Below, piece by piece: positions 1-64,000 of a stretch of DNA of 64,000 bases. The notes below the pieces were generated by a model that was not told the origin of the DNA, made no database searches, and saw only the letters and a list, made by a program, of their open reading frames with translations. The stretch spans positions 1-64,000 of the forward strand of contig JAAYVE010000046.1 of NCBI GenBank assembly GCA_012517315.1. Reading direction: 5' to 3'. The translations under genes were made by a program, and so were the position numbers. Every line of letters starts with the position of its first letter. The stretch's first letter is position 1. The DNA comes from Deltaproteobacteria bacterium. Lineage in GTDB: Bacteria > Desulfobacterota > Syntrophobacteria > Syntrophobacterales > Syntrophobacteraceae.

Positions 1-175
1 CGGGATCCCGGTAAGCACATGCGGCGTTGGCGATAGAGAGTCGGGCACCCATTGGTGTGGTATTGTACTGAGCCCGCCCATCCGCGGTTTTTGTTACAAA
101 CGAGCACCCGGAAAGGAAACGACCGTTCCGGGGTGCGCAAACGGAACCCCAGACAGCTTTCGAAGTCCCGTTGCC

Positions 176-1102
176 ATGTTTCCACCGGCCAGCCAGAGCA
201 CAAGGAGGATGCTTCATTACGTCCCCGCTGCATTCCTTGGGGTACTCGCCGTGGCGATCTTCGCCGCGGGAGAGGCTACCCGGGCACTCCTCGTCCTTGC
301 CGGTGCCTTGGGATCCTTGGTCTCCGCGCGCTTTCTGCTGGCGGAAATTAAGAGGGCTCAGGCACAGAGACAGAACCTCGATCGCCAGCTCATCCAGTCT
401 CAGAAGCTGGCTTCCATCGGGGAGCTTTCCGCCGGAATCGCCCACGAGATCAACAACCCCTTGGCCATTATCGGTCAAGAGGTGGAATGGGCAAAGATCC
501 TGCTGGAAAGCGACGGTCAAGTCTTAAAGTCCTCTGAATTTGCGGATGCCCTGAGAGAAATCGCCTCGCAGGTGGACCGGTGCCGGGAGATCACCCACAA
601 GCTTCTGGACTTTGCCCGCAAGAAAGAACCGCTGCTGCAGGGGGTGGACATCAACCGCCTTGTGGAGGACATGGCGAGGCTCATGGAGCGGGAGGCTGCG
701 CAGAAGGATATCAAAATCCTCCGAAAATTCAGAGAAGACCTGCCCATGGTCCGGACGGACGGTCCCCTCATGCGCCAGGTCATCCTCAATCTTTTGACCA
801 ACGCCGCATTCGCCGTCGGGGAAAAAGGGAGCATTACAGTGGAGACGGACCGGTCGGGAGATGATATGGTGGAGATCAGCGTGAAGGACACCGGCTGCGG
901 GATACCTTCGGAGGACCTCCCCAAGATCTTCGATCCATTTTTCACGACGAAGCCCCAGGGGCAAGGAACCGGACTTGGCCTGTCCATTTGCCACGGCATC
1001 GTCAGCAGGCTGGGGGGACACATTGACGTGGCCAGTGAGGTGGGAAGGGGAACGCGGTTCACAATCCGTCTGCCCATGGAGGAAAAGAAAGGAGAAGGCT
1101 GA
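176..1102 (+). CDS. Membrane-anchored sensor histidine kinase
   Basis: Two closely spaced hydrophobic segments (about residues 15-55) precede a HisKA dimerisation domain with the phospho-acceptor motif [11 protein letters not shown] (about residue 90). An HATPase_c domain follows, with N box (NLLTNAA), G1 box (DTGCGIP), F box (FDPFFTTK) and G2 box (GTGLGLS), so all catalytic motifs are present. There is no recognisable periplasmic sensor domain. The reading frame stays open to the left edge of the window, so a longer N-terminus cannot be excluded. ATG 176 is used; ATG 209 is another candidate, but its AGGAGG lies too close. The receiver gene starts 2 bases after the stop, so the two are translationally coupled and probably a kinase-regulator pair. 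Confidence 0.88.
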   Translation: MFPPASQSTRRMLHYVPAAFLGVLAVAIFAAGEATRALLVLAGALGSLVSARFLLAEIKRAQAQRQNLDRQLIQSQKLASIGELSAGIAHEINNPLAIIGQEVEWAKILLESDGQVLKSSEFADALREIASQVDRCREITHKLLDFARKKEPLLQGVDINRLVEDMARLMEREAAQKDIKILRKFREDLPMVRTDGPLMRQVILNLLTNAAFAVGEKGSITVETDRSGDDMVEISVKDTGCGIPSEDLPKIFDPFFTTKPQGQGTGLGLSICHGIVSRLGGHIDVASEVGRGTRFTIRLPMEEKKGEG

Positions 1103-1104
1103 GC

Positions 1105-1533
1105 ATGCCCGAAGCACCCAAAGTGCTGATCGTGGATGACGAAGAGCGGTTCAGAACGATCCTGTGCAAGGTGCTCACCGCCAAAGGGGTCGACGCCCAA
1201 TCGGTGGGGAGCGGAAGAGAAGCCCTCGAAGAATTGGCCAGGACCCCCTACGACGTGGTCCTCCTTGATGTCAAAATGCCTGAAATGAACGGGATCGAGG
1301 CTCTCTCGGAGTTGAAGAAGCGACACCGCAGTGTTGAGGTGATCATGCTGACGGGACACGCCTCCGTGGACGTTGCCGTGGAAATCATGCGCCTCGGCGG
1401 GTACGAATACCTCCTGAAGCCTTGCCCGGTGGATGACCTCATGGACAAGATCGAATCGGCCTGGGAGAGAAAAAAATCAAGAGAGGAAAGGCTCCGCAGG
1501 GAGGAAGCGAAGCAGGAGGCGGAGAAACCGTGA
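1105..1533 (+). CDS. Single-domain response regulator (CheY-like receiver)
   Basis: The protein is one receiver domain of 142 aa with no output domain. The acidic pocket is in VDDEE near the N-terminus, the phospho-acceptor Asp is in LLDVKMPEMNG, the switch Thr is in MLTGH, and the conserved Lys is in LLKPCP. The tail is charged and helical (about residues 120-142). A good AAAGGAG ribosome site lies inside the end of the upstream kinase gene, giving tight coupling. It is probably the direct phospho-acceptor of that kinase, passing the signal to the sigma-54 activator downstream or to another protein. The target is unknown. Confidence 0.9.
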   Translation: MPEAPKVLIVDDEERFRTILCKVLTAKGVDAQSVGSGREALEELARTPYDVVLLDVKMPEMNGIEALSELKKRHRSVEVIMLTGHASVDVAVEIMRLGGYEYLLKPCPVDDLMDKIESAWERKKSREERLRREEAKQEAEKP

Positions 1534-1891
1534 AGGGGTAGAGGGCGGCGGCGTAGGGCGTGCTCACCGGCGGGATAGGGTTTCCCCTATGGGCGTGTCG
1601 TGGGGGTGCGGCGCAACGGTGTGGGCGGGAAAATGCTGCGTTGGAGATGATCCCCGAGCCTGTACCGACCGGCAGGACCGGGAGGCCCCGGTTTGGGAGA
1701 GTGGAGGAGACTCTTGGTTGAACGGTACAAAGGGGGAAAGGTGGCCACCAACCCTGACCCTTCGGCCCCTTTCCGGTGGAATCGATCGTTCCGTTGATCG
1801 CGCTTCCCGGGCGGCGATGTCGGCGCCCCCGTCGGCTTCTGTTATAAAAGGGGGGTTACGGGCTCACCCTCACACGAAAGGAGATTCGATT
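1534..1891. other. Intergenic region without a supported gene
   Basis: These 358 bases lie between two receiver genes. Open frames here lack coding character. A GG-N10-GC arrangement near 1620-1640 resembles a sigma-54 box only weakly, so no promoter is called. The last 20 bases hold the ribosome binding site of the next gene. Confidence 0.5.
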
Positions 1892-2326
1892 ATGGTGGAG
1901 ACCAAGTTACTCATGATCGATGATGAGGCGAGCTTCCTTGCAACCCTTGAAAAACGGCTTTCCGTGAGGGACATGACGGTTCTTTGCGCCGGCGGGGGTC
2001 CGGAAGGTCTCGCACTGCTGGACGCAAACCCCGACACGGACGTGGTGCTCCTGGATGTGAAAATGCCCGAAATGGGGGGCATCGAAGTTCTCAGGCGGAT
2101 CAAGGCGGCTCATCCCCTGGTGGAGGTCATCATGCTCACGGGGCACGGCACCGTGGAGGACGCCATCGAGGGCATGAGGCTGGGGGCGTTCGATTTCCTC
2201 ATGAAACCGTGTCCCATCGATGAACTGGTCGCCAAGGTACGGGATGCCCGAAACAAGAAGCACCACCACATGGCGAAGATTCTCGAGGCGGAGGGGAAAC
2301 GCCTCCGTGGAAGGATTGCGCGTTGA
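1892..2326 (+). CDS. Single-domain response regulator
   Basis: A 144-aa receiver-only protein. It has the acidic pair in MIDDEAS, the phospho-acceptor Asp in LLDVKMPEMGG, Thr in MLTGHGT and Lys in FLMKPCP, so it should be phosphorylatable. The open frame extends far upstream, but only ATG 1892 is preceded by a clear AAAGGAG and begins exactly where the receiver fold begins. The C-terminus is a basic helix with three consecutive His. It belongs to the same receiver subtype as those at 11340 and 36217 (shared pattern VEVIMLTGH...IEGM.LGAFD), which suggests local duplication. Confidence 0.9.
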   Translation: MVETKLLMIDDEASFLATLEKRLSVRDMTVLCAGGGPEGLALLDANPDTDVVLLDVKMPEMGGIEVLRRIKAAHPLVEVIMLTGHGTVEDAIEGMRLGAFDFLMKPCPIDELVAKVRDARNKKHHHMAKILEAEGKRLRGRIAR

Positions 2327-2402
2327 GGGCCGCCCTGCGTGGGGAAACCGTGGAACAAGGGGAAGAGGAGTACTCGAATTGTGACGCGATGCCGGTAGGT
2401 CG

Positions 2403-3836
2403 ATGAAGAACTTGTCCCTGCCCCTTATCACCGGGTTGTTCGATTCTCCCATCGAACTACACCGCCTGTTGGACCACCTCCCCATGGCCCTGGCCATTCT
2501 CGACACGGAGCGAAGGATGGTTTTCCTCAACCGGGCCATTCAGGGACTGACGGGCTTTCGGGAAGAGGAGGTGCGGGGGATTCCCTGTGCATACATTCTG
2601 CGGGCCAACATCTGCCAGTTCAAATGCCCTCTTTTGAACCCTGCAAGCCACTCTGAAATCCAGTCCTGCGAAGGGGACATCATCAACAGGGATCACCACA
2701 AAGTGCCGGTGCGCATCACCTATGCCCCTGTCAAGACTTCAGGCGGCAAGCTGAAGGGTTTCCTCGAGGCGGTGGAAGACCTTCGATTCGCCGGCGCCAT
2801 CGACAAGAGAAGCGCGGCCACCTACGGTTTCGGGGAGCTTGTGGGTCGAAGTCCTCAAATGGAGAGAATATTCCACGTTCTTCCTATGATCGCCCAGTCG
2901 GATTCCTCGGTGCTCATCACCGGGGAGACGGGCACAGGAAAGGACCTTCTTGCGGAGGCCATTCACCAGGCGTCCCAACGTGCCAAGGGACCCTTCGTGA
3001 AGGTGAACTGCGGTGCTCTTCCGGAAACCCTTATGGAATCGGAGCTCTTCGGACACCAGAAGGGGGCCTTCACCGGGGCGGTGGGGAACAAGCCGGGAAG
3101 GTTCCAACTGGCCCACAATGGGAGCTTGTACCTCACGGAAATCGGGGATCTGCCCCTGCCTCTCCAGGTGAAACTCCTCACCTTTCTCGACGACCGGGTG
3201 GTCTATCCCCTGGGGAGTACCCGGGGATTTGCGGCCAACGTCCGGGTGATCGCCGCAACCCACCGGAACCTCGAAAAGATGGTCCGGGAAGGCCGCTTCC
3301 GGGAAGACCTCCTCTTTCGCCTCAATGTCGTCCGGCTCCATCTGCCTCCCTTGAGAGAGAGGCAGGACGACGTGCGCCTACTCCTAGATCATTTCCTCAA
3401 CGGCTTCACCACAGAATTCAGGAAGCCTCTCAAGGGGTTTTCCGCCAAGGCCCTGCGGATTCTCCTGGACTATTCTTACCCGGGAAATGTCCGGGAACTC
3501 AAGAACATCGCCGAATACGCCCTCAACATTTGCCAGGAGGAGTATATCGGCCCCAAGCACCTGCCCAGCTACCTCACCGAGGGGCGGGTCCACATGGCCC
3601 GAACCATGGATGTCGTCCCCATGGAGACCCCGTCCATCGCAACAGGTGCGGGAAGCCTGGAGGCGGTCGCCGATTGGGGAACCCTGGAACAGAAGATGAT
3701 CCTGGATGCTCTGTTGAGGACCGGCGGGCGCCGGGGAAGGGCCGCCGACCTTCTGGGATGGGGGAGAAGCACTCTCTGGCGGAAGATGAAGCAGTACGGG
3801 CTGGAGAGCCACGCGTCTCGGGGAGAACCGGGCTGA
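2403..3836 (+). CDS. PAS domain sigma-54-dependent transcriptional activator
   Basis: An N-terminal PAS domain (about residues 22-120) carries a Cys cluster of the form C-x9-C-x3-C, as seen in some redox-sensing PAS domains. It is followed by an AAA+ sigma-54 interaction domain with Walker A GETGTGKD and an intact GAFTGA loop, then a C-terminal Fis-type HTH (GRAADLLGWGRSTLWRKMK). There is no receiver domain. The Walker B segment reads LYLTEIGD, with Thr where the family has Asp, which may weaken ATP hydrolysis. The ribosome site before ATG 2403 is weak. It is the likely activator for one of the sigma-54 promoters nearby, most simply the one at 4670; this is inferred from position. Confidence 0.9.
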   Translation: MKNLSLPLITGLFDSPIELHRLLDHLPMALAILDTERRMVFLNRAIQGLTGFREEEVRGIPCAYILRANICQFKCPLLNPASHSEIQSCEGDIINRDHHKVPVRITYAPVKTSGGKLKGFLEAVEDLRFAGAIDKRSAATYGFGELVGRSPQMERIFHVLPMIAQSDSSVLITGETGTGKDLLAEAIHQASQRAKGPFVKVNCGALPETLMESELFGHQKGAFTGAVGNKPGRFQLAHNGSLYLTEIGDLPLPLQVKLLTFLDDRVVYPLGSTRGFAANVRVIAATHRNLEKMVREGRFREDLLFRLNVVRLHLPPLRERQDDVRLLLDHFLNGFTTEFRKPLKGFSAKALRILLDYSYPGNVRELKNIAEYALNICQEEYIGPKHLPSYLTEGRVHMARTMDVVPMETPSIATGAGSLEAVADWGTLEQKMILDALLRTGGRRGRAADLLGWGRSTLWRKMKQYGLESHASRGEPG

Positions 3837-4156
3837 GAGGCGGGGATGCCTGGATGGACGGCCGCAAACGGGGGGCTCCTGAGGGAAAGGGGCATGGCGG
3901 TCTGCCCTTGTCTGCGGTCGTTGTGTATTCTTGGAGCGGCTGGGGGGAAGCGGGACGAAACACCTCCGGTGTTGCCGTCCGACATGCTTGCCCTGGAAGG
4001 GTGGACCCGGCAGCGATGAGATACGACAGAAGCCCACAGGACAGGGACCTGCGACGCGACTGGTCCCCTTCCGAGGGATGAAAGGGCCTCCTTCCGCGAA
4101 CACTGGCGCGGCGTCGGGGCTTGCGCGCCCCTCGGTTTTCCAGATAGGCCAGGACA
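3837..4156. other. Intergenic region without a supported gene
   Basis: These 320 bases separate the sigma-54 activator from the NifX-like gene. No frame has coding character or a credible start, and no strong hairpin or promoter box was found. Confidence 0.45.
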
Positions 4157-4513
4157 ATGCCCAGTAAAGTTCTCATCACACTCCATGGAAATGACGTCGC
4201 CCCGAGGTTCGACCAGACCATCGAGGTTTTCATCGCTTCTATCAAGTCCGACGGGACCGTGGGTGAAGAAAAGACGATGGTGCTCCCCCAGGCCTCTGCG
4301 GAAAAACTCTGCCGCATGATCATTACCGAGGACGTTCAGGCCGTCATCTGTGGGGGGATCGAGGAAGAATACTACGAATACCTCCGGTGGAAGAGGATCG
4401 AGGTGGTGGACTCGGTCATCGGACCGTTTCGCCGGGTGCTGGAAGCCTTCGCCCGCGGGGGACTCCAACCGGGCACCATTTTTCGGGAACCGACGACGGA
4501 CCGCAGCCGGTGA
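4157..4513 (+). CDS. NifX/NifB-type dinitrogenase cofactor-domain protein
   Basis: A 118-aa protein with the fold signature of the NifB/NifX Fe-Mo cofactor-binding family. It starts SKVLITLHGNDVAPRFDQ, where family members read APRFD, and has a central VQAVICGGIEEE and the late motif VVDSVIG. No nitrogenase genes are nearby, so a general Fe-S or metallocluster carrier, or a redox-linked accessory, is more likely than a nitrogenase role. The Shine-Dalgarno is weak, but the start matches the first beta strand. It precedes the AT-rich sigma-54 promoter region. Confidence 0.75.
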   Translation: MPSKVLITLHGNDVAPRFDQTIEVFIASIKSDGTVGEEKTMVLPQASAEKLCRMIITEDVQAVICGGIEEEYYEYLRWKRIEVVDSVIGPFRRVLEAFARGGLQPGTIFREPTTDRSR

Positions 4514-4583
4514 CTCCTTCTCCCTCGGAACGGTGACGAGATCCCAAGAATGTGTCCTATTGTCTTATTCTGAAACAATCAAA

Positions 4584-4610
4584 TGATTCATTTTGTTTTA
4601 AGATGAATCA
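4584..4610. promoter_or_regulatory. Inverted repeat, candidate activator site upstream of the sigma-54 promoter
   Basis: TGATTCAT (4584-4591) and ATGAATCA (4603-4610) form a perfect 8-base inverted repeat with an 11-base spacer. It lies about 60-85 bases upstream of the -24 element at 4671, in an AT-rich tract. NtrC-family activators bind such repeats upstream of sigma-54 promoters. Part of the tract is conserved upstream of the decayed duplicate at 15561. Confidence 0.5.
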
Positions 4611-4669
4611 GTCTTTTAAACTATTGCTCCCTATTTTCCCAACTGACTCAAATCATTCCTTTATTTAGA

Positions 4670-4685
4670 TGGCACATCTCTTGCC
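4670..4685 (+). promoter_or_regulatory. Sigma-54 (-24/-12) promoter
   Basis: TGGCAC-N5-TTGCC has GG and GC separated by exactly 10 bases, matching the sigma-54 consensus. It lies in an AT-rich gap and points toward the receiver-CBS-DASS-permease unit. The same promoter architecture precedes the decayed duplicate at 15617. Confidence 0.8.
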
Positions 4686-4883
4686 TAACGAGACGTGTCG
4701 CTGGGGGGAGGCGTGGGTAGGGGTGCCTGCCCGGGTGGAGGTCTTTCCAAGGGGCCCCCCTTTTGAGAGAGGGCATCACCCACTCCCTGTTTGAACCAAG
4801 GGTGAGGGGGCGGCTGGGAACGGCCATGGAATTCGCCGGAGGCGTTCCCGTTGTGCCCCGGAGTGAACGGGATTTTCCCTGGT

Positions 4884-5300
4884 GTGGCGACGTTGGAAGG
4901 CGGGGAGGCTTTGAAGGTTCTGGTCATCGAAACAGACGAGGGTTTTCGCCGGCAGATCGCACATCGCCTGCGCCTGGACGAATGCACGGTGATCGAGGTG
5001 TGTGAGGAGACGGCGGCCTTGGGCACCCTGCGGAAAAAGGATGTGGACGTGGTGCTCCTGGGTCTCCATGGATTCAGGACGACCGCCCTTGCCTTGCTCC
5101 GTGAAATCAAGCAATTACGGCCGACCTCGGAGGTCATTCTCATGAACGTTTCCGATGAACTGGCCCTTTCCATGGAGGCCATGAAACTTGGGGCCTTTGA
5201 TGATCTGTGGGCTCCCATCGATATGGAGACCCTTGTCGCCCGGGTGAAGGAGGCCCACAAGCGGAGAAAGTTGCGAGAAGGCCGCGAACGGTCGTTGTGA
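4884..5300 (+). CDS. Degenerate receiver-domain protein (pseudo-receiver)
   Basis: The protein has a full receiver fold (KVLVIETDEGF ... DVVLLGLHG ... EVILMNVSD ... GAFDDLWAPID). The phospho-acceptor Asp is Gly (LLGLHG), the switch Thr is Asn/Val, and the conserved Lys is Ala (WAP). It should therefore not be phosphorylated in the usual way and may act as a protein-interaction module. The start is uncertain: TTG 4851, GTG 4884 and TTG 4893 or 4911 are all in frame and none has ideal spacing; GTG 4884 is listed. It is the first gene after the sigma-54 promoter at 4670. Confidence 0.7.
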   Translation: MATLEGGEALKVLVIETDEGFRRQIAHRLRLDECTVIEVCEETAALGTLRKKDVDVVLLGLHGFRTTALALLREIKQLRPTSEVILMNVSDELALSMEAMKLGAFDDLWAPIDMETLVARVKEAHKRRKLREGRERSL

Positions 5301-5411
5301 GTGCTCAAGGGCGGGGAATGGATCGGGGAAGGTGGCGTGTTTTGTGTTTTGACCGAGCTTCATGAAAGCCCGGCGGTTCATTTGTGGAATCCCAAAAGGT
5401 GAAGGAGAGCC

Positions 5412-5966
5412 ATGCAGACGATCAAGGTGAAGGAATTGATGGTGCCTCTGGCCAAGTACGCGACGGTGTCGGAGGATGCCACCCTGTATGAGGCGGTCTA
5501 CGCCCTGGAGGAGTCCCAGAAGAACGTGGAGGAGGGGCGGGACAGGCACCGGGCCGTTCTGGTCTGCAGCGGGGAAGGCCGGGTCCTGGGTAAGATCAGC
5601 CAATTGGACATTCTGAGGGGGCTTGAACCCAAATACGCGGAGATCGACAAGCTCACGGAGGAGTCCAAGCTGGTTTACAGCCCGGAAGTGCTCAAGTCCA
5701 TGCTGGAGGAATACTACCTCTGGAAGAGGCCCCTGGAGGACATTTGTAGGAAGGCGGCAGAGGTGCGGGTGAGCACCATGATGTCGATCCCTGGTCCCGG
5801 GGAGATGGTGGACGAGGAGGCGACTCTGGACGAGGCGATTCACCGGTTGCTGATGGGGCGCCTTCAGTCTCTTCTCGTGAAAAGGGGTGAAGAGTTCGTG
5901 GGGGTGCTCAGGCTGTCGGACGTGTGCGCCCGTATCTGCGACATGATCAAGGTGTGCAATCTTTAA
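5412..5966 (+). CDS. CBS domain-pair protein
   Basis: A 184-aa protein with two CBS motifs. The first is at residues 5-75 (VKELMVPLAKYATVSEDATL, then VLGKISQLDIL) and the second at about 115-180 (VSTMMSIPGPGEMVDEEATL, then FVGVLRLSDV). A helical insert separates them. CBS pairs usually bind adenosine nucleotides and report energy charge to a partner. Standing directly before two permease genes, it may regulate their activity; this is inference from context. The ribosome site is AAGGAG, and the start is well supported. Confidence 0.88.
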   Translation: MQTIKVKELMVPLAKYATVSEDATLYEAVYALEESQKNVEEGRDRHRAVLVCSGEGRVLGKISQLDILRGLEPKYAEIDKLTEESKLVYSPEVLKSMLEEYYLWKRPLEDICRKAAEVRVSTMMSIPGPGEMVDEEATLDEAIHRLLMGRLQSLLVKRGEEFVGVLRLSDVCARICDMIKVCNL

Positions 5967-6024
5967 AAGATCGGAGGCGTCCCGTCGGGGGTGAACTCAA
6001 AGAGGGACCGGAGGAGAATCCATC

Positions 6025-7485
6025 ATGGCCGCGAAGGCGAAAGGCAAATTTGAATGGCAGCGTCTCTTCTTCATTTTGCTCGGACTTGCCGTGTTTTTTG
6101 GCATCTATTTTTCCGCTCCGTGGGCCGATGCCGTCGACCCCACCGGAAAAGCGTTTCCTCTTTCACCACAGGGTAAGGGAGCCATTGCACTGTTTCTCAT
6201 GGCGGGTATTTGGTGGGTGTTTGAGGTGGTGCCCATTGGGGTGACCAGTATCGCCATCGGAGTCATGCAGGCCATGTTCTTTATAAGGACCCCCCGGGAA
6301 GCGTTCAGTGACTTCATGGATCCTTCGGTGATGTTCATTTTCGGCTCTGTGGTGATCGGTCTTGCCTTCACCAAATCAGGCCTGACACGAAGGCTGGCTT
6401 ACAAGATGCTGGAACTAGCGGGGGAACGAACCAGCATGATACTGTTGGGTTGTCTGATCGTTACCGCGGCCCTAACCCATTTCATGGCCCATACAGCCGC
6501 CGCGGCCACGGTTTTTCCCATTCTCATCGCCATCAACGATCTGTACGGGGAGGGGGACCGGCCCACCAGGTTCGGCAAGTCGCTTTTCATTGGTATGGCC
6601 TACGCGGCGGGGGCAGGAAGCATCATCACTTTTCTCGGCGCGGCGCGGGGACCCGCTGCAGCCGGCATGTTCAAGGAGTTCACAGGGCGCGACATTGGGT
6701 TCTTCGAATTGACCAAATACTTGTCTCTCGTCGGTTGGCTCATGGTGTTCCTCATTTGGGCTTACCTGGGCGTTGCCTTCAAGGCGGAGAAGACCGTCAT
6801 CCCCGGCTTGCGGGAGCGGGTGAAAGGACTTTCCTCCCAGTTGGGAGTCTTGACACGCAATGAGATCCTGGTGATCGTTTTTGTCATCGGCGTCGTTATC
6901 GTCATGGGATTGCAATCCTTTGTTCCGACACTCAAGCCTCTCGATCGTTCCGCCATTATCCTCGTCTCGACTCTCATGTTCTTCCTCTGCAAAGTCCTGA
7001 CTGTGCAAGACCTCGAAGAAATCCCTTGGAACATCATCCTCCTTTTCAGCGGGGCCATGAGCATCGGTTTCTGCCTGTGGAAGACGGGGGCCGCTCAGTG
7101 GATGGCCGTCCACTGGTTGGCCATGTTTCAAAATGCTCACTGGATGGTCTTTGTCCTGGGAATCGCCCTCTTCGTCCTGATCATGACGAATTTCATCATG
7201 AACGTGGCGGCAATTGCCATCTCTCTCCCTGTTTCCCTCGTGATCGCCAAGTACCTGGGGGTTGCCCCCGACGTCATCCTATACGCATCACTCGTGACGG
7301 CGGGCATGCCTTTCGTGCTCCTGATCGGTGCAGCCCCCAACGCCATCGCGTACGAATCGAAGCAGTTCACCACCGGGGAGTTCTTCACCCACGGAATCGT
7401 CATGAGCGTCATCCTCATGGTGGTCCTGGGGATCGCCCTCGTAACCATCTGGCCCATGCTGGGAATGCCCATCCTCATGAAATAG
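6025..7485 (+). CDS. DASS/SLC13 family divalent anion:sodium symporter
   Basis: A 486-aa polytopic membrane protein with about 11-12 hydrophobic segments. It has the SLC13 two-repeat layout: a first re-entrant region with FMAHTAAAATVFPI (about 152-165) and a matching second one with FIMNVAAIAISLP, then a late LLIGAAPNAIAYESKQF typical of DASS carriers. Family members import dicarboxylates or sulfate with Na+; which applies here cannot be read from sequence. The start has a strong GGAGGAG ribosome site. It lies 58 bases after the CBS gene and 30 before the next permease, consistent with one operon. A remnant of a second copy lies at 15663-15842. Confidence 0.88.
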   Translation: MAAKAKGKFEWQRLFFILLGLAVFFGIYFSAPWADAVDPTGKAFPLSPQGKGAIALFLMAGIWWVFEVVPIGVTSIAIGVMQAMFFIRTPREAFSDFMDPSVMFIFGSVVIGLAFTKSGLTRRLAYKMLELAGERTSMILLGCLIVTAALTHFMAHTAAAATVFPILIAINDLYGEGDRPTRFGKSLFIGMAYAAGAGSIITFLGAARGPAAAGMFKEFTGRDIGFFELTKYLSLVGWLMVFLIWAYLGVAFKAEKTVIPGLRERVKGLSSQLGVLTRNEILVIVFVIGVVIVMGLQSFVPTLKPLDRSAIILVSTLMFFLCKVLTVQDLEEIPWNIILLFSGAMSIGFCLWKTGAAQWMAVHWLAMFQNAHWMVFVLGIALFVLIMTNFIMNVAAIAISLPVSLVIAKYLGVAPDVILYASLVTAGMPFVLLIGAAPNAIAYESKQFTTGEFFTHGIVMSVILMVVLGIALVTIWPMLGMPILMK

Positions 7486-7515
7486 CGGTGCAACAATCAA
7501 AAAAGGAAAGATGCA

Positions 7516-9249
7516 ATGGCTCGGAAACGCTTTGTTGCTCTTTTTATCGGACTGTTCATCACCCTGGGCTTTCTTTCCGCCTCCGCCTCCGTTCCCCAGG
7601 ATAAGGCCGGGCCTTCCGACGTGCTCGTCATTGCGGGGACGGTCACCAACGCCCAGGGGAAGGCCATCAAAGAGGCGGAGATCGCCGTCTTTGTGGACGG
7701 CCGGGAAATCCACATGGAAGAAGAGGTGACCACGTCCAAGGCGGGCCGCTACGAGGCGGAACTGAAGCTCCCCCTCTCCACCCTGCCTCGAGGGAAGGTG
7801 GAGATCGAGGCGAAGAAGCCTTCCTACCAATCATCCAGGCGCATCGCCCTGGAGAACGTGGTGCGGGAAAAGGAAGACCCGGAGGGGAGCGTCTACTATC
7901 TCGCCCACCACAGTTTTGTCATGAAGCGGGCCATCACCCCCGCCTTCTGGATCGCCGCGCTGGTTTTGGTCCTCGTCTACGCCCTCATCGCCTTCGAGTG
8001 GATGCACCGGACCCTGGCGGCCCTCCTTGGGGCCGCCGTCCTCATGACCGTGAGCTACACGGCGGGGACGTTCGACAAGGACTACATGATCCTCTCCTTT
8101 GAGGACGCCATGCACGCCATGGACATGAATGTCATCTTCCTTCTCATGGCCATGATGATCATCGTAGGAGTCCTGAAGAAGACAGGGGTTTTCCAGTGGC
8201 TGGCCTACAAGTCCTACCAGTTGGCCCGGGGAAACGTGTTCGCCCTCGCATCCATCCTCATGGTGGTGACGGCCGTCACTTCCGCCTTTCTCGACAACGT
8301 GACCACGATGCTTCTCATCATTCCCGTGACCATTGAGATCGCCCTCACCCTCAAGATCAGCCCGGTCACGCTCCTTCTCCCTGAGGCTTTCGCCTCCAAT
8401 GTCGGGGGCACGGCCACCCTCATCGGCGACCCCCCCAACATCATGATCGGGTCCTACGCCAAGCTGAGTTTCGTGGACTTCGTGCAGAACCTCACGGTCA
8501 TCTGCGCCATTTGCCTTGCGGTGACAGTGGTGTACTTCGTCTTCTGGTACAAAAAGGGGTACATGAAGGCCCAGGTGGGCGACGTGCAGAAGATGATCAA
8601 GCGCCTGAGGGAGGAGTACCGGATCACCGACAGGGGCCTCCTTGTCAAGGGAGGGATCATCCTGGGGATCACCATTTTTCTTTTCATCATACACGGGGCC
8701 CTGCACATGGAGCCGAGCATCGCGGCCCTCATCGGTGCGGCGGTCTTGCTCGTGATAAGCAAAGTGGACCTTGTGGAGATGCTGGAGCACGAGATCGAGT
8801 GGCCCACCCTCATCTTTTTTATGATGCTCTTCATCGTGGTGGCGGGGGCGGAGGAGACGGGCCTCATCCAGATGATCGCCGACTGGGTGAACGACCTTTC
8901 CAAAGGGTCCCTCGTGACGGCCATTCTCATGATCCTCTGGGTGTCCGCCCTCGCTTCGGCCATCATCGACAACATCCCCTTCACGGCCACCATGCTTCCC
9001 ATCGTGGGCTACCTCACCACGGCCATTCCAGGGGCCGAGAGCGGCGTTCTCTGGTGGGCCCTCGCCCTCGGGGCGTGCCTGGGCGGCAACGGAACAATGA
9101 TCGGGGCGAGCGCCAACGTGGTCACGGTGGGGATGGCGGAGCGGGCCGGCCATCCCATTTCTTTCATGGAATATTTGAGAGTGGCCTTCATCCCGATGAT
9201 CATCACCATCATCCTGTGTTCCTTCTGGCTCCTTTTGGTGGAGATGTAA
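7516..9249 (+). CDS. ArsB/NhaD-superfamily permease with N-terminal exported beta-domain
   Basis: This 577-aa protein begins with a signal peptide (about 1-26). An exported domain of about 100 residues follows, resembling transthyretin/carboxypeptidase-regulatory beta-sandwiches (IAGTVTNAQGKAIKEAEIAV). A permease of about 10-11 membrane segments then carries the ion-transporter superfamily signature ASNVGGTATLIGDPPNIMIG near residue 300. A second DNIP-type motif (IIDNIPFTATMLP) and GGNGTMIGASAN form the matching second repeat. The superfamily moves oxyanions, organic anions or Na+/H+. The extracytoplasmic domain suggests ligand capture or partner docking. The ribosome site is AAAGGA. A frameshifted paralogue lies at 15867-17600. 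Confidence 0.87.
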   Translation: MARKRFVALFIGLFITLGFLSASASVPQDKAGPSDVLVIAGTVTNAQGKAIKEAEIAVFVDGREIHMEEEVTTSKAGRYEAELKLPLSTLPRGKVEIEAKKPSYQSSRRIALENVVREKEDPEGSVYYLAHHSFVMKRAITPAFWIAALVLVLVYALIAFEWMHRTLAALLGAAVLMTVSYTAGTFDKDYMILSFEDAMHAMDMNVIFLLMAMMIIVGVLKKTGVFQWLAYKSYQLARGNVFALASILMVVTAVTSAFLDNVTTMLLIIPVTIEIALTLKISPVTLLLPEAFASNVGGTATLIGDPPNIMIGSYAKLSFVDFVQNLTVICAICLAVTVVYFVFWYKKGYMKAQVGDVQKMIKRLREEYRITDRGLLVKGGIILGITIFLFIIHGALHMEPSIAALIGAAVLLVISKVDLVEMLEHEIEWPTLIFFMMLFIVVAGAEETGLIQMIADWVNDLSKGSLVTAILMILWVSALASAIIDNIPFTATMLPIVGYLTTAIPGAESGVLWWALALGACLGGNGTMIGASANVVTVGMAERAGHPISFMEYLRVAFIPMIITIILCSFWLLLVEM

Positions 9250-9340
9250 CGGGGTGCCGCCAGGGAGGGAATATTATGTTATGTTCTTTGCACACCGGCG
9301 CAAACAGGTCCGTTGACTTGTCAGGGGGAGCGGGGGAGAC

Positions 9341-11092
9341 ATGGAAAATGCTCAGTATTATCGGTCCTTGAGCCGGAACCTGGTCTCGATCGTCATCGTC
9401 GTGTCCTTCACCCCCCTTTTGCTCATTGCGGCTCTCATCGGGTACAGCTTCGAGACGTCCTACAAGGGGAAGTCCATTGCCTACCTCAAGGAGACGGTGA
9501 AGCGGAACCAACAGAACATCGATGTGTTCTTGAGCGAGAAACTGGATTACCTCAAGGTGCTCTCCCGCTCGTACACCTTCGAAGAGTTGACCGACGAGAA
9601 GTTCTTGGCCCGCAAGTTGGCCATTCTCCAGGATGCTTACGGAGGGGTGTTCGTGGACTTGGGGGTAGTGAATTCCCAAGGGATCCAGGTGGCTTACGCA
9701 GGGATGTTCAAGCTGGAGCGGGCCGACTATTCCAAGGCCGAATGGTTCAAGACGGCCATGAAGCGGACCCATTTCATCAGCGACGTGTTTCTGGGGTTGA
9801 GGAGGTCACCCCATTTCATTGTTTCCATCAAGCACAACTGGCGAGGGGAAGACTATATCCTACGGGCGACGGTGGACTTTGTCCAGTTCAATTCCCTGGT
9901 GGAGAATGTGCGCATCGGGGAGACGGGGCATGCGTTCATCATGAACCGTGCGGGGGAGTTCCAGACGAAGGTGGGGCCGGAAACCGAGGCGAACCGCGAA
10001 TTTTACATGGCACTCCTCCAGAAGAACGGGTTGAAGTGGGAGGACGGCGGCCTGGATGCGGTGAGCGGCGTCCCGAGCTTCACCTATTCCTATTGGGATT
10101 CGCCCTACAAGGAGATCATCCTGACGGGCGAAGGCAGGCGTGGAGGAGATGACTTCGTCTACATCATGACGCCCCTCAAGAGCGGCGAGTGGGTGTTGGT
10201 CTTCCAGCAGGACAAGAGCGACGCCTTTCGAGACCTTCGGCGAGCCCGGTTCCTTGCACTGGCCATCTTGTTGCTGGGGGGTGCGTCCATCGCGGTGACG
10301 GCGATCCTGGTGTCCCGCAAGATGGTGAGCCGCATCGAGATGTCGGATCGGGAAAAGGAGATGATGAACGAGCAGGTGATCGAGACGGGAAAGCTCGCCT
10401 CGGTGGGGGAACTGGCGGCGGGGATCGCCCATGAGATCAACAACCCCGTGGCCATCATGGTGGAGGAGGCGGGGTGGATCGAGGACCTGTTGCGGGATGA
10501 GACGCAGATGGAGGCGTCGAAGCTCGAGGAGGTGAAGCGGGCCCTCACCCAGATCAACACGCAGGGGGAGCGTTGCAAGGAGATCACCCACAAGCTCTTG
10601 AGCTTTGCCCGTCGGACGGATCCGCGGGTGGTGGAGGTGAACATCAATGAGGTGCTCGAGGAGATTTTGAGCATCTCCGAGCAGCGGTCCAAGTTCAGCA
10701 ACGTGAAACTGGAGAAGAACCTGGATCCGGATCTCCCCCACATCATGGCCTCCCCGTCGGAGCTGCAGCAGGTGTTTCTCAATCTCATCAACAATTCCCT
10801 CGACGCCATTGGGACGGGGGGAGGGACCATCACGGTCACCAGCAGGCTTGCGGATGACCGGTTGGTGGTGGATGTGGCGGACACGGGGACGGGCATGCCC
10901 AAGGCGATACTGGCGCGGATTTTCGAGCCTTTTTTCACCACCAAGCCCGTAGGGAAAGGAACCGGGCTGGGTCTTGCCATTTGCTACGGGATCATCAAGA
11001 AGATGGGGGGGGACATTACGGTGAACAGTGCGGTAGGGGTCGGCACCACCATGCACGTTTACCTGCCAGTGCCCAAGGGGGCGGTGCCGTGA
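9341..11092 (+). CDS. Cache-domain sensor histidine kinase
   Basis: Membrane segment 1 (about residues 14-36) and segment 2 (about 300-320) flank a periplasmic region of about 260 residues. It resembles a double-Cache sensor (features such as GGVFVDLGVVNSQGIQVAYAG and IGETGHAFIMNRAGEF). The cytoplasmic part has HisKA with the phospho-His motif GIAHEINNPVA and HATPase_c with NLINNSLDA, DTGTGMP, FEPFFTTK and GTGLGLA. Cache domains bind small molecules such as organic acids or amino acids. Its place after two anion permeases suggests it senses their substrate. The start has a GGGGGAG ribosome site. Confidence 0.92.
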   Translation: MENAQYYRSLSRNLVSIVIVVSFTPLLLIAALIGYSFETSYKGKSIAYLKETVKRNQQNIDVFLSEKLDYLKVLSRSYTFEELTDEKFLARKLAILQDAYGGVFVDLGVVNSQGIQVAYAGMFKLERADYSKAEWFKTAMKRTHFISDVFLGLRRSPHFIVSIKHNWRGEDYILRATVDFVQFNSLVENVRIGETGHAFIMNRAGEFQTKVGPETEANREFYMALLQKNGLKWEDGGLDAVSGVPSFTYSYWDSPYKEIILTGEGRRGGDDFVYIMTPLKSGEWVLVFQQDKSDAFRDLRRARFLALAILLLGGASIAVTAILVSRKMVSRIEMSDREKEMMNEQVIETGKLASVGELAAGIAHEINNPVAIMVEEAGWIEDLLRDETQMEASKLEEVKRALTQINTQGERCKEITHKLLSFARRTDPRVVEVNINEVLEEILSISEQRSKFSNVKLEKNLDPDLPHIMASPSELQQVFLNLINNSLDAIGTGGGTITVTSRLADDRLVVDVADTGTGMPKAILARIFEPFFTTKPVGKGTGLGLAICYGIIKKMGGDITVNSAVGVGTTMHVYLPVPKGAVP

Positions 11093-11339
11093 CCCCAAGA
11101 GATTTTTGGGGGAATCCGTTTCCGGGGCAACAGGGCTGTGGAAGGGACAGGGCGGTGGGAGAAGGCCCTCCTCATGCGGCCGTCACACCGACTTTCTCCC
11201 AGAGGTTAGAAGCGCTTGATTCGGTTCTGCAACGGGTCCCCGGAGACGACGGACGGTTCCCTCGGGAAACAGGATTTCTGCGAAGGGGTGGAGGGTGGCC
11301 TGAAGGAGCGGACGGTTACAAGACAAAAGGAGGAATGGA

Positions 11340-11774
11340 ATGGGTCCGACGGTGGTGATGCTGGTGGATGACGAGGTACCGTTTGTGGAAACCATGACGA
11401 AACGTTTGGCCGTGCGGGACCTCACGGTACTTAACGCTTTCAGCGGCCCTGAGGCGTTGGAGAAGCTTGAGAAGGAAAGGCATGTGGACGTCATCATCCT
11501 GGATGTGAAGATGCCCGGGATGGACGGTATCGAAACCCTCCGAGAGATCAAGGCCAGGTATCCGTTGATCGAGGTGATCATGCTCACGGGACACGGGACC
11601 ATCGAGACGGCCATCGAGGGGATGAAGCTGGGGGCGTTCGACTATTTGCTGAAACCCACCAACATCGACCAACTGATGACCAAGGTGCAGGAGGCGAGGG
11701 CAAAGAAGCGGGCCCATGAGGACAAGATCATGCAGGCGAGGCTCCAGGAGATCGCCCTGCGCCGTGGAGACTGA
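11340..11774 (+). CDS. Single-domain response regulator
   Basis: A 144-aa receiver-only protein with intact acidic pair (LVDDEV), acceptor Asp (ILDVKMPGMDG), Thr (MLTGHGT) and Lys (YLLKPTN), plus a charged helical tail. AAGGAGG six bases before ATG 11340 fixes the start. It lies about 250 bases after the Cache kinase and is its likely partner. Confidence 0.9.
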   Translation: MGPTVVMLVDDEVPFVETMTKRLAVRDLTVLNAFSGPEALEKLEKERHVDVIILDVKMPGMDGIETLREIKARYPLIEVIMLTGHGTIETAIEGMKLGAFDYLLKPTNIDQLMTKVQEARAKKRAHEDKIMQARLQEIALRRGD

Positions 11775-11829
11775 TGATGCAGCGTGAAGGTGCAGGCCCA
11801 CGGGGCGCTGAGGGTGTGGTCCCGCCCTC

Positions 11830-11849
11830 GCTCCCGCGAGATCGGGAGC
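11830..11849. terminator. Hairpin after the receiver gene, possible terminator
   Basis: GCTCCCG (11830-11836) and CGGGAGC (11843-11849) form a perfect 7-base stem with a 6-base loop, about 55 bases after the receiver stop codon. There is no T-tract, so it may not act as an intrinsic terminator. Confidence 0.3.
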
Positions 11850-12006
11850 AAAGGCCGGGAGCATGGAGCCTCGCCTCCGTTACCGGACCGGGGACGTGCC
11901 GGCGCGTCTGATAAGAGAAACGAAGGGCTATGGGCACAGGGGCCTTTTTTGACATCCCCGGGTCGAAGGGTCCAGGACGGCCGTTTGAGCAATTGGGATG
12001 GGATCC

Positions 12007-12396
12007 ATGAATGCGACCGCCGACGAGAGGATGGAAAAACTCAAGGTGCTCTTGGTGGACGACGAGAAGGGGTATGCGGAGGTGCTGGCCAAGCGGATGG
12101 CCCTGCGGGGCATCGCGGTGTCCGTTGCCCTGAGCGGTACGGAAGCCATCCGGATGCTGCGCGGGGAACAGTTCGATGCGGCGGTGCTGGACCTCAAGCT
12201 CGAGGACATGGACGGGATCGAAATCCTCAAGATCTTCAAAAAAATGGATCCAGCCATGCCCGTCATCATGGTTACGGGCCACGGCTCTGAGACGGCGGCC
12301 CGGCAGGGCATGGAATTCGGCGCCTTCGACTACCTCATGAAACCTTGCAATCTCAACGTTCTCATGGAAAAGATCAGGCAGGCCTGCCACCGGTGA
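12007..12396 (+). CDS. Single-domain response regulator
   Basis: A receiver-only protein of about 129 aa. The motifs are LVDDEKG, acceptor Asp in VLDLKLEDMDG, Thr in MVTGHGS and Lys in YLMKPCN. The start is ambiguous between ATG 11998, 12007 and 12031; 12007 has a purine-rich stretch at reasonable spacing. It is more divergent than the receivers at 1892, 11340 and 36217. It ends convergently with the radical SAM gene, so it closes the first signalling block. Confidence 0.87.
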   Translation: MNATADERMEKLKVLLVDDEKGYAEVLAKRMALRGIAVSVALSGTEAIRMLRGEQFDAAVLDLKLEDMDGIEILKIFKKMDPAMPVIMVTGHGSETAARQGMEFGAFDYLMKPCNLNVLMEKIRQACHR

Positions 12397-12516
12397 AAAC
12401 CATTCCCTCCGCCCGTCTCTTCCCGCGATCACGGCGTGCCGCATCCTCCATCCCGCAGGGGCCGGGGTGTTCGCGAATCTCCTTTCGAGAATCAGTGGAA
12501 CTGCCTGCGGATTCCA

Positions 12517-13437
12517 TCAACGGACGGCCGTGAAGTATCTTTTGCTTCCCACTGCGGTGCTTTCCACCTCGCCTCTTGCGGTGAGTTCCGCGATGAACCG
12601 GGATGCCCGAGTGAGGTCCATGGAGAGGGCGGCGGAGATGTCCTCCAGGGTGCAGGGACGGCGCAGGATCAATTCCTTCACTTCCTCCTCACCCTGCTCG
12701 TCGCGGGCGGCTTCGGGAGGTTGACGGTAATCGGCGATGATTTCAGCCCGTCCCCCGAAGATTTCGGCAAGCTGTTCCATGATGTCCTGGGAGACTTGCA
12801 TGGCAAAGGGTTCCGCAGGGGGGCGGGTGACCGTGTTCAGCTGGATTCTTTCCGGTCCGATGCGCTCGGCGATCAATGCGATTTCATGCACCGCGGGTGG
12901 AAGGGCATTGACACCGCCCAGGAGGAAGACTTCCAGCCAGATCTTCCCCCGAAAGCTCCGGCGGAAGTCGATCAGCCCCTCCACCATCGGTAGAAAGCGC
13001 ACGGCGGGGTGGGGGCGGTTTATGTAGTGAAACAGCTTTTCATTTCCCGCATCCAATGAGGGAAGAACGATGTCCGCGGCTTCGAGATCGCGGCGCACAT
13101 CCGGTCGGGAGAGGAGAGAACCGTTGGTGAGGACGGCCACAGGGGCGTCGGTGAGCATTTTGACGTCGGCGATGACCCGTCCGATTTCGGAATGGAGCGT
13201 GGGTTCCCCCGAACCTGCCAGGGTGATGGTGTCAAAAGGGATGTGCAGCCTTTTCTTCAGTTCCTCCAGGACGATCTCAGGGGCGATCCAGTTCCGTCTC
13301 TCCACGGTCTTGTGCCGCGTCCGTCCCAATTGGCAGTAAATGCAGTTGTAGCTGCAGGTCTTGAAAGGGATCAGGTCGATCCCCAGGGACCTTCCAAGGC
13401 GCCTGGACGGCACCGGTCCATAGACAGGACGGCTCAT
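12517..13437 (-). CDS. Radical SAM protein
   Basis: The radical SAM cluster motif CSYNCIYCQ (C-x3-C-x2-C) lies near residue 30. It is followed by TLAGSGEPTLH, the glycine-rich SAM-binding strand, and VAVLTNGSLL. The C-terminal 70 residues look like a winged-helix domain (LEDISAALSMDLTRASRFIAEL). The start is ATG 13437, not the longer open frame, because GGAGGAGG sits just before it and the protein then begins at the conserved SRPVYGPVPSRRLGRSLG. Family members of this shape are common in anaerobes and have no assigned substrate. It neighbours NifX-like and NifU-like genes on the same strand, hinting at Fe-S or cofactor work. Confidence 0.9.
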   Translation of the reverse strand: MSRPVYGPVPSRRLGRSLGIDLIPFKTCSYNCIYCQLGRTRHKTVERRNWIAPEIVLEELKKRLHIPFDTITLAGSGEPTLHSEIGRVIADVKMLTDAPVAVLTNGSLLSRPDVRRDLEAADIVLPSLDAGNEKLFHYINRPHPAVRFLPMVEGLIDFRRSFRGKIWLEVFLLGGVNALPPAVHEIALIAERIGPERIQLNTVTRPPAEPFAMQVSQDIMEQLAEIFGGRAEIIADYRQPPEAARDEQGEEEVKELILRRPCTLEDISAALSMDLTRASRFIAELTARGEVESTAVGSKRYFTAVR

Positions 13438-13718
13438 CCCGATTCCTCCTCCCCAAAATCCCACAGGGGGGTGAGCCTCTGCGGGGACCCTTTGGGCGTG
13501 CTGGTGTCCCTTCAGTCTCTTCCATGGGAAAGGCGCAGGGCAAGATGTCCGGTTGTTCCTCACCACCGCCGAAACCAATCCCCTTCTCATTCACGAAGCG
13601 ACAAAAAGGACGACGAGAAGCTTGCAGTAAGAACCCTTTCCCCCTGATTTACTGCCAGCGACGACCGAGAGAGCATCGCCAGGCCTTTGTGGCGGAGGAG
13701 GGTACGAAGCGGTTCTTT

Positions 13719-14342
13719 TCATCGACCGGAGCGGTCTTCCATCTCCTGGATGCGCCGGTTGATGTTCGCCATTTCCTCTGCCAGGGCCCGGGCCTTCCTC
13801 TTGAGAAGACGGATTTCCTCCTCGCGGCTCTGGGGGGGAGGCGTTCCCGGGGGTTGCGAGGGCTCTTCTCCGGGAGTGGGGTGGAAAACCGGTCCGAAAC
13901 TTTGCATGCGTCCGCCTCCCAATCCCATGCCTCGCCCCATGCCCATGCCACGTCCCCTTCCCACGCCCATGCCGCCGCCCCCGCCTCGTGAAGGCGTCCG
14001 CCCGCCCGCCCCCGGCGCAGACTGGAGGCGCCCGGCCTTGAACATGGCCAGGGCATCGCGGATCTTCCCACTCACACCCGTATACATGGCCACCCCGGCA
14101 GCGCTCAGAACTTCATGGGCATTGGGTCCCACCCTGCCCGTGATCACAGTGTCCACCCCCTTTCCGACCACCGCCTGTGCGGCCCTGATTCCCGCGCCGC
14201 TGGAGGCTCCGGCATTCTGATTTGCGAAGGTTTCCGTCTCCATGGTTTCCGTGTCCACGATGACGAAATACGGACAGCGCCCGAATCGGGGGTCCATCTC
14301 CCCGTCAAGATCGGGTTGAAGCGCCGAAATTGCAATCCTCAT
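13719..14342 (-). CDS. NifX/NifB-type protein with glycine-rich linker and coiled coil
   Basis: The first 105 residues form a dinitrogenase iron-molybdenum cofactor domain (MRIAISA, DPRFGRCPYFVIVD, GKGVDTVITGRVGPNA, then VAMYTGVSG). A low-complexity linker rich in Gly, Met and Arg spans about 110-145, then a charged helical C-terminus (EEEIRLLKRKARALAEEMA) likely forms a coiled coil. This three-part layout is seen in NifX-like proteins of anaerobes and archaea with poorly defined metallocluster roles. It lies between radical SAM and NifU-like genes on the minus strand. Confidence 0.87.
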   Translation of the reverse strand: MRIAISALQPDLDGEMDPRFGRCPYFVIVDTETMETETFANQNAGASSGAGIRAAQAVVGKGVDTVITGRVGPNAHEVLSAAGVAMYTGVSGKIRDALAMFKAGRLQSAPGAGGRTPSRGGGGGMGVGRGRGMGMGRGMGLGGGRMQSFGPVFHPTPGEEPSQPPGTPPPQSREEEIRLLKRKARALAEEMANINRRIQEMEDRSGR

Positions 14343-14632
14343 TACTACCTCCTCGCGTTCTTGCTGGGTTCAACGGTTTGAAGCCCACGTCCCATCCGGC
14401 TTCCTCAGGGTGAATTGTGGCAATAGTCATGCCACCGAGGTTTTCCCCCTGGGAGCGGGGGGGGAAGGGAGTTGGATCGGGGCGGATTATGGGTTTATGG
14501 GATCTGGCGCCGGGTCTGCCGCAGAAAAGGCGACGGGGAAGAAGTCCCCCCGCTCCAGAGATGCTGGAGCGATGGGAACCGAGTTTTGGGAAGGGAAGGA
14601 GACTGCCGGTTGAGTGCTGTGGTGGTGCGGGT

Positions 14633-15073
14633 TCAGCTCTCTTGGAAACATCCGACGATGTAGTTATGGATGGCCGCATGCAAAGCCTCTGCGGCCAAGT
14701 AGGCGCAATGCGTCTCTTCCCGGGGAAGACCCTCCAGTTGGGCCAAGATGGTGTCGCCCCCGATGAGGACGGCCTCGTCCAGGGACTTCCCCCCTGCAAG
14801 CTCAACCGCAACGGAACCGCACGCGACGCTGGATGCGCATCCATCCGTCACGAAGCTTGCCTTCTGAATGATTTCATCCTGGATCTTCAGGTGGATCTCC
14901 ATGCTGTCACCGCATTTGCCCTTGATGCGACCGATGGCCGTGGCATCCTCCATGGGGCCGAAGTGCCGGGGGTTCTTCCACCGGCGAAAGACCTCCTCCC
15001 CATACGCTGCTTTTCCCTCTTGGTCGATCTGTTCCTGCGTCTCGCGGACAAACGCATCCAGTTCGTCTTTCAT
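14633..15073 (-). CDS. NifU/IscU-type Fe-S cluster scaffold protein
   Basis: A 146-aa protein with the three scaffold cysteines of the NifU N-terminal/IscU family: GKCGDSMEI, VTDGCASSVA and ETHCAYLAAEAL. The helix and strand order match the scaffold fold. The start could be ATG 15082 (GAGGAGG only 2 bases away) or ATG 15073 (better spacing); 15073 is listed. It would assemble [2Fe-2S] or [4Fe-4S] clusters for transfer, but no cysteine desulfurase gene lies next to it. With the NifX-like and radical SAM genes it forms a small Fe-S set. Confidence 0.88.
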   Translation of the reverse strand: MKDELDAFVRETQEQIDQEGKAAYGEEVFRRWKNPRHFGPMEDATAIGRIKGKCGDSMEIHLKIQDEIIQKASFVTDGCASSVACGSVAVELAGGKSLDEAVLIGGDTILAQLEGLPREETHCAYLAAEALHAAIHNYIVGCFQES

Positions 15074-15082
15074 GGCAATCAT

Positions 15083-15560
15083 TGCCTCCTCACTTGGTGG
15101 AACGTCCAGTGGCGGCTGCTCCCACCGACCACACTGAAGAAACGGCTGCAAAATATAGCCGGTTGCCCGGGCCACGGGTTCATTTCGTTCCCTGGAATAG
15201 GTCCCAGAGGGGGGCTCTCTTGGGGAACGCCCTTCCTCCCGTGCGTAGAAAAACAGGGCGTCGCCCGTGACCCATCTCCGGGGTGGGGATAACTCACGGC
15301 AACGGGCCTGTCAAGCACCGAAACCCCCTATTTTCGAGAAGGAAGACGGTCCTCTACGCCCACCATCGCGGCGTAGCCCGTCCCTAGATGCCCCTCCTTT
15401 GCCCCTCGTGCCACTTCAGGTTGCCCTCGGGGTAAAGATGGGGCGAAACAAGCGTTGCAAACAGGGCAATTCTCATGGGATACAGGAAATCAAATGTTTT
15501 ATTAAGGATCATAGTGAAACTCTAGGATGATTCAATATGTACTAATTTGAGAGATTAAAG
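15083..15560. other. Gene-free region before the duplicated promoter
   Basis: About 480 bases with no supported coding frame. The last 80 bases turn AT-rich and include TGATTCA at 15528-15534, matching one half of the inverted repeat upstream of the promoter at 4670. Confidence 0.4.
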
Positions 15561-15632
15561 AATGATTTTTTGCCTTAAGATCTTATAACTATCTGTATTT
15601 CATATCAATAGTTTTATGGCATGCCCTTTGCC
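15561..15632 (+). promoter_or_regulatory. Duplicated sigma-54 promoter region
   Basis: The box TGGCAT-N5-TTGCC (15617-15632) has GG and GC 10 bases apart. The AT-rich stretch from 15561 aligns with the region from 4582 (AATGATT, TTTTG, TTAAGAT in the same order), so this is a copy of the promoter at 4670 with its upstream sequence. It faces the decayed permease genes. Confidence 0.7.
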
Positions 15633-15662
15633 TATTAGCAGGGTAAGCGGGAAAAGCCAATC

Positions 15663-15842
15663 ATGCTTCTCATTGGGTTCGCAATCAACTCCATCGCCCA
15701 TCTATCCGTGGAATCCATCACCGGCGGGTCCTTCAGCCACGGGGTTGTGGTCGGTATCCACCGCGTGGTGGTCCTGCGGATCAGGATCGCGACCCTTTCC
15801 AATCTGCCGGTGCTGTCCTTCTTCATCCTGAAACGCAGAGGA
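15663..15842 (+). pseudogene. C-terminal remnant of a DASS permease
   Basis: The translated segment (LLIGFAINSIAHLSVESIT ... GSFSHGVVV ... FFILK) aligns across its whole length with the last 57 residues of the permease at 6025-7485 (LLIGAAPNAIAYESKQFTT ... GEFFTHGIVM ... PILMK). The rest of that gene is missing, and the stop codon has been lost so the frame runs into the next gene. It lies 30 bases after the duplicated promoter. A deletion therefore removed the receiver, the CBS gene and most of the DASS gene from the second copy. Confidence 0.75.
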
Positions 15843-15866
15843 GCCACACAGAAAGGGAATCAACTC

Positions 15867-17600
15867 ATGTTCATGCAACCAATTGTCATTTTTGTCGGCG
15901 GACTGCTCATTTTGCTGAGCTCCTCTGTCGCATACTCATGCACATCCCAGGCTGGGGCGGGGCCTTCCGACGTGCTCGTCATCGCGGGGACGGTCACAAA
16001 CACCCATGGAAAGGCCGTGAAGGAGGTGGAAATCGCCGTTTTCGTGGAGGGCCGGAAAATCCACACTGAGGGGGAAGTGGCCACGTCCAAGGCGGACTGC
16101 TACGAGGCGGAACTGAGGCCCCCCTCTCCACCCTGCCTCGAGGGAAGGTGGAAATCGAGGCGAAGAAGCCTTCCTACCAATCATCTGGGCGCATCGCCCT
16201 GGAGAACGTGGTGCGGGAAAAGCAAGGCCCGGAGGGGGACGTCTACTATCTCGCCCACCACAGTTTTGTCATGAAGCGGGCCATCACCCCCGCCTTCTGG
16301 ATCGCCGCGCTGGTTTTGGTCCTCGTCTACGCCCTCATCGCCTTCGAGTGGATGCACCGAACCCTGGCGGCCCTCCTGGGGGCCGCCTTCTTCATGACCG
16401 TGAGCTACACGGCGGGGACGTTCGACAAGGACTACATGATCCTCTCCTTTGAGGACGCCATGCACGCCATGGACATGAACGTCATTTTCCTGGTCATGAC
16501 CATGATGATCATCGTGCGGGTTTTGAAGAAGACGGGGGTCTTCCAGTGGATGGCCTACAAGTCCTACCAGTTGGCCCGGGGAAACGTGTTCGCCCTCGCA
16601 TCCATCCTCATGGTAATGACGGCCGTCTCCTCTGCCTTTCTCGACAACGTCACCACCATGCTCCTCATCATTCCCGTGACCATCGAGATCGCCCTCACTT
16701 TCAAGATCAACCCCGTGACGCTGCTCATGCCCGAGGTCTTTGCATCCAATGTGGGAGGCACGGCGACCCTCATCGGCCACCCCCCCAAAATCATGATCGG
16801 CTCTTACGCCAAGCTGAGCTTTCTCGACTTCGTGCAGAACCTCACGGTCATCTGCGCCATTTGCCTTGCGGTGACGGTGGTCTACTTTCTCTACTGGTAC
16901 AAGAAGGGGTACATGAAGGCGGAGGCGGGAGACGTGCAGAAGATGATCGCCTACCTGAGGGATGAGTACCGCATCACGGACGGGGTCCTCCTCATGAAGG
17001 GAGGGGTCATCCTGGGGACCACCATCTTTCTTTTCATCATACACGGGGCGCTCCACATGGAACCCAGCATCGCGGCCCTCATCGGTGCGGCGGTCCTGTT
17101 GGTTCTGAGCAGGGTGGACATCGTGGAGATGCTGGAGCACGAGATCGAGTGGTCCACCCTCGTCTTTTTCATGATGCTTTTCATCGTGGTGGCGGGGGCG
17201 GAAGAGACGGGGCTCATCCAAATGATCGCTGGCTGGGTGAACGACCTTTCCAGGGGATCGCTCGTGACGGCCATACTCATGATTCTCTGGGTGTCCGCCA
17301 TCGCCTCGGCCATCATCGACAACATCCCCTTCACGGCCACCATGCTTCCCATCGTGGCCCACCTCACCACGGCCATTCCCGGGGCCCAGGGGGGGATTCT
17401 CTGGTGGGCCCTGGCCCCTAGGGGCGTGTCTGGGGGGCAACGGAGCCATGATCGGGGCGAGCGCCAACGTGGTGACGGTGGGCATGGCGGAGCGGGCGGG
17501 CCACCACATCCCGTTCATGGCTTACGTGAAGGTGGCCGCCGTTCCCACGGCCATCACCATGATTCTTTCATCCCTCTGGCTTTTGCTGGTGGAGCTGTAA
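15867..17600 (+). pseudogene. Frameshifted paralogue of the beta-domain/ArsB-type permease
   Basis: This is a close copy of the gene at 7516-9249 with the same order: signal peptide, exported beta-domain, permease. Relative to that gene it has a 1-base deletion near 16110-16120 and a 1-base insertion near 17410-17430, so no single frame encodes the protein. The permease signature has also drifted (LIGHPPKIM against LIGDPPNIM). Substitution at such conserved positions argues for real decay and not only sequencing error. The original start is ATG 15867 and the original stop TAA 17598-17600. Confidence 0.85.
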
Positions 17601-17643
17601 CGCGGTGAACGGGAGGATGGGGACCGAACGGTTCTGTCCCGTA

Positions 17644-19062
17644 TCAATCTTCGGGACCGGAACGTTTGAACGCTTTAGATTCCATCCTCTTTTCCCGCAT
17701 CAGGCGATGAAGGTACTGGCGCTTGAGCCCTGAATCCTTAGCCGCGTGGGAAACGTTGCCCGCGTGCCTGGCAAGGATGCGCTGGATGTATTCCGTTTCA
17801 AAGGCCTCCAGGATCCGGTCCTTTGCCTCCTTGAAAGGCATGGAGAAGAGGTCTTCTTCAGCGGTGGGGAGTGTCCCGGCCCGCGGAACGTCCCCGCCCG
17901 CCATGGAAAGGTCGTCCACCTCGAGGGTATCCCCCTGAGCCAGGATAACGCCCCGCTCCACCACGTTTTCCAGTTCGCGGATATTCCCCGGCCATTCCCT
18001 TCTCATGAGAAAATCTAGGGTCTCCCGGGAAATCCGCTCCACCCTTTTCCCATGCAGGACATTGTATTTTTCCAGAAAATGGGAAGCCAGCAGAGGGATG
18101 TCCTGGAGCCTCTCCCTCAGAGGGGGCAGGTGGATGTTGATGACGTTGAGGCGGTAAAAGAGGTCTTCCCGGAATTCTCCTTTCCGGATCCGCTCCGGGA
18201 GGTTTTGGTGCGTCGCTGCGATGAACCGTGCGTCGACCTTCCGGATGGTGTTGGACCCTACCGGCTTGTATTCCCCTTCCTGGATGAGCCTGAGAAGCTT
18301 CACCTGCATGACGGAGCTCAAGTCCCCGATTTCGTCAAGAAAAAGCGTCCCCTGGTTGGCCTCCTCCACGAGGCCCCTTTTGTCCCGGATGGCCCCGGTA
18401 AAGGAACCCTTCAAGTGGCCGAACAGCTCACTTTCGATGATGGTTTCCGGGATCGTGCTGCAGTTGATGGGAATGAAAGGCTTGTCCCTTCGCGGACTTT
18501 GAACGTGGATGGCCCGGGCGACCAGTTCCTTGCCCGTACCGCTCTCTCCCGTGAGAAGGACGGTGGCGGAGGTCCCTGCAACCCGCTCGATATTCCTCTG
18601 AAGCGTTTGCATGGCCGGGCTGGAGCCGATGAGAGCGGGGAACCGGGGCCTTCCGTCCAGTTGCTCCCTCAGGTAGAGGTTCTCCCGGTGCAGTTTCTGC
18701 CACTGCACGGCTTTCTCCACCACGTGGAGAATCCTTTCTTTGCGAAAAGGCTTCGTGATATAATCGAAGGCACCTTTGCGGGTTGCTTCAATGGCCGATT
18801 CAATGGTGCCGTAAGCCGTCATGACGATGACCGCAGTGCTCTCGTTTTTCCTCTTGACCTGTTCCAGGACCTGGATGCCGTCCAGATGGGGCATCTTCAG
18901 GTCCGTGACGACAACGTCGAAGTCCTGATGCTTCAATACGTCCGGCAGGTTGCGGGAATCTTCCATCGTCACGACGGTGTAGCGGGATTTCTCAGAGAAG
19001 ATCCGCTCAAGCAGGACGAGCATGTCCTTTTCGTCGTCGATCATGAGAATTCTTGCCTGCAT
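17644..19062 (-). CDS. NtrC-family sigma-54-dependent response regulator
   Basis: A 472-aa three-domain protein. The receiver (1-120) has acidic pocket MIDDEKD and acceptor Asp in VVTDLKMPHLDG. The AAA+ domain has Walker A GESGTGKE, a GSFTGA loop (Ser in place of the common Ala) and Walker B LFLDEIGD. The C-terminal Fis-type HTH contains NVSHAAKDSGLKRQYLHRLM. The start is ATG 19062, preceded by GGAGGG, not the longer open frame. It is transcribed divergently from the Cache/PAS kinase at 19164, its likely partner. A shared 18-base site in this divergent gap recurs before the UspA-TauE operon, a probable target. Confidence 0.93.
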   Translation of the reverse strand: MQARILMIDDEKDMLVLLERIFSEKSRYTVVTMEDSRNLPDVLKHQDFDVVVTDLKMPHLDGIQVLEQVKRKNESTAVIVMTAYGTIESAIEATRKGAFDYITKPFRKERILHVVEKAVQWQKLHRENLYLREQLDGRPRFPALIGSSPAMQTLQRNIERVAGTSATVLLTGESGTGKELVARAIHVQSPRRDKPFIPINCSTIPETIIESELFGHLKGSFTGAIRDKRGLVEEANQGTLFLDEIGDLSSVMQVKLLRLIQEGEYKPVGSNTIRKVDARFIAATHQNLPERIRKGEFREDLFYRLNVINIHLPPLRERLQDIPLLASHFLEKYNVLHGKRVERISRETLDFLMRREWPGNIRELENVVERGVILAQGDTLEVDDLSMAGGDVPRAGTLPTAEEDLFSMPFKEAKDRILEAFETEYIQRILARHAGNVSHAAKDSGLKRQYLHRLMREKRMESKAFKRSGPED

Positions 19063-19131
19063 TGGGCTCCCTCCGGATGCAAAGGTGGTGGATTCATTGT
19101 GTTGTGGATCCCCTGCCCCTGTCAATCATTA

Positions 19132-19149
19132 TGTCACCTGAAAGTTTCA
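19132..19149. promoter_or_regulatory. Putative activator-binding site, copy 1
   Basis: TGTCACCTGAAAGTTTCA contains the palindrome TGAAAGTTTCA, symmetric around the central G. It differs at one of 18 positions from a site at 22270-22287 upstream of a strong sigma-54 promoter. It lies in the gap between the divergent NtrC-type regulator and its kinase, just before the kinase start. The likely binder is the regulator encoded at 17644-19062. Confidence 0.6.
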
Positions 19150-19163
19150 TGTGGGAATTCACG

Positions 19164-21449
19164 ATGAAGTCGATGCAAACGAAGGAGAGAACGCGACTCT
19201 ATCGCATTCTCATGGGTGCAGGAATCCTGGCTGTCCTCCTGGTATGTGTGGCGATCTACCTGGGTTTTTCCACCTCCCGTTACATGAAGGGGATCATCAG
19301 GGACCAGTTCAACGACGAACAACTGGCGCTGGCAAGGGCCGCCGCTCAAAGGATCGAATCCACCCTGCGTAATGCCATGACGGATCTGGTCCTCCTCAAC
19401 TCCCTCCCCGCCATCCAGTATTGCGACATGGACGCTTATGAAGTGCTCCTGCTGTCCACCTTGCCCGTTCTCCGAAGGGACTGCATCGTGGAGATCCGGA
19501 GGGTGGATCGGGAGGGAAACACCCTTTTTGTGGCCAATGAAGAGGGGATCGGCATGAAGCATCTCGGCCTCCGTCATCGGGAGGCGGGTGCCTTTCTGTC
19601 CTGGGCGGCGGACGTGGGCAACCGGGGAAGAATCATGGGGACCGGGACCCGTGCCAGGGATCCGGCAAGCGACCGTCGGGTCATCCTCATGGACCTCATC
19701 ATCCCCACCTACGAGGACGCCACCGATGCCAAACGGCCCCACGCTTCCCACCGCTTCAGCGGCTATCTCAAGGGCATCGTCAATGTCACTGAGTTGTTGC
19801 AGCAGTTCATGCCGTCCATCCGTTCCGGCAAGACCGGCTATGCGTGGGTTTTGGACGCTTCGGGGAATTTTCTGTATCATCCCGAGAGCATATTTGTGGG
19901 GGAAAACGCATTCGAGGCGCGCAGCAACCGCAATCCCAACATTTCCTTTGCCAAGATCAACGAGATCCAGAGAAACGAAATGCTTCGGGGTAACGAAGGG
20001 AAAGGGACGTATTTTTCCGGCTGGCACCGGGAAGTGGTGGAGCCAATGGAGAAACTACTCGCCTTTTCTCCCGTGCGCATCCAGGGCCCTTACGTGGACT
20101 ATGTGTGGTCCGTGGCCGTCGTGGCCCCGGCGGAGGAGATCGAGGGGATCGTCGCATCCGTCTATGGAAGGCAGATCTTCCTGGAGGGAATCGTCATTTT
20201 CATCATCCTGACGGGGAGCGTCATGGTGCTGCTCCATGAGTTGCGCTGGTCCACCATTCTGGAAAACGAGGTAGCGCTCAAGACGGACGACATTCGCCGC
20301 TATTCCCTGGAACTGGAGCGATCGGAAGCCAAGTACAGATCCCTTGTGGAAAGTGCCGACGATCTCATTTTCACCTTGGATCGAAATGGGTGCATCCGAA
20401 CGGGGAATCGCCAGATGCTCCAGTTCTTCGGCCTTTCACCGGAAGAATTGCCGGGGAGGGAGTTGAAGGCGCTTCTGCCCGGGACGCAGGCCGATGAGCA
20501 ACTGATATACATCGGCAGGGCGCTGGAGACGGGGGAACCGCAAAGAATGGAGACCCGTTTTCCCATCTCCAGCGAGGAAATTTGGTTCAACATCCACTAC
20601 GTCCCCATCCGCGGGGAGGGAGGGGACGAAGATCTGGTGCTTTGCGTGGCGCGGGACATCACGGACACCAAGAGCCTGGAAAGGCAGCTCATCAACACGG
20701 AAAAGCTCGCATCCCTGGGTACCCTTGCAGCGGGGGTCGCCCATGAAATCAACAATCCCCTGGGGATCATGCTGGGGTTTTGCGACCTGCTGCTGGAGCG
20801 CATGGAACCGGGCACCATGGAGTACAGCGACCTCAAGACCATCGAACGCCACGGACTCCACTGCCGGAGCATCGTGGAGAGACTTTTGAGTTTTGCACGC
20901 ATGGGTGAAGATTCAGAGGAGCTCTGCGACCTCAACAGCAATGTGGAGGACATCCTGGCCGTGGTGAAGCACACCCTGGACATGAACAAGATCCGCCTGG
21001 TTTTCTCCCAGGAGGCGGGACCCCTCATCGTGCGGGGAGGGTGCAAGGATGTGCAGCAGGTGCTCCTGAACCTCATCAACAACGCGGTTTATGCCATGGA
21101 TGGAGAGGGGATTCTCACCGTCCTCACCCGCAAGAGCAGAAAGGCCGGGTTCGCGGAGGTGGTCGTCTCCGACACGGGTTGCGGCATCAAAAAGGAATAC
21201 AGGGAGAAGATCTTCGACCCGTTTTTCACCACCAAGAAGGTGGGGGACGGCACCGGCCTCGGCCTCTCCGTCAGCTATGGGATCATTGGAAAGCACGGCG
21301 GGACCATCGAATTCGAGAGCTTCACCGACGAGGAGAAGCCGGGCCAGTCGGGAACGACCTTTCGCATTCTCCTTCCGATGGCCGACGAGGAAACGGTCGG
21401 CGACGAAAGTTTTCGCTGTCCCTCCGACGCTTCGGGCTTTGAAGGGTGA
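19164..21449 (+). CDS. Cache and PAS domain sensor histidine kinase
   Basis: About 761 aa. Membrane segment 1 (about residues 12-34) and segment 2 (about 335-357) enclose a large periplasmic sensor with Cache-like features ([21 protein letters not shown]). A PAS domain follows (about 385-500, [19 protein letters not shown]). HisKA has [11 protein letters not shown], and HATPase_c has [25 protein letters not shown] and GTGLGLS. ATG 19164 is chosen for its distance to the first membrane helix; upstream in-frame starts exist and ribosome sites are weak. It is divergent from and probably paired with the NtrC-type regulator at 17644-19062. Confidence 0.92.
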
Positions 21450-21462
21450 GGGAATGTCCCGC

Positions 21463-21505
21463 CGATTCCTCATGGTGGCACGCATGTTGATAGTATGAGG
21501 AATCG
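21463..21505. repeat. Inverted repeat enclosing a sigma-54-like box
   Basis: CGATTCCTCAT (21463-21473) and ATGAGGAATCG (21495-21505) are perfect 11-base inverted arms with a 21-base spacer. They lie between the kinase stop and the next receiver gene. The structure could be a terminator-like hairpin or an operator over the promoter box inside it. Confidence 0.55.
21476..21491 (+). promoter_or_regulatory. Sigma-54-like promoter with imperfect -12
   Basis: TGGCACG-N4-TTGAT matches the -24 element fully, but the -12 GC is GA. Similarity with the strong promoter at 22372 extends further: GGTGGCACG, TGTTG and a downstream TATGAGG occur in the same order. It lies 56 bases before the receiver gene at 21547. 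Confidence 0.45.
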
Positions 21506-21546
21506 TCGCCCTGCGGCAATGGCCCTTTAAGTCTCGGAGCGCTGGG

Positions 21547-21948
21547 ATGAAAGAAAAAGAGAGGACTCGCAGTAACGTGCTCATCCTCGAACCAGACCGT
21601 GATACGGGGGAGTTGTTTGCCAGGGCCCTCGAGACGCACAGGGGGTGCAAGTGCTATCTGGCCGCCGGTGAGGCGGACGCGCTGGCCCTTCTCAAGGACA
21701 TCCGTTTCCATCTGTGCGTTGCGGACTTGGGTCTCCTCATGTCCGGCGATTATTCCCTCCTCAGGAAAATCAAGAAATCCCATCCGGAAGTCGTTGTGCT
21801 CGCCGGGGGTTACCTCCACCAGAAGGCGCACATCGCCCTGGCGCTGGCTCATGGGGCCGACGGGAGCTTTCTCAAGCCCATTCAAGTAAATCGATTCAGG
21901 CGTGAAGTGGACGCCCTCTGCTTTCCCGAACGGAGCGCAGGCCTTTAA
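21547..21948 (+). CDS. Receiver-domain protein (divergent)
   Basis: A 133-aa receiver-like protein. An acidic pair (LEPDRD), the acceptor Asp (VADLGLLMSGD) and the Lys (FLKPIQ) are present. The switch Thr position is replaced (VVLAGGY), so the phosphorylation response may differ. No output domain is present. It lies downstream of the Cache/PAS kinase and of an imperfect sigma-54 box. The ribosome site (CGGAG, about 10 bases away) is modest. Confidence 0.78.
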   Translation: MKEKERTRSNVLILEPDRDTGELFARALETHRGCKCYLAAGEADALALLKDIRFHLCVADLGLLMSGDYSLLRKIKKSHPEVVVLAGGYLHQKAHIALALAHGADGSFLKPIQVNRFRREVDALCFPERSAGL

Positions 21949-22269
21949 GGTCGAAAAGCGTGTAGAGGTTCGGTCTGCGGCCAGCCGCCCCCATCGACCC
22001 ACCACGGGCACTCAAGGGAACCGTTGCGACTCAATCCGTCATGCTTGGATTCCCCCATGGGAGTGAGTCAGGAGCCTGTTTCGCGAAACTCGGCGGTGGA
22101 AACCCGCGCCGCCATCCGTCGAGTGAGAGTGATGCGGCGGCAGCGCTTTCTATGGCAACGTTCCCTCGCGAAGCGCCATGGCTTCTCTTTTCAAGACCCC
22201 CCCAAAGCCGGGTCCGGAAAACCCCCAAGTCACTCCGGTCCGCTCCGTGTTCCTCGCAGGTGACACTTG
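21949..22269. other. Gene-free region upstream of the UspA-TauE promoter
   Basis: About 320 bases with no supported coding frame, between the divergent receiver gene and the regulatory sites of the next operon. No strong hairpin was identified. Confidence 0.4.
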
Positions 22270-22287
22270 TGTCCCCTGAAAGTTTCA
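22270..22287. promoter_or_regulatory. Putative activator-binding site, copy 2
   Basis: TGTCCCCTGAAAGTTTCA matches the site at 19132-19149 at 17 of 18 positions. Its centre is about 95 bases upstream of the -24 element at 22373, a typical spacing for an NtrC-family enhancer site. Confidence 0.65.
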
Positions 22288-22371
22288 CTTTCTCTCTCCA
22301 CATCTATCCCCGCCTCCCCAAAGAATCCCGTTGAAGCAGGCTCTTCAAGGCAAAACGCCGTTTCTCTCCGG

Positions 22372-22387
22372 TGGCACGACTGTTGCC
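22372..22387 (+). promoter_or_regulatory. Sigma-54 promoter of the UspA-TauE operon
   Basis: TGGCACG-N4-TTGCC is a perfect consensus with GG and GC 10 bases apart. Transcription would start about 85 bases before the UspA start codon. An enhancer-like site lies at 22270-22287. Confidence 0.88.
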
Positions 22388-22483
22388 CATGGTATGAGGC
22401 ACCACTGCAGGGTTGCTCGTGCAGAGTCCTCGGGCGGTAATCCGAGAATCTGGCTTCCACGGGAAAAGAAAAAGGAGGGGTTG

Positions 22484-22897
22484 ATGAAGGTGCTTGTGGC
22501 GACGGACGGTTCGGAACACTCCATGAAAGCGGTGGACAGGGCCGTGGAATTGGCTCTGAAAGAAGAGGCCGACATCACGGTCATGTCTGTGGCTTACTAT
22601 GCCAAGGAAGACCTGGACGAGATGCCTCTCAACATCCAGGAAAAGCTCGAAAGCCAGGCTGCAGAGGCTCTCAGGAGGGCGAAGGCGGTCTTCGACAAGC
22701 ATTCCGTCCCCGTGAAGACGCTGCTGGAAGCGGGCTTCGTGCCCGCAAACAACATCATCCGGGTGGCGGAGGAAGGGAAGTTTGACCGGATCCTCCTGGG
22801 AAGCACGGGGATCAGCGGCTTGAAGCGGGTTTTCATCGGAAGCACGGCGGCGAAGGTGGTGGCCAATGCGCCGTGTTCCGTGACGGTTGTGCGATAG
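22484..22897 (+). CDS. Universal stress protein (UspA family)
   Basis: A 137-aa protein starting MKVLVATDGSEHS, with the ATP-binding pattern of Usp proteins near the C-terminus (LLGSTGISGLKRVFIGSTAAKVVANAPCSVTVV, where G-x2-G-x9-G-S/T is the nucleotide loop). The open frame extends upstream, but ATG 22484 has a strong AAGGAGG. It is the first gene after the sigma-54 promoter. A Usp also ends the second TauE unit, so a Usp-TauE link recurs here and may report ATP level to the transporter. Confidence 0.9.
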   Translation: MKVLVATDGSEHSMKAVDRAVELALKEEADITVMSVAYYAKEDLDEMPLNIQEKLESQAAEALRRAKAVFDKHSVPVKTLLEAGFVPANNIIRVAEEGKFDRILLGSTGISGLKRVFIGSTAAKVVANAPCSVTVVR

Positions 22898-23078
22898 ATC
22901 GTGAAGGAGCGACACAGAACAGGAGAAAGGGAGGTGAGATGGCTGACGGCTGGAGAGGTGGTTAAGAAGCATGCGTGGACGGAAGGTTTGCACGGTTCCG
23001 TCCATCTTTGAAAAGGGGTAAGAGGGGCTTCGATGCATTCATCTGGTAGGTTGACGACATCATTGGAGGAGTAAGAAA

Positions 23079-23375
23079 ATGAAAAAGATCTGGACACAGT
23101 TGACGGGCCTGGCGGCTTTCACGCTCATGATGCTGCCCGGCTTCGCCTTTGCCGCGGGTGGCTCGGCGGCTCATGTGGTCATCGTGGCGGACAGCAGGAA
23201 GCTCGACGGGATCATGGCTTGGTGGGCGAACCTGTACAACGAGAGCCATGCATATTTCACTCTCCTGACGGTCATTATCATTCCCCTCATCGGCGTGATT
23301 TTCGGCGTTTTGGCGGACCTCATCATGAGTTACATCGGCATCGACCTCAAGTCCAGGGAACTGGCGGAGCACTAG
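23079..23375 (+). CDS. Small membrane protein upstream of TauE
   Basis: A 98-aa protein with an N-terminal signal or membrane segment (about 5-26, ending AFA-AGG), a short extracytoplasmic stretch, and a strong membrane segment at about 62-84 (LLTVIIIPLIGVIFGVLADLI). I do not recognise the family. It has a good GGAGGAG ribosome site and sits 53 bases before TauE in the same operon, so it may be a subunit or assembly partner of that permease. Confidence 0.75.
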   Translation: MKKIWTQLTGLAAFTLMMLPGFAFAAGGSAAHVVIVADSRKLDGIMAWWANLYNESHAYFTLLTVIIIPLIGVIFGVLADLIMSYIGIDLKSRELAEH

Positions 23376-23428
23376 AGCATGGGGTTTTTCCACACGGATT
23401 CTTCTCATTGATTACGGAGGATAAGGAT

Positions 23429-24499
23429 ATGGATTGGATGTATATTTTGATGCCCATCGCTGGCGTGAAGATCTTCTGGCCCGGTCTGCTCATTCTCGGC
23501 ATCGGGGTGGGGATCATCGGAGGCTTCTTCGGGATGGGTGGCGCTTGGATGGTCACCCCGGGTCTCAACATCCTTGGTTTCCCCATGGCGTTTGCCATTG
23601 GAACGGACATCGCCCACATGGCGGGCAAGTCCCTCATCTCCACCATGCGACACGGCAAATTCGGCAACGTGGACTACAAACTAGGCTTCATCATGCTGGT
23701 GGGGACGGTCGTGGGCTTCGAAGTGGGGGCCCAGATGATCATGTGGCTGGAGCGCATCGGGCGGGTGGAACTGGTGGTGCGCTGGCTCTACATCGCCCTC
23801 CTGGCCTTTATAGCCTGGATGGTGTTCCACGATGTGAACAAGAGAAAGAAGAAGGAACGGGAAGCCCTGGCCGCGGGCCGGCAAGTGGACAAGCTGGCCA
23901 CGGGCATCGAGTGGCACAAGACCCTCCACAAAATCAAGATCCCCCCCATGGTTCATCTCAAGGTGGCTGGCATTTACTGTTCCGCCTGGCTCCCTATCTT
24001 CGTGAGTTTCTTCACCGGCTGGCTGGCGGGCATCCTCGGCATCGGCGGCGGACTCATCCGTATGCCCTCCCTCATTTACCTGGTGGGCTGCCCGACTCAC
24101 GTGGCCGTCGGGACCGACCTCTTTGAAGTGGCCATCTCCGGTCTCTACGGCGCCGCCAGTTTCACCTACAAGGGGCGCACCGAACTGGTGGCCGCCATCA
24201 TCATGCTGGTAGGCGCATCGGTGGGGGCGCAGGTGGGCACCGTGGCCACCAAGTACATCAAAGGCTACGGCATCCGGGTCATCTTCGGGTTCGCCGTCAT
24301 CGGCTGTCTCATCTCCGTGGCCCTGAAGCTCTATCCTCAGTACGTCCCTTCCGCCAAGGCCTTCTGCGACATTGCGGCCACCTGGCTTGTTCTCTGTGTC
24401 GTGGCTGCCCTGGCCATCTACATTGCGGTGAAGATGTTCCAAGGGGCGGCCAGGGAGGTGGCGGCCAAAAAAGCGGCGACGCGGGTTTCCACGGCTTAG
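23429..24499 (+). CDS. TauE/SafE family anion permease
   Basis: A 356-aa protein with about 8 membrane segments and the two glycine-rich repeats of the family: GGFFGMGGAWMVTPGLNILG with AIGTDIAHM in the first half, and GILGIGGGLIRMPSLIYLVG with AVGTDLFEV in the second. TauE/SafE proteins export or import sulfite, sulfoacetate, taurine-derived anions or similar compounds. A cytoplasmic loop of about 50 charged residues separates the halves. The longer open frame is rejected: ATG 23429 with GGAGG fits the first helix. Confidence 0.92.
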   Translation: MDWMYILMPIAGVKIFWPGLLILGIGVGIIGGFFGMGGAWMVTPGLNILGFPMAFAIGTDIAHMAGKSLISTMRHGKFGNVDYKLGFIMLVGTVVGFEVGAQMIMWLERIGRVELVVRWLYIALLAFIAWMVFHDVNKRKKKEREALAAGRQVDKLATGIEWHKTLHKIKIPPMVHLKVAGIYCSAWLPIFVSFFTGWLAGILGIGGGLIRMPSLIYLVGCPTHVAVGTDLFEVAISGLYGAASFTYKGRTELVAAIIMLVGASVGAQVGTVATKYIKGYGIRVIFGFAVIGCLISVALKLYPQYVPSAKAFCDIAATWLVLCVVAALAIYIAVKMFQGAAREVAAKKAATRVSTA

Positions 24500-24561
24500 G
24501 GATGCAGGTGTTCCGGCTGTGAACCATTTTGCCTAACATGAAGATGAAGAGGGAGTTGCAC

Positions 24562-25155
24562 ATGTCCATCAAGCGAAACGGCATGCTTTCCATGGCGCTG
24601 ATCCTCCCCGTGGTGCTCCTCATGGGTTGCCAGTTCGGGAAAGTGGATCAGGGACGAGTGATCAAGTACGACAAGGATAAGAAGGTGGTGACCATGATCC
24701 GGGACGGGAAGGGGGATACCCAGAATCCCGACTACAACTACCTCCCCCCCATCGTTTACGAAACCCCGGCGGACCCGCATGAGATGGGACCGGAACCCAA
24801 GGCCGGGCAGCGGATGAAACTGGACACCAAAAACAACCAGATCGTGATCTTCGATGCTGCGGCACAGCAGTTCAAGACCATCCCCTACACCCTCATCGAG
24901 CAAAAAGAGGGGGTTGGGAAGGATGACCCCGCAGTGGCCGGTAGAAAGTTCCCCGAGGTGGACAAGGCCAAGAAGACCATCGCCGTGTACTCGTCCAGGC
25001 AGAAGATCCTGACCACCTTCTCCCTCCCCGAGGAATACTTCGCGCTTCCTGACAGCACCTGGGACGCGGGAGACGAGATCCGGGTGTATTACAAGCAGGA
25101 CGGCAAGGCCCTCCGGATGATGAACATCAGCAAGACGGATATTTACAAGAAGTAG
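24562..25155 (+). CDS. Lipoprotein of unknown function
   Basis: A 197-aa protein with a lipoprotein signal peptide ending in a lipobox (LLMGC, Cys at about residue 22) and a GGGAG ribosome site before ATG 24562. The mature part is hydrophilic with beta-rich segments (KKVVTMIRDGKG, KNNQIVIFDAAAQQFKTIPY, KKTIAVYSSRQKILTTFSLP). I do not recognise the domain with confidence. Placed directly after TauE in the same operon, it is a candidate extracytoplasmic partner of the permease. Confidence 0.8.
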   Translation: MSIKRNGMLSMALILPVVLLMGCQFGKVDQGRVIKYDKDKKVVTMIRDGKGDTQNPDYNYLPPIVYETPADPHEMGPEPKAGQRMKLDTKNNQIVIFDAAAQQFKTIPYTLIEQKEGVGKDDPAVAGRKFPEVDKAKKTIAVYSSRQKILTTFSLPEEYFALPDSTWDAGDEIRVYYKQDGKALRMMNISKTDIYKK

Positions 25156-25322
25156 ACGGATCGATTAGGATGACGACACCCAGCCCGGGTCGCTATCGGA
25201 CTTCCCATGAAGTGCCGGAGGCGGCCCGGCCTTTTTTGAATGGACGATTTCTCTGCCGCCCGCAGGGGCCATCAACCCACAGGCAACCCGTTGCCGCCCT
25301 TTCCACGGAAGGACCTTCAGCG

Positions 25323-25532
25323 ATGAATTTTCGGCAGAAAGTGGCCGTGGCCATCCTCGACGCAGCGATCATTGTGGAGGTCTGCATCGGCATTTACCTG
25401 GGAAGTCGGAACCCCGAGAACCTGACGCCCATTTTCTTGAAATCCTTCTTCGCCATGGCGATACCCACCCTCGCCTTTGGGATGATCATCGTGAGGCGGC
25501 TGCGCACTCCCGCCGGAGGCCTCAAAACATGA
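25323..25532 (+). CDS. Small two-helix membrane protein
   Basis: A 69-aa protein with two hydrophobic segments (about 8-26 and 38-57) and no other domain. The longer open frame is not used: GGAAGGA precedes ATG 25323, and the first helix starts soon after. Its stop overlaps the next start by 4 bases, so the two are translationally coupled. It is probably part of the TauE membrane assembly, inferred only from operon position. Confidence 0.65.
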   Translation: MNFRQKVAVAILDAAIIVEVCIGIYLGSRNPENLTPIFLKSFFAMAIPTLAFGMIIVRRLRTPAGGLKT

Positions 25533-26356
25533 ATCTCGACCAGACCACGCGCTGGCGGAGTCTGTCCGGGAAGGTCTGCACGGTCATCGTCGCCCTCTTC
25601 TTCGTGGCCGTCATGGACGGGCTCATCGCCATCCTGCGGCATCCCGTCAACCTGTTACTGCTCCTGCCGGGGGGATCCGAGGAGATCAGCGGTCTCCTGA
25701 GGGAGGAAGTGAAGGATTTCAGCCTCCTTCAGGTCCAGGGCGGCTCCGACAGGGTCCGCTTAGTCTTTCTGGAATCGCGGAAGGGCTTCTGGCTGGGGGG
25801 TGACATGTGGCGGGGAAAGGTGTCGGTGGATGTGGGTGCGGAGCCGGGAGACTATCCCCTTATCGTTCGCGAGGCGGGGGGAGCTCCGGGCAAACCCCTA
25901 TCCGTTCACGTCGTGAGGGTTCTGCCCGATGCCGACGCGTTGCGAAAGCAATCCAAATCCATGCTTCTGAAGTACGGGAACGTGTCCCCCTGGTTTGCAG
26001 TCATGGTGCTGCTGCCGTTGATTCTTCTGGGTTTCCTGACCAATTACCTTTTGGCCCACCGGCGCGAGCAGCTTTTGGCCCGAACGGGCCAGGGGGAAAT
26101 CTACCACATCGTTCGCGTGGATGAGGGACAGCAGGTGATTTTCGGCATGGGTTCGAAACACGGCCTTCAGCCGGGTATGACCGTGACCATTGTGGATGTC
26201 GCTCAAGCCCCCGTTTTCACTGGTGAGGTGGAAAAGGTCCTGGAGAAGGATGCCATGATCACCGTTCCGTTGGATTGCCCTGTCCGGACCGGCTATCTCG
26301 TGCGCGTAGGGGGTCTTTTCCTTGAGTCGGCAGGTGCGGAAAGCGTCGTCCCTTGA
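25529..26356 (+). CDS. Membrane protein with extracytoplasmic domain, unknown
   Basis: A 275-aa protein with membrane segments at about 17-36 and 152-172. An extracytoplasmic domain of about 110 residues lies between them (VKDFSLLQVQGGSDRVRLVFLE ... GDYPLIVRE), and a cytoplasmic tail of about 90 residues follows with a small beta-barrel look (VIFGMGSKHGLQPGMTVTIVD). I do not recognise the family. It is the last gene of the TauE operon, convergent with the PEP-synthase-like gene. Confidence 0.75.
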   Translation: MNLDQTTRWRSLSGKVCTVIVALFFVAVMDGLIAILRHPVNLLLLLPGGSEEISGLLREEVKDFSLLQVQGGSDRVRLVFLESRKGFWLGGDMWRGKVSVDVGAEPGDYPLIVREAGGAPGKPLSVHVVRVLPDADALRKQSKSMLLKYGNVSPWFAVMVLLPLILLGFLTNYLLAHRREQLLARTGQGEIYHIVRVDEGQQVIFGMGSKHGLQPGMTVTIVDVAQAPVFTGEVEKVLEKDAMITVPLDCPVRTGYLVRVGGLFLESAGAESVVP

Positions 26357-26551
26357 AGCGGCAAGGGCTGCCAACGCTTTGGCAAGGGACCTTCGGGCGC
26401 TGTTCGGAAGGCCGCCATGTCCCAAAGGAAAGGTGACGGCCGGCACCGACCGCCCCGAGAGCCAACCGGCGGCCGAGGGGTTCATTCTCGCCAAAAGCGG
26501 TGTCCTCGACTCTCGTCGGGAACCCTAAACCACGATCAGGAGCCGGTCGCA

Positions 26552-29158
26552 TCAATCCAGGTCGTAGTTGCCTTCCATGAATGCCGTGGCCACTTGTTCC
26601 ACGCGGGATTCATGGGTCATGAGCATGTCCATCTGGCGGGTGAACATGAGCAGCCGCCCGATGAGGTCGAGCTTTTCCTCGATCACGGGGGCTTCATACT
26701 TCTGAAAACGGGCATCCACCCGGTCCCCCGTCACGTCCACCGAAAAATCCATTTGAAGAAGAATGAGGGCGATCGCCCTGGCCCTCCGGTTCCTCCGAAG
26801 GTCGTCCGCGGCGCCTCCCTTGAAAGAGAAGGTGATGTAGTTCTTGTTCAGGGTCTGGCCGCAGTAGGCGTCCAGCACGCTGTAATGGTATCCCACGCGG
26901 GAACTGAAGTTGAGGTACTTGTCGGAGACAATGGCGTAGCTCCGGTCCCCGAACCGTTCCGCCGTCTGCTCGTTGGACAGCATCTGCTGCCCCATGACGG
27001 AGAGGAACCCGCCCAAGTCCACCGGTCTCGGCCTGAGGTAGCGCACTCCCTCGTGGGTCATGCCCCGCAGGAGGGCTTTGAACGGCGCGGACGTGACCTC
27101 CTCGACCCGCACCCTTCTTGGGACCTTGACTTCCTTGGCCAGTCCGCCTCCCAAATCGATGATGCAGAGGTCGATGGGCAACTGGGCATTGAGGCTGACA
27201 GCACATGAAGCCCCGTTGGAAACGATGTCGCTGATCTGGAACATGGCGTGATAGCAGGTTTCGTGGACGAAACGCATGATGTCGTGGAGGGAGCGGCAGT
27301 GCTCCGGCGTGAAGGAGGGGGAACGGGGGTCCAGAAGGCGTAGGGGAGTGATGAACGCCGCGATGCGCGAGAGGGTTTCGTGGACCGGGGTTCCGGTCAT
27401 GTGGGTTTCCCTTGCTGTTTGCAGCTCCAGGAGTTTTTCCACTCTTCCCTCGAAGACTCTCCCCCCAAAGGCGTCCACGGTGATCACCATCCCGTTGGGG
27501 ATCACCTGCGTCGCCCCCTTCATGCCCAGGACCGTGGGGACCCGGAGTTCCCTCGCAACCGACGCCATGTGCCCCGTGACGCTTCCCGTGTCGGTGATGA
27601 TGGCCTGCGCCTTCTGCATGACCACAACGTACTTGGGGGACGAGTGCTTCGCCACAAGAACCGCGCCTGCGGGAAAATCCTTCAGATCCTCGTCGGAGCG
27701 CACCTGGAAGGCGGGCCCACAACCGACCCCCGGGGAGGCCACGGCACCGTCCGACAGAAGAAGGCGGGAGTTCTCCAGGTCGGATGGGTTCAGAACGGGG
27801 GATTTCCCCAAGCCGCTCTCCATTTGCAGGGGGCGGGTCTGGAGGATGAGAAGCCGTCCCCCCGGGTCCAGGGCCCACTCCACATCCTGAGGGAGTCCAT
27901 AATGCTCTTCCAGGCGGATGGCGTAATCGGCGAGTTCTGAAATCTGGGCTGGTGTGAGGCAGGGAGCATCCTGTTTCTCCAGGGGGACCTCCATTTCCAT
28001 CAGTCCACCCTCCGGGTTCCGGACAAGCTGCACCGGCTTATGGGCGACGGTCTTCTCCACGACGCTCCTTTGCGAGTCCCTGTTCACACGGTAGGAATCG
28101 GGGGTGATGACGCCGTCGACGGCATACGGACCCAGCCCCCAGACGGCGGAAATGATCACCTCGTTATGCCCCGGCTCGAATGGGTGCCTGGAATAGATCA
28201 CTCCGCTGGCGACGGATTCCACCATTTCCAGGCAGGCGACACTCATGGCGGCGTGCTCGTCCGGGATGCCCATGGTGAGCCTGTACGCCATGGCCCTGGG
28301 GGTGAAAAGGCTTGCGATGATGTAGCGGTACGACTGGGCGAGTCGGTCTCTTGTGACGTTGAGCAAGGAAAGATATTGCCCTGCAAAGGAAAGGTGACTG
28401 TCCTCCCCGATGGCGCTGCTGCGGAGGGAGACACTGAGCGCCGTGCCTGAAGGAGAACGTCTGAGGAACCTTTCGTTCAGGGCATCCCAGGCGGAAACCA
28501 TGGCCTGGTGAAGTTCCTCCGGCACGGGTGACGAGATGATGAGCCGCTGGATGCCCTCGCTCACCTGGTTCAGACTCTCGGGGTTCCCAACATCCAGTTC
28601 CATCTTCATTTTTTGGATCTCGTCCACCAGGTTGTTGGCGGAGAGAAAGAGATGGAAGGCCCTCGTGGTGATGGCGAACCCGTCGGGGATGGGAAGATGG
28701 ACGCGGTTGCAGACCTCCCCCAGGTTGGCGTTCTTGCCCCCGACCCAGTCCACCATTTCCTTGGTGACGGCCGAATAGGGAAGGACCAGGTCGGCGACGG
28801 GCGCTTCCCTCCTCGCCTGAAGCTCATCCTTAATCTTCGTGTTGAGTTCCTCGAGAACCTGGTGCAGGAGAGGGTACGGTTTCCCCGAGAGAGCTTCCAG
28901 GCTTCGGACCATCCGCAGGGTGTAAAAGACGGCGCGGGCGGACATGGAGCGGATGTAAGCCATGCCGAAGGTTTCATGCCCTTGCAGCTTGACCTCCAGG
29001 TCCGTGATGATTTTGGACAATTCCGTGTTGGAATCGAGGAGGTCCTTGAACCGTTCGTACTTGGCGCGGAAGACGTCCGTCAGTTGATCGTCGGTCTGGG
29101 GACGGCGCAGGGACTTCCACCAGCGGACGACATTCAATCGGTCCAAAAGGGTCGTCAA
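26552..29158 (-). CDS. PEP synthase-like phosphotransfer protein with novel C-terminus
   Basis: About 868 aa. Residues 1-130 are helical. An ATP-grasp (PPDK N-terminal) domain follows: GGKNANLGEV, SLRSSAIGEDSHLSFAGQY, WGLGPYAVDGVITPDSY, and VEWALDPGGRLLILQTRPLQ. Next is the swivelling phospho-His domain (AIITDTGSVTGHMASVAREL, with the catalytic His in TGH). The PEP/pyruvate TIM barrel of true PEP synthase is absent. Instead a C-terminal region of about 280 residues with the motif FKGGAADDLRRNRRA is shared only with the paralogue at 36670. A TTG start at 29158 with AGGAGG eight bases away is preferred over ATG 29203 and aligns with the paralogue's start. The phosphate acceptor is unknown. Confidence 0.87.
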   Translation of the reverse strand: MTTLLDRLNVVRWWKSLRRPQTDDQLTDVFRAKYERFKDLLDSNTELSKIITDLEVKLQGHETFGMAYIRSMSARAVFYTLRMVRSLEALSGKPYPLLHQVLEELNTKIKDELQARREAPVADLVLPYSAVTKEMVDWVGGKNANLGEVCNRVHLPIPDGFAITTRAFHLFLSANNLVDEIQKMKMELDVGNPESLNQVSEGIQRLIISSPVPEELHQAMVSAWDALNERFLRRSPSGTALSVSLRSSAIGEDSHLSFAGQYLSLLNVTRDRLAQSYRYIIASLFTPRAMAYRLTMGIPDEHAAMSVACLEMVESVASGVIYSRHPFEPGHNEVIISAVWGLGPYAVDGVITPDSYRVNRDSQRSVVEKTVAHKPVQLVRNPEGGLMEMEVPLEKQDAPCLTPAQISELADYAIRLEEHYGLPQDVEWALDPGGRLLILQTRPLQMESGLGKSPVLNPSDLENSRLLLSDGAVASPGVGCGPAFQVRSDEDLKDFPAGAVLVAKHSSPKYVVVMQKAQAIITDTGSVTGHMASVARELRVPTVLGMKGATQVIPNGMVITVDAFGGRVFEGRVEKLLELQTARETHMTGTPVHETLSRIAAFITPLRLLDPRSPSFTPEHCRSLHDIMRFVHETCYHAMFQISDIVSNGASCAVSLNAQLPIDLCIIDLGGGLAKEVKVPRRVRVEEVTSAPFKALLRGMTHEGVRYLRPRPVDLGGFLSVMGQQMLSNEQTAERFGDRSYAIVSDKYLNFSSRVGYHYSVLDAYCGQTLNKNYITFSFKGGAADDLRRNRRARAIALILLQMDFSVDVTGDRVDARFQKYEAPVIEEKLDLIGRLLMFTRQMDMLMTHESRVEQVATAFMEGNYDLD

Positions 29159-29425
29159 GTCGGATTCCTCCTGTGCACGAGGATCGGCTTTCCCCGGAAC
29201 CATTCAACGGGGAGCTTCAGAATGGCGGGCAAGGTTTTCAGCTCATACTTGAAGTCTAGCGTCGCTCACCCCGAGGTGCAAGAAGGGTGGAGTGCGGGTC
29301 GCCGCGTGGGGGAGACCCGTTTCTCGTTTGCCGGAAAGCCCCATAATGTAAATTGCCAGAGTCTTCACAATCCACTATAGAAAAGCAAACCTTGGACAAG
29401 ACTCCGTTGGAGGTGATAGGCTTCC

Positions 29426-30913
29426 ATGGCTTTCAAACGAATTTCCCTTCGATTGCGCCTTTTCCTGCCGGTTTTCCTGATTCTTTTCACTGTCACCGCT
29501 GGAGCGGCCGGAGTTCTCTGGTTGTTTCGCGATGGCGCCTGGTCTTCCGGCCTCGCGCCGGACAGCAGGTGGGAGGGCCTCATCGCCGTCCGCGGCCTCC
29601 AGATCTCTCTTGCAATGCAAAAGGCCTGCCTGTTTTCCTATGTTCTGACCGGCGATCCGGAGAGGTTGGAGGAACTCGAGGCGCAACGGCGCGCCGCGGA
29701 GGATTTCCTCACGAAGATCAGACTCACGGTGGCCTACGGTGACATGAGAGAGCGCTTCAGGGGGATCAAGTCCCGGTTCGACCGGTTCAAGGAAGCGGGA
29801 GACTCCCTCGTTGCAGACCGGCGTTCTGAAAGGGCGGCGGATGATTCCCTCGTGAAAGAGGTAGACAGGGTTCTGGCGGAAGTGTTTCGACAGACCGGCG
29901 AAGCGGGTGATGTGCTGGAAGAAGGCATGGAGGGAGCCATGGGTGATTTTCAGTCCCGTGTGAAAAGCGTGTACGGACTGATGCTGGTGCTCTTTCCTGT
30001 CTGTCTCATGCTGGGAGTCGCGCTGCTCTATGTTCTGAATCACCAGGTCCTGGAACCCATCAGGGAGCTGGCGGCAGGAAATGACGGACCGGCCGGCGGC
30101 GGGCTGAAGATCCACGACGAGGTGACGGCCTTGAGGGAGCGGATTCAAAAGCTGGTGGAGGATGTGGATCAAACCCATTCGGAACTGCGGCAGAGCCGCG
30201 AGCACCTGGTTCAGTCGGAGAAGCTCGCCATGGTGGGTAAACTGGCGGCGGGCGTGGCCCACAGCGTGCGCAATCCTCTCACCTCCGTCAAGATGCGCCT
30301 CTTTTCCCTGGAGCGGAACCTGGAACTCAGCCCTCTCCAGAAGGAAGACTTCGACGTCATCTCCGATGAAATCCGCCACATCGATGCCATCCTCCAGAAT
30401 TTCCTGGAATTCTCCCGGCCCCCCAAGCTAAAGATCCAAAGCGTCAGTCTCTCCGATGTGGTGGACATGTCGGTGCAGCTTCTGAGACATCGGCTCGAGT
30501 CCTACGGTGCAGAGGTGGAACTGACCCGCCAGCAGCGTCTTCCGCCCATCCAGGGAGATCCGGAACAGCTCAAGGAAGTCTTGGTCAACCTGATCATCAA
30601 TGCGTGTGAGGCCATGGGTCAGGGGGGAAAGATCCACATCCAGGAGATGCAGGGGTTTTCGGAGCCCATGGGGCGGGTGGTGGTGCTTCAGATCAGTGAC
30701 ACGGGTCCGGGCATCCCGGAGGCTATTCGAGAGCAGGTGTTCCAGCCCTTTTTCAGCACCAAGGAGGAGGGGACGGGTCTGGGTCTGAGCATTGCCAGGC
30801 GGATCGTCGAGGATCACCGGGGATGTCTGAACCTCCGGTCCAAGAAGGGGAAGGGGACGACTTTCATTGTGACCCTTCCGTCCCAGGAGGATACGGCGTG
30901 GATAAGATCCTGA
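29426..30913 (+). CDS. Sensor histidine kinase (NtrB/ZraS-like)
   Basis: A 495-aa protein. Two membrane segments (about 10-33 and 185-207) enclose a helical periplasmic domain of about 150 residues, resembling four-helix-bundle sensors. A linker leads to HisKA with GVAHSVRNPLTS and HATPase_c with NLIINACEA, DTGPGIP, FQPFFSTKEEG and GTGLGLS. The HSVRNPL form is typical of kinases that partner NtrC-type regulators. The regulator gene starts inside its 3' end. A ribosome site GGAGGTGAT supports ATG 29426. Confidence 0.92.
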   Translation: MAFKRISLRLRLFLPVFLILFTVTAGAAGVLWLFRDGAWSSGLAPDSRWEGLIAVRGLQISLAMQKACLFSYVLTGDPERLEELEAQRRAAEDFLTKIRLTVAYGDMRERFRGIKSRFDRFKEAGDSLVADRRSERAADDSLVKEVDRVLAEVFRQTGEAGDVLEEGMEGAMGDFQSRVKSVYGLMLVLFPVCLMLGVALLYVLNHQVLEPIRELAAGNDGPAGGGLKIHDEVTALRERIQKLVEDVDQTHSELRQSREHLVQSEKLAMVGKLAAGVAHSVRNPLTSVKMRLFSLERNLELSPLQKEDFDVISDEIRHIDAILQNFLEFSRPPKLKIQSVSLSDVVDMSVQLLRHRLESYGAEVELTRQQRLPPIQGDPEQLKEVLVNLIINACEAMGQGGKIHIQEMQGFSEPMGRVVVLQISDTGPGIPEAIREQVFQPFFSTKEEGTGLGLSIARRIVEDHRGCLNLRSKKGKGTTFIVTLPSQEDTAWIRS

Positions 30914-32334
30914 TCGTCGATGACGATCCCCAGTTGAGGCAAAGCTTTGAACGGCTCCTCCTGCAAGAGGGGTACGCCGTGCAGACCGCCCCCACGGGTG
31001 AGGCCGCAATGGCCGTGATTCGCCAATCGGCTTTGGATTTAGTGATCATGGATGTGTGTCTGCCCGGGATGAGCGGCCTCGAGGTGCTCCGCACCATGCG
31101 GGAGACGGACTCGAGAATCCCGGTGATCGTCATGACCGCTTTCGGTACGACGGAGACAGCCATCGAGGCCACCAAGATTGGAGCCTTCGACTACGTCCTC
31201 AAACCGTTTGAAATCCCCGAAATCCTTGCTCTCATGAAGCGGGCCATCGAGGCCGGACGCATCATGCGATCCAGGGTGGAAATGGACGGTTCCTCCCAGG
31301 AGGGATCCCTGGAACTGATCGTCGGCAGAAGCAGGCCCATGCAGGAGGTCTACAAGGCCATCGGCCGGGTGGCACCAACGGATGCCACGGTCCTCATCCG
31401 AGGGGAGTCGGGGACGGGGAAGGAACTCGTCGCCCGGGCCCTTTACCAGCACAGTCTTCGTTCGGGGAAGCCCTTCCTGGTCATCAACTGCGTTGCCATC
31501 CCCGAGACGCTCCTGGAGAGCGAGCTTTTCGGCTATGAAAAGGGCGCTTTCACGGGAGCCTTGAGCAGGCGGGTGGGGCGGATCGAACAGGCAAACGGGG
31601 GAACGGTTTTTCTGGACGAAATCGGGGACATGCCCTTCACCATCCAGGCGAAAATCCTGAGACTTTTGCAGGAGCGCAGCATCGAGAGGCTTGGAGGGCG
31701 GGAGCCCATTCCAGTGGATGTGCGCATCCTCGCCGCCACCAACAGGGATCTCGAGGCGTCCATCGGAGAGGGGAAATTCCGTGAGGACCTCTATTATCGC
31801 CTGAACGTGGTCACCATTTGGCTGCCGCCTCTCAGGGAACGATCGGGGGACGTTGCCCTCCTGGCCGAGTATTTTCTGTCCAGATTCTCACGGGAAATGG
31901 AGGCGGAAAACCCGGGGATCACCGATGAAGCCAAGACCTTTCTGGACGGTCAAACCTGGCCTGGAAACGTGAGGGAACTGGCCAATGCCGTTCAAAAAGC
32001 GCTCATTTTCAGCAGGGGCTGCCCCATCGGCAAAGAGGACATGATTCGGGCCATCGGGGAACCCTCGCCAACTAAGGCACCCGATGGGGAACTCTCGGAA
32101 GAGACGATGCGGCACTGGGTTCGCAGGATCCTGTCGTCCGACCAAATGGACGGTCTTTTCGATGCCTGCATGGACCGGTTCGCCTGCCTTCTCATCACCG
32201 AAGCCCTCAACCTGACGGGAGGAAACCGCAGCCGGGCTGCAAAACTCCTGGGTCTCTCCCGCCCCACCCTTCTTGCCAAGATCGACCGCTATCGCCTCCG
32301 CTTCGAAACCTCCGTTTCCAGCGATCCCGACTGA
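30898..32334 (+). CDS. NtrC-family sigma-54-dependent response regulator
   Basis: A 478-aa protein. The receiver has VDDDPQL, acceptor Asp in VIMDVCLPGMSG and Lys in VLKPFE. The AAA+ domain has Walker A GESGTGKE, GAFTGA and Walker B VFLDEIGD. A Fis-type HTH closes it (GGNRSRAAKLLGLSRPTLLAKI). The GTG at 30898 with GGAGGA upstream is preferred over an ATG 25 codons earlier that would add non-receiver sequence. It overlaps the kinase gene by 16 bases, a classic coupled pair. The sigma-54 promoter at 32554 with its palindrome at 32430 is the likely target. Confidence 0.93.
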   Translation: MDKILIVDDDPQLRQSFERLLLQEGYAVQTAPTGEAAMAVIRQSALDLVIMDVCLPGMSGLEVLRTMRETDSRIPVIVMTAFGTTETAIEATKIGAFDYVLKPFEIPEILALMKRAIEAGRIMRSRVEMDGSSQEGSLELIVGRSRPMQEVYKAIGRVAPTDATVLIRGESGTGKELVARALYQHSLRSGKPFLVINCVAIPETLLESELFGYEKGAFTGALSRRVGRIEQANGGTVFLDEIGDMPFTIQAKILRLLQERSIERLGGREPIPVDVRILAATNRDLEASIGEGKFREDLYYRLNVVTIWLPPLRERSGDVALLAEYFLSRFSREMEAENPGITDEAKTFLDGQTWPGNVRELANAVQKALIFSRGCPIGKEDMIRAIGEPSPTKAPDGELSEETMRHWVRRILSSDQMDGLFDACMDRFACLLITEALNLTGGNRSRAAKLLGLSRPTLLAKIDRYRLRFETSVSSDPD

Positions 32335-32429
32335 AAGTCCTGGGATCTTCATCGCCGGTTCAGCACTCTTGCCTTCGGTCTTCGACCAATAGCCCGCTCT
32401 CCCAACCGCATGCCGAAATGGATTGGTTT

Positions 32430-32446
32430 CTTTACAAACTGTAAAG
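32430..32446. promoter_or_regulatory. Palindrome, candidate NtrC-type enhancer site
   Basis: CTTTACA (32430-32436) and TGTAAAG (32440-32446) form a perfect 7-base inverted repeat with a 3-base spacer. It is about 110-120 bases upstream of the -24 element at 32555 and just after the NtrC-type regulator gene. Confidence 0.6.
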
Positions 32447-32553
32447 TCTCCTGACAGGAAGCAGTGGGAAATTCTCCACGGAGTCTCCCCATCGACCCGC
32501 GCAATCACTCGCCGTTTCTCATGATGGGGATTGCACGGCGAGAAGACCGCTCA

Positions 32554-32569
32554 TGGCATGAACGTTGCC
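32554..32569 (+). promoter_or_regulatory. Sigma-54 promoter of the second TauE operon
   Basis: TGGCAT-N5-TTGCC with GG and GC exactly 10 bases apart, oriented toward the TauE gene at 32920. The leader would be about 340 bases long, which is unusual. Confidence 0.82.
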
Positions 32570-32583
32570 TAATGAATTTTTGA

Positions 32584-32682
32584 ACTCTCCGGGGAATCCA
32601 GCACAAGCGGATTCTCGCGATCTCGGCGCCAGCACCTGGATTGGTTCCCTGGAATGAAGACTTCGAAACATCCCCGGAGAGT
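32584..32682. repeat. Long-range inverted repeat in the leader of the second TauE operon
   Basis: ACTCTCCGGGGA (32584-32595) and TCCCCGGAGAGT (32671-32682) are perfect 12-base inverted arms with a 75-base interior. In the transcript this would close a hairpin of about 99 bases starting roughly 15 bases after the sigma-54 promoter. It could be a structured 5' leader. It could also be a trace of an element. Confidence 0.5.
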
Positions 32683-32919
32683 CCTCACACAAGCCTGTCC
32701 GAGAATCACAACGTCGTGCCCGCCCTCCGAATCCAGCGCGATCATTGTAAAATCAGGGTGGGCACAGGTGCGTCGTGCCTGCCGGAACCGGGCCTCAAGT
32801 TGCCGAGGGTTGCAGCGGTTCAGTCCCGGAATCATCGAAACCCATCGTGGTTTCACAAGCAGTGCTTCAGGTGTCTGATGTTGGGCAGGGTGTTTTTCAA
32901 AAAAGAGGAGGTTTGATCG

Positions 32920-34176
32920 ATGAGCGTAGCGAGAAGGGTTTTCGAGTTTCTGAAAGCCTCTTCGGAGGCCCATGCGAGATGGGACCTGGAAGTTTCCATG
33001 TCCATTCTCAAGAACAGAAAGAAGCTCCTGGTTCTGTTTCTGCTGTCCCTTCCCATTCTTGCGGTATCCTTCGTGGAAGCGGGAAGTATTCTGGGAGGCA
33101 AGACCGCTTACGCCCCCGCGTTTTACACCACCACCATTTTCATCGTTTCCATCGCCGTGGGACTGGCTGCCGGACTCATCACCGGCTGCATCGGCGCAGG
33201 CGGGGGGTTCATCATCACCCCGGCTCTCATGGCCGCCGGCGTCAAAGGCATCCTCGCCGTGGGGACGGACCTGTTTCACATCTTTGCCAAGGCCATCATG
33301 GGGACCACGGTGCACAAGAAGTTGGGGAACGTCTCCGTGAAACTGGCCATCGCTTTCCTCGTGGGTTCCGCGGGGGGCACGTTCATCGGCGGCGCCATCA
33401 ACAAAGGCCTCTACAACAAGGACCCCCTCTTGAGTGAAGCCTTCATCAGCGGTGTGTATGCCATCCTGCTCGGTTTCCTGGGATTCTACGCCTTGATCGA
33501 TTTTCTCAAATCGAGCAGGGGACCCTCAACGGCCGGAGGAGACGCCCACGGAGGCCCCGTTTCCGGAACCCCGGCCATCGCCGCCCGCCTTCAGGAACTC
33601 AGCATTCCACCCATGGTCCGGTTTGACGAGGATTTCGTGCCGGGGGGCAAGAAGATCTCCGGCGTGATCATCGCCCTAGGGGGCGTCGTCGTGGGGGTCA
33701 TGGCCGCCATCATGGGAGTGGGAGGCGGGTTCATCACCTTTCCCATGTTCGTTTACATCTTTGGGGTCTCCTCCATGACCACGGTGGGGACGGACATCCT
33801 GCAGATCATCTTCACGGCGGGACTTGCGGCCATCGGTCAATACGCCATTTACGGCTATGTCTTCTACACCCTGGCCATGGGCATGCTCATCGGGTCGCTT
33901 GTGGGCATTCAGGTGGGGGCGCTCACGACGAAGGTGGTGAAAGGAATCCACATCCGGGGATTCTATGCCGTTTCCATCCTGGCTGGCTTTGTCAACCGGC
34001 TGGCGACGCTGCCTAAGAAGTTCAACGAACTGGAGGTCCTGAACCTGCCCAAGAGCCTCGTCGCCAACATCGAGTTTGTGGGGAACATCGTGTTTTGGAT
34101 CGTGGTGGCCATCTTCGGCATCTGGATCTTCGGCAAGTTCTTTTCCAACCTTGGAATGCTGCGAGAGGAGGATTGA
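32920..34176 (+). CDS. TauE/SafE family anion permease
   Basis: A 418-aa protein, longer than usual because of an N-terminal extension of about 60 residues with one extra hydrophobic segment (about 37-55). The two family repeats are clear: ITGCIGAGGGFIITPALMAAG with AVGTDLFHI, and AAIMGVGGGFITFPMFVYIFG with TVGTDILQI. A hydrophilic loop of about 60 residues separates them. It likely moves sulfite- or sulfonate-type anions, though the substrate cannot be told. The ribosome site is GAGGAGG. It lies in the operon behind the sigma-54 promoter at 32554. Confidence 0.92.
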   Translation: MSVARRVFEFLKASSEAHARWDLEVSMSILKNRKKLLVLFLLSLPILAVSFVEAGSILGGKTAYAPAFYTTTIFIVSIAVGLAAGLITGCIGAGGGFIITPALMAAGVKGILAVGTDLFHIFAKAIMGTTVHKKLGNVSVKLAIAFLVGSAGGTFIGGAINKGLYNKDPLLSEAFISGVYAILLGFLGFYALIDFLKSSRGPSTAGGDAHGGPVSGTPAIAARLQELSIPPMVRFDEDFVPGGKKISGVIIALGGVVVGVMAAIMGVGGGFITFPMFVYIFGVSSMTTVGTDILQIIFTAGLAAIGQYAIYGYVFYTLAMGMLIGSLVGIQVGALTTKVVKGIHIRGFYAVSILAGFVNRLATLPKKFNELEVLNLPKSLVANIEFVGNIVFWIVVAIFGIWIFGKFFSNLGMLREED

Positions 34177-34178
34177 TC

Positions 34179-34889
34179 ATGTTGGTCAGACACAAGAGCT
34201 ATTTCAACACGGGCTTGATTCTTGCCCTCACGTTCCTTGGGGTCCTGATCCTCATTTTCTCGCCCCTTTTCGACGGTAAGAACGGCCTGCAGTATGCCGA
34301 CGACCTCTTCAACAAGCTTTCCAAGGGCTCGTCCTATTTCATTCCCATGGTGACGGAAAACGCCAATAGGTTCCAGGGACAGAACATCGATCTGACGGTG
34401 AAACTCTCCGACGCCAAGTACGTGGAAAAGGCGGTGAAAATGGTCGTGGCGGCTGGGGGGCAGATCGGCGCCAAGGACGCGGAGGTGAAGGTCAGCGGCG
34501 ATCTGGGGAAACTCCTCGCCGCAGCCCTGAGGGACAGCGACTCCATGTATCACAACAAAGCCGATGAGGTCGCCTCCCGCTACGGCATCGACGGGCAGGA
34601 GGTCATGAGGGTCTGGTGGAACCTCTTCACTCCCATGGTGAAAGAACTTCAGAAACAGAAGAAAATAGGGGAAGCCAACATCGTGTCGGAAACCATCAGG
34701 AGAGCCATCGAGCCGGCTTACAACTTTTTCGGAATCGAGGCGCAGCGCGTGGTGGACAAGGCGTTCACGGTGATCTTCCTGCTCTTGTTCTATGTGGCTT
34801 ACACCATGTGGTGGGGATACGCCGTTTACTACCTGTTTGACGGGATCGGGCTCACCATGAAGAAGGCGAAAGTGAGGAAGGAGGTCTAG
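34179..34889 (+). CDS. Membrane protein of the second TauE operon, unknown
   Basis: A 236-aa protein with an N-terminal membrane segment (about 12-32), an extracytoplasmic region of about 160 residues, and a C-terminal pair of hydrophobic stretches (about 195-225, VIFLLLFYVAYTMWWGYAVYYLFDGI). I do not recognise the family. It starts 2 bases after the TauE stop with AGAGGAGG, so the two are coupled and probably form a complex. This layout (TauE, membrane partner, Usp) parallels the first TauE unit. Confidence 0.78.
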   Translation: MLVRHKSYFNTGLILALTFLGVLILIFSPLFDGKNGLQYADDLFNKLSKGSSYFIPMVTENANRFQGQNIDLTVKLSDAKYVEKAVKMVVAAGGQIGAKDAEVKVSGDLGKLLAAALRDSDSMYHNKADEVASRYGIDGQEVMRVWWNLFTPMVKELQKQKKIGEANIVSETIRRAIEPAYNFFGIEAQRVVDKAFTVIFLLLFYVAYTMWWGYAVYYLFDGIGLTMKKAKVRKEV

Positions 34890-34895
34890 GAGGAG

Positions 34896-35342
34896 ATGAT
34901 GAAAATATTGGTTCCCCTCGACGGGTCAGCATATTCGGACGAGGCACTCCAGGTGGCGATGGATCTCGCCGCCCTGAAGGGTGCTCAAATTTCCATCATC
35001 AGTGTCGTCCCCTACATCGGGGGAATGGACGACCACGAGATTTCCCCCGCAAGAAGGGAGAGGCACATGGACGGGTTCGAAAAACGTGCCGACGAGATCA
35101 TCAAGACGGCGTGGGAGAAGCTGGAGGCGGCGGGCCTCCAGGGTAGTTCCAACCGCTCCGTCGTCGAGTCCGCCTCCGTGCCCGATGCCATCATCGATTT
35201 CGCGGAGAAGGAAAAGTGTGATCTCATCGTCATGGGCAGCCGCGGCCTCAGCCCGTCCGCCCGTTTCAAGCTGGGGAGCGTCGCCAGCCAGGTGGCAAAG
35301 TACAGCCCCTGTTCCGTCTATCTGGTCAAAATCAAAGGTTAG
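34896..35342 (+). CDS. Universal stress protein (UspA family)
   Basis: A 148-aa protein beginning MMKILVPLDGSAYS, with the Usp nucleotide loop near the C-terminus (VMGSRGLSPSARFKLGSVASQVAKYSPCSVYLV). The G-x2-G-x9-G-S pattern for ATP binding is intact. A strong AGGAGG precedes it, 6 bases after the membrane protein gene. It is the last gene of the sigma-54-driven TauE unit. Confidence 0.92.
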   Translation: MMKILVPLDGSAYSDEALQVAMDLAALKGAQISIISVVPYIGGMDDHEISPARRERHMDGFEKRADEIIKTAWEKLEAAGLQGSSNRSVVESASVPDAIIDFAEKEKCDLIVMGSRGLSPSARFKLGSVASQVAKYSPCSVYLVKIKG

Positions 35343-35368
35343 TGCCGGTGAACACGGTTGACTCCGAG

Positions 35369-35398
35369 TTCCCTCTCCTCGCCTCGGGGGAGAGGGAA
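35369..35398. terminator. Hairpin after the TauE-Usp operon
   Basis: TTCCCTCTCC (35369-35378) and GGAGAGGGAA (35389-35398) form a perfect 10-base stem with a 10-base loop, 27 bases after the Usp stop codon. There is no T-tract, so termination strength is uncertain. Confidence 0.5.
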
Positions 35399-35495
35399 AG
35401 ACCGAAACGCCTCATGACGGGAGCATCTCTTCGAAAGCGCTTTTTTCAAGACAAGCCTTCGCAACGGTGAAAGACCCTATCCGGGAAGTGAGGCC

Positions 35496-35888
35496 ATGAG
35501 TTGTCAGTTTCATATTCTGGTGGCGGACCGAAACAGGCACGTGAGAGACCTGCTGCGCCGGGAGTTGCTCCAGGAAGGCTACAGTGTTCAGGTGGCCAAG
35601 GATGCCGACGAGGTCATGGCCATGATCGAGGGGTGCCGCATTCCGGACTTAGTTCTCCTGGACCTGGAAATACCCAATCCAGGAGGAATCGACATGCTGG
35701 AGATTCTGTCGGGGAGGGAGCCGCCCCTTCCCATCCTGGTCCACACGCTGGAGGAGGAGCCTGGAGTCGCGGACAGCCGGTGGCCGACGGTTGCCTTCCT
35801 CGAAAAAAGCGGAGACGTCTACAAGCTTAAGCGTGTCATTTCTCAGGTGCTGGAGCGGCACTATCCCCACCGTTTCCTGGGGATGTGA
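35496..35888 (+). CDS. Single-domain receiver protein
   Basis: A 130-aa receiver domain with N-terminal acidic residues (VADRNRH, weaker than the usual DD pair) and the acceptor Asp in LLDLEIPNPGG. The conserved Lys is present, but the following Pro is Ser (FLEKSGD). The output domain is absent. The divergence at the pocket suggests altered kinetics. The start has a GGAAGTGAGG ribosome site. Confidence 0.8.
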   Translation: MSCQFHILVADRNRHVRDLLRRELLQEGYSVQVAKDADEVMAMIEGCRIPDLVLLDLEIPNPGGIDMLEILSGREPPLPILVHTLEEEPGVADSRWPTVAFLEKSGDVYKLKRVISQVLERHYPHRFLGM

Positions 35889-36216
35889 AGATCCTGCGGG
35901 ATGGGGAGATGGCCGCGAGGGGGACTCAACTGGATCTTGCTGCGAGATTCTCCCTTTTGCGTGACGGGCGGAAGCGGGAATTTGATGTTGCACTTCCCAG
36001 GCTGAAGTTGGAAGATATGGTCTGTGCGGGATTCTGGGTATTGTGCTGCAAACCGGTGATGCCGCTGCAAACGGCGTCTCCGGCCCGAAGCTCTCGGAGA
36101 GCGATGGACGCGAACCTCGCAAGGATGCCCCAGATTTTCGCGGAAGCAGGGAGGGAGCCTGGCGGGTTCGTGGGAAAGACCCGACCGGTGGTGCCGGCCT
36201 AAAGCTTGAGGAGGTG
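35889..36216. other. Intergenic region without a supported gene
   Basis: These 328 bases lie between two receiver genes. No frame has a credible start with coding character. The end holds the ribosome site GAGGAGG of the next gene. Confidence 0.4.
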
Positions 36217-36648
36217 ATGCTCGTGGATGCTTTCAGCGTCCTGCTTGTGGACGACGAGGTGGAATTCCTCGACACGCTTTTGAAGCGGTTGAGGAAACGG
36301 AACCTGAATGTCAGTGGGGTGCACAGTGGGGAGCAAGCCCTTGCGTTCCTGCAGGCCCAACCTGTGGACGTTGTGGTGCTGGATGTGAAGATGCCGGGCA
36401 TGGACGGACTCGAGACCCTCCGCGCCATCAAGAAGTCGTTCCCGCTCATCGAAGTGATCATGCTCACCGGTCACGCAAACATGGAAGTGGCCATCGAAGG
36501 GATGGAACTGGGGGCCTTCGACTACCTCATGAAACCCATGGATATCGATGAACTCCTCTACAAGCTCCAGGATGCCTACAAGAAAAAGGCCCTCCATGAG
36601 CGGCGAATCCAGGATTCGGTGGAAGGGGTTTTGCGAGGCAAACGCTAA
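36217..36648 (+). CDS. Single-domain response regulator
   Basis: A receiver-only protein of 143 aa with acidic pair LVDDEV, acceptor Asp in VLDVKMPGMDG, Thr in MLTGHAN and Lys in YLMKPMD, plus a charged helical tail. ATG 36217 is very close to GAGGAGG; GTG 36223 has better spacing and may be the true start. It is a close relative of the receivers at 1892 and 11340. It immediately precedes the second PEP-synthase-like gene (21 bases), a good hint that the two work together. Confidence 0.9.
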   Translation: MLVDAFSVLLVDDEVEFLDTLLKRLRKRNLNVSGVHSGEQALAFLQAQPVDVVVLDVKMPGMDGLETLRAIKKSFPLIEVIMLTGHANMEVAIEGMELGAFDYLMKPMDIDELLYKLQDAYKKKALHERRIQDSVEGVLRGKR

Positions 36649-36669
36649 GACGGAAAAACGGCGGCGACC

Positions 36670-39348
36670 ATGTCCGCTTTGTCGCGTGTTTTGCGAAAAT
36701 GGTTTTCCAGGAAATCGAAGGAACTGTCGGCCGCCGAAGCGGAAGCGCTTCGCGCCGCGTTCAAGGCGCGGTACCACAGTTTCAAGCTGCTTCTGAGCGC
36801 CAACAACAAGGCGCTTGAGATCATGTCGCGCATCGAAGGGGCCCTCAGGGGAGACCGGCCGTTCGGCATGTCCTTTCTGCGGGCCAACTGCACCGCCGTG
36901 TCCGTCAATGTCTTCCGCATCGTTCAGAACATGGACCAGCTCGCCCCGGGCAAGTACAAGGATCTCTTCGACCGTTTCCAGCACATTCAGGAAGACATCA
37001 ACGCGAGACTCACCCGGAGAAAAGAACCCAGGGGAGAGGTGCTGGTGTTTCCCCTGTCTCAGGTGGACAAGACCATGGCGGACCAGGTGGGGAGCAAGAT
37101 GGCCAACATCGGCGAGCTCCACAGCCGGCTGCATCTTCCGGTCCCTCCGGGGTTTGTCATTTCGTCTTATGCTTACCATCGATTTTTTGAGCACAACGAC
37201 CTGCAGATGGAGATCAACCGTCGCCTCCAGGCATCTGAAAAGGGGGAACTGGATCAGCTGTATTCCCTGAGCGCGGACATTCAGCAGTTGATCATAAGGG
37301 CACAGTTGCCTGAGGATGTGGAACGGGCCATCATGGATGCCCACGCCGACCTGGAGAAACAGATGGGGAGGAATGTGAAGGTGTCCATGCGGAGCAGTGC
37401 CTTGGGAGAGGACTCCGCATCCACCTCTTTTGCCGGTCAGTACCGCTCCGAATTGAATGTGAGTTCGGAGAACATCCTCCAGGCCTACAAGGAGATCGTC
37501 GCCAGCAAATACAGCCTCCAGGCCGCCATGTATCGGCTCACAAGGGGCATTCTCGATGAAGAAATCGCCATGTGCGTGGGATGCATGGCCATGGTGAACG
37601 CCAAATCCGGAGGGGTGACCTATTCCCGCAACCCCTTGAATATCAGGGATGATTCCATTTGCATCAGTTCCGTCTGGGGCCTTCCCAAATCGGTGGTGGA
37701 CGGCAGCGTCGCATCCGACTATTTCGTTGTCTCCCGCAAGGGGAACCAGCCGGGGGAAATTGTCCGGAGGGATGTGAAGAACAAGACCGTCAAATTCGTG
37801 TGCTATCCTGACGAGGGTGTGTGCCGCATGGATGTCATGGAGGAGAAGGGTGGCGAGCCCTCCCTCACGGACGAGCAGATCCTGGAGCTCGCCCGGATCG
37901 CCGTCATGCTCGAAGAATACTACGGGACTCCCCAGGACATCGAATGGGCTGTGGATGAAGAGGGGAAAATCGTCCTGCTTCAGTGCCGTCCCCTCACCCA
38001 AACGGAAGGGAGACAGACGGAATTCGTCTGCACGGAAGACGACGTCGCATGTGACGCCCTTCTTTTGCAGGGGGACGCCACGGCCAGCTCGGGAGTGGCA
38101 GCCGGTCCGGCTTTTGTGGTGAGGCGGAACAGCGACGCCCTGCTTTTTCCCGATGGTGCGGTGCTGGTGGCCGCCCAGGCCCTTCCCCGCTGGGCGGCCC
38201 TCCTCAGCCGGGCGGCGGCTGTGATCACGGAGCAGGGCAGTGTGGCGGGGCACCTGGCCAACGTGGCGCGGGAGTTTGGGGTGCCGGCGGTCTTTGGTGT
38301 GCAGATGGCCACGGAGAAGATCGAAAGCGGCGTCGTACTGACCGTGGATGCCGACACTCGGAGGATCTACAGGGGGCGCGTGGAATCTCTCCTTGCCAAG
38401 GTCCAGCCATCCAGAAAGAACCTCATGGAAGGGAGCCCCGTTTACGAAATCCTCCGGGAAGTCTCGGAACTCATCATTCCCCTCCATCTTCTGGACCCGG
38501 ACTCCACGGAGTTCAAGGCCAGGAACTGCAGAACGCTCCACGACATCACCCGTTTCTGCCACGAAAAGTCCCTCAAGGAAATGTTCAGTTTCGGAAAGGA
38601 GCACCATTTTTCTGAGCGGGCGAGCAAGCAGCTTGTGTGTGATATTCCCATGCAATGGTGGATCATCAACCTGGACGATGGATTCAGGGAGGACGTCCCT
38701 GGAAAATTTGTCCATCTCTCCAATATTTCATCGGTGCCCATGCTGGCTCTCTGGGAGGGCATCACCGCCATACCCTGGTCGGGACCGCCTCCCGTTGACA
38801 CGAGAGGGTTCATGTCCGTGCTCTTGGAGGCTTCCGCCAACCCGGCACTGGACCCGTCCATGCCTTCCGAATATGCCAACAAGAATTATTTCATGATCTC
38901 CAAGAACTTTTGCAGCCTCAGTTCCCGTTTCGGGTTCCACTTCTGCACCGTGGAGGCGCTGGTGGGGGAGCGCCCCAACGAGAATTACGTCAGCTTCAAT
39001 TTCAAGGGCGGTGCAGCGGATTACGGCAGGAGGGTGAGGCGTGCCCACCTGGTAGCCAACATCCTTGAAGAGTTCGGATTCAGGGCCGAGGTGAAGGAGG
39101 ATGCCGCGTTCGCCCGCCTCGAAGGGTTTGAGGAGGGGGTCATGAAGGAGCATCTCAAACTCTTGGGTTACCTTCTCATGCACACGCGCCAGTTGGACAT
39201 GGTCATGTCCAATGACGCCTCCTTCGCCCAACACCGGTCCAAAATATTCAAAGACATCTGTTCCATCACGGATCCTGCGATCATCAGGATCGCCTGCGCG
39301 TATGGTGAGCTGGAAGGGGCCGCCAACGAACTGCGCGGCCTGCTGTGA
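36670..39348 (+). CDS. PEP synthase-like phosphotransfer protein with novel C-terminus, paralogue
   Basis: An 892-aa protein with the same layout as the one at 26552-29158. A helical N-terminus precedes ATP-grasp motifs (GSKMANIGELHSR, SMRSSALGEDSASTSFAGQY, QDIEWAVDEEGKIVLLQCRPL), then a swivelling phospho-His domain (AVITEQGSVAGHLANVAREF). The C-terminal region has the shared NFKGGAADYGRRVRRAH motif and no TIM barrel. In the first ATP-grasp loop the usual second Gly is Ser (GSK). The ribosome site is weak. It follows a receiver gene closely and precedes an acyl-CoA synthetase gene. The cellular role is unknown. Confidence 0.87.
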   Translation: MSALSRVLRKWFSRKSKELSAAEAEALRAAFKARYHSFKLLLSANNKALEIMSRIEGALRGDRPFGMSFLRANCTAVSVNVFRIVQNMDQLAPGKYKDLFDRFQHIQEDINARLTRRKEPRGEVLVFPLSQVDKTMADQVGSKMANIGELHSRLHLPVPPGFVISSYAYHRFFEHNDLQMEINRRLQASEKGELDQLYSLSADIQQLIIRAQLPEDVERAIMDAHADLEKQMGRNVKVSMRSSALGEDSASTSFAGQYRSELNVSSENILQAYKEIVASKYSLQAAMYRLTRGILDEEIAMCVGCMAMVNAKSGGVTYSRNPLNIRDDSICISSVWGLPKSVVDGSVASDYFVVSRKGNQPGEIVRRDVKNKTVKFVCYPDEGVCRMDVMEEKGGEPSLTDEQILELARIAVMLEEYYGTPQDIEWAVDEEGKIVLLQCRPLTQTEGRQTEFVCTEDDVACDALLLQGDATASSGVAAGPAFVVRRNSDALLFPDGAVLVAAQALPRWAALLSRAAAVITEQGSVAGHLANVAREFGVPAVFGVQMATEKIESGVVLTVDADTRRIYRGRVESLLAKVQPSRKNLMEGSPVYEILREVSELIIPLHLLDPDSTEFKARNCRTLHDITRFCHEKSLKEMFSFGKEHHFSERASKQLVCDIPMQWWIINLDDGFREDVPGKFVHLSNISSVPMLALWEGITAIPWSGPPPVDTRGFMSVLLEASANPALDPSMPSEYANKNYFMISKNFCSLSSRFGFHFCTVEALVGERPNENYVSFNFKGGAADYGRRVRRAHLVANILEEFGFRAEVKEDAAFARLEGFEEGVMKEHLKLLGYLLMHTRQLDMVMSNDASFAQHRSKIFKDICSITDPAIIRIACAYGELEGAANELRGLL

Positions 39349-39497
39349 TGATCCTGACCGGCCTGCAGCTTCCCACGGTGACGATGAGGACGGATTTTGC
39401 GTCCTTCGCCGGGGGACTCGTGCCTTTTAAGAGTCCGGCTCTGCCGGAATCGGCACGCAACCGCTGAGAAGCGCTGGTGAGCCTTGAGGGAAGTGTC

Positions 39498-42260
39498 ATG
39501 AGCATCTTCAACCTGGAGAAGATCTTCAAGCCTTCGGCCATTGCGGTGGTAGGAGCGAGCAGGAGAGAAAACAGCGTGGGGGAAGCAGTGATGCGGAACC
39601 TGACTCAGTGTGGCTACGAAGGATCCATCTTCCCCGTCAATCCCAAGTATGAGGAACTATTCGGCCTGACCACCCACGCCAGCATCCGGGACATCGAAGC
39701 GCCGCTGGATCTCGCGGTGATCACCACGCCCATCGAAACCGTCCCTTCCATCGTGGAAGCTTGCGCCTCGCGGCAGGTAGGGGCGGCCATCATTCTCTCG
39801 GCGGGGGGAAAGGAAGCGGGTGACGAGGGGCGTGCCATCGAGGCGCGCATCAGGGAAATCGCCTACAGGGGGAAGGTGCGTATCATCGGTCCCAACTGCC
39901 TGGGGGTTCTCTGCGCCGGGGTGAATCTCAACGCGAGCTTCGCCAACCACATGACCCTTCCCGGAAGGCTGGCCTTTATTTCCCAGAGCGGCGCCTTGTG
40001 CACGGCCATCCTGGACATAGCCCTTCACGAGCGGATCGGCTTCAGCCACTTTGTCAGCATCGGCAGCATGCTGGACGTGGATTTCGGGGACATCATCAAC
40101 TACCTGGGAAATGACCCGGAAGTGAGCAGTATCGCCCTCTACGTGGAGAACCTCTCCAATTTCAGAAAATTCATGGGCGCGGCGCGGGCCGTTTCAAGGG
40201 TGAAACCCATTGTCGTGCTCAAGTCCGGCCGCTCCCCGGCGGGGGCCAGGGCCGCCGCGTCCCACACAGGCGCCCTCGCCGGAGAGGACGCCGTTTACGA
40301 CGCCGCGTTCAAGAGGGCAGGGATTGCGAGGGTCCAAACCATTGAAGAACTCTTCGACTGTGCCGAACTGATGGCCAAGCAACCCAGACCGGGAGGCCCC
40401 GGCCTCGCCATCATCACCAACGCAGGAGGGCCGGGAGTCATGGCCGCCGACGCCCTGGCCCTTTACGGCATGGAACCGGTGACCCTCAACGCGGCCACCA
40501 TCGCACGCCTGGACGAATGCCTGCCCCGTTACTGGAGCCGGGGCAATCCGGTGGACATCATCGGAGACGCAACGCCGGACCGGTACCGGGATGCGGTGCG
40601 AATCTGCATGGCAGCCCCGGAAGTGAACAGCCTTCTGGTGATCCTGACTCCCCAGGCCCTGACGAACCCTACTGCGGTGGCGGAGAGTGTCACCAGGATC
40701 CTGGAGAGGAGACGGGTTTCCATTTTCACCGTCTGGATGGGGGCCGGAGACGTGGAAAAGGGGAGAGAAATCTTCAACCGGGCGGGAATCCCCACTTACG
40801 AGACACCCGAGCGGGCCGTCCATGCCTTCATGACCATGTACCGGTATTCCAGGAACCTGGAAATGCTGCAGGAAATCCCTCCCAAGCTTCCCCGGGACTT
40901 GCGCTTCAACCAGAGGGAAGCCTCGGAGATCATCCAAAAGGGGCTGGAAGAGGGGCGGAAGTTCCTGGATGAGGTGGAGTCCAAACGGCTCCTGGCAGCT
41001 TACGGCATCCCGGTGAATCCCACGGAGGCGGCTCGTTCCGAGGACGAGGCCGTGGCCGGGGCTGGGGCGATGGGGTACCCGGTGGTGGTGAAGATCCACG
41101 CGAAAGGCATTTCTCACAAGACAGACGTGGACGGAGTGATGCTCAACCTGCGCAATGAGTCCGATGTCCGCAGGGCTTTCAGGCAGGTGGTGGAAAACGC
41201 CCTGTTGACTCAACCGGATGCGGAAATCCTGGGTGTGACGGTCCAGCCCATGCTCAAAGGGCACTTATACGAACTGATCGTGGGCAGTGTCAGGGACAGG
41301 GACTTCGGACCGGTGATCCTCTTCGGCATGGGAGGAATCATGGCCGAAGTCCTGAAAGACCGCGCACTGGCCCTGCCCCCCCTCAACCGGCTCCTTGCCC
41401 GGAGACTGATGGAGGATACCCGGGTGTTCCAATTGCTCAAGGGATACAGGAATCGCCCCGGCATCAATCTGCTCCTGGTGGAAGAGGTCCTGATTCGTCT
41501 CTCCCATTTGGTCGCAGATTTCCCCCAAATCGTCGAACTGGATGTCAACCCTCTGGTTCCCGGGCGGGATCAGGTTTGGGCCGTGGATGCGAGGGTGGCC
41601 ATTGAACCCTCTGAGATCACCCCGCCCATGCACCTCGTCATCAGTTCCTATCCCGTTCAGCACGAAAAGCAAGTCGTCACGCGGGGAGGGATCGAGGTGT
41701 TGCTGCGCCCAGTGAAGCCCGAAGACGGACCTTTGCTGGTGGACCTCTTCAACACACTCTCACCCACCAGCATCTATTTCCGTTTCTTCCGACCCATCAA
41801 ATACCTTTCCCACGAGATGCTGGCGCGATTCACGCAAATCGACTATGACCGCGATATCGTTCTGGTGGCCATCGATCAACGGGGGGAGAGCGAGACGATG
41901 CTGGGGGTGGTGCGCCTCATGGGGGACCCGGACGCCACCAGGGCCGAGTTCGCCATCGTGGTGGGGGATCCCTGGCAAGGCAAGGGCGTGGGGGCCGCCC
42001 TGCTGGAGCACTGCCTGTCCATTGCCGCCGATCGGGGAATGAGGGAAGTGTGGGGATACGTGCTCCCTGAGAACACCACCATGCTCGCCCTGGGGCGAAA
42101 GGTGGGTTTCAGTGTCACCCGCGTGCCCGGGGCCGGCGAATTCGAACTGCGCATTGCCCTGTATCCGGGATGGACCCCCGATGCTGACCTTTCTTCAGAG
42201 CCCGCACCGATACCGGGAGATTCGTGTGGGAAAGGGAGGCGGTGGGGGAGCCCTCCATAA
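39498..42260 (+). CDS. NDP-forming acyl-CoA synthetase fused to a GNAT acetyltransferase
   Basis: A 920-aa protein. It has a CoA-binding domain (about 5-130, AIAVVGASRRENSVG), a succinyl-CoA-ligase-like domain with the phospho-His motif SHTGALAGED (about 255), an ATP-grasp domain (about 490-700, YPVVVKIHAKGISHKTDVDGV), and a C-terminal GNAT domain (about 730-880, GDPWQGKGVGAALLEHC). This is the layout of Pat/PatZ-type protein lysine acetyltransferases. In those the synthetase part is often inactive, but here the His is retained. ATG 39498 has a GAGGGA site. It could acetylate enzymes such as acetyl-CoA synthetase or make acetate and ATP. Confidence 0.9.
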   Translation: MSIFNLEKIFKPSAIAVVGASRRENSVGEAVMRNLTQCGYEGSIFPVNPKYEELFGLTTHASIRDIEAPLDLAVITTPIETVPSIVEACASRQVGAAIILSAGGKEAGDEGRAIEARIREIAYRGKVRIIGPNCLGVLCAGVNLNASFANHMTLPGRLAFISQSGALCTAILDIALHERIGFSHFVSIGSMLDVDFGDIINYLGNDPEVSSIALYVENLSNFRKFMGAARAVSRVKPIVVLKSGRSPAGARAAASHTGALAGEDAVYDAAFKRAGIARVQTIEELFDCAELMAKQPRPGGPGLAIITNAGGPGVMAADALALYGMEPVTLNAATIARLDECLPRYWSRGNPVDIIGDATPDRYRDAVRICMAAPEVNSLLVILTPQALTNPTAVAESVTRILERRRVSIFTVWMGAGDVEKGREIFNRAGIPTYETPERAVHAFMTMYRYSRNLEMLQEIPPKLPRDLRFNQREASEIIQKGLEEGRKFLDEVESKRLLAAYGIPVNPTEAARSEDEAVAGAGAMGYPVVVKIHAKGISHKTDVDGVMLNLRNESDVRRAFRQVVENALLTQPDAEILGVTVQPMLKGHLYELIVGSVRDRDFGPVILFGMGGIMAEVLKDRALALPPLNRLLARRLMEDTRVFQLLKGYRNRPGINLLLVEEVLIRLSHLVADFPQIVELDVNPLVPGRDQVWAVDARVAIEPSEITPPMHLVISSYPVQHEKQVVTRGGIEVLLRPVKPEDGPLLVDLFNTLSPTSIYFRFFRPIKYLSHEMLARFTQIDYDRDIVLVAIDQRGESETMLGVVRLMGDPDATRAEFAIVVGDPWQGKGVGAALLEHCLSIAADRGMREVWGYVLPENTTMLALGRKVGFSVTRVPGAGEFELRIALYPGWTPDADLSSEPAPIPGDSCGKGRRWGSPP

Positions 42261-42305
42261 AGGGCAACAGAGACAGAAAATGCGAGGGAGTGGAAGGAGC
42301 GCATC

Positions 42306-43274
42306 ATGCCGCATGCCAGTATCAGAAGAATACTCATCGCCGTGGACGGGTCACAGAATGCCATGGATGCCGTGCGTTACGTCGGAAAGACCCTGCCGGC
42401 CAAAGGGGTGCAGATCGTCCTGTTCCATGTCGTGGCCAAGATCCCCGACTCCTTCTGGGACGCGCAGAAGGAACCGGCGTATCAATACCGCATCGCTGAC
42501 ATCAAAACGTGGGAGGAAATGCAGGAGCGGAACATCATAGAGTTCCTCCGGGAATCGCGCCGCATCCTTGTGGAGACCGGAGTCCCTGACCATGCCATTG
42601 TGGAAAGGGTTCAGGAGCGAAAGGCGGGAATTGCCAGGGATATCATCCAGGAAGCCGGTACGGGTTATCACGCGGTGGTTTTGGGCCGCAGGGGTGTCAG
42701 CCAACTCAAGGACCTGATCCTTGGGAGCATTGCCCTTAAACTGCTGGAGGGAATCTCCGAGGTGCCGGTCTGGGTGGTTGGGGGGGGGATGCAGCGAGGC
42801 AAGGTGCTCGTGGCTCTTGACAATTCCGAAGGGGCCATGCGTGCCGTGGATCACGTGGCCTCCACGTTGAACGATTCGGACTGGTTCCAGGTAACCCTTT
42901 ATCACGCCGTCCGCGGTCTGGATATCTTGCAGGGGATTTATGAAAAGGGGATTGCGGAGGCACTTCAGAAGGATTGGAAAACGACGGCGGAAATGGAGTT
43001 GGAGTCGAGAAGGCAGGAAATGGAGCCCGTGTTTCGGGAAGCCCGCGAGCGCCTCGTGGCGGCAGGGATGAACCCGAGGCGCATCCAGGAGAAGCTGGAG
43101 AAAGGGGGCGGGAGTCGCGCGGGGTGCATTCTGGAGGAAGCGGAAAACGGGGCCTACGACACCATCGTGGTGGGGCGCAGGGGATTGTCGCGTGTGCAGG
43201 AATTCTTCATGGGCCGGGTGAGCAACAAGGTCGTCCAGTTGGCCGGGGAACAGACCGTCTGGGTGGTCAGTTGA
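42306..43274 (+). CDS. Tandem universal stress protein
   Basis: A 322-aa protein with two Usp domains (about 5-157 and 164-322). The first starts RRILIAVDGSQNAM and ends with VLGRRGVSQLKDLILGSIALKLLEG; the second starts KVLVALDNSEGAM and ends with VVGRRGLSRVQEFFMGRVSNKVVQLAGEQTVWVV. The nucleotide-loop GS/GR is intact in the first; the second has GRVSNK where S/T is usual. The ribosome site is AAGGAG. It lies 45 bases after the acyltransferase gene and is probably cotranscribed. Confidence 0.92.
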   Translation: MPHASIRRILIAVDGSQNAMDAVRYVGKTLPAKGVQIVLFHVVAKIPDSFWDAQKEPAYQYRIADIKTWEEMQERNIIEFLRESRRILVETGVPDHAIVERVQERKAGIARDIIQEAGTGYHAVVLGRRGVSQLKDLILGSIALKLLEGISEVPVWVVGGGMQRGKVLVALDNSEGAMRAVDHVASTLNDSDWFQVTLYHAVRGLDILQGIYEKGIAEALQKDWKTTAEMELESRRQEMEPVFREARERLVAAGMNPRRIQEKLEKGGGSRAGCILEEAENGAYDTIVVGRRGLSRVQEFFMGRVSNKVVQLAGEQTVWVVS

Positions 43275-43296
43275 CGGGGAAGAGGGTTTTCCAGGA

Positions 43297-43317
43297 GTCT
43301 CCCCGAGCCGGGGAGAC
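43297..43317. terminator. Bidirectional hairpin between convergent genes
   Basis: GTCTCCCC (43297-43304) and GGGGAGAC (43310-43317) form a perfect 8-base stem with a 5-base loop between the convergent Usp and endonuclease IV genes. No T-tract is seen. Confidence 0.5.
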
Positions 43318-43348
43318 GGGCACGGTGTAAAGAAGGGAGAACCGACGT

Positions 43349-44287
43349 CTACTTCTCCCGGCGCACACCTTTGAGGCGTGAAGACGTCGATTTTTCGGGA
43401 TCCCCGGCGAGAGTCCGCACCTTACCCCGACCTTCCGCGTGGGCCATCAGCGAGCGGAGAACGCGCAGATTCCTCCGGTCGTTTTTCAGGTCCTTTCCCT
43501 TGGGGGTTTCCAAAACCATTGGATGCGCCTTGAACCTCGGATCGTTCAGGAGAATACGGAAGCCGTCCAATCCGATCTGCCCTTTTCCGATGTGCTCATG
43601 GCGGTCGACTTTGGATCCGAGTCCCCCTTTACAGTCGTTCACATGGAATAGGTGGATGCGTTCCGTGCCGATGACGGCTTGAAACCGTGCGAATGTCTCG
43701 CCGTAGCGTTGCGGGTCCCTTAAATCGTAGCCCGCTGCGAAGGCGTGGCACGTGTCGAAACAGACTCCCAATCGGTTGCCGTACCGGGAGCGTTGGAGAA
43801 TGCAGGCGATTTCCTCGAAACGGGACCCCAGATTGGTCCCCTGACCGGCCGTGGTTTCAATTAGCACCGTGACGTTTTCCGCTGCGGCCGTCTCCATGGC
43901 GGAATCCAGATTGGTCGTGAATCGTTCGAGTCCCTGCCTCACACCTTCACCCAGGTGAGATCCGGGATGGGCGACGAGATAAGGGATGCCGAGGGTCTCG
44001 CAGCGCCTCAGTTCTTCTGCGAACGCCGCGATGGACTTGCATGCCGTCGACTTGTCTCCCGAAGCGAGATTGATGAGATAGGAGTCGTGGGCCGCCACAG
44101 GCATCCTCCCCGCCTCCTCCCAGGCCTTCCGGAACAGGATCGCCCCCTCGGGATCGATGGGTTCCGCGTGCCATTGCACCTGGTTCTTGGTGAAGATCTG
44201 CAGGGCCTCCCCGCCTACCTGCCGAATTCTCCGGAAAGCCAGGTGAAGCCCTCCTGCAATGGACATGTGGGCTCCCAGAAGGGGCAT
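43349..44287 (-). CDS. nfo: Endonuclease IV (AP endonuclease)
   Basis: A 312-aa protein of the xylose-isomerase-like TIM-barrel family. It shows LLGAHMSIAGGLHLAF, FTKNQVQW, the metal ligands in LVAHPGSHLGEG, VLIETTAGQGTNLG, VCFDTCHAFAAGYDLRD, HVNDCKGGLGSKVDRHEHIG and MVLETPKG. It cleaves DNA at abasic sites with a tri-zinc centre. The length is slightly above the usual 280-290 aa owing to a basic C-terminal tail. The start is fixed by AAAGGA. It is a single gene, divergent from purB. Confidence 0.95.
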   Translation of the reverse strand: MPLLGAHMSIAGGLHLAFRRIRQVGGEALQIFTKNQVQWHAEPIDPEGAILFRKAWEEAGRMPVAAHDSYLINLASGDKSTACKSIAAFAEELRRCETLGIPYLVAHPGSHLGEGVRQGLERFTTNLDSAMETAAAENVTVLIETTAGQGTNLGSRFEEIACILQRSRYGNRLGVCFDTCHAFAAGYDLRDPQRYGETFARFQAVIGTERIHLFHVNDCKGGLGSKVDRHEHIGKGQIGLDGFRILLNDPRFKAHPMVLETPKGKDLKNDRRNLRVLRSLMAHAEGRGKVRTLAGDPEKSTSSRLKGVRREK

Positions 44288-44549
44288 GGGGTCGTTCCTT
44301 TCACAGCTGCCTTGGCAAGACGTTCTGCCGTATGCTATAGGGCAATGCCTGTGGATCGGTTCTACCCGGTGGGCAGATCAGCGGTACCCTGTCGCGGGCG
44401 GATGCCGTGCCCCCAAGGAGAGTCCCGGGGGGGTACGGGGATGCTTTGCATCTCGCCCCGAGGATAACAGAAAAGGGCAGGGGTTGCCCATCCCATCAAT
44501 CATTTGTGCGTCGTCGACCAGGCTTGGAATCGCCGGAAAGTGAGCTGTC

Positions 44550-45857
44550 ATGATCGAACGGTACACGAGGCCCGAGATGGGTCGCATCTGGACACTGGAG
44601 AACAAATACAGAAAGTGGCTCGAGGTGGAGGTGGCCGTATGCGAAGTCATGGCCGAGGACGGCAAGATCCCCGTCGAGGACCTGCGGGCCATTCAAACCA
44701 GGGCGGCTTTCCAGGTGGATCGCATCGCCGCGATCGAACAAGAAACCCAGCACGACGTCATCGCCTTTCTCACCAACGTGGCCGAGCATGTGGGGCCGGC
44801 TTCCCGACACATCCACGAGGGACTCACTTCCTCCGATGTCCTTGATACCGCCCTGGGCATGCTTCTCAAGGAGGCCGGATTAGTGCTGCTGCAGGACCTG
44901 GATGCCCTTCTGGCCGTTTTGAAGAGGAACGCGTTCCAGTGGAAGGACACGGTCATGATGGGGCGTTCTCACGGCATTCACGCCGAGCCCATCACCTTCG
45001 GCCTGAAGTTCGCTCTGTGGTACGCAGAGATGGAACGGAACCGGGAGCGCCTGGTCCATGCGGTGGATTCCGTCAGCACGGGGAAGATCTCAGGAGCTGT
45101 GGGAACCTATGCCAACGTGCATCCGTCCGTTGAAAGGCGGGTTTGCAGGAAGCTCGGTTTAAGGCCTTCCCCCGTGAGCAACCAGGTTCTCCAACGAGAT
45201 CGCCACGCAGAGTTTTTCACCGTTCTGGCCATCATCGGTGGGACCGTGGAAAAGATCGCTGTGGAAATCCGCCACCTGCAGCGCACCGAGGTGAGGGAAG
45301 CCGAGGAGTTCTTCGACGCGGGTCAGAAAGGTTCATCGGCCATGCCCCATAAGCGCAATCCCATCGCTTCCGAGAACCTCTCGGGACTTGCCCGCGTGCT
45401 TCGGGGCAACGCGCTGGCATCCATGGAAAACATGGCCCTCTGGCATGAGAGGGATATCAGTCATTCTTCCGTGGAACGAATCATCGCGCCCGATTCCACG
45501 ATTCTTGTCGACTACATGCTGACACGCCTGACCCGCGTCCTGGAGCGTCTCACCGTGTACCCGGCGAACATGCGGCGCAATCTGGACCTGACGGGGGGGC
45601 TCTTCTTTTCCCAGCGCGTCATGTTGGAACTGACGCGCAAGGGTCTCTCCCGGGAGGATGCCTATCGCCTCGTGCAGCGCAACGCCATGAAAGTGTGGCA
45701 GGAAGGGGGACAACTCCAGAAGGTGCTGAAGGAAGACCCGGAGATCATGGCGCATTTGTCGGGTGCAGAAGTGGACGGGCTTTTCGAGATGGATTACCAT
45801 TTGAAGCATATCGACTGGATCTTCAAACAGGTCTTTGAAGGCGTTTCGTCTGAATGA
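44550..45857 (+). CDS. purB: Adenylosuccinate lyase
   Basis: A 435-aa member of the fumarase/aspartase superfamily. It starts MIERYTRPEMGRIW, with TSSDVLDTALGM, the catalytic His region GRSHGIHAEPITFG, and the flexible signature loop GSSAMPHKRNPIASEN carrying the catalytic Ser. It catalyses two steps of purine synthesis: SAICAR to AICAR, and adenylosuccinate to AMP. Length and motifs are normal. Its stop overlaps the start of the U32 gene by 4 bases. Confidence 0.96.
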   Translation: MIERYTRPEMGRIWTLENKYRKWLEVEVAVCEVMAEDGKIPVEDLRAIQTRAAFQVDRIAAIEQETQHDVIAFLTNVAEHVGPASRHIHEGLTSSDVLDTALGMLLKEAGLVLLQDLDALLAVLKRNAFQWKDTVMMGRSHGIHAEPITFGLKFALWYAEMERNRERLVHAVDSVSTGKISGAVGTYANVHPSVERRVCRKLGLRPSPVSNQVLQRDRHAEFFTVLAIIGGTVEKIAVEIRHLQRTEVREAEEFFDAGQKGSSAMPHKRNPIASENLSGLARVLRGNALASMENMALWHERDISHSSVERIIAPDSTILVDYMLTRLTRVLERLTVYPANMRRNLDLTGGLFFSQRVMLELTRKGLSREDAYRLVQRNAMKVWQEGGQLQKVLKEDPEIMAHLSGAEVDGLFEMDYHLKHIDWIFKQVFEGVSSE

Positions 45858-47938
45858 AAGCCGGGGAACCAGTCAAAACGCCGGCGTTGCTGGCTCCGGC
45901 AGGCAATGGGGAGAGCTTTGCGGCGGCGGTGGAGAGCGGAGCCGATGCCGTCTACCTGGGACTCAAACTCTTGAGCGCCCGCACCTCCGCGACCAACTTC
46001 TCCCTGGATGAACTGGCCTTTTTGATCCCCTACGCCCACAAACGGGGCGTCTCCGTTTACGTGGCTCTCAACAGTCTGGTGACCGCCGTTGAAATCCCGT
46101 CCTTGCTGAACCTTCTGCAGTCCCTGGCAGACCTTGGAGTGGACGGCCTCATCGCGCAGGACCCGGGAGTCTTCTATCTTGCGAGGAGGTTCTTCAAAGA
46201 GTTGCCACTCCACGCAAGTACTCTCATGACGGTGCACAATCATGCCGGAGTGAACCAGCTCGCACGAATGGGAGTAGCACGCGTGGTGCTCGCCAGGGAA
46301 CTGACATTGGAAGAGATTGCGACGATCACTGCCCGCTCCCAGGTGGAAGTGGAGGTGTTCGTGCACGGGGCTCTGTGCTACTCCTTTTCAGGGTTGTGCC
46401 TGGCCAGCAGTTTCCGAGGCGGGCACAGCGGTCTGCAGGGACGGTGCGTGCAGCCCTGTCGCCTGCGCTTTCGACAGGGGCGCAGGGAAGGGTTTTTTCT
46501 GAGCTGCAGCGATTTCTGCGGACTCCCGTTTCTTCCCCGGATCAAGAAAATGGGCGTGGCGGCGGTGAAGATCGAAGGGCGCATGAAACCGGCCGACTAC
46601 ATCGCCCAGGTGGTCAAAGCATACAGACGGGTCCTCGACGCCGAAGAAAAAGATGGAGATGCGGCTCTTGACGAGGCTCGGGAAATGCTCTCGCGGACGT
46701 TCTCCAGGCGGCTGACATCAGGTTTTCTGGGACCGGATCCTTCCTCTCGCGTCCTGTCCCCACATCGGTCGGGATCGAGCGGGCTGTGGGTCGGAACGGT
46801 GAAGAATGTCACCGAAGGCAAGCTGGAGGTATCCTTACGCCATCCCCTGGCTCCGGGGGACCGCCTGCGACCGGAAACCCTGGAGGGGAGGGAAAAGAGG
46901 GGTATGACGGTTGCGGGGATTCATTCCCGCCGGGGGGAACCGCTGCCGGAGGGAAAAGCGGGGGAAACAGTGCTCATAACCGGGAGAGGCGATTGCGTTC
47001 CCGGTGACCGCCTCTTCAAGGTCGCGGCGAAATCGGCGACCGCGGGGAACGTGTGGCGGAAGATCAAAGGAGAGGTCTCCGATCCTCTTCCCTACAGAAA
47101 GACCTTTCGAGATTGCGCGGAGGTGTTGGATGAGCTGATCCGCCCCTCACAGGTGTCACCAGGAGAGCAACCCGAGGTGGTCATCCTTAAGGTGTCGAGA
47201 GTGGTGGACCTCCTGGAGGCGTTGAGGAGTGAATTCCATCGCGTATATCTCACAGCAACGCGCCTCAACCTCGAAGCCATGAGCCGCAAGAATCTCCCGG
47301 CCAAAATGCTCCGGCGGATTGGGTGGTCTCTTCCTGCCATCATCCCCGAAAAGAGTGTGGAGTATTGGAGAGCGGCCTTAGGATGGTATTCGAAGAAGGG
47401 CTGGAAAGCGTGGGAAGTGAACAACTGGGGGCACCTGGATCTCTTGGCGGGTGAACAAGCACTGGAACTCATGGCAGGATGCCGTCTCAACGTGCGAAAT
47501 CACGCCGCGGTGCGCGAGGCAGCCTGCTGGGGATGTGCGTCGGTCGTGTTCTCCCTGGAGATCACGAAGATCGAACTGGAGCACTTCGCCGCCCATCCCC
47601 CCGTTCTGGACCCCATCATCGCCGTGTATGCATGGCCGGCCCTTTTCACCTCGCGCCTTCAACCATCCCTGAGAGAAGAAAAACCTTTCTTCTCTCAGCG
47701 CAAAGAGGCTTATCATTATTGCAGGCAGGGCGACCTGGCCACAATATACGCCGACTCTCCCATGAATTGGTTTGGGAAACTCCATGAACTGCGGGCCATG
47801 GGATACAGGCGGTTTCTCCTGGACATCGCCGATGGCCCGGCGGGTCTCCCCCCAAACCCCTCCACCCTCCTGCGCGGGTATCAGCGGGCCGGAGCTGACG
47901 AACCCTATTCTCTCTTCAATTATGAGCGCAATCCCTGA
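45854..47938 (+). CDS. Peptidase U32 family protein (RlhA-like)
   Basis: A 694-aa protein with an N-terminal TIM-barrel U32 domain (LLAPAGNGESFAAAVESGADAVYLG) and the family cysteine motif CYSFSGLCLASS ... GRCVQPCR around residues 176-200. A collagenase-like C-terminal region follows. U32 proteins of this length are related to E. coli RlhA, which hydroxylates 23S rRNA, and are now seen as Fe-S-dependent prephenate-using hydroxylases and not peptidases. The role here is inferred from family. It is translationally coupled to purB (ATGA overlap). Confidence 0.9.
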   Translation: MKAGEPVKTPALLAPAGNGESFAAAVESGADAVYLGLKLLSARTSATNFSLDELAFLIPYAHKRGVSVYVALNSLVTAVEIPSLLNLLQSLADLGVDGLIAQDPGVFYLARRFFKELPLHASTLMTVHNHAGVNQLARMGVARVVLARELTLEEIATITARSQVEVEVFVHGALCYSFSGLCLASSFRGGHSGLQGRCVQPCRLRFRQGRREGFFLSCSDFCGLPFLPRIKKMGVAAVKIEGRMKPADYIAQVVKAYRRVLDAEEKDGDAALDEAREMLSRTFSRRLTSGFLGPDPSSRVLSPHRSGSSGLWVGTVKNVTEGKLEVSLRHPLAPGDRLRPETLEGREKRGMTVAGIHSRRGEPLPEGKAGETVLITGRGDCVPGDRLFKVAAKSATAGNVWRKIKGEVSDPLPYRKTFRDCAEVLDELIRPSQVSPGEQPEVVILKVSRVVDLLEALRSEFHRVYLTATRLNLEAMSRKNLPAKMLRRIGWSLPAIIPEKSVEYWRAALGWYSKKGWKAWEVNNWGHLDLLAGEQALELMAGCRLNVRNHAAVREAACWGCASVVFSLEITKIELEHFAAHPPVLDPIIAVYAWPALFTSRLQPSLREEKPFFSQRKEAYHYCRQGDLATIYADSPMNWFGKLHELRAMGYRRFLLDIADGPAGLPPNPSTLLRGYQRAGADEPYSLFNYERNP

Positions 47939-48042
47939 TCCCTCGAACCAGCGGCTGGAAGCCATCCGCCGCGAAACCGCGTCCTGTTCGTCCTCCCTCA
48001 TCCCTCATCGTCCACGCCGCCCGGTTCGCAGGGGCTTCTCCA

Positions 48043-48459
48043 TCAGAAATAGAAGAAGAAACTGAACGGGGGCAGGAAGAACGGAAATGGTACGGCGTAA
48101 TAGGGTCTGTAGTAATAGTCGTAGTACCAATAACTATAGGGATACGTATAAGAATAGGAGTAGTAGTAGGGGCTATAGTATCCATAAAAGTAAGGGCGGT
48201 AGTAGGTGTAGTAGTAAGGTCTGTAGTAATAGGATCTTCCGCTCCACCCGAAATAGGGTCTTGTGTAGTGGCGGTGACCGTAATAGGGCCTGTAGGAGTG
48301 ACGATAATGGCTTCCGTAGCTCCTATAATAGTGACCGTCCGTCCGCTGCCAGGAACGATCTCCCCGGGAGCCGCGGGCGGCGTCGGCGACGGACACAAGG
48401 CTTGCTAGGAACAGTGAAGCCACAGCCAGAACAACCAGATTGGTCTTCCACGTTTTCAT
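48043..48459 (-). CDS. Exported tyrosine-rich protein
   Basis: A 138-aa protein with a signal peptide (about 1-27, ending VADA-A) and a GGAGGTG ribosome site before ATG 48459. The mature part is extremely rich in Tyr, with Arg, His, Ser and Pro (runs such as YYYRPYYYTYYRPYFYGYY), and ends in a Phe/Pro-rich tail. No domain is recognised. Such Tyr-rich exported proteins may be surface or cross-linked structural proteins. The repetitive TAG/TAC codons make this stretch stand out in base composition. Confidence 0.75.
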   Translation of the reverse strand: MKTWKTNLVVLAVASLFLASLVSVADAARGSRGDRSWQRTDGHYYRSYGSHYRHSYRPYYGHRHYTRPYFGWSGRSYYYRPYYYTYYRPYFYGYYSPYYYSYSYTYPYSYWYYDYYYRPYYAVPFPFFLPPFSFFFYF

Positions 48460-48837
48460 GGTTTTCACCTCCGGTTGGATGCCAGCTTGATATCCCTTTC
48501 CTATCGGTACGGTAACGGGTTCTTCCGTACTTCCGGAGAAAACCGGCCCCGTGACCTCTTGCGTTCTCCCAGCCCGTCGCAACGGCCAGCGGGGGACGAT
48601 ATCATACTCCTCTATGGCACATTGAGGAAGGGCAGAGGGAGAGGACCGGTTCCGCTCTTTTACAACATTATAACCCGGCTCGAGACTATTGAAAGGGGAG
48701 ATGGGGCATTGCCGGGCCGGTCGCCATTTGCCATCGGGGGCACGGTGCGTCGTCGATGCTGTTCCGGTGGCCTCCGTAGGACCATTGCGTTGCTGTTCCT
48801 GCGGGCTGGAGAGACCTGTTGGAGAACAAGGAAACGC
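48460..48837. other. Intergenic region without a supported gene
   Basis: About 380 bases between the Tyr-rich gene and the ABC permease gene. It should hold the promoter of the Tyr-rich gene (minus strand); no clear box was found. No coding frame is supported. Confidence 0.4.
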
Positions 48838-49629
48838 TCAGCGAATCAGCCTGCGTTCCATGGCCTTCAGGGCCAGGGGGATCCAAAGGAGGCTGAACAC
48901 GATGAGATAGAAGATTCCATAGAGGTAATCCCTGCTCATGATTCCCAGGCAAAGGCCGCGCGTGACGGTGACCAGGTGTGTGAGAGGGAATGCGGCGGCG
49001 ACTTTCTGGGCCCATGTCGGAAGATCGTTTAGGGGGAAAAAGGTCCCGCTGAACAAGAACATGGGGGTGATGAACAGAAAGACGGGCAGGTTGAACATGT
49101 CGATGGTGGGGGTGATTCCCGTGAAGACCATGCCGACCGCTCCGAAGGCGACGCCCGCGAGAAAAGACAGGGGAAGAATGAGAAGACCGTGGGGATAAGC
49201 AACCAGCCCGAAAGCGCTCACAACCCCCAGCATGACGGCTGTTGCCATGAGGGATTTGGTCGCCCCCCATGCGATTTCGCCCAGGATCACTTCCCGCAGT
49301 GAGAGGGGGGTTGCCATGATGGCATCGAATGTCTTCTGGTAGTACATCCGCACGAAGGAGGCGTAAGTGTTTTCGAAGAAGGCGTTGTACATCATGTTCA
49401 CCGACAGGAGTGCCGGGGCGATGAATGCCACGTACTGGATCTCCCTCCCTTGGTAGACGATCTTGCCCACAAGAGACCCGAATCCCAGTCCGAACGCCAG
49501 CAAGTAGAAGAGGGGTTCGAGGATCGGCGGAAGGAAGTTGATCTTCCAGATCCTCCGGTAAACAATGAAGTTGCGCTGCCAAACCCTCATGAATCGCCAC
49601 GTTACATCCCGGCCTGCCAACAGGTTCAT
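48838..49629 (-). CDS. ABC-2 type transporter permease (NodJ-like)
   Basis: A 263-aa protein with six membrane segments and the NodJ-type layout: an N-terminal amphipathic part, YVAFIAPALLSVNMMYNAFFENTYASF, a cytoplasmic coupling helix (KTFDAIMATPLSLREVILGE), and a late FLFSGTFFPLNDLP. It forms the membrane part of an exporter with the ATPase encoded directly upstream. Start and ATPase stop overlap by 4 bases. The substrate is unknown (lipid, polysaccharide or drug). Confidence 0.92.
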   Translation of the reverse strand: MNLLAGRDVTWRFMRVWQRNFIVYRRIWKINFLPPILEPLFYLLAFGLGFGSLVGKIVYQGREIQYVAFIAPALLSVNMMYNAFFENTYASFVRMYYQKTFDAIMATPLSLREVILGEIAWGATKSLMATAVMLGVVSAFGLVAYPHGLLILPLSFLAGVAFGAVGMVFTGITPTIDMFNLPVFLFITPMFLFSGTFFPLNDLPTWAQKVAAAFPLTHLVTVTRGLCLGIMSRDYLYGIFYLIVFSLLWIPLALKAMERRLIR

Positions 49630-50549
49630 TCCCTCAAATCCCTTCCTGTCAGTCTGAGGAAAACGTCCTCCAAGGTCGCCATGCGCCTGATGCAGTTTTC
49701 CGCACAGTAGTGTTCCCCCAACCGCTCAAAAATGCCGTCGTTTTCCTGGCCGTAAATGATGAGCCGCCGCGGGAGGTTGTCGTGCATGAGTCGTGAGGAT
49801 TCCACGAAGCGAAGCAGTTTATTGGTGGGGTTGAACACCTCAATCACGTCCCTTCCAGCGTGTTGACGAATGAGTTCTTTCGGCTTTCCCTGGACGAGGA
49901 TTTTCCCGTGGTCGATGATGACGAGTCGGTCGCACAGGGAGGAGGCCTCTTCCATGTAGTGCGTGGTGAGGAGGATGGAGAGCCCCTCCGCTCTGAGCTG
50001 ATCCAGTTTTTCCCAGACCTGGTGGCGTGACTGGGGATCGAGGCCGGTGGTCGGTTCATCCAGGATGAGCAGTTCGGGTTCGTTGATGAGAGCCCGTGCA
50101 AGAACGAGGCGTCGCATCATCCCCCCTGAAAGGTTTGTGACTTTTTCGTCTTGCCTCTGATCGAGGCTCATGAACCGCAGGAGCTTCTCGGCCCTCTCCT
50201 TCGCCACTTTCCGTGGGATGCTGAAGTAGCCCGCAAAGACCACCAGGTTTTCCAGCACGCTGAGGTCCGGGTCCAGGTTGTTCTCCTGATGGCAGACTCC
50301 GATGCGCGCCTTGATGGATCGCCACCGGGTCGTCACGTCCAGGCCGAAGACACGGAGGCTGCCGGCCGACATGGGAGAGAAGCCATAGACCATGCGGATC
50401 GTAGAGGTTTTTCCCGCTCCGTTTGGCCCCAACAGTCCCAGGCATTCGCCTCGATGGAGGCGGAAGGAGATATCGTCCACGGCGGTGAAATCACCGAAGA
50501 CTTTGCGCAGGTGCCTCGCTTCAATGACGGGTGGCTGTCTGTCCTTCAT
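49626..50549 (-). CDS. ABC transporter ATP-binding protein (NodI/DrrA-like)
   Basis: A 307-aa ATPase with Walker A GPNGAGKTS, Q-loop region VCHQENNLD, signature LSGGMMRRLVLARAL, Walker B LLILDEPTTGLDP and the H-loop LLTTHYMEE. A C-terminal extension of about 80 residues is typical of the NodI/DrrA exporters. The start is ATG 50549 with GAGAGA before it; an upstream TTG would add a non-homologous stretch. It is coupled to the NodJ-like permease. Confidence 0.93.
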   Translation of the reverse strand: MKDRQPPVIEARHLRKVFGDFTAVDDISFRLHRGECLGLLGPNGAGKTSTIRMVYGFSPMSAGSLRVFGLDVTTRWRSIKARIGVCHQENNLDPDLSVLENLVVFAGYFSIPRKVAKERAEKLLRFMSLDQRQDEKVTNLSGGMMRRLVLARALINEPELLILDEPTTGLDPQSRHQVWEKLDQLRAEGLSILLTTHYMEEASSLCDRLVIIDHGKILVQGKPKELIRQHAGRDVIEVFNPTNKLLRFVESSRLMHDNLPRRLIIYGQENDGIFERLGEHYCAENCIRRMATLEDVFLRLTGRDLRE

Positions 50550-50654
50550 TGCAAATCTCTCATACGGTGAGGGGCTTCCTGGCCGACGGGGTTGATTTTC
50601 GGACAACTGCCCGACTCCCCTGGGGTTGGTCCCTCTCCCGCCTTGTACCGCGGA

Positions 50655-51863
50655 TCAGGAACCGTCGTCCAGCGGATCCCTGAGAAGCATGAAGCAGGAG
50701 GCGGCAAAAATCAAGGCGACTCCAATGATCGTGAAGCCAAGGGAAAAAAAACCGCGCTCGGCGAGGTATCCCAAAAGGGTCGGGATGGCCCCGGCTCCGA
50801 CAAGGATCGCGATGGGGACACTCATGGCGATGGCCAGGCTTCTCTCCCCGTGGGAAAAGATGCGCGCCAGTGCGGCAAAGCCCGCAGGGAAAAAACACAC
50901 GGAGCTGACCGCCTGAATGAAAACAGCCCAGGAGATCCATCCCTCGCCTCCTTTCCCCACAAAGATCGTCGACGCTCCTGTAAACAGGAGAAAAACGGGG
51001 ATGGACTTCTTCACGCCCATGAAATCCACCAGCCAGCCGGCAACCAGGGCCATGAAGATACCAGGCACTCTGGACAGGGCGACGAGTGCGTTGGCCGACT
51101 CCAATTCCATCCCTTTTTCCGTGACGAGGTAGAGCGGCGTTAATGCGTACACCCCCAAACTCCCACCAACCGAAAGACCAAAGGCAGCGGTAACGATCCA
51201 GAAGCGCTTGTTGGTTGTGATCCTGTGAAGGACGCAATAGTTGGGAGCAGTCCCGGGAGCGGTCCCCCCTTTTCCATAGGCGGCGAAGAGGAAACCCACA
51301 AAGAGTGTGAACACTCCCCAGGAACCCAGGATCTGCCGCCAGGAGAGGAGTCGGCTCAAAACATCGACCAGAATGGGAGCCGCCATGAAGCCTAAATTGG
51401 GTGCGAGTTCATGTACTGCGAGCGCTTTTCCCCAGTCGGCTGAACGAATGTGGCCGGTGATGATGGCGATGCCGGAGGGGAAATAGAGGCCCGCCGGCAA
51501 GCCCACCAGGAAAAGACAAAGGCGCATGAAGCCAAGGGACGTGCTCATGGACGAGGCAAAGAGGGCTACACCCAGAAGCGTGGCTGAGAGCACGACGGTC
51601 TGTTTGTGGGTGGTGCGTGAGGCGACGTAGCCGGAAACGAGGAGTCCGACGCAGACACCCGACGAGATGACGAGAAAGAGGCTGGCGGCGCTGGTGTGGC
51701 CGATGTGCAGATCCTGCTCCACCAGGACCAGGAGTGGGGAAAGGAGGATTCTTGCCACGAAGTTGGAGAGGAAGATTCCCGTGAGGAGGAAGAGCAGGCC
51801 CATCCTGCGTGTGAAACGGGGCGAGGCGTCGTGTGGCTGAACGAGAGATGGGTCTTGATTCAT
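50655..51863 (-). CDS. Major facilitator superfamily transporter
   Basis: A 402-aa protein with 12 predicted membrane helices. It has the MFS loop pattern between helices 2 and 3 in weak form (GYVASRTTHKQTVVLSATLLGVAL) and a basic central loop (GKGGTAPGTAPNYCVLHRITTNKRF). The substrate is unknown. ATG 51863 with AGGGA upstream is preferred to a TTG six codons earlier. It follows the ferredoxin-like gene by 37 bases on the same strand. Confidence 0.88.
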   Translation of the reverse strand: MNQDPSLVQPHDASPRFTRRMGLLFLLTGIFLSNFVARILLSPLLVLVEQDLHIGHTSAASLFLVISSGVCVGLLVSGYVASRTTHKQTVVLSATLLGVALFASSMSTSLGFMRLCLFLVGLPAGLYFPSGIAIITGHIRSADWGKALAVHELAPNLGFMAAPILVDVLSRLLSWRQILGSWGVFTLFVGFLFAAYGKGGTAPGTAPNYCVLHRITTNKRFWIVTAAFGLSVGGSLGVYALTPLYLVTEKGMELESANALVALSRVPGIFMALVAGWLVDFMGVKKSIPVFLLFTGASTIFVGKGGEGWISWAVFIQAVSSVCFFPAGFAALARIFSHGERSLAIAMSVPIAILVGAGAIPTLLGYLAERGFFSLGFTIIGVALIFAASCFMLLRDPLDDGS

Positions 51864-51899
51864 GGAGTCCCTGATTTTCAATGAGGAGGAAGGACGCTG

Positions 51900-52745
51900 T
51901 CACCAGAGTCTTGCGGCGATGGGATGGTCCGATCGCGGCATCAGGTGGATGGCTTCCGACTCGCAGGGCACGCGGCAGATTCCGCAACCGTAACAGCGGA
52001 AGGGATCGATGAAGGCACGCTGCTCAGCCACGGAAAAGCCGATGGCTCCAAACTGGCAGGATCCCAAGCATGCACGGCAGCCGATGCAATGCTCCGGTTC
52101 CACCACGGCGACGAATTCACTTCTGAAAAACAGCTTCAGATCGTACCGGTAGCTGACCATGGCGAGGCAGTCCGCCCGGTCGCAGTTGCAGAGGCCTCCG
52201 ATGAAAGGGGTCTTGAAGGTCCAGATCGTATGGATCAAACCTTTCTTTTCCAGAGAACGATGAATTTGGAGCGCCTCCTCGTGCGTGAGACGCTCAAAGA
52301 ACTTCACGTCGGGTCCCGGCCTGAAGGTCTCCAGGAAGGACTGCTTCACGTCCAGGAGTTTCTCGGGATCGAGCCCCAGCCCGAAGCAATACAGGGCATC
52401 CGTCTTACCGGTCGTGGCCTTTCGGCAAAGGCAGGGGATGCGGACGATGGAATTGGCCAACCTCAGAACTTGGTCTACTTCCTCAATGGGAACGACCTGC
52501 CCGAAGTGGTCCCTGCGGTAGCGTCTTTCGTAAAAACTGAAGATGAGTTGACGCAGCCATGATGGAGCCCCGACCGCCGGTTTTAGTTCGTTTTCCAATG
52601 ACGACAACTGCAAATGACCCAGCCAGTGAATGAATTCGTTGATGTACCTGCGGCGCTCTAGGTCGTTGAGGAGATCCTCCGCATAATTCGCGGCCTGGAG
52701 GTACCAGCGCTTTCCATCACCATGGGCATGACAGAATCGGCACAT
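51900..52745 (-). CDS. 4Fe-4S ferredoxin-domain protein
   Basis: A 281-aa protein whose C-terminus holds two classical 4Fe-4S sites (CIGCRACLGSC and CYGCGICRVPC). The N-terminus begins MCRFCHAHGDG, a CxxCH-type motif that may bind another metal, and the middle contains further Cys (IPCLCRK, LCNCDRADC). The central 180 residues are not a family I can name. It is probably a cytoplasmic electron carrier or a redox regulator. The pairing with an MFS gene is noted, but its meaning is unknown. Confidence 0.85.
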   Translation of the reverse strand: MCRFCHAHGDGKRWYLQAANYAEDLLNDLERRRYINEFIHWLGHLQLSSLENELKPAVGAPSWLRQLIFSFYERRYRRDHFGQVVPIEEVDQVLRLANSIVRIPCLCRKATTGKTDALYCFGLGLDPEKLLDVKQSFLETFRPGPDVKFFERLTHEEALQIHRSLEKKGLIHTIWTFKTPFIGGLCNCDRADCLAMVSYRYDLKLFFRSEFVAVVEPEHCIGCRACLGSCQFGAIGFSVAEQRAFIDPFRCYGCGICRVPCESEAIHLMPRSDHPIAARLW

Positions 52746-53373
52746 ATCGGATCCTCTGCGTCAGGGTTCTAAGGGACAAAAGGGGAGACGCACCCCACCA
52801 GCACTTCAGCCTTCCGGCTGGTGCGTTGAGAAACATGCAGGCAGCCAAGCAGCCCTTCCTGCCAACGCTTCACAAGTCAAAGGATTGACGCAGCCTTTGG
52901 TGGGTGAAGAATTCCCAGCACGGAAAGACTATACTGCACTTGCCGGGAAAAGAACAATTCTACCGCTCAACCGCGAACACCTCACGGCCCAAAGGCTGTG
53001 GAAAAGAAACGTGGGTCAAAGGTCGACAGGAGACTTGCGTCCCGACAGGACGAAAAAGTGTCAGGGGAAGCCAAAAAAGGGCACTCTCCAATGGATTCCC
53101 GCCGAGATGGCAAATCTCTCGAGGATCCCAGGTCTCGAGTCCTCACAAAGACGGGGAAGCGTCATCGGGAGGCAAATGGGGATGGGACGGCATGGTTTCC
53201 GCACGAGCAACGGGGGGATGGCATTCTGCTTGCTTTGTGGGAAAACCGACCGGCAATGGAAAAAACGGTCATGAGTGACCGGCGATTTTACGACTATTGA
53301 AACCGGGGAGTCTGCGGGACGGGGGATCTCCCATGCGGCCGGGATCCTCATCTCTCTGGGGGGTGAAGCGAAC
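52746..53373. other. Long intergenic region without a supported gene
   Basis: About 630 bases. A 7-base stem (CACCAGC 52796-52802 with GCTGGTG 52817-52823) lies near the ferredoxin gene start. Several open frames exist, but they lack a domain or a convincing start. Confidence 0.4.
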
Positions 53374-53796
53374 GTGACAGGCGAAGGTAGTCATTTGAGA
53401 TTGAGAAGCATCCCGGCGCTCCTGGTTTCGGTTGCGTTCCTGGCTGTTTCAGGTTTCCTTTGGTGTGCTGACGCCGTGTGGTTGAAAAAGGAGGACAGCG
53501 GCAGGACCGTTTCGGTCAGCAGGGACGGCCTCGTGCACATCGAACTGGAGGAAACGGGATCGACGGGATATCAGTGGATTATCGAAGACCTGGAGAGCAC
53601 GGGTTGCCTCCGTCTTGTGGAGACCCAGCTAAAGCACTCGGGCATTCGGAGCATCCTGGGAGCGCCCAGTGTGAGAGTATGGAAGTTTAAGGCCGCAGGC
53701 GAAGGGTGTTCCCAGTTGAAGATCCATTACAAGCACCCCTGGGAATTGAAGGAAAAGGCGGCGGAAACCTTTCAGGTGAGGGTCAACTGCTCCTGA
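53374..53796 (+). CDS. Chagasin-type (I42) cysteine protease inhibitor
   Basis: An exported protein of about 140 aa. After a signal peptide (LLVSVAFLAVSGFLWCADA), the mature part matches the chagasin fold with three inhibitory loops: GSTGYQW in place of NPTTGY, the middle loop GAPSVRVWKFKA, and YKHPWE in place of RPWE. Family members block papain-like proteases. The start is uncertain: GTG 53374 or TTG 53395, since no ATG lies near the signal peptide. Confidence 0.8.
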   Translation: MTGEGSHLRLRSIPALLVSVAFLAVSGFLWCADAVWLKKEDSGRTVSVSRDGLVHIELEETGSTGYQWIIEDLESTGCLRLVETQLKHSGIRSILGAPSVRVWKFKAAGEGCSQLKIHYKHPWELKEKAAETFQVRVNCS

Positions 53797-53820
53797 TCAA
53801 ACAGGGCGAAGGGGGAAAAC

Positions 53821-53919
53821 ATGGAAGAGAAGCAAACAAAGGCGACATTCGGCCGAGTCATGACCGCCGTGATCATTCTTTCCATCCTGTTCGTATTCCT
53901 CGTGGAGACATTTGCATGA
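53821..53919 (+). CDS. Possible 32-aa single-helix membrane protein
   Basis: A short frame starting at ATG 53821 encodes 32 residues. A charged N-terminus is followed by one hydrophobic helix (MTAVIILSILFVFLVETFA). A purine-rich GAAGGGGG ribosome site precedes it, and it lies 24 bases after the inhibitor gene. No homology can be claimed for so short a protein. Confidence 0.4.
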   Translation: MEEKQTKATFGRVMTAVIILSILFVFLVETFA

Positions 53920-53948
53920 CGCAATCCGGCGTTTGAGAAGATCGCCGA

Positions 53949-54455
53949 AACATCCACCGGCCATTGCCGCATTGCCTGTGCCAGGATCTCCGGGTCATGG
54001 TGCCCGGTCACGCCCATGAAACGGGTCTTCCCCCAGTTCTCTCGCCCACAGGAAGGCTTCACGAGCACCACCCGGCCATAAACCACCGCCAGATCTTCCC
54101 GCGTCTTCACGTCGTGGACCTGCCACAGGTCCAAACGGTCGATGCCCTTGCGACCTAGACTGCGATCCAAATCGGACATCACCTCGAGTTTTTCTCTGGA
54201 GGCCGATTTGCTTGCCTGGAAGATTCACGGCCGCGGTTGCAGGTTTTCTGACCACACCCGACCGTGGTAGTCTTCGCTTCCCTTATAGACCAGGGCGGAA
54301 TCGAAAGAGGTGATTCCTGCCCCGATGGCTTCCCTTATGACGGCGGCGGCGCCTTCTTCCCCGTAGGTCCTGAGGATTCCCTGTCCCCCCAGCCCCACTG
54401 CGGTCACCTCGTACCCGGTGCTTCCGAGCATCCTGGCGATGATAGCCTGGGTCAT
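53949..54455 (-). pseudogene. Truncated aldo/keto reductase pseudogene
   Basis: The N-terminal third of an aldo/keto reductase is visible: VTAVGLGGQG, IGAGITSFDSALVY, then after an in-frame TGA (54225-54227) the same frame continues with FQASKSASREKLEV, DLDRSLGRKGIDRLDLWQVHDV and GKTRFMGVTGHHDPEI. The match stops at about 53949, and the remaining two thirds are missing. It has both a nonsense codon and a C-terminal truncation, so it cannot be functional. Confidence 0.8.
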
Positions 54456-54528
54456 GAAAGCCTTCGTTCTTGCCCCATTTTCCCTTGTTGTCCCGAGACA
54501 AAAGGGGGGAGCAGCCGCCGTTGGGGGT

Positions 54529-56190
54529 TCATCTGCCGGAAAGAGTCCCGTGCATCCGCTCCCGTCTGCGGAAGTACCTCGCAGTGGAGCTGTCCGACTC
54601 CCCTACGACGTTGTACACTTTGAGCGGTCTGGACTTGCCCTTTGCATGGAGGGGAGGAAGCTCGACCACCTCGAACCGGTTGTCCAGAAGCTTCAGGGTT
54701 TCTTCCGACACGAGAATCTGCCCTGGCTTTGCCGCTGAGCACAGCCGCGAGGCAACGTTCACGGCGTCTCCAATGACGGAGTAACTCATGGTCCGGGAGG
54801 AACCGATGTAACCAGCCACCAGTTCACCCGAGTTGATGCCGATTCCGATATGGACAGCGGGTTCCCCTGCACTCGCGCGGGCCCGGTTGAATTCCTCCAG
54901 GGAAAACTGCATGTTGAGGGCTGCCCGCACCGCCCTGACGGGATCGTCGGCATGCTGCACGGGAGCTCCCCAGATGACCATGATGTTATCCCCCACAAAC
55001 TTGTCCACGGTTCCTTCAAAGCTGAAGACAATCTCCACCATCAACTCGAAATACTCGTTGAGCAAATGCAGGACCTTGGCGGCGCTCATGTTTTCGCTCA
55101 TGGCGGTGAAATTGCGGATATCGGCGAAGAGCACGGTGGCGAAGCGGCTTTCTCCCCCCTTTTCCACCTTGAGGGCCCCCGAAACCACCATCTCTGCCAA
55201 GTCAGGGGAGAGGAGCCGCTGAAACCGCTCCCGCGTGACGGCTTCCGCCTCGATCCTCTTTGCCATCTCCACGTTTTTGATGAACTGGGCGGTCTGGTTG
55301 GCGATGTTGGAAAGCAGGAGAAGATCCTTTTCACAGTATGCGTTGACGGACACGGAGGAATCGATGAGCAGGACTCCCAGCAGGTTGTTCTCATGGAGGA
55401 TGGGAACGGCCATGGAGGAGCGGATCATCTGGAGGAGAATGGATTCGGCGCCGTCGAAGCGCTCGTCCGTCAAGGCGTCGGCGCTGATGATCCCCACCTT
55501 TTCCGCCTGAACCTGGCGGATCAGTGTGGAGGAGATAATGAGCTTTGCCTCCCCGAATTTGGTCTTCAAGGCCCTAAGCTTCAAATCCCCATTTTCGTCG
55601 GCGATGAGGATCATCGCGCGGTCACAGTCCAAAAACTGGAAGGTGTGGTCCAGAATCTTGTGGAAAAGACGGTCCAGGTCCAGCTCCAGGCCGATGGACC
55701 GTTGCAGTTCGTGGGTGATGCGCAGTTTCTCATAGTCCGCCCGAAGAATACCCTCGTCTCGAATCTCCTTTTCGGGAAGAAAACGATCCTGCTTTGGGGC
55801 AATCTTGGAGCGAATACTGGACACAGGGGAGATGTCGAGGCCCTCTTCGATCTCACCTGAGGTCCCAGTGCATTTTTCCCGGATAAAAATGCATCGGGTC
55901 GCTCCCAGTGCGATGCAATCCCCTTCCTGCAGCACCACTTCCCCATCGATCCTCCGCCCGTTGACATAGGTGCCGTTCGAGCTCCCCACATCCCGCAGGA
56001 CATAACCCCTGCGGGGATCGTAGATGATCCTGCAGTGCTCCTTGGAAACAAGCCTGTCGGGAAACTGAATGTGGTTCTTGGGGTCGCGTCCCAGGGTGTT
56101 TTCCACTCCCAGGGAAACCTCCCGCTTCCCCGCGCTGCCCTCAATAATGAGTCTCGCTTTACCGAGATAGTCTTTGACGCCGGGATCCAT
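54529..56190 (-). CDS. FHA-GAF class III adenylate cyclase
   Basis: A 553-aa protein. An FHA domain (about 28-100; LGRDPKNHIQF, VSKEHC, GSSNGTYVNG) binds phosphothreonine. A GAF domain follows (about 170-310). The class III cyclase domain (about 340-520) has the metal-binding Asp in LFADIRNFT and the second in KFVGDNIMVIWG, and NVASRL near the end. It should make cAMP from ATP in response to a phosphoprotein or small ligand. FHA implies a Ser/Thr kinase partner, which is not in the window. The start is supported by an AGGAG-containing leader. Confidence 0.92.
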   Translation of the reverse strand: MDPGVKDYLGKARLIIEGSAGKREVSLGVENTLGRDPKNHIQFPDRLVSKEHCRIIYDPRRGYVLRDVGSSNGTYVNGRRIDGEVVLQEGDCIALGATRCIFIREKCTGTSGEIEEGLDISPVSSIRSKIAPKQDRFLPEKEIRDEGILRADYEKLRITHELQRSIGLELDLDRLFHKILDHTFQFLDCDRAMILIADENGDLKLRALKTKFGEAKLIISSTLIRQVQAEKVGIISADALTDERFDGAESILLQMIRSSMAVPILHENNLLGVLLIDSSVSVNAYCEKDLLLLSNIANQTAQFIKNVEMAKRIEAEAVTRERFQRLLSPDLAEMVVSGALKVEKGGESRFATVLFADIRNFTAMSENMSAAKVLHLLNEYFELMVEIVFSFEGTVDKFVGDNIMVIWGAPVQHADDPVRAVRAALNMQFSLEEFNRARASAGEPAVHIGIGINSGELVAGYIGSSRTMSYSVIGDAVNVASRLCSAAKPGQILVSEETLKLLDNRFEVVELPPLHAKGKSRPLKVYNVVGESDSSTARYFRRRERMHGTLSGR

Positions 56191-56729
56191 ATGATGATTA
56201 TCGCTCCTACCTCCAGTGGGCCGATTTCACTGCTCATGGGATAGCTGGGACACCACCATAAAACAATCCATTGAAATATGAACGATTATATTCAATTGAT
56301 GCGAATGCGTGCAACGTTTCTTCCAGGGGGCGGGAAAGGCAAAGGGCGCTTTCGGGTCCAGGAAACCGCCCGGTTCGGAGCACAAGGAAATCAATCGCCC
56401 GGACGACTCCGCAGGCCCAGTTGCCTGAATCCGTCCCGCTGAGTGAGTTCATCCATGATCATGGTTCGTGGCCCCGGACGACCACGTGGCAATCCCCCCT
56501 GGGATCGCCCAGCGTGTGACCCCATCATGGGCAGGTGATCACTCCGGCGGAGGGAGTCTTGGTTTGGACCATCGTGCTTTCCCTCTACCCGGCTTCGATG
56601 GAGATGAAACGGAGATCGACCGCGATCAAAGACAGTGGATCAGTGATGGGCAAGCCCACCGGCCCTCTCCTCGATTCCCCCCGTGGTTTCGGGTCATCGG
56701 GTAATTCCGATAATGGAAGTGCGCGAGAG
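56191..56729. other. Gene-free region
   Basis: About 540 bases between two minus-strand genes. No frame has coding character. The left end must contain the cyclase promoter. Confidence 0.4.
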
Positions 56730-56990
56730 TCAATGAATGGTGGGATGGTTTTCCGACTCGGCATGCAGTGAACGGCCCTTTTTCCGTCGCACTCGCTTTT
56801 GAAAGGGCAACACCTTTTCACGGCGTAGGGGCTGTGAGGGCGTCCTCCGAAAAAAATCCACGATGGGTTTGGCGCACATGGCCGCTCCCATAACTGCAAT
56901 GGCGAGACCGGTGAATGCCTCCCGTTCGGCCGTGAGAACACCCGTGTAAACCAGCGTGATACCCAGTAGAAGCAATCCCAGTGCGACCAT
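56730..56990 (-). CDS. Small two-helix membrane protein
   Basis: An 86-aa protein with two hydrophobic segments (about 2-19 and 27-46) and a basic cytoplasmic tail (FQKRVRRKKGR). A GGGGAG ribosome site precedes ATG 56990. The family is not recognised. Confidence 0.5.
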   Translation of the reverse strand: MVALGLLLLGITLVYTGVLTAEREAFTGLAIAVMGAAMCAKPIVDFFRRTPSQPLRREKVLPFQKRVRRKKGRSLHAESENHPTIH

Positions 56991-57188
56991 ATGGGCTCCC
57001 CAAAAAAGCGCCGGCTGTATTCCCCCGCTCCCAGTACGGGATCATAAGTTGCAGTCGGCTGAAACTTAGGCAGTATGCATTTTGCTCAATATAAGGATAG
57101 TATTCTTAATCAAGATACCCCATTTCCCGTTGCTTTACAACGGAAGTTGCTCACAGTACTGGGAACGCATAATATATTCTTCTCGTTG

Positions 57189-57296
57189 AGGTGGTCCCCA
57201 AAACTAGGACAATGGTGCAAACTCCGGATCACTGAAAAATGGAGGTGACCATGAGCAAGAAAAGAATCCGGTAGAGCGCTGAGTTCAAATAGGGGG
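57189..57296 (+). mobile_element. IS3-family insertion sequence remnant
   Basis: The stretch TCCCCAAAACTAGGACA near 57194 resembles an IS3-type terminal repeat. ATG 57251 then starts a frame reading MSKKRIR-stop-SAEFK-stop, which matches the beginning of IS3 OrfA (MSKKRRRYSAEFK type) with two stop codons. Nothing of the rest of the transposase follows. Confidence 0.6.
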
Positions 57297-57345
57297 AAAA
57301 CGGGACAATTTATTTGCTCCAAAACCGGACATATTTATTTGTTGC
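57297..57345. repeat. Two tandem imperfect 24-25-base repeats, possible IS end
   Basis: Repeat 1 (57297-57320) and repeat 2 (57321-57345) share AAAAC-GGGACA/CGGACA and TTATTTG. Repeated ends of this kind occur at IS21-type element termini. No transposase lies beside it, so it may be a scar. Confidence 0.4.
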
Positions 57346-57527
57346 TAACACCCCTCAGCTGCGGCCCGCCCGGCGGCTCTTTCCCCCCATCTTCCGCGGC
57401 GCTTTAATGGGGTCGCAACGTCCGCCGCAATCACCCTCCAGCTCGCCGCATTCGGCACGCTTTTTGCTAAAAAAGGTCGGTGACCGTCCACTTCAGCGGT
57501 TCTCGAGGGTTTCGACCGCGACGATGA

Positions 57528-58090
57528 CCCCTGTGTGCATTTTCTGTCCGCGTTCGCGTCTGCGCCTCGCCGGGTCCCGCTGAGCGCATTCAGGCCCTGT
57601 GGACGAAAAGGCGGCTGTCGGGCGATCTCGTCGCTGTGCCCCCTTTCATGGGCAGGGTTTCTCAGGTTTTGGACAGCTGCACCAGGTTGTGCCTCCTCGA
57701 GCCCGATCCGCATCGGCTGCCGGACCTGAGGGTTGTGCCCGTCGCCGGCAGCTCCGCAGCCGAGCCCGCCAACGCGATCAAACAGCTGTGCGTCGCCCAC
57801 ATCCTCTGCGCGCCACTGAGCGATGCCTTCCATACCCGCCTGCGTGCAGCCGGCATCGGGCTCTCCTGCGTCGTCAGCGGCAACGTTCAGTAAGTGATGG
57901 AGGCCTGGCGGAACGAGACGCTGAAGCATGCCCGGGGCAGAACAGACCGGGTCCGCGCCTTACACCCCTGTAGCGGCCCGCAACCGCCGTTCGGCGCGCA
58001 AAGGAAACCAATTGCACCTTATCCGGCGGAGGGAAAGGTGCGTTTTGTTTCCTCACCGGCGCCGCGCGAAAACAGCCCCCGCCTCTACAT
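57528..58090 (+). pseudogene. NifX/NifB-type protein pseudogene
   Basis: The frame reads LVAVPPFMGRVSQVLDSCTRL (family pattern AVP..GRVSPVFD) and then LCVAHILCAPLSDAFHTRLRAAGI (pattern ADVLICGGIS). It continues SGNVQ-stop-VMEAWRNETL, where the family reads G.V.EVL.A in the same frame. The TAA at 57891-57893 therefore interrupts a recognisable domain, and no good start codon with ribosome site is present (GTG 57636 is the only candidate). This is a decayed third NifX-like gene in the window; the 3' limit is approximate. Confidence 0.55.
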
Positions 58091-58221
58091 ATAAATGAAT
58101 CCGAAATCAGTCTGTTCAATGCTCGTCTCAATGTTCGTCGGCAGACGTGGCACGGCTGTTGCTCGCCCCTTCCATCGAGGGCATCGCGGCTGCAAGCGCC
58201 GCTAAACCCAAGGGGGGTAGC

Positions 58222-58578
58222 ATGTTTTCGCGCAGAGAATTCCTCAGGGAATTGGTCGGCCGGGGGTTCTCCGCCGTACGCGAGGTCCACGGCACGGACC
58301 AAGGGGCCCGCTTCGACGCGGCGCCGGAGTGGGCGTCCATCCTCCCGGCGACCGAGCTCAGCCCTGCGCTGCTCGCCCTGTAGGCCGAGTGCCGCGGGGT
58401 GGATCTGCAGGACGGAGGCCCAGAGCGCTGGTGGCGCCTCTTCTACGCCGAGCTCTCCCGGAGGGGACTGGGGGGAGGCACAGGGGAGCCCGCAGAGGAC
58501 CCACCGGACGCCGAAGCCGTTGGCGGCGCTGCGTTCCGCAGTCCGCGATCCGATGGAACCGAGTCCCATTGGAAATGA
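58222..58578 (+). pseudogene. Unknown gene interrupted by an amber codon
   Basis: ATG 58222 follows AAGGGGGG and begins MFSRREFLRELVGRGFSAV, which resembles a twin-arginine motif without a clear hydrophobic stretch after it. The frame meets TAG at 58381-58383, then continues openly (AECRGVDLQDGGPERWWRLFY) to a stop at about 58578. The coding character on both sides suggests one gene broken by a nonsense mutation. A short 53-aa product is the alternative. Confidence 0.45.
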
Positions 58579-58591
58579 AAGGAGGTCTGGG

Positions 58592-60004
58592 ATGGAGCGT
58601 TACGGTACGGGTTATCTGGAGGAGCGCAAGCTGGTCAAGCGCTGGCCGCAGCCGATACCGGCCGTCGTGGCGTTAGTGCTGACACTCGCCGTGTTTTACG
58701 CCACGTGGTGGATCTTTCAAGATCCGCGCGGCTGGATGCGGATGTACACGCCGTATGTCGGCTACATGTACACCCGCTGGTGGCTGATCATGCTGATCTG
58801 GATGGTTTACATCTTCAACTACTGGCCCTTCAAGCGCAAGTGGCTGGAAAACACCCACCCGCTTATCAAGGGAGCAATCCTGACGGCAATCTCGGTCGCG
58901 ATCTTGTGGGTGCTGATCAAGGGCTTTTTCGAATCTCTTCTCGGCAACTACGGCATCGCCTACTTCAATCCCGAAAACCTGATGAAGCTGCCGCGGATGA
59001 CCGAGTTCTTCGCTCTCGAATACGCGGCGCTGGCCTGCCTGATGTTTGCGGCCATCGCCTCCTGGCTCAGCCCGGCCTGGGTGGTGGCCTGCGAGGAGGT
59101 GCCCTGGCAGAACATGAGCCAGCCCGGCAAGGGCATCAGCATTCTGGTGGCAACCTTTTTTCTGAGCACCCTGATCTATTTCATGACCATGCACTCCCAC
59201 ATGGGCATCCTGTACTATCCCTGGCAGTACTTCACGGCCATCGCCCCGCCTTATTGGGAGAAGTTCGCCAACACCGTCTCGGGCAATTTCCACGTGGCCT
59301 GGATCATGTGCTGTACGGTCACGGTCTGGATTGTGGAGACGATCTGGGAGCGCTTCCCGTTCAAGCTGATCAGGACGAACTGGCTGCGCCGTGTGGTGGC
59401 CTTTTTCGGGATCATCGCGATCGCTTGGGCCATGCACCTCTTCCTTTATTTCGCGCAGGAGCTGACCTGGGGCCCGGCCATCCGCGGCACGCGCCTCATC
59501 AACGCGCCCGACTGGCGCTGGCTGCACGTGGGCGAAATGGCGGTCTTCTTCCTGGTGCCGGCGCTTTTCCTGACCTTCTACTGCGGCAACTGGCCCAAGC
59601 GTTTCAGCCTGCCGGTCAATGTGCTGATCCGAACGGCGATCACGATCGCCGCGGCGATCCTGCTCTATATCTTCTACTACAAGACCTCCCATGACTACCT
59701 GGGGACCCAAAAGGGCTTCATGCACGAGCAGCAATTTCCCATGATCCCGACCATCTGGCTGATCAATATCTGGCTGGTCCACCACTGGTTCATGGACAAC
59801 TGGCCGGCCTGGAAGATGGTGCCCAAGACCGCCGAGGAGATTGCCGCTGACCATGCCGCGGAAAAGGCTCAGATCGCCGATCTCAAATGGAACCCGGCGC
59901 TGGGCTGGGGCTTGGTGGCCGGAGCCGTATGCGGGGTGGCGATCTATTTCATCACCCTGAGCGTGTTGCCCTGGGCCTACCAGAACATCACCGTGATCAA
60001 GTAG
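58592..60004 (+). CDS. Polytopic membrane protein, unknown family
   Basis: A 470-aa protein with about 11-12 membrane helices and many aromatic residues (Trp, Tyr, Phe). His and Trp residues cluster within helices (MTMHSHMGILYYPW; WLVHHWFMDNWPAW), which could be metal- or substrate-binding. I do not recognise the family. ATG 58592 has AAGGAGG. It is the first gene of a four-gene operon (gaps of 18, 63 and 54 bases) with a Tat-exported metallo-hydrolase and two exported proteins, and may be the transporter or membrane anchor of that system. Confidence 0.85.
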   Translation: MERYGTGYLEERKLVKRWPQPIPAVVALVLTLAVFYATWWIFQDPRGWMRMYTPYVGYMYTRWWLIMLIWMVYIFNYWPFKRKWLENTHPLIKGAILTAISVAILWVLIKGFFESLLGNYGIAYFNPENLMKLPRMTEFFALEYAALACLMFAAIASWLSPAWVVACEEVPWQNMSQPGKGISILVATFFLSTLIYFMTMHSHMGILYYPWQYFTAIAPPYWEKFANTVSGNFHVAWIMCCTVTVWIVETIWERFPFKLIRTNWLRRVVAFFGIIAIAWAMHLFLYFAQELTWGPAIRGTRLINAPDWRWLHVGEMAVFFLVPALFLTFYCGNWPKRFSLPVNVLIRTAITIAAAILLYIFYYKTSHDYLGTQKGFMHEQQFPMIPTIWLINIWLVHHWFMDNWPAWKMVPKTAEEIAADHAAEKAQIADLKWNPALGWGLVAGAVCGVAIYFITLSVLPWAYQNITVIK

Positions 60005-60022
60005 ATCTGACAAGGAGGAACC

Positions 60023-61198
60023 ATGTCCGAAGATAAAATCAACGTCAGCCGCCGGGACTTTTTCAAAGGGGCGGCCATGGGGGTTTTGGGGGGCACGGCG
60101 CTGGGGATGGGCCTGTTCTCTTATTCCCCCTGGCGCAAGTCCTACTTCCCTGAAGTCAAGCGCAAGCTCGCCGACATCGGCGCCTGCAAGTCGCTCATGG
60201 TGACGAACATCTCGGAGACGAGCTGGTTCGAGAACGCCGTCCTCATGGGCGACATCAAGGGTGCCGGGGGTTTGCTCGTCAACCAGTACAGCTACAACTG
60301 GCCGCCCTTCGGCGATGGGACGGGCCTCGGCAAGGGCAGCTACGAGAAGGGCATCGCCAAGATAAAGCACCTCCTTCCGAACAACTTGGAGGAGGCCTGG
60401 GCGGTGACCGAAAAGCTCTCGGTCAACCCGCAGAATGCTGGCGGTTTCGCCGCCCTGGTCGAGATCGAGGAAATGAACGGCCGCAAGCGCAAATTCCTGC
60501 TCGACAGCGGCTGGTCCTACAAGTGGATGGACGAGTGCTTCAAGCGCGAAGGCATCGACCAGATGCTGAAAAACAAGGAGATCGAGGCCTTGTTCATCTC
60601 GCACGAGCACTTCGACCACTTCTGGGGCATCCCGGTCACCTACAAATACGATCCCACCATTACGACCTACATCCCGGAGGGCTTTTACCCGGAGGGGCTG
60701 CAGTACATCAAGGATTCCGGCCACCAAGGCAAGGTGATCACGGTCAAGCCCGGCCTCAACCCGGTGATCCCCGGGCTGGCCTCGTTCGTCTTTGCGGTCC
60801 CGATCATTTGTCGTGTCTACGGAGAACAGGCCTTGTATGTCAACGTCAAGGACCACGGTCTGACCTGCATCACCGGCTGCTGCCACTTCGGCATCATCCA
60901 GTTCTCCGAGACCGCCTTCCGGGAGATCAAGTACGAGAAGGATCAGCTCTATGGGATTTACGGGGGGCTTCACATCTCGCCCTTCGAGGACTGGGACCCC
61001 AAGTACGACGACCTCGTGCTCTCGCTCGGAAAGTACGGTTTCAAAAAGATCGGCTGCAACCACTGCACCGGGATCCTATGCGCCAAAAAGTTCATCGAGC
61101 GGGGGTATCCGGTCCAGAAAGGCACGGCTCGGCACCGGTCGCAGGACCCGGCCTATCTCGGTAACGGGGACAAGATCGGCTACGGGATTGAAATTTAG
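60023..61198 (+). CDS. Tat-exported metallo-beta-lactamase-fold protein
   Basis: A 391-aa protein. A twin-arginine signal (VSRRDFFKGAAMGVLGG) directs folded export. The metal site motifs are SHEHFDH (about 193-199, the HxHxDH motif), GCCHFG (about 284-289) and NHCTG (about 346-350). These resemble the DHPPP-synthase-like (MJ0301-type) branch of the superfamily, where GCSHPG and HCTG are typical. It should bind one or two metal ions outside the cytoplasm or be anchored in the membrane; the substrate is unknown. The ribosome site is AAGGAGG. Confidence 0.88.
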   Translation: MSEDKINVSRRDFFKGAAMGVLGGTALGMGLFSYSPWRKSYFPEVKRKLADIGACKSLMVTNISETSWFENAVLMGDIKGAGGLLVNQYSYNWPPFGDGTGLGKGSYEKGIAKIKHLLPNNLEEAWAVTEKLSVNPQNAGGFAALVEIEEMNGRKRKFLLDSGWSYKWMDECFKREGIDQMLKNKEIEALFISHEHFDHFWGIPVTYKYDPTITTYIPEGFYPEGLQYIKDSGHQGKVITVKPGLNPVIPGLASFVFAVPIICRVYGEQALYVNVKDHGLTCITGCCHFGIIQFSETAFREIKYEKDQLYGIYGGLHISPFEDWDPKYDDLVLSLGKYGFKKIGCNHCTGILCAKKFIERGYPVQKGTARHRSQDPAYLGNGDKIGYGIEI

Positions 61199-61261
61199 CC
61201 CGGCCGCCGAGCGGCGGGAGGCCACCGGCTTCCAGCCGCTTCATGCTCCGAGGAGGACGAC

Positions 61262-61657
61262 ATGCAGAAAAGCCCCGCAGGACTTTGGAAATACCTTGCG
61301 CTGATGCTTTTGCTGGCAGGCACGGTCGGCTTTTTTGGACCGAAGCTTATTCCGGAAATGGAGGAGGTTATCGACAATTTCACCGACCGGGCCAAGCGCG
61401 AGGCGCTCCTCCAGAAATACGGGGAGCCGGGGGTGGTGCCTCAAGAGTTGGCCCTTTGCGACATGACCAAACCCGTGGTGTCCAAAACGGAAGAAAAGGA
61501 CGGCATCACCTATTACACTATGGAGTCGCGGGTCGAAAAGTGCGAGCACTCCGAGGCGGCCGTCGGCACGATCCGGATTTTCGTCATGGGCTGGAAAGGC
61601 GGGAAGATCGTGAAATTCGTCTGGGGTGGACCCAAGGGAGGCAAGGTGGAATACTGA
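61262..61657 (+). CDS. Exported single-domain protein (unknown repeat domain)
   Basis: A 131-aa protein with an N-terminal membrane/signal segment (about 10-26) and one domain. That domain aligns with both repeats of the next protein: LIPEMEEVID, then LLQKYGEPGVVPQELALCDMTKPVVSKTEEKDG, YYTMES, and a closing GGKIVKFVWGGPK. It lacks the Cys of the YC(D/E)P motif (YGEP here). No known family is recognised. It lies in the operon with the metallo-hydrolase. Confidence 0.78.
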   Translation: MQKSPAGLWKYLALMLLLAGTVGFFGPKLIPEMEEVIDNFTDRAKREALLQKYGEPGVVPQELALCDMTKPVVSKTEEKDGITYYTMESRVEKCEHSEAAVGTIRIFVMGWKGGKIVKFVWGGPKGGKVEY

Positions 61658-61711
61658 AGACGCCCATTGCTGGACTGCTGTCGGGTCTTGTACGTGGAAA
61701 GGGGGGACAGG

Positions 61712-62401
61712 ATGAAAAAGGTGGTCTGGGGCATTGCGGCCGTTTTCTTGCTGGCGGGGATGGCGTGGGCCGATTCGAGGCCCGGAATTATTCCGCAAAT
61801 GCAGGAATGCATGCAATCCCACGGTTCGCCGGCGCAGTACACCGCGGTTCTGCAGAAGTACTGCGATCCGGGCATCATGCGCCAAGCCATGGGGCTGCTG
61901 GTCATCAAGAAGCCTTATGTAATCAAAACCGAGCAGAATGGTGCGGCGGTGTGCTACACCGTGGAAGGCACCACGGAGGAGACTTCAAGGGAGATTCCGG
62001 CCGACAGCTTGCAGACCTACAACGTGTGCTGGGAGAACGGGAGGGTCGTCTCGCTGGAGTTCTACGGCGCCAAGCCGCGCGTGCACCAGGAGATCATCCC
62101 CGAGATGCGAGAATGCATGCGAGCCCACGGGTCGCCGGCCGAATATGAGGCCGTCCTGAAGAAGTATTGCGATCCAGACATTATCCGCCAGGCCATGGGG
62201 CTCTTGGTGGTTAAAGAGCCCTATGTCGTCAAGACCGAGCGGAAAGGGCCGCTGACCATCTACACGGTCGAGGGACGGACCGTCGGCACATCCAGTGAAA
62301 TTCCGAGCGATGTGGTTCAGCGTTACCGCGTGAGTTGGCGCAACGCTAAAGTCGTTTCTTTGGAGTTCTTGGGGCCGAAGACAGCCGCGGGCAAGCCTTG
62401 A
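61712..62401 (+). CDS. Exported protein with two copies of the same unknown domain
   Basis: A 229-aa protein with a signal peptide (about 1-20, ending AWA-D) and two repeats of about 95 residues. Repeat 1 starts IIPQMQECMQSHGSPAQY and repeat 2 IIPEMRECMRAHGSPAEY. Both contain KYCDP, RQAMGLLV, KPYV or EPYV followed by IKTE/VKTE, YTVEG and VVSLEF. The Cys residues ECM and YCDP are conserved between repeats and could bind metal or form a disulfide. ATG 61712 has GGGGGG upstream. It is the last gene of the operon. Confidence 0.8.
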   Translation: MKKVVWGIAAVFLLAGMAWADSRPGIIPQMQECMQSHGSPAQYTAVLQKYCDPGIMRQAMGLLVIKKPYVIKTEQNGAAVCYTVEGTTEETSREIPADSLQTYNVCWENGRVVSLEFYGAKPRVHQEIIPEMRECMRAHGSPAEYEAVLKKYCDPDIIRQAMGLLVVKEPYVVKTERKGPLTIYTVEGRTVGTSSEIPSDVVQRYRVSWRNAKVVSLEFLGPKTAAGKP

Positions 62402-62674
62402 TCCCATCCCCGCCTTGAGGGGGGAAGGCCTTCAAATACAGAGATTGCCCGCAAGGTCATGGTGTGCCCAAATGGAAATCGGGGGATCCGCTGCAAAGTC
62501 CTGCGAACGACCGATCCGGTCGACGCAACCGCCATCTGCGCCTTACGACCGGCAGCAGAGATGGAAAGTGTCACCATGCACCGCTTCAAAGGTAAGGGCA
62601 AGACCTTCGAGCTGGATAGGCAGGGCAAACGCACGTCATAGCTCTGGACATTGTGGACGAAGTGTGCCAAGCTA

Positions 62675-62697
62675 CCTTGGTAAATTTCAAACCAAGG
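62675..62697. repeat. Hairpin before the ISAs1 remnant
   Basis: CCTTGGT (62675-62681) and ACCAAGG (62691-62697) form a perfect 7-base stem with a 9-base loop. It lies just before the transposase pseudogene and could be part of the element or a terminator of the upstream operon. Confidence 0.35.
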
Positions 62698-62700
62698 AGG

Positions 62701-63613
62701 ATGGCAGAGGGAAGAAGTTATTGCCATTTCAGTCAAGGACCACTTCGGTCAACTCGGCGACCCGCGGATCTCGCGCAAGACACATCACAAACTGGTCGAT
62801 ATCATCGTCATCACGCTGTGCGCGGTGACAGCGGGCGCAGACGATTGGGTTGAAATTGCTGCCTTCGGCAAAGAAAGAGAGCACTGGTTCAAGACCTTCC
62901 TGGAGTTGCCGGGGGGGATCCCCTCTCACGATACTTTTGGCCGAGTGTTCTCGCGGATCAATCCGGAGGAATTTGGCATGTGCTTTGTCAGTTGGATTCG
63001 TAGCGCTTTTCCCGTTGGGGAGTCCGACAGTGATCCTGGGACAGGTGAAGACCGACGACAAATCCAATGAAATCACCGTAATCCCTGAACTGCTCAAGAC
63101 TCTCCACATCAAGGGATGCGTTGTGACCACTGACGCCCTGGGGTGCCAAAAGGAGATCGTCAGGCAGATAGTCGATCAAGGCGCCGACTACGTTCTTTCC
63201 CTCAAGGGCAATCAAGGCAGTCTCCATAAAGAGGTGGAACTGTTCTTTCAAGATGCCCAAAAAGAGGGCTACAGAGATGTGGTCCGAGAGACCCACACCA
63301 CCGTGGATGTTGGGCATGGGCGGGTTGAGACCCGCACCTATCGAGTCTGCCCTGTGACGCCAAGCGGTTTGCAGAGGCGGCACGGGACCACTGGGGTGTA
63401 GAGAAGAGTCTGCACTGGTGTCTCAACATCTCCTTTGGTGAGGACGACAGCAGGGTTCGCAGTGGACATGCCCCTGCGAATCTAGCCATCATGGGACGCT
63501 TTGCCCTTAGCCTCATCAAGCAAGATCCACAGAGGAAGATCGGCGTCAAGGCCAGCCGAAAGCGAGCCGGTTGGGGCAACCACTACCTTCTGCACCTGCT
63601 GAGACTGGCCTAA
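62701..63613 (+). pseudogene. ISAs1-family transposase pseudogene
   Basis: Three pieces of an ISAs1 (H-repeat type) transposase are visible in different frames. The N-terminus reads DHFGQLGDPRISRKTHHKL and ALCAV-type TLCAVTAGADDW. The middle reads ILGQVKTDDKSNEIT, VVTTDALGCQKEI and DQGADYVLSLKGNQG. The C-terminus reads RDHWGVEKSLHWCLNI, SRVRSGHAPANLAIMG and KRAGWGNHYLLHLL. Frameshifts separate them. A deletion between about 63000 and 63030 removed the part holding the first catalytic Asp, so it is inactive. Confidence 0.85.
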
Positions 63614-63618
63614 ATTTC

Positions 63619-64000
63619 ATGCAATTGCCCCGGCTGGATGGGGACGGGTTCCTGCTGAATCCCAAGAAATGTGAGCGGGACCTGGCCAAAGGCCTGGCCA
63701 AGGAGCTCAGGATGCAAGGCGTGCTAACGCGGGAGCACTACGGTCTCATCCATCATTACATCAGGCACCAGCTCGAAAAGACCGGAAAATGTCCCAACAT
63801 CATCGAAACCTTCCGAGCGAACAACCTATGCCGCGCCGAACTGAAGCGGCTGTTCCCCACAGGCTACATGCGGGGCGCCTGCAAGCTGGCCGAGATGAGC
63901 TGCAAGGGGGTCTACCTCGGCGCGGACTACATGGAGCACAGCGCCAAGGACCTGAACGCCGTTGTCCAGCGGCAGGAATACCGGCTCGACGTACGGGGCT
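63619..64000 (+). CDS. DsrC/TusE-family sulfur-relay protein, partial at window end
   Basis: An open frame from ATG 63619 to the window edge reads LDGDGFLLNPKKCERDLAKGLA, then LTREHYGLIHHYIRHQLEKTG and LFPTGYMRGACKLAEMSCKG. These match the DsrC pattern (DEDGFL, LT.EHW.vI.F.R, LFP.GP..QACK.AG). DsrC carries sulfur between siroheme sulfite reductase and membrane partners. The C-terminal Cys arm is unusual: the second Cys is 7 residues after the first, not about 10, and at least 30 more residues follow. It begins 5 bases after the IS pseudogene stop with no room for a ribosome site, so the native N-terminus may have been removed. Confidence 0.75.
   Translation, partial: MQLPRLDGDGFLLNPKKCERDLAKGLAKELRMQGVLTREHYGLIHHYIRHQLEKTGKCPNIIETFRANNLCRAELKRLFPTGYMRGACKLAEMSCKGVYLGADYMEHSAKDLNAVVQRQEYRLDVRG

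Follow-up and report, generated by a model that had tools for sequence, protein, structure and literature searches.

The described systems closest to the locus considered here are bacterial pseudogenes of duplicated transporter genes, ectopic (interlocus) gene conversion, the permeases of the CitMHS/ArsB/DASS (ion transporter) superfamily, and the DASS putative sulfate transporters of sulfate reducers (PMC5840216). We analyzed a window of 64,000 nucleotides (the whole stretch of DNA studied) from a sulfate-reducer-like bacterium with a 4.43 Mb genome in 61 contigs, whose nearest named public relatives are metagenome-assembled genomes labeled Deltaproteobacteria and Syntrophobacteraceae. It carries two related permease genes, an intact one (copy A) and, downstream of it, a damaged one (copy B). 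Copy A is like the superfamily permeases in its Pfam CitMHS match and in its fold, and differs from them by an N-terminal beta domain. Its intact DASS-type neighbor matches PF00939, the Pfam model used for DASS in PMC5840216; the main text of that paper contains none of the terms Syntrophobacter, CBS domain and response regulator, and under these terms it gives no description of the module. Copy B is like other bacterial pseudogenes of duplicated transporter genes in its frameshifts, the deletion of neighboring genes, the substitutions at conserved motif positions and the presence of an intact paralog nearby, but it differs from them by a strongly segmental relation to copy A and a 5′-to-3′ gradient of lost constraint. 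With ectopic gene conversion the A/B pair shares a near-identical tract and sharp changes of relationship along the gene.

Copy B is probably an ordinary pseudogene of a familiar kind with an unusually readable history, and the case changes no general view. To the simple description of a decayed duplicate our analysis adds what looks like a greater age, conversion by segments and a loss in stages, which together make a legible case of a bacterial transporter duplicate dying, with the partner gene and beta domain apparently going first and the membrane domain last. We consider it likely that staged decay of a duplicated DASS/permease module driven by sigma-54 has left the region 15617–17608 as a pseudogene. 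Duplication of the module would have come first and probably predates the divergence from the closest relative sampled; an internal deletion would then have taken out the genes for the receiver and the CBS protein together with most of the DASS gene, placing the promoter before what remained of DASS and the permease. Thereafter the DASS tail and the beta domain of the permease would have drifted neutrally, purifying selection still acting on the membrane domain, and ectopic gene conversion between the copies would have homogenized codons ~84–200 and possibly others. Finally, the membrane domain would have been lost late, through motif substitutions and a frameshift replacing its last two helices. 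The homology, the frameshifts, the motif changes, the mosaic relationship and the differing substitution patterns are observed; the sequence of events, conversion as the origin of the mosaic and the loss of function are inferred from them.

The intact module and its genomic setting

Copy A closes a module in which a sigma-54 box is followed by genes for a receiver, a CBS protein, a DASS-type symporter and the beta-domain permease, with a dCache histidine kinase thereafter (Table 1). The sister species (G001) has the same module order, with 73–86% protein identity for the genes present whole and part of the kinase. The DASS-type gene passed Pfam PF00939 (144 versus a cut-off of 27 bits) and fell under the curated cut-off of TIGR00785 (174.7 versus 198.6 bits). 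Copy A lies above the gathering cut-off of PF03600 (CitMHS; 285.8 versus 31.9 bits) and far short of the curated cut-off for the magnetosome transporter MamN (NF040989; 191.9 versus 500 bits), and its N-terminal beta domain remains below the Pfam cut-off for CarboxypepD_reg (26.8 versus 32.3 bits). An AlphaFold model of copy A (mean pLDDT 77.9) has ArsB 10tp and VcINDY as its best Foldseek matches, and the predicted fold is that of ArsB/VcINDY. By eye, palindrome-like halves are seen upstream of the sigma-54 box, TGATTCA...TGAATCA at 4580–4620 of the window and GATGCTTCAA...TTGAAGCATC in the sister species (L037), of which only the left half is recognizable in copy B; these look like candidate activator sites.

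Table 1. Coordinates of the features of copies A and B in the 64,000-nucleotide window
Feature	Position	Strand	Evidence
Sigma-54 box of intact module (copy A)	4670..4684	+	Consensus match; similar boxes in homologous modules of G001, G008, G015, G010
Receiver-domain gene, intact module	4908..5300	+	Pfam Response_reg E 1.5e-12
CBS-domain gene, intact module	5412..5966	+	Pfam CBS E 1.1e-11
Intact DASS-type anion symporter gene (486 aa)	6025..7485	+	Pfam Na_sulph_symp E 9.8e-42
Intact permease, copy A (577 aa): beta domain ~34-136, CitMHS membrane domain from 142	7516..9249	+	Pfam CitMHS E 5.8e-85
dCache histidine kinase after copy A	9341-11092
AT-rich upstream region, copy B	15480..15616	+	71% A+T, box included
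Sigma-54 box kept by copy B, TGGCATGCCCTTTGC	15617..15631	+	Consensus match
DASS C-terminus remnant, end not sharply defined	15657..15830	+	Profile match E=1e-4
Open frame fusing DASS remnant to permease signal/beta domain, up to first frameshift	15663..16274	+	ORF list, translation
First frameshift site, copy B one base fewer than copy A, codon ~85	16113..16122	+	A/B DNA alignment
Stretch near-identical to copy A (codons 84-200, 96.6%)	16115..16465	+	Exact run of 120 nt at 16240-16359; AU test
Membrane-domain open frame, copy B (445 aa), altered hydrophilic end after second frameshift	16271..17608	+	Translation
LIGDPPNIM motif, LIGHPPKIM in copy B	16775..16801	+	D305H, N308K
Codons 399-577 of copy B, nearer to sister species gene than to copy A	17060..17600	+	AU test, bootstrap
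Second frameshift site, copy B one base more than copy A, codon ~525	17414..17421	+	A/B DNA alignment
Sigma-54-dependent response regulator downstream of copy B	17644..19125	-	Pfam Sigma54_activat E 3.6e-70

The decayed second copy retains a promoter and pieces of two genes

A sequence-only reading of this DNA had described 15561–17600 as a decayed second copy of the promoter-DASS-permease module, and this description holds: the DNA of copies A and B is 88.4% identical over 1663 bp (E=0), and copy B (extent 15480–17608) comprises, in order, an AT-rich stretch, a sigma-54 box, a DASS tail (from ~15657) and a permease gene ending near 17600. The retained sigma-54 box stands as claimed, whereas retention of the AT-rich region from the module is borne out in part. 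That region aligns to the upstream region of the sister species' module with a score equaled in 1/500 shuffles, but its homology to the upstream region of copy A is weak (29/500 shuffles reach the score). The window contains seven matches to the consensus TGGCAYN5TTGC, where shuffles lead one to expect 0.23 (30-fold enriched); five further boxes lie at 14420–14434 (minus strand), 22372, 32554, 53219 and 58148, and the inspected part of the window is rich in histidine kinases, receivers and sigma-54 activators.

A DASS profile derived from 13 proteins and run against the 1503 frame segments of the window exceeded the inclusion threshold at two places, the intact DASS gene and the tail in copy B (next segment, E=1.4). 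The remnant covers profile positions 428–475, in frame and at the expected place. The last 57 codons of the DASS gene had been thought retained; about 48 are recognizable, and the stop codon is missing, such that the remnant reads on in a single open frame into the permease beta domain. The permease itself, claimed to be whole, is nearly so, with 572 of 577 codons mappable and no stop when read in the frame of copy A, but the first ~38 codons align poorly between the copies. The frame 16148–17608 of copy B still matches Pfam CitMHS (E 6.4e-81), and the homology of this gene to the permease is certain.

Lesions in the permease of copy B

Aligning copies A and B shows both frameshifts that the sequence-only reading had called, one base fewer and one base extra, each within or next to a run of C; it also shows the substitutions in the LIGDPPNIM signature. 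The GDPPN core is identical in all 22 other aligned copies, and D305H and N308K occur in copy B only; the last residue of the signature differs in two other copies, none of which departs in GDPPN. Across the alignment, copy B breaks 6 of 143 invariant columns, against 1 of 144 in each of copy A and the sister species; among the other 20 relatives, 17 show 0–5 departures and three distant ones 11–21. Copy B combines frame-disrupting lesions relative to an intact homolog (two single-base indels) with the loss of residues invariant in functional homologs.

In the model of copy A, residues 301–305 form a break between helices 284–300 and 306–315, with D305 at the break between these two half-helices and N308 just past it. 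VcINDY reads VGSPPN at the position aligned to GDPPN, and its sodium site presumably lies near the aligned motif. The second frameshift falls at the matching break (525–531) of the second half of the model and swaps helices 532–543 and 550–576 for a hydrophilic tail (mean hydropathy –1.17 versus 1.22).

Mosaic relationship of copy B to copy A and the sister species

The relation of copy B to copy A changes sharply along the gene. For the A/B pair, pS rises from 0.05 at codons 86–190 to 0.31 at 191–525 and 0.47 at 530–577, while between A and the sister species it is 0.42–0.48 over the same three segments; at codons 530–577 the sister species (pS 0.36) is nearer to copy B than copy A is. The longest run identical between A and B was equaled in 0/10,000 permutations. 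For tree comparisons we assembled a codon set of 23 rows (A, B, the sister species and 20 others), in which nine of 15 further loci were included; L059, L060, L066 and L070 (judging by their length, contigs of genomes already sampled), L072 (cut by a contig end) and L073 (a remnant) were omitted, as were the permease places of G012 (three fragments), G018 (damaged), G027 and G029. AU tests used 10 of the 23 rows, with codons 519–531 excluded from both 3′ segments. At codons 84–200 grouping of A with B was preferred and that of B with the sister species rejected (p=0.016), while at codons 399–577 B with the sister species was preferred and A with B rejected (p=0.025); the two segments thus support significantly different, opposite topologies, with limits that, as in the substitution tests below, were picked after inspecting the data. 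Codons 480–577 alone lean to B with the sister species (p=0.07), codons 201–398 to A with B, the alternatives not being rejected (AU 0.05–0.09), and at codons 39–83 no grouping is favored. With all 23 rows, codons 481–577 group B with the sister species at 98% (DNA) and 95% (protein) bootstrap. The full-length DNA tree joins A and B at 100%, whereas the protein tree of codons 201–577 joins B and the sister species at 100%, a conflict expected of mixed ancestry.

This segmental pattern of trees and pS points to a duplication that probably predates the divergence of the sister species, and to later gene conversion between the copies as the probable cause of the mosaic. Intact copy A would then probably have overwritten parts of copy B during its decay. 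In the draft genome of the sister species (740 contigs), a search for an ortholog of copy B yielded only the copy at the A locus and cross-matches of the downstream regulator region. An assembly swap of the two halves at the 120-nt identical run was considered as a source of the mosaic and is unlikely: it would place the end of copy B before the histidine kinase at 9341, and the assembled permease-histidine kinase order around copy A is also that of the sister species.

A simple recent duplication, with the module copied as a unit and decaying evenly since, would account for the pieces lying in module order, the overall identity of 88% and the full-length DNA tree. It sits poorly, however, with the very uneven A/B identity (pS from 0.05 to about 0.5), the rejection of A with B at codons 399–577 and the constraint described below on codons 201–524 of copy B, which is unlike even neutral decay; we regard it as improbable.

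Apparent order of decay along copy B

Changes on each branch were counted as silent/replacement codons with the sister species as the single outgroup. On the B branch, the DASS tail shows 4/17 over 46 codons (neutral replacement fraction 0.73) and permease codons 1–84 show 2/9, versus 23/10 at codons 201–524, where replacements are fewer than neutral (binomial p=3e-7). The DASS tail differs from codons 201–577 (Fisher p=0.0009), and codons 1–84 differ from 201–524 on the B branch (p=0.0045) but not on the A branch (5/2 versus 23/17, p=0.68). A neutral pattern hence fits the DASS tail and codons 1–84, whose counts are small, but not codons 201–524; in the near-identical tract the replacement excess is not significant (p=0.11). 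Over codons 39–577 as a whole, copy B (30/21) is no worse than copy A (33/24), so the substitutions alone do not demonstrate a long-dead gene. In the dN/dS comparison suggested by the sequence-only reading, the value between the copies over codons 39–577 is 0.205 (A versus the sister species, 0.108).

The contrast between the neutral-like DASS tail and codons 1–84 and the constrained codons 201–524 suggests that the 5′ part was released from constraint first; with small counts, post hoc boundaries and one outgroup, it looks to have decayed first. The membrane domain apparently kept its use for a long time once the DASS gene was lost, its own loss coming late, and the constraint on codons 201–524 is consistent with a recent loss. 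This order is read from one lineage, no ortholog of copy B having been found in a second genome.

A different account takes the first frameshift as old and harmless and the membrane domain as a past or present separate permease without the beta domain, re-initiated at the ATGA at 16271–16274. In keeping with it, the constraint boundary lies near the first frameshift, the first frame closes with a TGA that overlaps an in-frame ATG (Met136) lying six residues ahead of the first membrane helix, and one relative (L069) has an open permease frame without the beta domain. Such overlaps are nonetheless common (in the corresponding frame of the intact gene, 14 of 30 stops overlap an in-frame ATG), for which reason we rejected the ATGA as a sign of designed coupling; moreover, no ribosome-binding site is evident by eye before 16271, and the present copy bears the motif substitutions and the hydrophilic tail in place of its last helices. 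We hold this account to be quite improbable. The same low probability attaches to its fuller form, in which copy B was long a working stand-alone permease minus the beta domain, with a captured sigma-54 promoter, re-initiation behind a DASS/beta-domain leader and a membrane domain partly maintained by conversion from copy A, and is maybe translated today; a permease of this kind that is still translated is unlikely.

Duplicated, solitary and damaged permeases in relatives

Among 40 genomes (our own included), 13 have a permease match and 14 a DASS match at E<=1e-60. In one of these (G008; L038 5591–15475), two complete RR-CBS-DASS-permease modules stand in tandem, and another (G015) has, besides its one module, a second permease that lacks DASS. 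At five loci (L042–L046) a permease occurs with no DASS gene recognized in the available stretch, some of these stretches being short. The permease with the open frame and no beta domain (L069 6846–8285) has a signal-like N-terminus and shows that the membrane domain occurs without the beta domain.

That copy B is instead a working permease without a DASS partner of its own, its frameshifts being sequencing or assembly errors, is a reading to which the C runs at both indels, the 572 codons free of stops in the frame of copy A, the purifying selection at codons 201–524 and the permeases lacking a recognized nearby DASS gene lend something, but it is very improbable in view of D305H and N308K at positions identical in the 22 other copies, the broken invariant columns and the neutral-like change 5′ of the first frameshift. 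Sequencing error could cause the indels, not the substitutions.

We return to the preferred reading, the staged decay of a duplicated module. Module duplication followed by loss is the best reading of copy B, as its promoter, DASS and permease pieces lie in the order of the intact module and intact tandem modules exist in G008. The further proposal that the module was duplicated as a unit and that one copy is being lost is right in outline, but it does not cover three points: the duplication is probably older than the species split, parts of copy B appear homogenized with copy A, and the loss is not of the whole unit. Within the family, the permease of the module has more than once been duplicated, split from DASS and lost, which speaks for a dispensable or exchangeable part. 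Behind the DASS gene of G011 (L048), a search of the gap for a permease remnant gave no permease match at E 10. In G018 (contig C168; L020 111–1256) the permease is damaged, with an internal stop, residues 315–408 missing and, toward its end, a change of frame. Another Syntrophobacteraceae genome (JAGPLX010000007.1; L073 9862–10475) has a remnant from which much more has been deleted, three pieces of ~35–61 residues in 614 nt, close to orthologs of the regulator and histidine kinase located after copy B (window 17644–21449); it may be an ortholog of copy B, its neighbors resembling both the A and the B loci.

Follow-up and report, generated by a model that had tools for sequence, protein, structure and literature searches.

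A deltaproteobacterial operon that begins near the end of a 64,000-nucleotide stretch of DNA (the whole stretch analysed, hereafter the window) has, as judged by comparing the sequences of related loci, a conserved core of three genes: gene A, encoding a polytopic membrane protein; gene B, encoding a Tat-exported protein of the metallo-beta-lactamase (MBL) fold; and a gene for a domain called X here, usually fused to a COG0523/CobW GTPase. Two further genes, C and D, encode small proteins with a shared repeat domain and are optional add-ons. The gene set is strongly conserved and apparently undescribed, and no paper linking these parts was found in the open-access literature. We propose, tentatively and at somewhat less than even confidence, that the module encodes an undescribed envelope enzyme complex, in which a membrane barrel of one chain and pseudo-five-fold build works with an MBL-fold enzyme that a GTPase metallates and Tat exports, joined in one lineage by a subunit with the repeat domain, known from nowhere else, and that the barrel is the first member of a new superfamily of membrane proteins.

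Gene content of the locus and its relatives

Genes A, B, C and D are open reading frames on the + strand (58592-62401), separated by 18, 63 and 54 bases as originally predicted, with a purine-rich Shine-Dalgarno-like stretch upstream of every start. The operon extends past the window edge at 64,000, first with a DsrC-like gene and then with the X-GTPase gene, which was located because relatives carry a GTPase gene at the same locus. The four genes as the unit, as the original prediction took them, are not supported: C and D are optional members, and the core has its third gene beyond the edge of the window.

Table 1 Features of the locus. Positions are those of the window unless the contig is named.
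Feature	Position	Strand	Remarks
Decayed Nitro_FeMo-Co/NifX-like accessory gene	57564-57941	+	In-frame TAA at 57891-57893
Decayed small accessory gene	58222-58506	+	In-frame TAG at 58381-58383; the relatives' copies, about 100 aa long, lie immediately before gene A
Gene A, polytopic membrane protein of 470 aa, core component	58592-60004	+	Five TM hairpins plus C-terminal helix (predicted); no Pfam or NCBIfam match
Gene B, Tat-exported metallo-beta-lactamase-fold protein, Tflp/COG1237-like, core component	60023-61198	+	HxHxDH, GCCH, GGLH and NHCTG motifs
Gene C, small protein, membrane-anchored or exported, one repeat-domain copy	61262-61657	+	Domain at 61346-61642
Gene D, small exported protein, two repeat-domain copies	61712-62401	+	Domains at 61787-62080 and 62093-62386
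Broken transposase remnant splitting the operon	62690-63611	+	DDE_Tnp_1-associated and DDE_Tnp_1 pieces in different frames
Tandem DsrC-domain gene	Start about 63571-63619, end at contig 64260	+	PF04358; crosses the window edge at 64000
X-GTPase gene	Contig 64290-66209	+	Just outside the window, 29 bases after the DsrC gene; PF02492, E 1e-40
P0005-like protein gene, 431 aa	Contig 73649-74944 (L062:17650-18945)	-	Beside a CoA-transferase A/B pair

Co-occurrence was analysed in 55 loci obtained by one scan of one-genome-per-species contigs, in which gene A was 60-94% identical and the peptide patterns were taken from A, so that close relatives were favoured. The loci come from Desulfobacterota, Alphaproteobacteria (Pseudovibrio, Rhodospira and others), SAR324 and Chloroflexota; many are metagenome bins and some taxon labels may be wrong. 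The expectation that all four genes travel together held for A and B, which adjoin in 55 of the 55 loci (in L041, B is cut by the contig end), and failed for the repeat domain of C and D, present in only 21 (20 times between B and the GTPase gene, once after the GTPase gene). Domain X was found in 52, in most cases as a fusion with the GTPase (in L015, L019 and L054 only part of the gene is seen); it is missing from L012 and L041 at a contig end, and from L049 within the fetched stretch. To offset the bias towards close relatives, 297 genomes of the phylum were searched with a profile of A, which recovered close orthologues, a group diverged to 27% identity and, more distantly, a P0005-like subfamily. 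A (about 27%) still adjoins a B homologue (34-37% where measured) and an X without GTPase in six divergent loci (L090-L094, L127). B-like proteins without A or X nearby occur in many genomes, so that the family of B is wider than the module.

The IS remnants that had been placed on both sides of the operon, and read as a sign of acquisition, were found on the right only, where a transposase remnant (PF13808, E 9e-35; PF01609, E 6e-9) lies between gene D and the DsrC gene. The left flank holds two accessory genes in decay that are part of this locus in relatives: these have, upstream, one NifX-like gene and one of about 100 aa, and both copies in the window are interrupted by stops. In tblastn searches with the relatives' genes, the NifX-like remnant aligned to intact copies across its stop at 26-43% identity (E down to 2e-27), and the small accessory remnant across its own at 34-41% (E down to 9e-12); the PF02579 match of the NifX-like gene was weak, in one relative, and just under the curated cut-off. 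Since the left flank holds genes of the locus itself and the tree of gene A places the window copy among Desulfobacterales relatives (nearest L004, 94%), acquisition as deduced from IS elements is not supported, and recent acquisition of the window copy is not supported by this tree. In the tree, a clade with support unites six alphaproteobacterial sequences next to Geopsychrobacteraceae, which suggests transfer into some Alphaproteobacteria. No plasmid copy of the module was found, and PADLOC gave no anti-phage defence match for A, B, C, D or the X-GTPase. Elsewhere in the window lie two closely similar permease-like genes (7516-9249 and 16148-17608), the second of which seems, from the ORF list, N-terminally shortened and frameshifted near its C-terminus.

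The gene that crosses the window edge encodes a DsrC-family protein (PF04358, E 4.5e-28, two stretches), with the GACK cysteine retained in the first domain and GAVK in the second. A DsrC gene also precedes the GTPase gene in the relatives L004 and L058, which makes it part of the locus within this lineage; L004 has two copies, one on each side of the GTPase gene. It is absent from all other fetched loci, including those of Pseudovibrio and Malonomonas.

The membrane protein A and the exported protein B

Gene A had no significant Pfam, NCBIfam or PDB sequence match, and by sequence could be assigned to no known membrane transporter or enzyme family. C and D also gave no significant Pfam or NCBIfam match, and the profiles of A and of the repeat domain found nothing in the PDB, as anticipated for the non-hydrolase parts. 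The final model of A, built from a superfamily-wide alignment (pLDDT 84.8, pTM 0.87), replaced an earlier AlphaFold model based on close relatives only (pLDDT 67, no usable fold match), and has ten helices arranged as five hairpins plus a C-terminal helix. The even-numbered helices, second in each hairpin, are much more conserved than the odd-numbered ones (mean entropy 0.38 versus 0.86, p 1e-8), and this is true of every hairpin; A is predicted to be barrel-like, a single chain of five hairpins with a conserved inner ring. The best structural comparison was the designed single-chain barrel 8qkd, with five inner helices like the model (VIA Z 8.5, rmsd 6.7, 238 residues aligned), and because a Z of 8.5 between helical proteins may reflect just a common arrangement (VIA tool note), the barrel remains a prediction; unlike 8qkd, A is natural and membrane-bound, and the two have no sequence in common. 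No natural fold relative was found by Foldseek below E 0.001, and VIA re-aligned Foldseek's own candidates only. The three top Foldseek hits, non-significant, were ActC subunits of alternative complex III (E 0.02-0.1, TM-scores 0.16-0.18). Hairpin-profile comparison for five internal repeats was suggestive for r1-r5, r4-r5 and r1-r4 only (best r1-r5, probability 87%).

The WP-type motif loops of A (four of five read [WF]P, the fifth VPW) are probably cytoplasmic because they are positively charged, and by this topology the conserved HxH (201, 203) and H367/H378 regions would face the periplasm, the side to which B is exported. Invariant in close relatives are H201, H203, H234, H312, H367, H378 and E315; in the wider A-type set (n=12), H203 and H312 are kept in all sequences and H201 in 11. 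The P0005-like protein of the source contig belongs to the same superfamily (BLASTP E 4e-11) and has no Pfam or NCBIfam name. Its subfamily differs from gene A in having no MBL or X partner and in the loss of H201 and H203 (H312 is kept), and its relatives adjoin thiolase, acyl-CoA dehydrogenase, CoA-transferase and acyl-CoA ligase-like genes.

Gene B, described originally as a Tat-exported metallo-hydrolase, scored above the PF00753 cut-off, which places it in the MBL fold. The residues invariant across 17 sequences include R10, R11 and F13 of the twin-arginine motif, H194, H196, D198 and H199 (HxHxDH), and C286, H288, H317, H347 and C348; the Tat-signal profiles scored under their curated cut-offs (Pfam TAT_signal 17.4 bits, TIGR01409 15.7 bits). 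Supported from the original interpretation is an envelope system comprising a Tat-exported enzyme, here of the MBL fold, together with a membrane protein and a repeat domain that both lack a family name, their genes occurring together in other genomes as well. The PDB sequence relatives of B are 7dck, 2p4z and 3h3e, with which it shares HxHxDH, GC.H, GG.H and HC(T/S)G, the cysteine motifs GC.H and HC(T/S)G aligning with 2p4z and 7dck; by these motifs B is a member of the Tflp/COG1237-type MBLs, from which it differs by its Tat signal, an N-terminal extension of about 140 residues and its constant pairing with gene A. Tflp (2p4z), which has the MBL fold, is reported to contain iron or Fe-S: two cysteines lie near its di-iron centre, one of them immediately following the histidine of motif 5, and in the reduced state it has an Fe-S centre (PMC7785958). 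B has an invariant cysteine next after H347 and another inside the GCCH motif. Because these Tflp-type cysteines are invariant, B may bind Fe rather than Zn and the label hydrolase is premature: of the original description, the Tat signal stands, and the hydrolase activity is unproven.

Domain X, its GTPase and the repeat proteins

The X-GTPase of the source genome is intact, has a GCVCC motif and falls in the COG0523/CobW family (PF02492, E 1.1e-40; PF07683, CobW_C, E 9e-12), scoring far under the ZigA and CobW equivalog cut-offs. With G3E GTPases such as CobW and ZigA it shares the cobW domain, GCxCC, CobW_C and a locus that also encodes a metalloprotein (PMC2770081), and it differs from them by the additional N-terminal domain X, about 290 residues long and without Pfam match, which exists alone, with no GTPase, in the divergent loci. 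COG0523 proteins are putative metal chaperones, and the main text of the survey describing them makes no mention of lactamases (PMC2770081). Because X remains part of the module in loci that lack the GTPase, and several X proteins standing alone end in Cys/His motifs (e.g. CSCFHDH, CACYKDH), the sequences suggest client binding, and perhaps also metal binding, by X. Downstream of the X-GTPase gene, three related genomes carry genes that by eye look like ExbB/TonB (L106:4747-6295, L107:13165-14806, L108:13480-15103), hinting at a link to outer-membrane uptake, and two genomes encode similar cysteine-rich, iron-sulfur-like proteins downstream of the module (L046:12783-13850, L133:3872-4921).

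The repeat domain, a unit of about 97 residues with invariant M5, Y25, Y57 and W82 (alignment of 31 copies), was correctly predicted to occur once in one small protein and twice in the other: in a search of the whole source genome, gene C matched the two halves of gene D at E 4e-14 and 2e-12. The profile search that had been proposed with the prediction, made from the three window copies, found the domain in relatives (E down to 1e-45). Scanning of the 31 copies gave no significant Pfam match (scattered hits in one or two members) and no PDB match; Uteroglobin, Aegerolysin and SnoaL_2, considered for D and its domain, were rejected because these Pfam hits were sub-threshold and scattered. Beyond the module loci, the domain was found in no other genome of the 297 sampled from the phylum.

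Proposed mechanism and alternatives

We infer from gene content, and give an even chance of being right, an envelope metalloenzyme module in which B receives its metal from the X-GTPase in the cytoplasm, leaves in folded form through Tat and works at the periplasmic face of A. X would recognise apo-B in the cytoplasm, where the COG0523 GTPase would hand over the metal (Zn or Fe); metallated, folded B would then pass through Tat to the periplasm and act at or next to the loops that A exposes there. The barrel of A, with five hairpins and conserved inner helices, could be the path of the substrate or product or perform the reaction's second half. In one lineage, the repeat proteins C and D would be optional periplasmic subunits. 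Tat carries folded proteins, and a Tat-exported metalloenzyme is therefore normally metallated in the cytoplasm, the compartment of the GTPase. MBLs of the Zn type usually do without a chaperone, so that B is a putative client and the client could instead be A. GntR-type regulators lie upstream in many relatives (25 loci, under half; FCD domain in the one scanned), which makes a small organic compound the probable substrate.

The same regulators, together with the acyl-CoA-type genes beside the P0005-like subfamily, would also suit an alternative that we regard as unlikely, in which A is an organic acid transporter, B hydrolyses a precursor in the periplasm and the GTPase supports B only; A has, however, no transporter family or fold match, and the catabolic neighbours of A-type loci are inconsistent. 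Somewhat less credible still is that A itself, with its histidine-rich periplasmic loops and inner ring, is the metalloenzyme, supplied with metal by the X-GTPase, and B a maturation or protective factor. The invariant histidines and E315, those kept in the wider A-type set and the Cys/His tails on X fit this reading, whereas the loss of H201 and H203 in the P0005-like subfamily (with H312 kept) and the absence of a match of A to any membrane metalloenzyme, by PDB sequence or Foldseek, do not. A redox or sulfur-linked system, with B an Fe or Fe-S protein like Tflp that the tandem DsrC protein and A tie to the sulfur or quinone pool, appears improbable: the conserved Tflp-motif cysteines (PMC7785958), the tandem DsrC gene that the window shares with two close relatives, dsrA in the source genome and the ActC hits of A point to it, but those hits have TM-scores of 0.16-0.18 and the other fetched loci have no DsrC gene. 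That unrelated genes came together by chance beside an IS element, as the broken transposase inside the operon might indicate, has practically no likelihood left, being refuted by the constant adjacency of A and B, still paired at 27-36% identity.

This pairing at low identity, together with the 60-94% identity of A across Desulfobacterota, Alphaproteobacteria and Chloroflexota, indicates strong selection on a module in which gene A, domain X and the repeat domain all lack a family name. Gene A is a candidate for a new membrane fold, and the module makes it possible to ask directly whether Tat substrates receive their metal from COG0523 GTPases ahead of export.
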